Source of the DNA: an uncultured Opitutaceae bacterium
Lineage (GTDB): Bacteria > Verrucomicrobiota > Verrucomicrobiia > Opitutales > Opitutaceae
Direction: 5' to 3'
DNA: 16,614 nucleotides
NCBI GenBank assembly: GCA_937128785.1
Contig: CAKZMS010000040.1
Span: 1 to 16,614, forward strand
Shown: piece after piece, positions 1 to 16,614 of the stretch
How the letters are laid out: every line of letters begins with the position of its first letter
How positions within the stretch are numbered: the stretch's first letter is position 1
Position numbers and translations under genes: made by a program
The notes under the pieces: generated by a model
Told to the model about the DNA's origin: nothing
Database searches by the model: none
Seen by the model: only the letters and a program-made list of their open reading frames with translations

Positions 1-183
1 CTGGTTGGCAAAAAACAGGGCGATGCCCGCCGCCACCACGGCGGCAATGCCGTTCACGAAGAACGACGTCCGGATCGGTTTGACGTCGGGCAGACCGTCT
101 GAGTTGCGGAAGTCGACGTGCCAGGCCGGCACCTTCACCGACTTCGGCTCACTCTTCTTCTGTTTGCTCAGTTTGGACAGCAT
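1..183 (-). CDS. PilN-like type IV pilus inner-membrane protein, N-terminal part (cut by window edge)
   Basis: The first 61 codons of an open frame run off the left edge of the window without a stop. The N-terminus is basic and Lys/Ser rich (MLSKLSKQKKSEPKS), followed by a short soluble stretch and one hydrophobic segment at residues 39-58, so it looks like a single-pass inner-membrane protein with a cytoplasmic N-terminus. PilN proteins have this topology and are encoded directly after pilM. The ATG lies inside the end of the pilM-like gene, a 35-nt overlap in another frame, which suggests translational coupling. I see no Shine-Dalgarno sequence. The function is inferred from position and topology only; any PilN/PilO/GspL-type protein would fit. 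Confidence 0.6.
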   Translation of the reverse strand, partial: MLSKLSKQKKSEPKSVKVPAWHVDFRNSDGLPDVKPIRTSFFVNGIAAVVAAGIALFFANQ

Positions 184-1198
184 CGTAGCGGGGCATAAGG
201 CTGAGAACTCCCAACCATTCGCGGGTGATTTCCATATCGGCGGTATCGGCGGAGAAGGTAATCCCCCGCGATTCCAGCCATGGTTTAAGATTCATTTCGA
301 TGGGAGACACTCCCATTTGAGTCACGATCACGCCTTCCAACCACTCCAGTTTGGAGGAGAGGTTCGGGCAGATCACGTTGCCGATCGATTGTCCGGTCTG
401 GACCTCGAAAAACCCGATCGAGGACTGGAGTTCGTTGATGAGGCGGGCGACCAGTTTGGCGCCCATGCCGGTGAAATCGAAAGTGTTGGAGAAAAACAGT
501 TTTCGCGCCGACTCTTCGTCCTTCAGCCCGAGCTCTTTCTGCACAACCGGAATCATCGACTTCAGCCCCTGGGGCAGCAGGCGCGAGGCCAGGAGTCCCT
601 CATCGGACACGATGAACGAATAGGCGATATCCAGGTCCAGCTCGAGCACCACCACCGGCTGCTTGATCTTGGAAAACTTCAGGTAATCGACCAACGCGCC
701 CAGGCAGGACAGCGTGCCGATCTCGAGCCGCTCCGGATAGACGTTTTGCTCGATCAAATTGTCCTGCACCTCCGCGATGGTTTCGTGGGGCATGCCCGCA
801 AATACCACGTTGTTCTCGGTCGCACCCTCGAATTGGTAATCGGATCCGTCACCGGCCTTGATCAGCGAAAGGGCATACTTCTCCGGTTCGATCCGAAACT
901 GGCTGGCGGCAAACTCATTGATGTAGCCATCGTCACCGATTTTGCGCGCGTCGATTTCGGCCTGCCGCACCAGACGCTTGACCGGATAAACCCCACAACT
1001 CGCCAGCAACAATCCATTGGGAGCATTCTTGGGCAGAAAGTGCTCCACGATCTGATCCCAGCCCTCGTCGTCATCCACTTCGCATTCGGCGAAAGCTTCT
1101 ATGATCATCGGGGCCTTATGGGAATTGGCCCGCATCACTCGACGGGAGTGATCAGTGAACTCGATGAAGACACCTTTGGGTTTGGAGGCAAAAAGCAT
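149..1198 (-). CDS. PilM-like type IV pilus assembly protein (actin-like fold)
   Basis: This 349-aa protein has the layout of PilM, the cytoplasmic actin-fold protein that docks onto the PilN N-terminus and links the PilNOP platform to the pilus motor. The second half carries the recognisable part: a hydrophobic strand followed by acidic residues (VVVLELDLD, 182-190) where the second phosphate-binding loop of the fold would sit, then LLPQGLKSMIPVVQKELGL (207-225), an E-E-S-A-R helix (228-232), and KLVARLINELQSSIGFFE (248-265), which matches the PilM 'EIRRSLDFF' helix. The glycine-rich phosphate loops are poorly conserved, so nucleotide binding is uncertain. It starts at an ATG without a clear ribosome site, after a ~200-nt leader. 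The next gene overlaps its end and encodes a PilN-like membrane protein, which supports the assignment. It could instead be a diverged GspL/PilM relative. Confidence 0.7.
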   Translation of the reverse strand: MLFASKPKGVFIEFTDHSRRVMRANSHKAPMIIEAFAECEVDDDEGWDQIVEHFLPKNAPNGLLLASCGVYPVKRLVRQAEIDARKIGDDGYINEFAASQFRIEPEKYALSLIKAGDGSDYQFEGATENNVVFAGMPHETIAEVQDNLIEQNVYPERLEIGTLSCLGALVDYLKFSKIKQPVVVLELDLDIAYSFIVSDEGLLASRLLPQGLKSMIPVVQKELGLKDEESARKLFFSNTFDFTGMGAKLVARLINELQSSIGFFEVQTGQSIGNVICPNLSSKLEWLEGVIVTQMGVSPIEMNLKPWLESRGITFSADTADMEITREWLGVLSLMPRYDAVQTEQTEEE

Positions 1199-1417
1199 GC
1201 AGCGCGGGTGATTAGTAGGGTTGCGACTGACAACCGGCTCCCTGGCAGACCCAGGTGACCGGCGGCAGCTGCTAGGTAAACCTCTTCATCTGACTGCCTC
1301 AACACAAGGCTAAACCCGCGCCTTACATGCTCCGATAAAGCTATTTACCTTTCCTTAGCATTTGGCCGCGTTTCGATCACGCCATGAAATTTCATAAGAG
1401 CTCTTCCCCATACGACA
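1199..1417 (-). other. 5' leader of the pilM-like operon with several inverted repeats
   Basis: No credible gene lies here. Read on the minus strand, the stretch upstream of the pilM-like gene has a hairpin CCTGG/CCAGG (1241-1245 with 1251-1255, 5-nt loop) enclosed by CCGG/CCGG (1234-1237 with 1259-1262). Further upstream, GGTTTACC-type sequence at 1275-1282 can pair with TTTACC's partner at 1344-1349, enclosing a GCCT/AGGC hairpin (1296-1310). The core motifs of c-di-GMP, SAM or cobalamin riboswitches are not visible. The operon promoter must also lie here, because a terminator bounds the region at 1418. It may be a structured regulatory leader or may be chance pairing. Confidence 0.3.
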
Positions 1418-1444
1418 AAAAACCCGCCGAGAGCGGCGGGTGAT
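1418..1444 (-). terminator. Rho-independent terminator after the COX24-like gene
   Basis: On the minus strand a perfect CCCGCC/GGCGGG stem with a GCTCTC loop is followed directly by six T residues, then GTCG. This is a standard intrinsic terminator. It lies about 55 nt past the stop of the small gene at 1499-1594 and separates it from the pilM-like operon. Confidence 0.85.
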
Positions 1445-1446
1445 TT

Positions 1447-1495
1447 CCGAGCAATAAAGGCGCTCGGGAGCCGGAAGGTCCGCGTGATGCGGACC
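1447..1495 (-). repeat. Two further hairpins between the COX24-like gene and its terminator
   Basis: A 6-bp stem CCGAGC/GCTCGG (1447-1452 with 1462-1467) and a perfect 7-bp stem GGTCCGC/GCGGACC with a 5-nt loop (1477-1483 with 1489-1495) lie between the stop codon of the small gene and the terminator. With the terminator this gives three hairpins in about 80 nt. They could protect the 3' end of a very short mRNA or form a small 3' UTR-derived RNA. Neither has a T-run of its own. Confidence 0.5.
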
Positions 1496-1498
1496 CAC

Positions 1499-1594
1499 TT
1501 ACCAGTTCCGCTTCTTGTGGCGGTTGGACTTCAAGCGCTTGCGGCGCTTGTGCTTGTTCATCTGAAGACGACGTTTCTTTTTGAGATTACCCAT
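1499..1594 (-). CDS. Very small basic COX24/mS38 (AURKAIP1-type) domain protein
   Basis: The gene encodes 31 aa beginning [18 protein letters not shown] and ending in KKRNW; about half the residues are Lys or Arg. The spaced K/R-K-R-R clusters and the MNKHKRRKR...NRHKKR core match the COX24 C-terminal domain, the RNA-contacting tail of mitochondrial small-subunit protein mS38/AURKAIP1. Short bacterial proteins made only of this domain occur in Verrucomicrobiota and Bacteroidota. An RNA-binding, probably ribosome-associated role follows from family and composition, not from direct evidence here. It starts at ATG with no Shine-Dalgarno sequence, lies 74 nt after addA on the same strand and has its own terminator, so it can be expressed separately. 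Its codons make an uninterrupted peptide with a strong family match, so I consider it real despite its size. Confidence 0.8.
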
Positions 1595-1668
1595 GACTGA
1601 AAATTGGAAGAAGTGAGGAAAAGAGCCCGCCAACGTGCCGACCGCCCTCGCCCCTGTAAAGCGTGAAT

Positions 1669-4600
1669 TCACTCTACTGAGATTACCCGACGTAACTCTG
1701 TGAAAACCAGTTGGGCTTCAATGTGTTGCACAGGAAGGCCCGTCATCAAAGCGACCACTTTCTGGTAGATTTCAATTTGGGCTTGGTGACGTTTCACCGC
1801 CCGATCGAGGTCATCCTCCCCTTGAACCCGGTCAGATTTGAAGTCCACCACCGTCGCCCGGGCCGGTTTACCGTGCGCATCGGTTTCCACCATCACCCGA
1901 TCGAACACTCCCGTGATCCAGTTGCCCTCGAGCACGACTTCGAAGGGCCTTTCCCGCCAGAGCGCCTTGGTGCCACTCTCCCCACGCGTGAAGATGCTCC
2001 GGATTTCCGGCGCGTTCACCACTCCCGCGATCATTTCGACCAATTCCAAATCCTCCTCCGCTCCCGCCGCCAGCACCCCGCGGATGTCGGTGCCATCAAG
2101 ATCGTCCAACCATTCTACCCGGGCCAGCAGACGGTGAATCTCCCGTCCCCGCTTGGACGCGTCGGCCCCCCCCACGTCAAAAAACCGGCTCGCCGCCAAT
2201 TGCATCGCCTCGCCGCCCGAGGGGGTGAGCGCGACCCGGCGGTTGATTCGCCGGGCTGGATCCAGCGCGGGGCTCTCCCCGGATGGGTGCGTCCCGGCCG
2301 CCGTTTTGGCTACGATCGACTCAAACCACCGGGGATCACCCTGCGACCACTCCTCCCCCAAGGCCGACGAGAGCAACAGCGGGAAATTCCGGGAACGGCT
2401 CCGTCCCACCGGTTCAATCACGACGTGAAGCGCCCGTTTGGCCCGGGTCAGCGCCACGTAAAGTTTGCACAGCGCCTCGTACCCGGCGTCGGCCGTCTCT
2501 TGATCGATCTGGTCTTTGAGCACCGGATCCGCCTCCGCCATGGCTTTGCTCGGCAGGTCCAGCACCCAATCCACCGTTTGATTCTCATCACGATGCACCG
2601 CCAGTCCACTCCGTCGCCGCGCGACGCTTTGGCCCTGCAGATCAGGCAACACCACGACGTCAAAACCCAACCCCTTGGCTTTGTGCACCGTCATCACCCG
2701 CACCACGCCGGGAGCCTCCGCCTCGCGCAAGGTGTGCATCTCAATCCACGTCAAAAACTCATCCACATCCCGTGAGCCGGTTTCATCAAATTGCCGGGCC
2801 GCGTCGACCAGTTGTCTTCCGCGCAGCCGGCTGAAGGAATCATCGGCAGCCAACTCCGACGACATCCGCTTTGCCCAGGTCGCCAGCCAGCCGCTGAATC
2901 CCTGAGCATGGAGCTCGCCCAGGACTTCCGCCGCGATCCGGGCCGCCCCACTCCACCCGAGTTGCGCCAGCTTGGCCGCTACCGGCGTCATGGCGACGGC
3001 TTCGGCGGCAAACCGGTCGCCGGGATGGGCCGCCCACCGGAGGAGCGCGAGCAACGCACAGGTGAAGGGATTATCGAACGCGATGTGCAGATCACTCTCC
3101 GCGACCGCCGCCATGCCTCCCTCCGCCCGCAGATATTCCGCCAAGTCCGCCCCAGTTTGGTTTTTCTGCACCAAAACCGCCACGGTCAAACCACGTTCCG
3201 CGGCGTCAATTTCCTGCAGGATGCGCAGGGTCTCCGCCCAACGTGAGGCTTCGTCCTCCGCCAAGTGCAGGGCCGCAAAACCCGACAACTCACTCCGCGC
3301 CGATTCATGATCCTGCCACTCGCGCTTCCACCGGTCCACCACTCCGGCCGGCACGACTTCCGCCAAGGCCGATTCATCGCTGCACACGGCATTGACCAAC
3401 CCAATCACCGGGGCGGCCGAGCGCCAGGACTTCGCCAGGTGCTGCTCACGAATGACCGGTGCCGCCCCCTGGTTGTAATGCTCGGCAATTTCCCGGAAGA
3501 GGCGGGAGTCGCCGCCCCGCCATCCGTAAATGGCCTGCTTCACGTCCCCGACGTAAAAGAAACTGCGCGCGCCTTCCGGATCCTGCACGGCTTCGTCAAT
3601 CAGCGGATGCAGGATCTGCCATTGCTCGCGGCTCGTGTCCTGAAACTCATCGAGCAACCAGTGGTCGAAGCGCGCATCGAGCCGCCACTCCATCAACATC
3701 CGTCGCGCGTTGGCGAGCGCGTCATCGGCCAACGGCTGCAGCAGTCTTTGCACGTCGGCAAAAGTCAATCGTCCGGCCCGTCGGACCTCCTTGTCATACT
3801 TTTCTTCATACAAGCGCACCACCGCATGAATGCCGCGGGTGACCTCCAACTTCCGGTTGAACTCCGCCGCCATGATTGCGGTGACCACCCCGACCAACGC
3901 CTGCCCGGCGGCCGCGTCAAATTCATGCCGCTTGCCCCCCACCGGCATCGTCGCCTTCCCCGCCAACAACGCCTCGCGAGTAGCGAGAATATTTTTCACG
4001 GGCGTCGCCGCTTCCCGCGGCAGGGGCGACCCCGCCTCCCACTCGGTGATGGCACCCAGGAAACCTTCCAGCACGCCCCGCTGCTTGTCGTTGAGATCGT
4101 CCCAGGGCAATGCCTGCCGCGCCACCGCCACCGCCGATTCCATGGGTGGGGCCTCCTCCAGCCAGCCGTTGCCCAGCGGCCAAATGGCCGCCGCGTTGCC
4201 CCAGACCGATCGGTCCGACGCCGCCCGATACGTCTCACCATGCTCGTCCAGAAAAACATCGAGCCGACGCTGGAGCGCCTTCTCCTCCACCCCGTAGGTC
4301 GCGCGCTTGAACGCCTCGATGAAATCCTGCCGCGCCTCCGCCGTGGCGGCTCCGGCATGAAACATCAGGGCAAGCACCCGGCGGCGTTCCCGCTGAGCCT
4401 GTGATGCTTCCAGCAACTCAAACTCTCCCCCCAAACCGAGTTCCAAGGGAAACGCCTGTACCATCCGGGCAAAGAACCCGTCCAGCGTGCCCAGATTCAG
4501 TCGCGGCATCGCCTCGATCATCGCCCGCAACAGCCGACAAAAATCCGCGGCCGTCAGTTCGGGCCGGTCTATCTCCGTCGCCAGGGCGGCCGCGGCCGAC

Positions 4601-4797
4601 GGGTCGACGGCCGCACCGGCGAGTCGGTTGAGAATCTCATCAAAAAACTCCCCCGCCGCCTTGCGGGTAAACGTCAGGGCGACCACGCGATCGGGTTCCG
4701 CCCCGCCGGCCAACAGGCGGACAAAACGCGTCGTCAGGGCGTAGGTTTTACCGGATCCCGCCGAGGCCAGGATCATCAAATGGCCCGGCGCATTCAC
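1669..4797 (-). CDS. addA: AddA-like UvrD-family helicase-nuclease subunit
   Basis: This 1042-aa protein carries a complete superfamily 1A helicase and a C-terminal RecB-type nuclease. Visible motifs: Walker A ASAGSGKT (11-18), Ia [11 protein letters not shown] (41-51), II DEFQDT (383-388), [19 protein letters not shown] (415-430), [14 protein letters not shown] (701-713), [13 protein letters not shown] (780-790). The PD-(D/E)XK nuclease has H887 (GREIHRLL), D965 (GVFDRV), D985-K987 (VVDFKSD) and Q1007/Y1011. The pair should unwind and resect double-strand DNA ends and load the recombinase. The GTG start overlaps the addB stop (GTGA) with AGGAGG seven nt upstream, so this start is well supported. 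It leaves only ten residues before Walker A: the usual N-terminal Q-motif is missing and the protein is somewhat shorter than typical AddA (about 1150-1240 aa). A generic UvrD-type exonuclease is the less likely alternative. Confidence 0.9.
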
Positions 4798-7604
4798 GGC
4801 GCGACCTCCTGCCGTATCCAGTTTTCTTCTACACTAGCGGCGATACCGTGATGGAACAGGGTCGCCCAGGCCTCATCCTGTCGCGACCGGTGGTCGACCG
4901 GCGGCCAGAACGCCTCGTCGACGATCGCCGCGGCCACGCCCTCGGCGCAGGCCTCGGCCGCCGTTTGCAGGGCATCACCTTCGTCCTCCCAATGCCAGAG
5001 GCCCGTCTCGCTGATCGCCTTGGGCAGATTGAAATAGGCGCAGGTGATGTCCCGGCCAAACTCCGCGGCGAGAGCTCGGCGATACAACGGCAATTGGAGA
5101 TCGGTCCAGCGCCGCTCCTTGCCTCGATGCCTGATCCGCAACCAAGCCGGTCGCCCGGCATCTTCGGCGCGCAGCGTGCCCAGGTGCTTCGCCAGCGGGT
5201 CGGCGGCGCGGTCCGATGTCTTGTAGTCAATAACTCGATACCGGCCGTCCTCATGGCGGTCGATGCGGTCGATCTTACCCTTGATGGTAAGGCCGCCCAG
5301 CGGCACCGCGAAGGCCCACTCCACCCGCTCCGTGCGCCACCCCTGCAGACGTTCCTCCACCTCCAACGCGGCGACGCGGCGCAGACGTTGGCGGGCCGAC
5401 TCAAACTGGATCACGAGCGGCAGGGCCGGCTGTTCACCGTAGGTCCGCCGAATCCGTTGTTCCAGGTCGGCCAGCAGCCCCGCTTGTAGCACCGCCGGAT
5501 CGGTTACGTCGCGCAGGGCCGGATTCCCGCTCATCTCTTCCAGCACCCCGTGCACCAGCGTGCCGAAATCCATGGCGTTGAGCTCGGCCTTGCCCGTTTC
5601 CACTGCCTCCATTTTCAGGCCCCGGCTAAGATAAAACCGGAACGGACATTCCAACCAATCCCGCAGGGCGGTTACCGAAAGGGTATCTCGCAACTGGACC
5701 CGGCGCGGGCGCAGCTTCCAGGCCCGCCGCCAGGGTTGATTGTCGACCGCGACCTGCAACGGACTGAAAAGATGCTCCACCCGATTCGGGAGGGTTTGAT
5801 CGTCTCCCACCAACAGAATCCGGGAAGGCCGCAAAGGGTCCCCCGATGCCGCGGTCTTGCCGACCAAGATCGTCAGGTCCGCCGGATCCGGACGGCTCGC
5901 GGCGGCGGCGGCCATCAGATAGGCGTCGCCCGCATGACGTTGTCCGTTCGTTTTTAATCCCAACCGCTCGCGCAGGGTTTCGGGCAGAAAGGCGTCACCC
6001 GTGACCGATTCCGGCAGCTGACCATCGTTGGCCCCCGCGATCACCATCCGGGGGGCATCCGCCCACAACACTTCCAACCATCCGCCCAATTCCACCGCCT
6101 CGCGGGGACGCGGACCGAACCGAGTGCCTTCCGCATAGGTTTTCAGCGCCAGTGACCACTGTTCGGTTTTCGATAGCTGGGGCATCAACTCCACCGCCTG
6201 CCCCACTCGGGAAATCACCTCCACCCAACGTTGCACGCCTTCGGCCACCGGACCGTCCGCGGCCAGCGGACAGTCCCCCAGGATCTCCGCCGGCACCAGG
6301 CGGGCCGCCTCGGCGAACGGCTCGTTTTGCAGGGTATCAATCCACGCGGCTACGATGAGTAGGGATTGTCGCAAAGTCGGAAAAGTCCCGGCGCGGGCGA
6401 GCACTTCCGACAGCTCCTGGGTAAGGTGGTCCCATACGACCACATCCCAATGTCGCAGCAGGTCATCCACTTTGATCCCCCCTTCGACCTTCGTGGCCAA
6501 GGCCGCCAGGACATCGGGACATCGCAGCAGGTTGCCCACCGCCTGACAGTCACGGGAGTCGACCACCGCGGCCAGTGCCTGGAGCAGGCCATACCACCTG
6601 CCTTCGCGCCACGATTCGCCTTCCGGGTGGAAAACGTTCGCGCCCCGATCTTCCAGCTCACGGGACAACGGCGCGGTGATTTCGGGATCGACGATGGCGA
6701 GAGCCAGCCACTCCTCCGGTCGCGGTTCCGCGAGCGCCCGGTCCGCCACCAACCGAGCCTGGTGCGCCGGGTCCGCCGCCAGAATCACCTGACTCTGGTA
6801 GTCGGCCAGTTGCAGCGGTCGTCGCGTCCACTCGTCCACCACCGGACGCCCCCAGGCGTCAAAACCCGCCGCTCCCCCGTCCGGACCGTGCACCAGAATA
6901 TCGATCGGCAACCGGCCGGCCAGAACCTCGAGATATCGTAGCGCCATCGGATTCGGATCCGGGCAGGCGGCGATCACCACCCGCGAAATTTCCGCCGGGG
7001 GCGCGACCGCAGCCAGACCCCGCCGCTGAGCCTCGACCGGACTGCACAATTCCCGCTCCGCCAGGATCGACTCGAACCGGGACTCGAGTTCGGCGAGCTC
7101 CCGCCATCGCGCGGTCTCCGGGATTCCGTCAATCTCTCCCACATCGGCCACCTTGAATCCGCCGGTCGCCAATTCGGCCTGCATACTGACCAGTCGATCC
7201 GCCAATCGCCGGCTCCAAGCCGCATCGCGTTTGGGTGGATCGATGGGGAAAACCGACCGATAGGCGGCCGGGGGCGCTTCCAACAGCACCCGCATCCAGG
7301 CCACTAAAATCTGTTCCTTGGTCGCCCCCGCGGGTCGATCGGCCACCTCCGCCGCCAGGGATTCCGGCACCAGCACCCGCGGCGCAAAAACCGCCTGGCG
7401 GTGGGCTTCCGCCGCGAGCGCGAGCGCTTCGCGCAGTCGACGACCCGACTGACGCGTGGGCACCAGGACCAGCCGATCACTGAGGTCCAACGGCCCATCC
7501 CCCTTCCAGTCCGCCTGATTAATCAACCAATTCGCCACCTGCGTGGGCAGGGGTTGCTGCCAGGGCAGAATGGTGGTTGGGGGAAGAGGGGCCGCGGCAG
7601 ACAT
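4794..7604 (-). CDS. addB: AddB-like helicase-fold/PD-(D/E)XK nuclease subunit
   Basis: This 936-aa protein is the partner subunit of the AddAB recombinational repair enzyme. The N-terminal two thirds are helicase-like but have no Walker A at the expected place (LVLVPTRQSGRRLREAL, 46-62), as expected for an AddB that scans rather than motors. The C-terminal nuclease is intact: SVTALRDWLECPFRFYL (643-659), H685 in GTLVHGVL, D779 in GKIDRID, D793-K795 in VIDYKTSD, and Q837/Y841 in LQLPLY. The nuclease domain usually holds an Fe-S cluster; here the first cysteine (C653) is present but the C-terminal Cys triad is absent, and the end reads FWPPVDHRSRQDEAW. I chose the ATG at 7604; a TTG one codon upstream is possible. 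It follows rpsT's terminator by about 48 nt and is coupled to addA. Confidence 0.88.
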   Translation of the reverse strand: MSAAAPLPPTTILPWQQPLPTQVANWLINQADWKGDGPLDLSDRLVLVPTRQSGRRLREALALAAEAHRQAVFAPRVLVPESLAAEVADRPAGATKEQILVAWMRVLLEAPPAAYRSVFPIDPPKRDAAWSRRLADRLVSMQAELATGGFKVADVGEIDGIPETARWRELAELESRFESILAERELCSPVEAQRRGLAAVAPPAEISRVVIAACPDPNPMALRYLEVLAGRLPIDILVHGPDGGAAGFDAWGRPVVDEWTRRPLQLADYQSQVILAADPAHQARLVADRALAEPRPEEWLALAIVDPEITAPLSRELEDRGANVFHPEGESWREGRWYGLLQALAAVVDSRDCQAVGNLLRCPDVLAALATKVEGGIKVDDLLRHWDVVVWDHLTQELSEVLARAGTFPTLRQSLLIVAAWIDTLQNEPFAEAARLVPAEILGDCPLAADGPVAEGVQRWVEVISRVGQAVELMPQLSKTEQWSLALKTYAEGTRFGPRPREAVELGGWLEVLWADAPRMVIAGANDGQLPESVTGDAFLPETLRERLGLKTNGQRHAGDAYLMAAAAASRPDPADLTILVGKTAASGDPLRPSRILLVGDDQTLPNRVEHLFSPLQVAVDNQPWRRAWKLRPRRVQLRDTLSVTALRDWLECPFRFYLSRGLKMEAVETGKAELNAMDFGTLVHGVLEEMSGNPALRDVTDPAVLQAGLLADLEQRIRRTYGEQPALPLVIQFESARQRLRRVAALEVEERLQGWRTERVEWAFAVPLGGLTIKGKIDRIDRHEDGRYRVIDYKTSDRAADPLAKHLGTLRAEDAGRPAWLRIRHRGKERRWTDLQLPLYRRALAAEFGRDITCAYFNLPKAISETGLWHWEDEGDALQTAAEACAEGVAAAIVDEAFWPPVDHRSRQDEAWATLFHHGIAASVEENWIRQEVAP
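4805..4810 (-). promoter_or_regulatory. Strong Shine-Dalgarno site for addA
   Basis: A full AGGAGG lies within the last codons of addB, 7 nt before the GTG of addA. It fixes the addA start and indicates coupled translation. It stands out because most genes in this window have no recognisable Shine-Dalgarno sequence. Confidence 0.75.
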
Positions 7605-7651
7605 CAAAGACCTGTTGAGCTAGTCACAGTCCCGCATGCCGCCAAAACAAA

Positions 7652-7681
7652 AACCCCGCCAACCGGAAGGTTGACGGGGTT
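7652..7681 (-). terminator. Rho-independent terminator of rpsT
   Basis: On the minus strand AACCCCG-T-CAACC pairs with GGTTG-G-CGGGGTT around a TTCC loop, with one mismatch (7659/7674), and is followed by a T-rich tail (TTTTTGTTTT). It lies about 30 nt beyond the rpsT stop and about 48 nt before addB, so addB either uses a promoter squeezed into this gap or depends on read-through. Confidence 0.88.
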
Positions 7682-7711
7682 TGGGGAAAATCGGAGAACT
7701 CCGGAGAAGCC

Positions 7712-7966
7712 TTAGGCGAGGGCCTTGGCGACGTGGGATTTGGCCCGGGCCGCAGCATTTTTGTGCACGACGCCGGTCTTGGTGGCCTTGTCCATCGCGG
7801 AGGCAAAAGCCGGCCCCGTCTGCTTGATCGCATCCTTGTCGTCGGAGGACACCGCGGCGTTGAACTGCTTGCGGAGAGTCTTCAAACGGGTTTTTTCCGC
7901 CTTGTTGCGGATGGTGCGGCGCTCGGTCTGACGAGCGGCTTTGAGTGCTGAGGTGGTGTTAGCCAT
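7712..7966 (-). CDS. rpsT: 30S ribosomal protein S20
   Basis: The 84-aa product starts MANTTSALKAARQTERR and continues through a Lys/Arg/Ala-rich helical sequence with the family motifs IRNKAEKTRLKTLRK and the C-terminal KTGVVHKNAAARAKSHVAKAL. Length and sequence are those of S20, which binds 16S rRNA near the 5' domain and helix 44 and is needed for small-subunit assembly. The open frame extends 11 codons further upstream, but the ATG at 7966 gives the conserved N-terminus and is the right start. It is monocistronic, with its own terminator, and is divergent from the sensor kinase gene across about 100 bp that must hold both promoters. Confidence 0.96.
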   Translation of the reverse strand: MANTTSALKAARQTERRTIRNKAEKTRLKTLRKQFNAAVSSDDKDAIKQTGPAFASAMDKATKTGVVHKNAAARAKSHVAKALA

Positions 7967-8066
7967 GACGTTTGTTAAAAGGGAAAGGGGCCGAAACACT
8001 CAAACCGTGGGTCCGGAGTCAAGGGTGAATTGCCAAGAGGCGAATTCTTCGATACCGCCATCTCCC

Positions 8067-9701
8067 GTGAAGCTCAACTCCCGCCTCAACCTTCTTGCCG
8101 TCATCCTCCTGGGCGGCGCGGTGACGGCTACTTTTCTCATCCATCGCGCGGAGGAGTCGGAGCGGGCGGTGTTGGTCGAGTCGGCGGAGAGCGCCCTGAG
8201 GCTCAATACGCAGCACTGGTTGGACCTGGCGGATGACGGCATGAGCAAATTTGTCGAGGACTACAGCTGGTGGGACGAAATGGTGGCATTTATCGCCGAA
8301 CCTGATCCCTCGTGGGCGGAGGAGAATTTTGATGGCGCTCTGGAGCTGTGGGAGATTTCCGGCCTGTGGCTGGTCGATCCCTCCGCCCAGCTGGTATATC
8401 AACTCACATCCCGCACCCCGGGCGGCATCGAATTTCCGCTGTCGCGCGAGGAACTCTGGGAAACCTGCCGGGCCACCCCCTTCCCTCATTTCTACAAGCC
8501 CACCCCGCACGGGTTGCTCGAGCTGAGAGGGGCCCCCATTCAGCCCGGCGACGACGACGAGCGCTCCTCGCCGGCGCGCGGATGGATGCTCGTTGGCCGG
8601 ATGTGGGACGAGCCATTTTTGGGGTCCCTCGTTCCGCCCGGCGATGAGGTGAGACTGCGCATTATCGCGGCCACGGAAGCAGCTGCGAAGGAGGAGGATC
8701 CGGACACTCTGCGATCTCGCATCGCCTTGCCGGACGAGCAGGGTGAGATTGTAGCCTATCTCGATATCCAACAAGATCAGCACCACATCCTTCAGTGGCA
8801 GGATTCGGGTATCGATGAAACCATCCTCATGTTGGGCTTCGCGTTCGGCTCCGTCATCGTGCTCTTGATTTGGTTGGGAACATGGGTTGTGCGGCCGGTG
8901 CGATCGATTGACCGCGCACTTCGGCAAGGTTCGGCTGAGCCCATCGGAAATCTCGCTGCTTCATCCGGAGAATTTGGCGAGATCGCCCGACTGATCGCCG
9001 ATTCTTTCGATCAGGCGGCTCAGTTGCGCTCCGAGACCGAACAACGCCGGGAGACAGAGGCGGCCCTCCGGGAGAGCGAGGAGACCCTCCGGCAAACGCT
9101 GCGCGAAAGCGCTCGGCTGGGCCTGAACCTCCACGACAGCACGATCCAGACACTTTACGCATCCGGGATGAATCTGGTGGCGGTGGAAAACCGTAGCCCG
9201 GACCTCCCCGCCAAGGATCGCGATGCTATCAAAGAGGTGCGCAAAAACCTGCAGGCCACCATCGACGAGCTCAGATGGTTTATCGGGCAAACCGAGACTA
9301 GTATCGCCGCCAATTCCGTTTCGGAATCGATCAACGCGATGTTGGCGTTCCTGCGCAATACGTCCCAAGTCCAGATAAATACCGAGATCGACGAAATTCC
9401 CAACGACTTACTCAGTCCCGCCAAAAGTATTCATTTGCTCCAGATCCTGCGGGAAGCGGTCACCAATGCCCTCAGGCATGCGCAAGCAGACGTCATTACG
9501 GTGACAGTCCAAGTCCGATCTCACCTCTTGCGGTTGCGGGTGGAGGATGACGGCGTGGGGCTGCCCGAGCACACCCCCGAAGCCGTTTCCCGAGGGCTGC
9601 TCAATATCCACCAACGAGCTCAAATCGCTGCCGCCGATCTGAAAATCGACTCTCGACCCGGAGGCGGCACCCGCATTGACCTAGACTTTCACACCCGATA
9701 A
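8067..9701 (+). CDS. Membrane sensor histidine kinase with CHASE4-like domain (HisKA_3/NarX type)
   Basis: The product is 544 aa from the GTG at 8067. Transmembrane segments lie at about 5-25 and 251-275. Between them is a ~220-aa extracytoplasmic region whose start (LNTQHWLDLADDGMSKFVED, YSWWDEM) matches CHASE4 sensor domains; the ligand is unknown. A HAMP-like linker (VVRPVRSIDRALRQG) and a Glu/Arg-rich coiled coil (about 315-345) lead to a HisKA_3 box with phospho-acceptor H356 in LNLHDSTIQTLY. The ATPase has an N-box (ILREAVTNALRHA, N467) and a G-box (VEDDGVGL, 492-499), ending in GGGTRIDLDF. The frame is open 42 codons further upstream, but those residues are unlike a signal anchor, so the GTG just before the first membrane helix is preferred. 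A cognate response regulator gene begins 10 nt after the stop. Confidence 0.9.
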   Translation: MKLNSRLNLLAVILLGGAVTATFLIHRAEESERAVLVESAESALRLNTQHWLDLADDGMSKFVEDYSWWDEMVAFIAEPDPSWAEENFDGALELWEISGLWLVDPSAQLVYQLTSRTPGGIEFPLSREELWETCRATPFPHFYKPTPHGLLELRGAPIQPGDDDERSSPARGWMLVGRMWDEPFLGSLVPPGDEVRLRIIAATEAAAKEEDPDTLRSRIALPDEQGEIVAYLDIQQDQHHILQWQDSGIDETILMLGFAFGSVIVLLIWLGTWVVRPVRSIDRALRQGSAEPIGNLAASSGEFGEIARLIADSFDQAAQLRSETEQRRETEAALRESEETLRQTLRESARLGLNLHDSTIQTLYASGMNLVAVENRSPDLPAKDRDAIKEVRKNLQATIDELRWFIGQTETSIAANSVSESINAMLAFLRNTSQVQINTEIDEIPNDLLSPAKSIHLLQILREAVTNALRHAQADVITVTVQVRSHLLRLRVEDDGVGLPEHTPEAVSRGLLNIHQRAQIAAADLKIDSRPGGGTRIDLDFHTR

Positions 9702-9711
9702 ATCTTCCCCC

Positions 9712-10389
9712 ATGACCCCATCTCCCGTCCAGACCGCCTCAAAACGAATCCTCTTGGTCGATGACAGCGCCCTCGTGCGGGCTGGCCTGATATCCGTTTT
9801 GGAGTCAACGGATCATGACCACGAATTCACGATCTGCGGAGAAGCCGCCTCCGGCAACGAGGCCTTGGATCAAGTCAGGGAACTCCGACCCGATCTCGTG
9901 CTGCTCGATGTGAGACTGCCCGATGGACAGGGTTACGATGTCTGCCGGGCCATCCTGGCTGAGTTCCCCGAAACCCGGGTGATCATGCTGACGGCGTTCA
10001 CCAACGACAATTTCATCTACGAGAGTATCACCGCCGGGGCCCAGGGGTATTTGATGAAGGAAATCGAACCGGCCGGCCTCATTACCGCCATCCGGGACGC
10101 CTTGACCGGCAAATCAGTGTTGTCGGAAAAAATCACCAACAAGGTGATGCAGATGATGCGGACCGGCGGACCGGAAAAACCCGAATCCCAATTGGCCTCG
10201 CTTTCGCAGCAGGAAACCAGAGTGCTCAAACTCGTGGCCGAAGGTCAGACCAACAAGGAAATCGCCGAGGCCATGAATCAGAGTGGTAACACGGTAAAGA
10301 ACTACCTGGGCAGCGTGTTCGACAAACTGAAGATCCGCCGGCGTTCGCAGGCGGCAGCACTCTGGACCGAGCAACAGCGCGGTAAGTGA
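9712..10389 (+). CDS. NarL/FixJ-type response regulator with LuxR HTH
   Basis: This 225-aa protein has a receiver domain (about 11-130) followed by a LuxR-type DNA-binding domain (about 163-220). Receiver residues are all present: acidic pair D17-D18 in LLVDDSA, phospho-acceptor D66 in LVLLDVRLPDG, T94 in IMLTAF and K116 in YLMKE. The output domain reads LSQQETRVLKLVAEGQTNKE then IAEAMNQSGNTVKNYLG, the usual NarL helix-turn-helix. It is 10 nt downstream of the kinase gene and almost surely forms a pair with it. No target is shown by the sequence; the pilin-like genes 122 bp downstream are an obvious candidate, and autoregulation is another. Confidence 0.94.
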   Translation: MTPSPVQTASKRILLVDDSALVRAGLISVLESTDHDHEFTICGEAASGNEALDQVRELRPDLVLLDVRLPDGQGYDVCRAILAEFPETRVIMLTAFTNDNFIYESITAGAQGYLMKEIEPAGLITAIRDALTGKSVLSEKITNKVMQMMRTGGPEKPESQLASLSQQETRVLKLVAEGQTNKEIAEAMNQSGNTVKNYLGSVFDKLKIRRRSQAAALWTEQQRGK

Positions 10390-10409
10390 CATTTCGACGA
10401 CCCACCGAA

Positions 10410-10453
10410 TAGGCCTATCAACTGGGCCTATACGGGCCCCTTTTACTAGGGGC
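10410..10453 (+). other. Two adjacent inverted repeats between the response regulator and the pilin-like operon
   Basis: TAGGCC (10410-10415) pairs with GGCCTA (10425-10430) around a 9-nt loop, and GCCCC (10436-10440) pairs with GGGGC (10449-10453) around an 8-nt loop, followed by TATTATT. The tail is too weak for a textbook terminator. They could be an inefficient terminator for the two-component operon or binding sites controlling the pilin-like genes. The 122-bp gap holds no gene. Confidence 0.4.
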
Positions 10454-10511
10454 TATTATTGGGACGATCACCTCTAACCCATTTGCCGATTTCGGCGTAT
10501 GCTGGGGTGTA

Positions 10512-10985
10512 ATGAAACCCACTCACGCGTTGCGACGACTGCGCCACCTCGGCCAACGAGGCTTCACCATCATGGAGGTCACGATGACTACGTTCATCAT
10601 GGCGTTCGGCATTGCGACGGCGCTGATCACCATGATGAGCGGCCTGCGCTCCATCGATGTCGCCCGCAACATGACCCTCGCGTCCCAAGTGCTGCAAAGC
10701 GAGATGGAGCGACTCCGACTCATGAGCTGGTCCGACGTCGCCGCCCTTTCTGCCAGCGAAACGGTCGACCTCACCACAGTTTTCACGACCGATGCAGATC
10801 TCGCCGCCCGTTACACGTTGGTGCGAAGGATCGGCGACGTCTCCGGCAAAGTCGGGGAAATGAAGGAAATCACCCTGGTGGTGAGCTGGACCAACGCCGA
10901 CGGCCGCACCCTCTCCCGCCAATTCCAAACCGTCTACTGCAAGGATGGCCTCTATGACTACTATTACACCCTCGCCCGCTCGTAA
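10512..10985 (+). CDS. Type IV pilin-like protein (PilV/minor pilin type)
   Basis: The 157-aa product has a prepilin signature: a basic 17-residue leader ending QRG, then FTIMEV with Glu at mature position 5, and a continuous hydrophobic stretch to about residue 42 (TTFIMAFGIATALITMM). Prepilin peptidase should cut after Gly17 and methylate the new Phe. The remaining ~110 residues form a small soluble domain with a single Cys (VYCKDG), so no pilin disulphide loop. Size and first position in a trio of pilin-like genes fit a PilV/GspI-type minor pilin, which helps initiate pilus assembly. The ATG follows GGGGTG at a short distance, a poor ribosome site. The next gene starts within its last codons. 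Confidence 0.85.
   Translation: MKPTHALRRLRHLGQRGFTIMEVTMTTFIMAFGIATALITMMSGLRSIDVARNMTLASQVLQSEMERLRLMSWSDVAALSASETVDLTTVFTTDADLAARYTLVRRIGDVSGKVGEMKEITLVVSWTNADGRTLSRQFQTVYCKDGLYDYYYTLARS
10941..10945 (+). promoter_or_regulatory. Shine-Dalgarno site for the PilW-like gene
   Basis: AAGGA lies 8 nt before the ATG at 10954 and overlaps the alternative ATG at 10945, so it favours the later start. Confidence 0.5.
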
Positions 10986-11526
10986 GGCCTCCCAGCGCGG
11001 GATGTCCATGGTGGAGCTGATGGTGAGCTCCACGCTCGCCGTCATCATCCTGAGCGCGGTCATGTCCATGTTCCTGTTTCTCGGACGCACCAGCGCCAAT
11101 GTGATCAACTATGCCGAGATGGAGGCTGAGGCCCGTCAAGGCCTGGAACAGTTCGCTCAAGATACTCGACAAGCCTCGGATCTCATGTGGCTCACGGACA
11201 GCAGCATCAGTCTTACCGTCAACAGCGCCACTATCGTCTACAGCTTCAATTCGGGAGCCGGGACCTTCAGTCGGACAGCTGGAGGCACCACCACCATCCT
11301 GATCGATGGGATCAGTTCCTTCACCTACTCGGGCTACATGATAACCGGGGCCGCCGTCGACCTGTCAGACCTGTCCACCGCCGTGAAACGAGAAGCGGCC
11401 AGCGACGTCACCAAACAAATCCAGCTCTACGTGCTGGCCTCGAGATCCTCAACTACGGTAGCCACGGCCACGAACACGGTGCTCTCCGCCCGCTACATCC
11501 TCCGCAACAAACGGGTAACCGCATGA
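10954..11526 (+). CDS. Type IV pilin-like protein (PilW/GspJ type)
   Basis: The 190-aa product has a 16-residue leader ending SQRG, then MSMVEL with Glu at mature position 5, and a hydrophobic helix (STLAVIILSAVMSMFLFLG). The sequence then has an amphipathic helix rich in Glu/Gln (YAEMEAEARQGLEQFAQDTR), as in PilW/GspJ minor pilins, and a Ser/Thr-rich beta domain (TDSSISLTVNSATIVYSF). It should be processed by prepilin peptidase and join a tip or priming complex with its neighbours. The start overlaps the previous gene by 32 nt, and its stop overlaps the next start as ATGA, so the three genes are translationally coupled. An ATG three codons upstream (10945) is possible. Confidence 0.85.
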   Translation: MTTITPSPARKASQRGMSMVELMVSSTLAVIILSAVMSMFLFLGRTSANVINYAEMEAEARQGLEQFAQDTRQASDLMWLTDSSISLTVNSATIVYSFNSGAGTFSRTAGGTTTILIDGISSFTYSGYMITGAAVDLSDLSTAVKREAASDVTKQIQLYVLASRSSTTVATATNTVLSARYILRNKRVTA

Positions 11527-12932
11527 AACAGCCCCTCCCTCAAAATGAACGCGGCTCGCTGTTAATTGCCGCGATGATTCTGACCCTCGCGATTTCGATC
11601 TCCCTCGTATCATTTCTCAAACTCGGGCAGACCAACCTCAACATCTCCAACCGGGCCTTTTACGCCAATGCGACCATGAATCTGGCGGAGTCGGGTTTGG
11701 AACACGCCATGTGGTCCATCGGCAAGGCGGTGGATGGAGACGCCTCTGCTTGGACCAACTGGACTACCTCGGGCAACGCCGCGTGGCGCAACTTCACCGG
11801 CTTCTCGTTTGATGCCAACAGCACCGGCAGCGTCAGGGTCTACGTGAGAAACTACAATCTCGCGGCTGCCCCCGTCATCGTTGCCCGCGCCACCATCACC
11901 CCAGCCACCGGCGCAGCCATTGAAAAATGGGTTATGGTGAGCCTGTTCCAGCGCTCACTTTTTGCCAACGGACTGGTGGCCAAGGATACCCTCACGTTCG
12001 CCGGTGGCAACGCTACCGTCGACAGCTATGACTCCCGCCTCGGGCCCTACAATGTAGCATTGGGTGGCGGCGATTATAACAAATACGATCGCGGCAGCGC
12101 AGGTAGTGCTTCGGTGATGGTCAGTAGCTTCTCGTTGAGCAATTCGTCAATTTACGGCAACGTCTCCATCGGCACTTCGGACTACACCGGTTTGAGTGTG
12201 GGGCCCAACGGGCTGGTCGGAGATTTTTCCACGTCCTCCGGCACGATTGACTACACCCGGGTGAACACCGATTTCACCACCAACTTCGATGACGCATCCG
12301 CTCCAACTACGGTGGGCTACAATATCGGAGCAATTAGCAGCGCAACCGTGCTCCCTCGAGGAGGAGACGTCCCGGCAGCGGATGGAACATATTACTACGA
12401 CGTCTCCAGTATCTCGCTCAGTGGTCCCGCTTCCCGTATCCTGTCGGTGGCGCCGGCGAACGACGTTGTTATCCGGATTACGGCTCCCAGTGGCGGTTCC
12501 GGCGTGAGTGTGACCGGTAACGCTTCAATCCAAGTGTTGGCCGGTTCGACGTTGGGAATGTATGCCGAATCCAATGTCTCGATTGCCGGACAAGGTATCG
12601 CCAACTCCAACGATCCCGCTGCTTTCCAGCTCTGGAGCACCCGGCCCGCGGGGGCCGCAGGTTCGCAAAGCATATCCGTAAGTGGCAACGGCCAGCTCAG
12701 TGCCGTCGTCTATGCGCCAAATGCCGATGTCACCATGAATGGGGGAGGCAGCAGTGGTTCCGTCTATGGCGCCGTCGTTGCTGACACCATATCGGTTACC
12801 GGTGGCAGCGACTTTCACTACGATGAAGCCCTGGCCGCCATGTCCGACGGCAGGCCTTTTGGCGTGTCGCTATGGTCTGAGCTCACGACTTCTGCCCAAC
12901 GTTCCACGTGGTCGTCGGTGCTGAGTTTCTGA
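11523..12932 (+). CDS. PilX-like pilus assembly protein with long Ser/Gly-rich beta domain
   Basis: The 469-aa product starts with a short leader MKQPLPQNERG, a hydrophobic segment (SLLIAAMILTLAISISLVSF), and an Asn/Glu helix (MNLAESGLEHAMW) typical of PilX N-terminal regions. Mature position 5 is Ala, not Glu. The long remainder is poor in Cys and rich in Ser, Gly, Thr, Asn and Val, with alternating hydrophobic strands and turns (VSVTGNASIQVLAG, VSIAGQGIAN, ISVSGNGQLSAVVYAP, ISVTGGSDFHYDEAL). The YAPNA...FHYDEAL ending resembles a domain found at the C-terminus of many PilX-like proteins. A beta-helix is likely from this pattern, but no catalytic residues are apparent. It probably acts at the pilus tip or in assembly; adhesion is possible. 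The ATG is fixed by the ATGA overlap. Confidence 0.8.
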   Translation: MKQPLPQNERGSLLIAAMILTLAISISLVSFLKLGQTNLNISNRAFYANATMNLAESGLEHAMWSIGKAVDGDASAWTNWTTSGNAAWRNFTGFSFDANSTGSVRVYVRNYNLAAAPVIVARATITPATGAAIEKWVMVSLFQRSLFANGLVAKDTLTFAGGNATVDSYDSRLGPYNVALGGGDYNKYDRGSAGSASVMVSSFSLSNSSIYGNVSIGTSDYTGLSVGPNGLVGDFSTSSGTIDYTRVNTDFTTNFDDASAPTTVGYNIGAISSATVLPRGGDVPAADGTYYYDVSSISLSGPASRILSVAPANDVVIRITAPSGGSGVSVTGNASIQVLAGSTLGMYAESNVSIAGQGIANSNDPAAFQLWSTRPAGAAGSQSISVSGNGQLSAVVYAPNADVTMNGGGSSGSVYGAVVADTISVTGGSDFHYDEALAAMSDGRPFGVSLWSELTTSAQRSTWSSVLSF

Positions 12933-12934
12933 TC

Positions 12935-12965
12935 CGGGTGTGAGCAGACCTCATCCCTCCACCCG
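12935..12965. terminator. Weak candidate hairpin between converging pilX-like gene and rnpB
   Basis: CGGGTG (12935-12940) pairs with CACCCG (12960-12965) around a 19-nt loop. It begins 3 nt past the stop of the pilX-like gene and lies just past the 3' end of rnpB. There is no T-run on either strand, so function as a terminator is uncertain. Confidence 0.25.
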
Positions 12966-13058
12966 AGCTTGGTTCCGGGGCCGATAAGCCGGATTCTGTT
13001 CCGCGCCCGAAGGCACTTCGACCGTCATTTATCTCAAGCCCACCCTAAGGGGGACCCG

Positions 13059-13098
13059 TCCTCCGAAGCTCGACGCCGAAGCGGCGAGCGAAGGGGGA
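13059..13098. repeat. Palindromic element copy A, inside rnpB near P18
   Basis: TCCTCC pairs with GGGGGA (13059-13064 with 13093-13098), then GAA faces GAA, then GCTCG pairs with CGAGC (13068-13072 with 13085-13089), closed by a GCCG/CGGC-containing loop. The arrangement is shared with copies B and C. On the rnpB strand it falls between the segment following P17 and the conserved GATAAATGAC, the place of helix P18/P19. Confidence 0.75.
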
Positions 13099-13225
13099 TG
13101 CGACATACCCGCGACTTAAGGCCGGGCCGGCCAGTCGCCTATTTTGCCTTGCACCGGAAGGGGTTTACCCTGCCACCGACGTCACCGTCGGCGCGGTGGG
13201 CTCTTACCCCACCTTTTCACCCTTA

Positions 13226-13261
13226 CCCTTCGAAGCTCGATCGAGATCGAGCGAAGTAGGG
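13226..13261. repeat. Palindromic element copy B, forming rnpB helix P12
   Basis: CCCT pairs with AGGG, then a T/T mismatch and a C-G pair, then GAA faces GAA, then GCTCGAT pairs with ATCGAGC around a CGAG loop. It sits exactly between the conserved ATACCGCC and GGTAAGGGTGAAA blocks, so it makes up P12. Its GCTCG...CGAGC core with flanking GAA is the same as in copy A. Confidence 0.75.
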
Positions 13262-13462
13262 CGGTATATTCTCTGTGGCACTATCCGTCGACCTGCCTTG
13301 ACGCAGGCCGCCCGTGCTTGCGGTGAAGCTCGCACGGCATCCTGCCCGATGGTGTCCGGACTTTCCTCTCCGGGAGTTTAACTTATCGGATTCAGCGTTA
13401 CCTGAATCTTGGGATCAAAGAACCCCGGAGCGACGATCAGGCCCCGGAACCAAGAGGACCAA

Positions 13463-13489
13463 ATTCTCAAACCCCACCCCACAAAGCAA
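13463..13489 (-). promoter_or_regulatory. Candidate rnpB promoter
   Basis: On the minus strand GAGAAT (13463-13468) may be a -10 box and TTGCTT (13484-13489) a -35 box, with a short 15-nt spacer. A start about 7-9 nt past the -10 would coincide with the 5' strand of P1 at 13454. The weak spacer keeps this tentative. Confidence 0.35.
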
Positions 13490-13501
13490 GCCTGCCAAAA
13501 C

Positions 13502-13584
13502 GGGGTCATGTCGTTAAAATGTTAATGGAGTCCTCCGAAGCCTTGGCGAAGGGGGACGGAATTACCATTTTCCGACATGACCCC
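13502..13584. repeat. 83-bp near-perfect hairpin element carrying palindromic copy C
   Basis: Terminal inverted repeats GGGGTCATGTCG and CGACATGACCCC (13502-13513, 13573-13584) continue inward as AAAATG/CATTTT and TAAT/ATTA with few mismatches. The centre (13530-13557) is GTCCTCC-GAA-GCC-TT-GGC-GAA-GGGGGAC, the third copy of the element seen in rnpB. No open frame of note is inside, and no clear target-site duplication flanks it (left CAAAAC, right TGCTCC). This is the build of a non-autonomous palindromic mobile element (REP- or MITE-like). The mobilising enzyme is not in the window. Confidence 0.8.
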
Positions 13585-13664
13585 TGCTCCCGCGCCCGTC
13601 GGCACCGCAGCGGAGTAGCAGGTAGGGCTGGACCGCTGGGCCAGCCGAACCGCGGAGTGGAGCA
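13585..13664. repeat. Second palindromic module abutting the 83-bp hairpin
   Basis: TGCTCC (13585-13590) pairs with GGAGCA (13659-13664). Inside, TCGGC (13599-13603) can pair with GCCGA (13644-13648), and GGCTGG with CCAGCC (13626-13631, 13641-13646). It starts at the base after the end of the previous element. The GTAGGGCTGGACCGCTGGG segment looks to me like a dispersed repeat of this bacterial group, from memory only. Confidence 0.5.
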
Positions 13665-13680
13665 CGGATCTCATCAACCA

Positions 13681-13780
13681 TCCGCCTCATACCATCAGCC
13701 TCGACTGAGAGGCAGGAGCCAGCCGAGCCGGAGCTCGGCGTTCCCAGCCCATTCAAAATCAAAAATCCGAGATCGAAAAT
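13681..13780. repeat. Remainder of the repeat island: GCCGAGC hairpin and AAAATC-type direct repeats
   Basis: A 7-bp hairpin GCCGAGC/GCTCGGC with a CGGA loop (13722-13739) is followed by an A/T-rich tract in which AAAATC recurs (about 13755-13780, for example CAAAATCAAAAATCC and GAAAATCC). No credible gene is here; frames open across it on both strands are driven by the palindromes. The tract ends 3 bases before the stop of the zinc-ribbon gene and may serve as its 3' end. Confidence 0.5.
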
Positions 13781-13782
13781 CC

Positions 13783-14490
13783 TCAGGACGATTCCCACCA
13801 GATGATCCGGCCACACTGGTCGCACCGCGCCAGTTCCTCCCCTTTGCGGGCGACACCTTCGGCTTCGCCTGAGACACGCAAATGACAACCGCCACACTTG
13901 CTGCCCTCGACGGCGACCACGGTGGGGAAGGTCCGCGAAGCTACCTGTTCGAACAACCGCAAGGGTTTGGCGTCCAATCCCCCTTTGGCCTCCTCGCAGG
14001 CGGTCTCCGCCGCAGCCAAATCGGATTTCAGATTCGCCTCCCGCTCATCGAGCACCTGCAGCCGGTCCTGATATTCCGCGATGTTGTCCTGGAGTTCCTT
14101 TTCCGCGGCCGCGAAGCGCTCCTTGGCCGCGTCGATCTCATACATGACCTCCAACTCCTGCTCTTCAAATTTGCTGACCTCCGCCTCGACGGTTTCGATC
14201 TCATGGCCCAAGGCCTGATACTCGTCGTTCTTTTTGACGAGCGACTGCTGGGTTTTGTATTTCGCCAACCGGTCTTCCGCACTGCCGATTTCCGTCTCCA
14301 GCAACTTCTTCTTGGTCTCCAGTTCCTGCCATTCGGATTTGGCCGCCTCGATGGCCGCCTTTTCCGCATCGATTTTCTGCTGCACGCGGGCCTTGTCTCC
14401 CGGCACCGCTTCCAGGTTCTGCACCAGCGAACGACGGGTCTGTTCGCGATCTTGGAGTATCAGGAGTGGCTCTATGGCAGGGTGTCGCAT
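13783..14490 (-). CDS. Coiled-coil C4-type zinc-ribbon protein (CT398 family)
   Basis: The 235-aa product has a long predicted coiled coil (about 12-175, heptad-like Glu/Lys/Ala/Leu sequence such as KKKLLETEIGSAEDRLAKYK) and a C-terminal zinc ribbon with four cysteines, C199-x2-C202 (KCGGCHLRV) and C223-x2-C226 (RCDQCGRI). This is the domain order of the C4 zinc-ribbon family typified by Chlamydia CT398. Cellular function is not settled; the Chlamydia protein has been linked to sigma-54 and type III secretion factors, but there is no such context here. It starts at ATG without a ribosome site, 22 nt after the Rrf2-type gene on the same strand, so the two are probably co-transcribed. The stop falls against the repeat island. 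Confidence 0.9.
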   Translation of the reverse strand: MRHPAIEPLLILQDREQTRRSLVQNLEAVPGDKARVQQKIDAEKAAIEAAKSEWQELETKKKLLETEIGSAEDRLAKYKTQQSLVKKNDEYQALGHEIETVEAEVSKFEEQELEVMYEIDAAKERFAAAEKELQDNIAEYQDRLQVLDEREANLKSDLAAAETACEEAKGGLDAKPLRLFEQVASRTFPTVVAVEGSKCGGCHLRVSGEAEGVARKGEELARCDQCGRIIWWESS

Positions 14491-14512
14491 GTAAAAGTCG
14501 AAAGAAGCAGCT

Positions 14513-14926
14513 CTAGATATAATACATCTCGTCGCCGCTCAAATTCATCATCTGGTCCAAAGTTTTGGTGCGGCAGTGCTGCGCCAGGGCGTCTTTGACC
14601 TCTTGCCACACCGCATCAACCTGCGGGCCACTGAACCCCTCACCCGAGGCGCTGAGCTCCAGCACGTCACCCTCGATCAGGCAGACGATGTCGTGAAGGG
14701 TCACTTCTTGGGGCGCGCGGGCGAGCGCATAGCCGCCTTGCTTACCCCGCTTGCTCGAAATCAGCCCGCCATTGCGCAATTCCGACAAGATCTGGACGAG
14801 GTAATTGGCGGGAACTGCCTCCGACTGCGCGAGGTCCTCAATATGAGCCAATCGGTCAGATCCATAACTTCGCGCCAATTGGGCCAGAACCCGGCAGGCA
14901 TAGTCTACTTTGACCGATAATTTCAC
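14513..14926 (-). CDS. Rrf2-family transcriptional regulator without the Fe-S cysteine cluster
   Basis: The 137-aa protein opens MKLSVKVDYACRVLAQLA, the usual Rrf2 start, followed by the winged helix with IEDLAQSEAVPANYLVQILS (29-48) and the wing GLISSKRGKQGGYALAR (54-70), then TLHDIVCLIEGD. Cysteines are only C11, C82 and C118; the three closely spaced cysteines that bind Fe-S in IscR, NsrR and RsrR are absent from the loop at about 88-108. It is therefore more like CymR-type members, which sense through protein partners, or an undefined subgroup. The start is GTG, supported by the conserved N-terminus. An inverted repeat 27-43 bp upstream may be its operator. It is divergent from gyrB and upstream of the zinc-ribbon gene. 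Confidence 0.92.
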   Translation of the reverse strand: MKLSVKVDYACRVLAQLARSYGSDRLAHIEDLAQSEAVPANYLVQILSELRNGGLISSKRGKQGGYALARAPQEVTLHDIVCLIEGDVLELSASGEGFSGPQVDAVWQEVKDALAQHCRTKTLDQMMNLSGDEMYYI

Positions 14927-14952
14927 GTGAAGACGGACGCTAGGTCCGAATC

Positions 14953-14969
14953 TTAGGTCGGCAACCTAA
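14953..14969. promoter_or_regulatory. Inverted repeat in the Rrf2-gyrB intergenic region, candidate operator
   Basis: TTAGGT-CGGCA-ACCTAA is a perfect 6-bp palindrome with a 5-nt centre, 27-43 bp upstream of the Rrf2-type start. A third TAGGT lies at 14941-14945. The position suits autoregulation and could also touch gyrB transcription. The palindrome is seen; its binding by the regulator is inferred. Confidence 0.4.
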
Positions 14970-15033
14970 AATACCCTCTAAACGCCGTAAACATGTCTCA
15001 ATTCGGTGAAAATTCGGTTGTGGGGGGGGATAT

Positions 15034-16614
<1,581 letters not shown>

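Follow-up and report, generated by a model that had tools for sequence, protein, structure and literature searches.

In the family Opitutaceae, short dispersed REP-like palindromes appear to have replaced the P12 arm of RNase P RNA repeatedly, a reading that we hold at a probability of about 0.72, and the P12 of the window (the whole 16,614-nucleotide stretch analysed, from an uncultured member of the family) is probably one such replacement. In most of the genomes concerned, two of the four palindrome types found in P12 (I and III) also occur as dispersed copies that match the P12 arms in sequence, and P12 changes at one location on ribozyme cores that are otherwise nearly unchanged. Spreading DNA palindromes thereby seem repeatedly to reshape a tolerant region of the essential tRNA-cutting ribozyme RNase P. 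Accretion models propose that structured RNAs grow via the insertion of independent hairpins, but where the DNA of a new helix comes from can rarely be seen. In the present case, repeats that look like donors occur alongside the altered helix within the same genomes, on near-identical ribozyme backgrounds and with more than one donor family; because donor repeats and altered P12 occur together in this way, the origin of a peripheral helix and the tolerance of P12 become testable in close strains.

The RNase P RNA gene of the window

The single RNA gene above the Rfam threshold in the window is rnpB, located on the minus strand at 12969-13449; it is a bacterial type A RNase P RNA that matches RF00010 over the full model (1-367) with 227.2 bits against a gathering score of 100. 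Three palindromic copies, here designated A, B and C, are present with the plan described in the original prediction, at 13059-13098, 13228-13260 and 13530-13557, and alignment to the rnpB model agrees with that prediction in placing copy B in P12. The P12 arm (13228-13260, minus strand) reads CCUAC-UUC-GCUCGAUCUCGAUCGAGC-UUC-GAAG as RNA, with its TTC...TTC core at 13232-13255, and has the architecture of the type I dispersed palindrome. Copy A (13059-13098, minus strand) reads UCCCCC-UUC-GCUCGCCGCUUCGGCGUCGAGC-UUC-GGAGGA with a 3x3 UUC/UUC loop and had been assigned to P18/P19; this is the wrong helix, the hairpin lying instead between P15 and P18 in the joint J15/18. The hairpin taken as P18 (13036-13057, minus strand), which adjoins the conserved GAGAUAAAUG, is assigned by position only, as is P19 at ~13001-13021. 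Copies A and B have 13 of 14 nt in common, and A and C share GTCCTCCGAAGC exactly.

Since rnpB is on the minus strand, the loops in its RNA are UUC/UUC. The GAA facing GAA that was first read from the letters is a correct description of the plus strand, but in the RNA it is UUC that faces UUC, so that the proposed rigid module of tandem sheared G-A pairs is lost from the ribozyme and the sheared-pair idea could hold only for the opposite DNA strand or an antisense transcript.

Turnover of P12 in the family

Of 200 family genomes, 178 have an RF00010 match; 157 of these rnpBs were fetched (21 were left out) and 156 parsed, L077 having Ns in P12. P12 varies from 13 to 85 nt among the 156. Classes were assigned by our own regular expressions (type I, TTCGC..GCTTCG or its complement; type II, TTCGAC..GCTC; type III, GTCGC..GCTATGG; type IV, AT-rich and ATCTCAAATTTGAGAT-like), which yield 74 short P12s (22 nt or less), 46 longer unclassed ones, and 12 of type II, 10 each of types I and IV and 4 of type III; in all, 36 of 156 have a P12 of one of the four palindrome types. 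One P12 (L141) contains a B-like arm together with a canonical copy.

The class of P12 changes between rnpBs that are otherwise closely similar. There are 122 pairs whose cores (each of more than 250 nt, lengths within 25) are identical at 92% or more; P12 class differs in 51 of them, and the palindrome type itself differs between rnpBs whose cores are 93-98% identical. Examples are L121 and L144 (cores 98.3% identical, P12 of 17 nt versus type II of 33 nt), L142 and L151 (96.9%, type II versus type I) and L153 and L164 (95.5%, short versus type III). The eight genomes of the window's genus include one each of types I, II and III, four short P12s and one unclassed; there the core nearest to that of the window, L067 (94.6%), has a different P12 of 31 nt, followed by L065 (93.9%) with a P12 of 17 nt. 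A quick tree of the cores (298 columns, 17 of the 156 rows being under half filled because the J15/18 cut failed) requires 53 changes of P12 class for six classes, a figure whose exact value is not leaned on; on the 36 typed rows its starred branches force at least three changes of type I and at least four of type III.

The main rival explanation is convergence: a 3x3 loop, UUC/UUC or GUC/UAU, closed by GC would be a favourable RNA fold reached independently in P12, in J15/18 and in intergenic hairpins, with no mobile DNA entering rnpB. The differences in class between nearly identical rnpBs argue against this, as does the near absence of the motifs from shuffled P12s. When base pairs were permuted within each P12 with the fold kept, the type I motif, present in 9 of 82 long P12s, occurred at a mean of 0.0075 (maximum 1) in 2000 shuffles, and types II and III, present in 9 and 4 of the 82, at 0.003 and 0.006 in structure-preserving shuffles; the motif-bearing P12 rows are not independent events, because some are close relatives. 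On these grounds, and on those given below, we consider convergence unlikely.

The base of P10/P11 around P12 also occurs in two forms, ACCGC...GGTAAGGGTGAAA and GTAGCC...GGTCATAGTGAAA (GGTGATAGTGAAA in some), as noted in rnpBs L062 and L067 and also in L049, L068, L070, L160, L212 and L217. Both forms exist within the window's genus, and the difference looks like a coordinated change. One family genome (G057) has two rnpB matches of near-equal score (C39 and C51), either a duplication or assembly redundancy.

Dispersed copies in the same genomes

The window's own genome (G000) is a 3.64-Mb draft of 774 contigs that is 82% complete. In it the pattern CGAAGCTCN{0,24}GAGCGAAG occurs three times, copies A and B included, against none in the control; the looser CCGAAGCN{0,30}GCGAAG gives 51 matches against 19 in the reversed control, and the short-loop form CCGAAGCNNNNGCGAAG gives 18 against 0, which bears out the dispersed palindrome family that had been predicted. 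The short-loop form is found 79 times against 5 in control in the eight genomes of the genus and at least once in 162 of 200 family genomes, many of them with 1-3 matches and near the control level. Dispersed type I copies have GC-rich outer arms that vary between copies, GAA (TTC) on each side and a short inner stem. The type I pattern CGAAGCTC..GAGCGAAG yields 62 matches in 50 genomes against 5 in controls, 6 of the 62 (from five genomes) being inside rnpB. Some type I evidence counts against replacement: genomes with a type I P12 have from 0 to 18 CCGAAGCNNNNGCGAAG matches each, P12 being counted where it matches, with as few as 0 or 1 in G103 and G074, and the GCTC inner stem of copy B is found in only one copy of its own genome outside rnpB. 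The arms of B, CCTAC/GAAG, were not seen among the dispersed copies read. One type I palindrome (L094, ~501-517) lies, by eye, apparently within a DNA-methylase-like coding frame.

Type III, GCCGTCGC..GCTATGGC, has 6 matches in G004, 8 in G158, 22 in G087 and 2 in G099, one in each being the rnpB P12, with controls of 0-1 per genome; dispersal is not seen in G099, because its other match is non-palindromic. With their flanks the dispersed copies are mostly CCGCC-GTCGC-inner-GCTAT-GGCG, as are the P12 copies, and the 16 fixed type III bases, which P12 and the dispersed copies have in common within these genomes, are hard to reconcile with convergence on an RNA fold. A copy outside rnpB in G208 carries the inner stem of the P12 of G099, a genome of the same genus, with 3 loop bases different within GTCGC..GCTAT.

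Types II and IV behave otherwise. The rnpB form of type II, TTCGACTCGC..GCTCAG, has 10 matches in 50 genomes, 6 of which are the P12 itself, with at most one outside rnpB in any genome; it is not dispersed, and this counts against replacement. A simpler type II relative, TCGACNNGCTCRGG, is dispersed (33 against 3 in G104, 40 against 9 in G082), although not in every genome. Of type IV the exact 17-mer has few copies outside rnpB, with two seen in G028 and one in G162, and this too counts against replacement. Full dispersal of types II and IV was thus only partly borne out by the genome matches.

These distributions bear on a second alternative, in which whole P12 arms are inherited vertically or recombined between species by allele swapping and the repeats elsewhere are coincidental. 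The type III P12s of G087, G099 and G158, from three genera, have the TCGGC inner stem in common, the B-type P12 with CTAC/GAAG arms occurs both in G000 and in G083 of another genus, and the type II P12s, which are alike across genera, are not dispersed, all of which such swapping would account for; the repetition of the motifs within the same genome and the very different types within one genus it leaves unexplained. As the whole explanation it seems distinctly improbable, but swapping of arms may act alongside replacement, so that the odds given to the explanations are not mutually exclusive.

The reverse direction, in which rnpB is the donor and its P12 and J15/18 hairpins are copied out and dispersed, had been raised in the original prediction. 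The hairpins of P12 and J15/18 are indeed slightly more alike within a genome than across genomes (mean best match 6.9 versus 6.2, attained in 0 of 5000 permutations), a similarity that still includes base composition and relatedness and is not used as proof. Most copies, and several unrelated palindrome types, lie outside rnpB. Genomes with a short P12 also have type III (7 matches in G096, 11 in G217, 7 in G022), the window's own genome has five type III matches and none in rnpB, and the inner stems of the dispersed type III copies read are mostly shorter than those of P12. It is therefore very improbable that rnpB was the source.

Copy A and the J15/18 joint

Copy A probably has a different history from P12. 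Of the 138 family rnpBs in which J15/18 was parsed (out of 157), 128 are predicted to have two hairpins there and 10 to have one; two are likewise predicted in all 14 parsed rnpBs (out of 19) that come from other families in the order. The region has a median length of 56 nt in the family versus 34 nt in the other families. Since the joint holds hairpins through the order, copy A is most likely an inherited hairpin that is longer in the host family, and not a separate insertion. The expectation that the inserts would be confined to some relatives accordingly holds for the P12 palindromes and is not supported for copy A, and the idea of a palindrome accepted twice into the ribozyme finds no support in A and is too narrow for P12, whose class has changed many times across the family.

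The loop pairs of J15/18 vary widely, with a 3x3 loop in 26 of 155 regions and of 18 kinds, a diversity that favours convergence on such loops as RNA features. Type I motifs are nonetheless found in 8 of 155 regions as against 0.034 in shuffles, and in the J15/18 hairpin of L150 (from G087) a palindrome is nested at the tip of another. Copy A may happen to have the type I build or may have acquired it earlier, and may thus have been touched by the same process as P12.

Copy C and a Y1 transposase element

Copy C (13530-13557, plus strand), GTCCTCC-GAA-GCCTTGGC-GAA-GGGGGAC, is a canonical type I palindrome. It exists outside the gene as had been predicted, but it is not a stand-alone hairpin, being the tip of a longer MITE-like palindrome of 83 bp (13502-13584, no strand assigned) with the ends GGGGTCATGTCG...CGACATGACCCC. 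The same 12-bp ends, GGGGTCATGTCG/CGACATGACCCC, bound a Y1-transposase element elsewhere in the genome (L250, 915-1923), which is 1009 bp end to end with a 309-aa ORF, so that 13502-13584 has terminal inverted repeats common to a transposase-bearing element. Because the ends are identical, it is most simply a MITE of the L250 element whose tip is a type I palindrome. Four more copies (L025, L028, L029 and L085) are, like C, embedded in longer palindromes whose ends are of the GGGGTC type. An additional GGGGTCAGGTCG end is seen at L250 2623.

The 13502-13584 element resembles the TIRYT transposons and TIR repeats (Di Nocera 2013, PMC3733652), in that the first 8 bases of the window and L250 ends fit GGGGWSAS at 7 of 8 and L250 encodes a Y1 transposase; it differs in having a type I palindrome at the tip. 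The own genome contains five Y1_Tnp matches, one of them within the 309-aa ORF of L250. When the ends of these five genes were scanned with a loose pattern, no type I palindrome seen there was convincing, in a genome that is 82% complete and in which L251 and L252 are at contig ends; the result is a point against replacement.

A proposed mechanism of replacement

Each unit combines outer arms rich in GC with a 3x3 loop, for example UUC/UUC or GUC/UAU, and a variable inner stem that has GC at its start and end. We propose that such palindromes are mobile and that one would enter a hairpin arm already present by being copied as single-stranded DNA in hairpin form. A Y1/HUH-type transposase might do the copying, or the template might switch between hairpins whose CCGCC/GGCGG-like arms match. 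The event would usually be an exchange of the whole arm rather than a simple insertion; no target duplication was seen at P12, where replacement looks wholesale, and these observations count against the proposal. P12 is directed away from the catalytic core, and its tip is not known to make essential contacts. Because of this orientation, tolerance would be limited only to an intact P12 base and a closed stem, selection retaining just those events that leave the conserved base (ACCGC...GGTAAGGGTGAAA) and closed stem, and exchanges within these limits would be neutral. The elements occur at other hairpin tips too, as in copy C, within a MITE that has a transposase-bearing relative, and in the nested J15/18 hairpin of L150.

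Relation to known palindromic repeats

Dispersed palindromes inside an RNase P RNA gene have a precedent in the RPE of Rickettsia, palindromes of 105-146 bp inserted in the M1 RNA and tmRNA genes (PMC2229807, citing Ogata 2002). Compared by description, the units here differ in that they are of several unrelated types and occupy the same P12 arm many times across a family. They are also smaller, the window units being ~24-40 bp and outside the RPE size range.

Tandem repeats termed STRR were reported in cyanobacterial rnpB (Vioque 1997), and they are reportedly dispersed in the genome and located in P12. The likeness is that of repetitive sequences within rnpB; STRR are tandem repeats, whereas here whole hairpins are involved, and the direct repeats listed in 12600-14000 are spaced at least 78 nt apart. 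P12 is sometimes dispensable in cyanobacteria, according to PMC2858038, which cites Vioque 1997.

Another parallel is with the GTAG REPs, 20-40 bp palindromes that are mostly intergenic and are abundant in Opitutus terrae, with many inside genes there; one family is inserted within small GC palindromes (Di Nocera 2013, PMC3733652). A 20-40 bp palindrome in many copies (18 in the window's genome, control 0) is likewise found here, but where the GTAG tag would be placed the window copies have GAAG. The terminal unpaired GTAG tag is absent: GAAG is found on each side of A, B and C, and CTACGG in 1 of 20 matches in the own genome. The loose scan of the five Y1 genes of this 82% complete draft found none with convincing type I palindromes at its ends. 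The term "RNase P" is absent from the main text of PMC3733652. A search of open-licence papers found neither a description of repeated P12 replacement by palindromes nor an occurrence of six repeat strings. It appears to be new that one helix turns over repeatedly, through palindromes of several types, in a single family.

Distribution outside the family and at tRNA 3' ends

In a named-genome collection TTCGC..GCTWYG preceding GGTAAGGGTGAAA was found at 42 loci, of which 36 have an rnpB flank and 6 do not (by eye). They comprise 21 Bradyrhizobium records, a count that does not give the share of Bradyrhizobium with the motif because the scan selects for it, together with scattered Alphaproteobacteria, Acidobacteria, Geobacteraceae, a deltaproteobacterium, an Akkermansia-labelled MAG and a few others. 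In the P12 of Bradyrhizobium the UUC/UUC loop is kept while the arms covary (by eye), a pattern that fits either an old insertion or convergence. Since Bradyrhizobium and scattered groups have this loop with covarying arms, UUC/UUC may be an RNA feature reached by convergence.

The dispersed form CCTTCGCNNNNGCTWYGG gives a mixed result in 17 of these outside genomes: 14 have a match (P12 may count) and 3 have none, two have matches at or below control, and only 6 exceed control by at least 5, as convergence would lead one to expect. Against convergence, the repeat is abundant in some of them, with 29 matches versus 0 in G221, an Acidobacteria MAG, and 20 versus 3 in G233. It is conceivable, although we would put it at somewhat less than even odds, that P12 is a general landing pad in bacteria for palindromes propagated as single strands, with a CCTTCGC....GCTTCGG class in the P12 of Bradyrhizobium, Acidobacteria and Geobacteraceae, that mobile hairpins are a main source of the peripheral helices of this universal ribozyme, and that tRNA 3' ends are a second stable-RNA target.

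Of 17 own-genome repeat loci scanned, three have a copy only 2 nt away from a tRNA gene (Glu, Ser and Arg) at its 3' end, and in G087 and G083 a copy is ~3 nt away from the gene for tRNA-Arg and tRNA-Lys, respectively; these are a second association of the palindromes with stable-RNA genes. Type I or III palindromes at 2-3 nt from tRNA 3' ends are seen at L023 1424-1517, L027 1501-1609, L091 501-595, L308 101-199 and L325 26-122. The outer arm of the tRNA-adjoining palindromes mostly pairs, by eye, with the encoded CCA.
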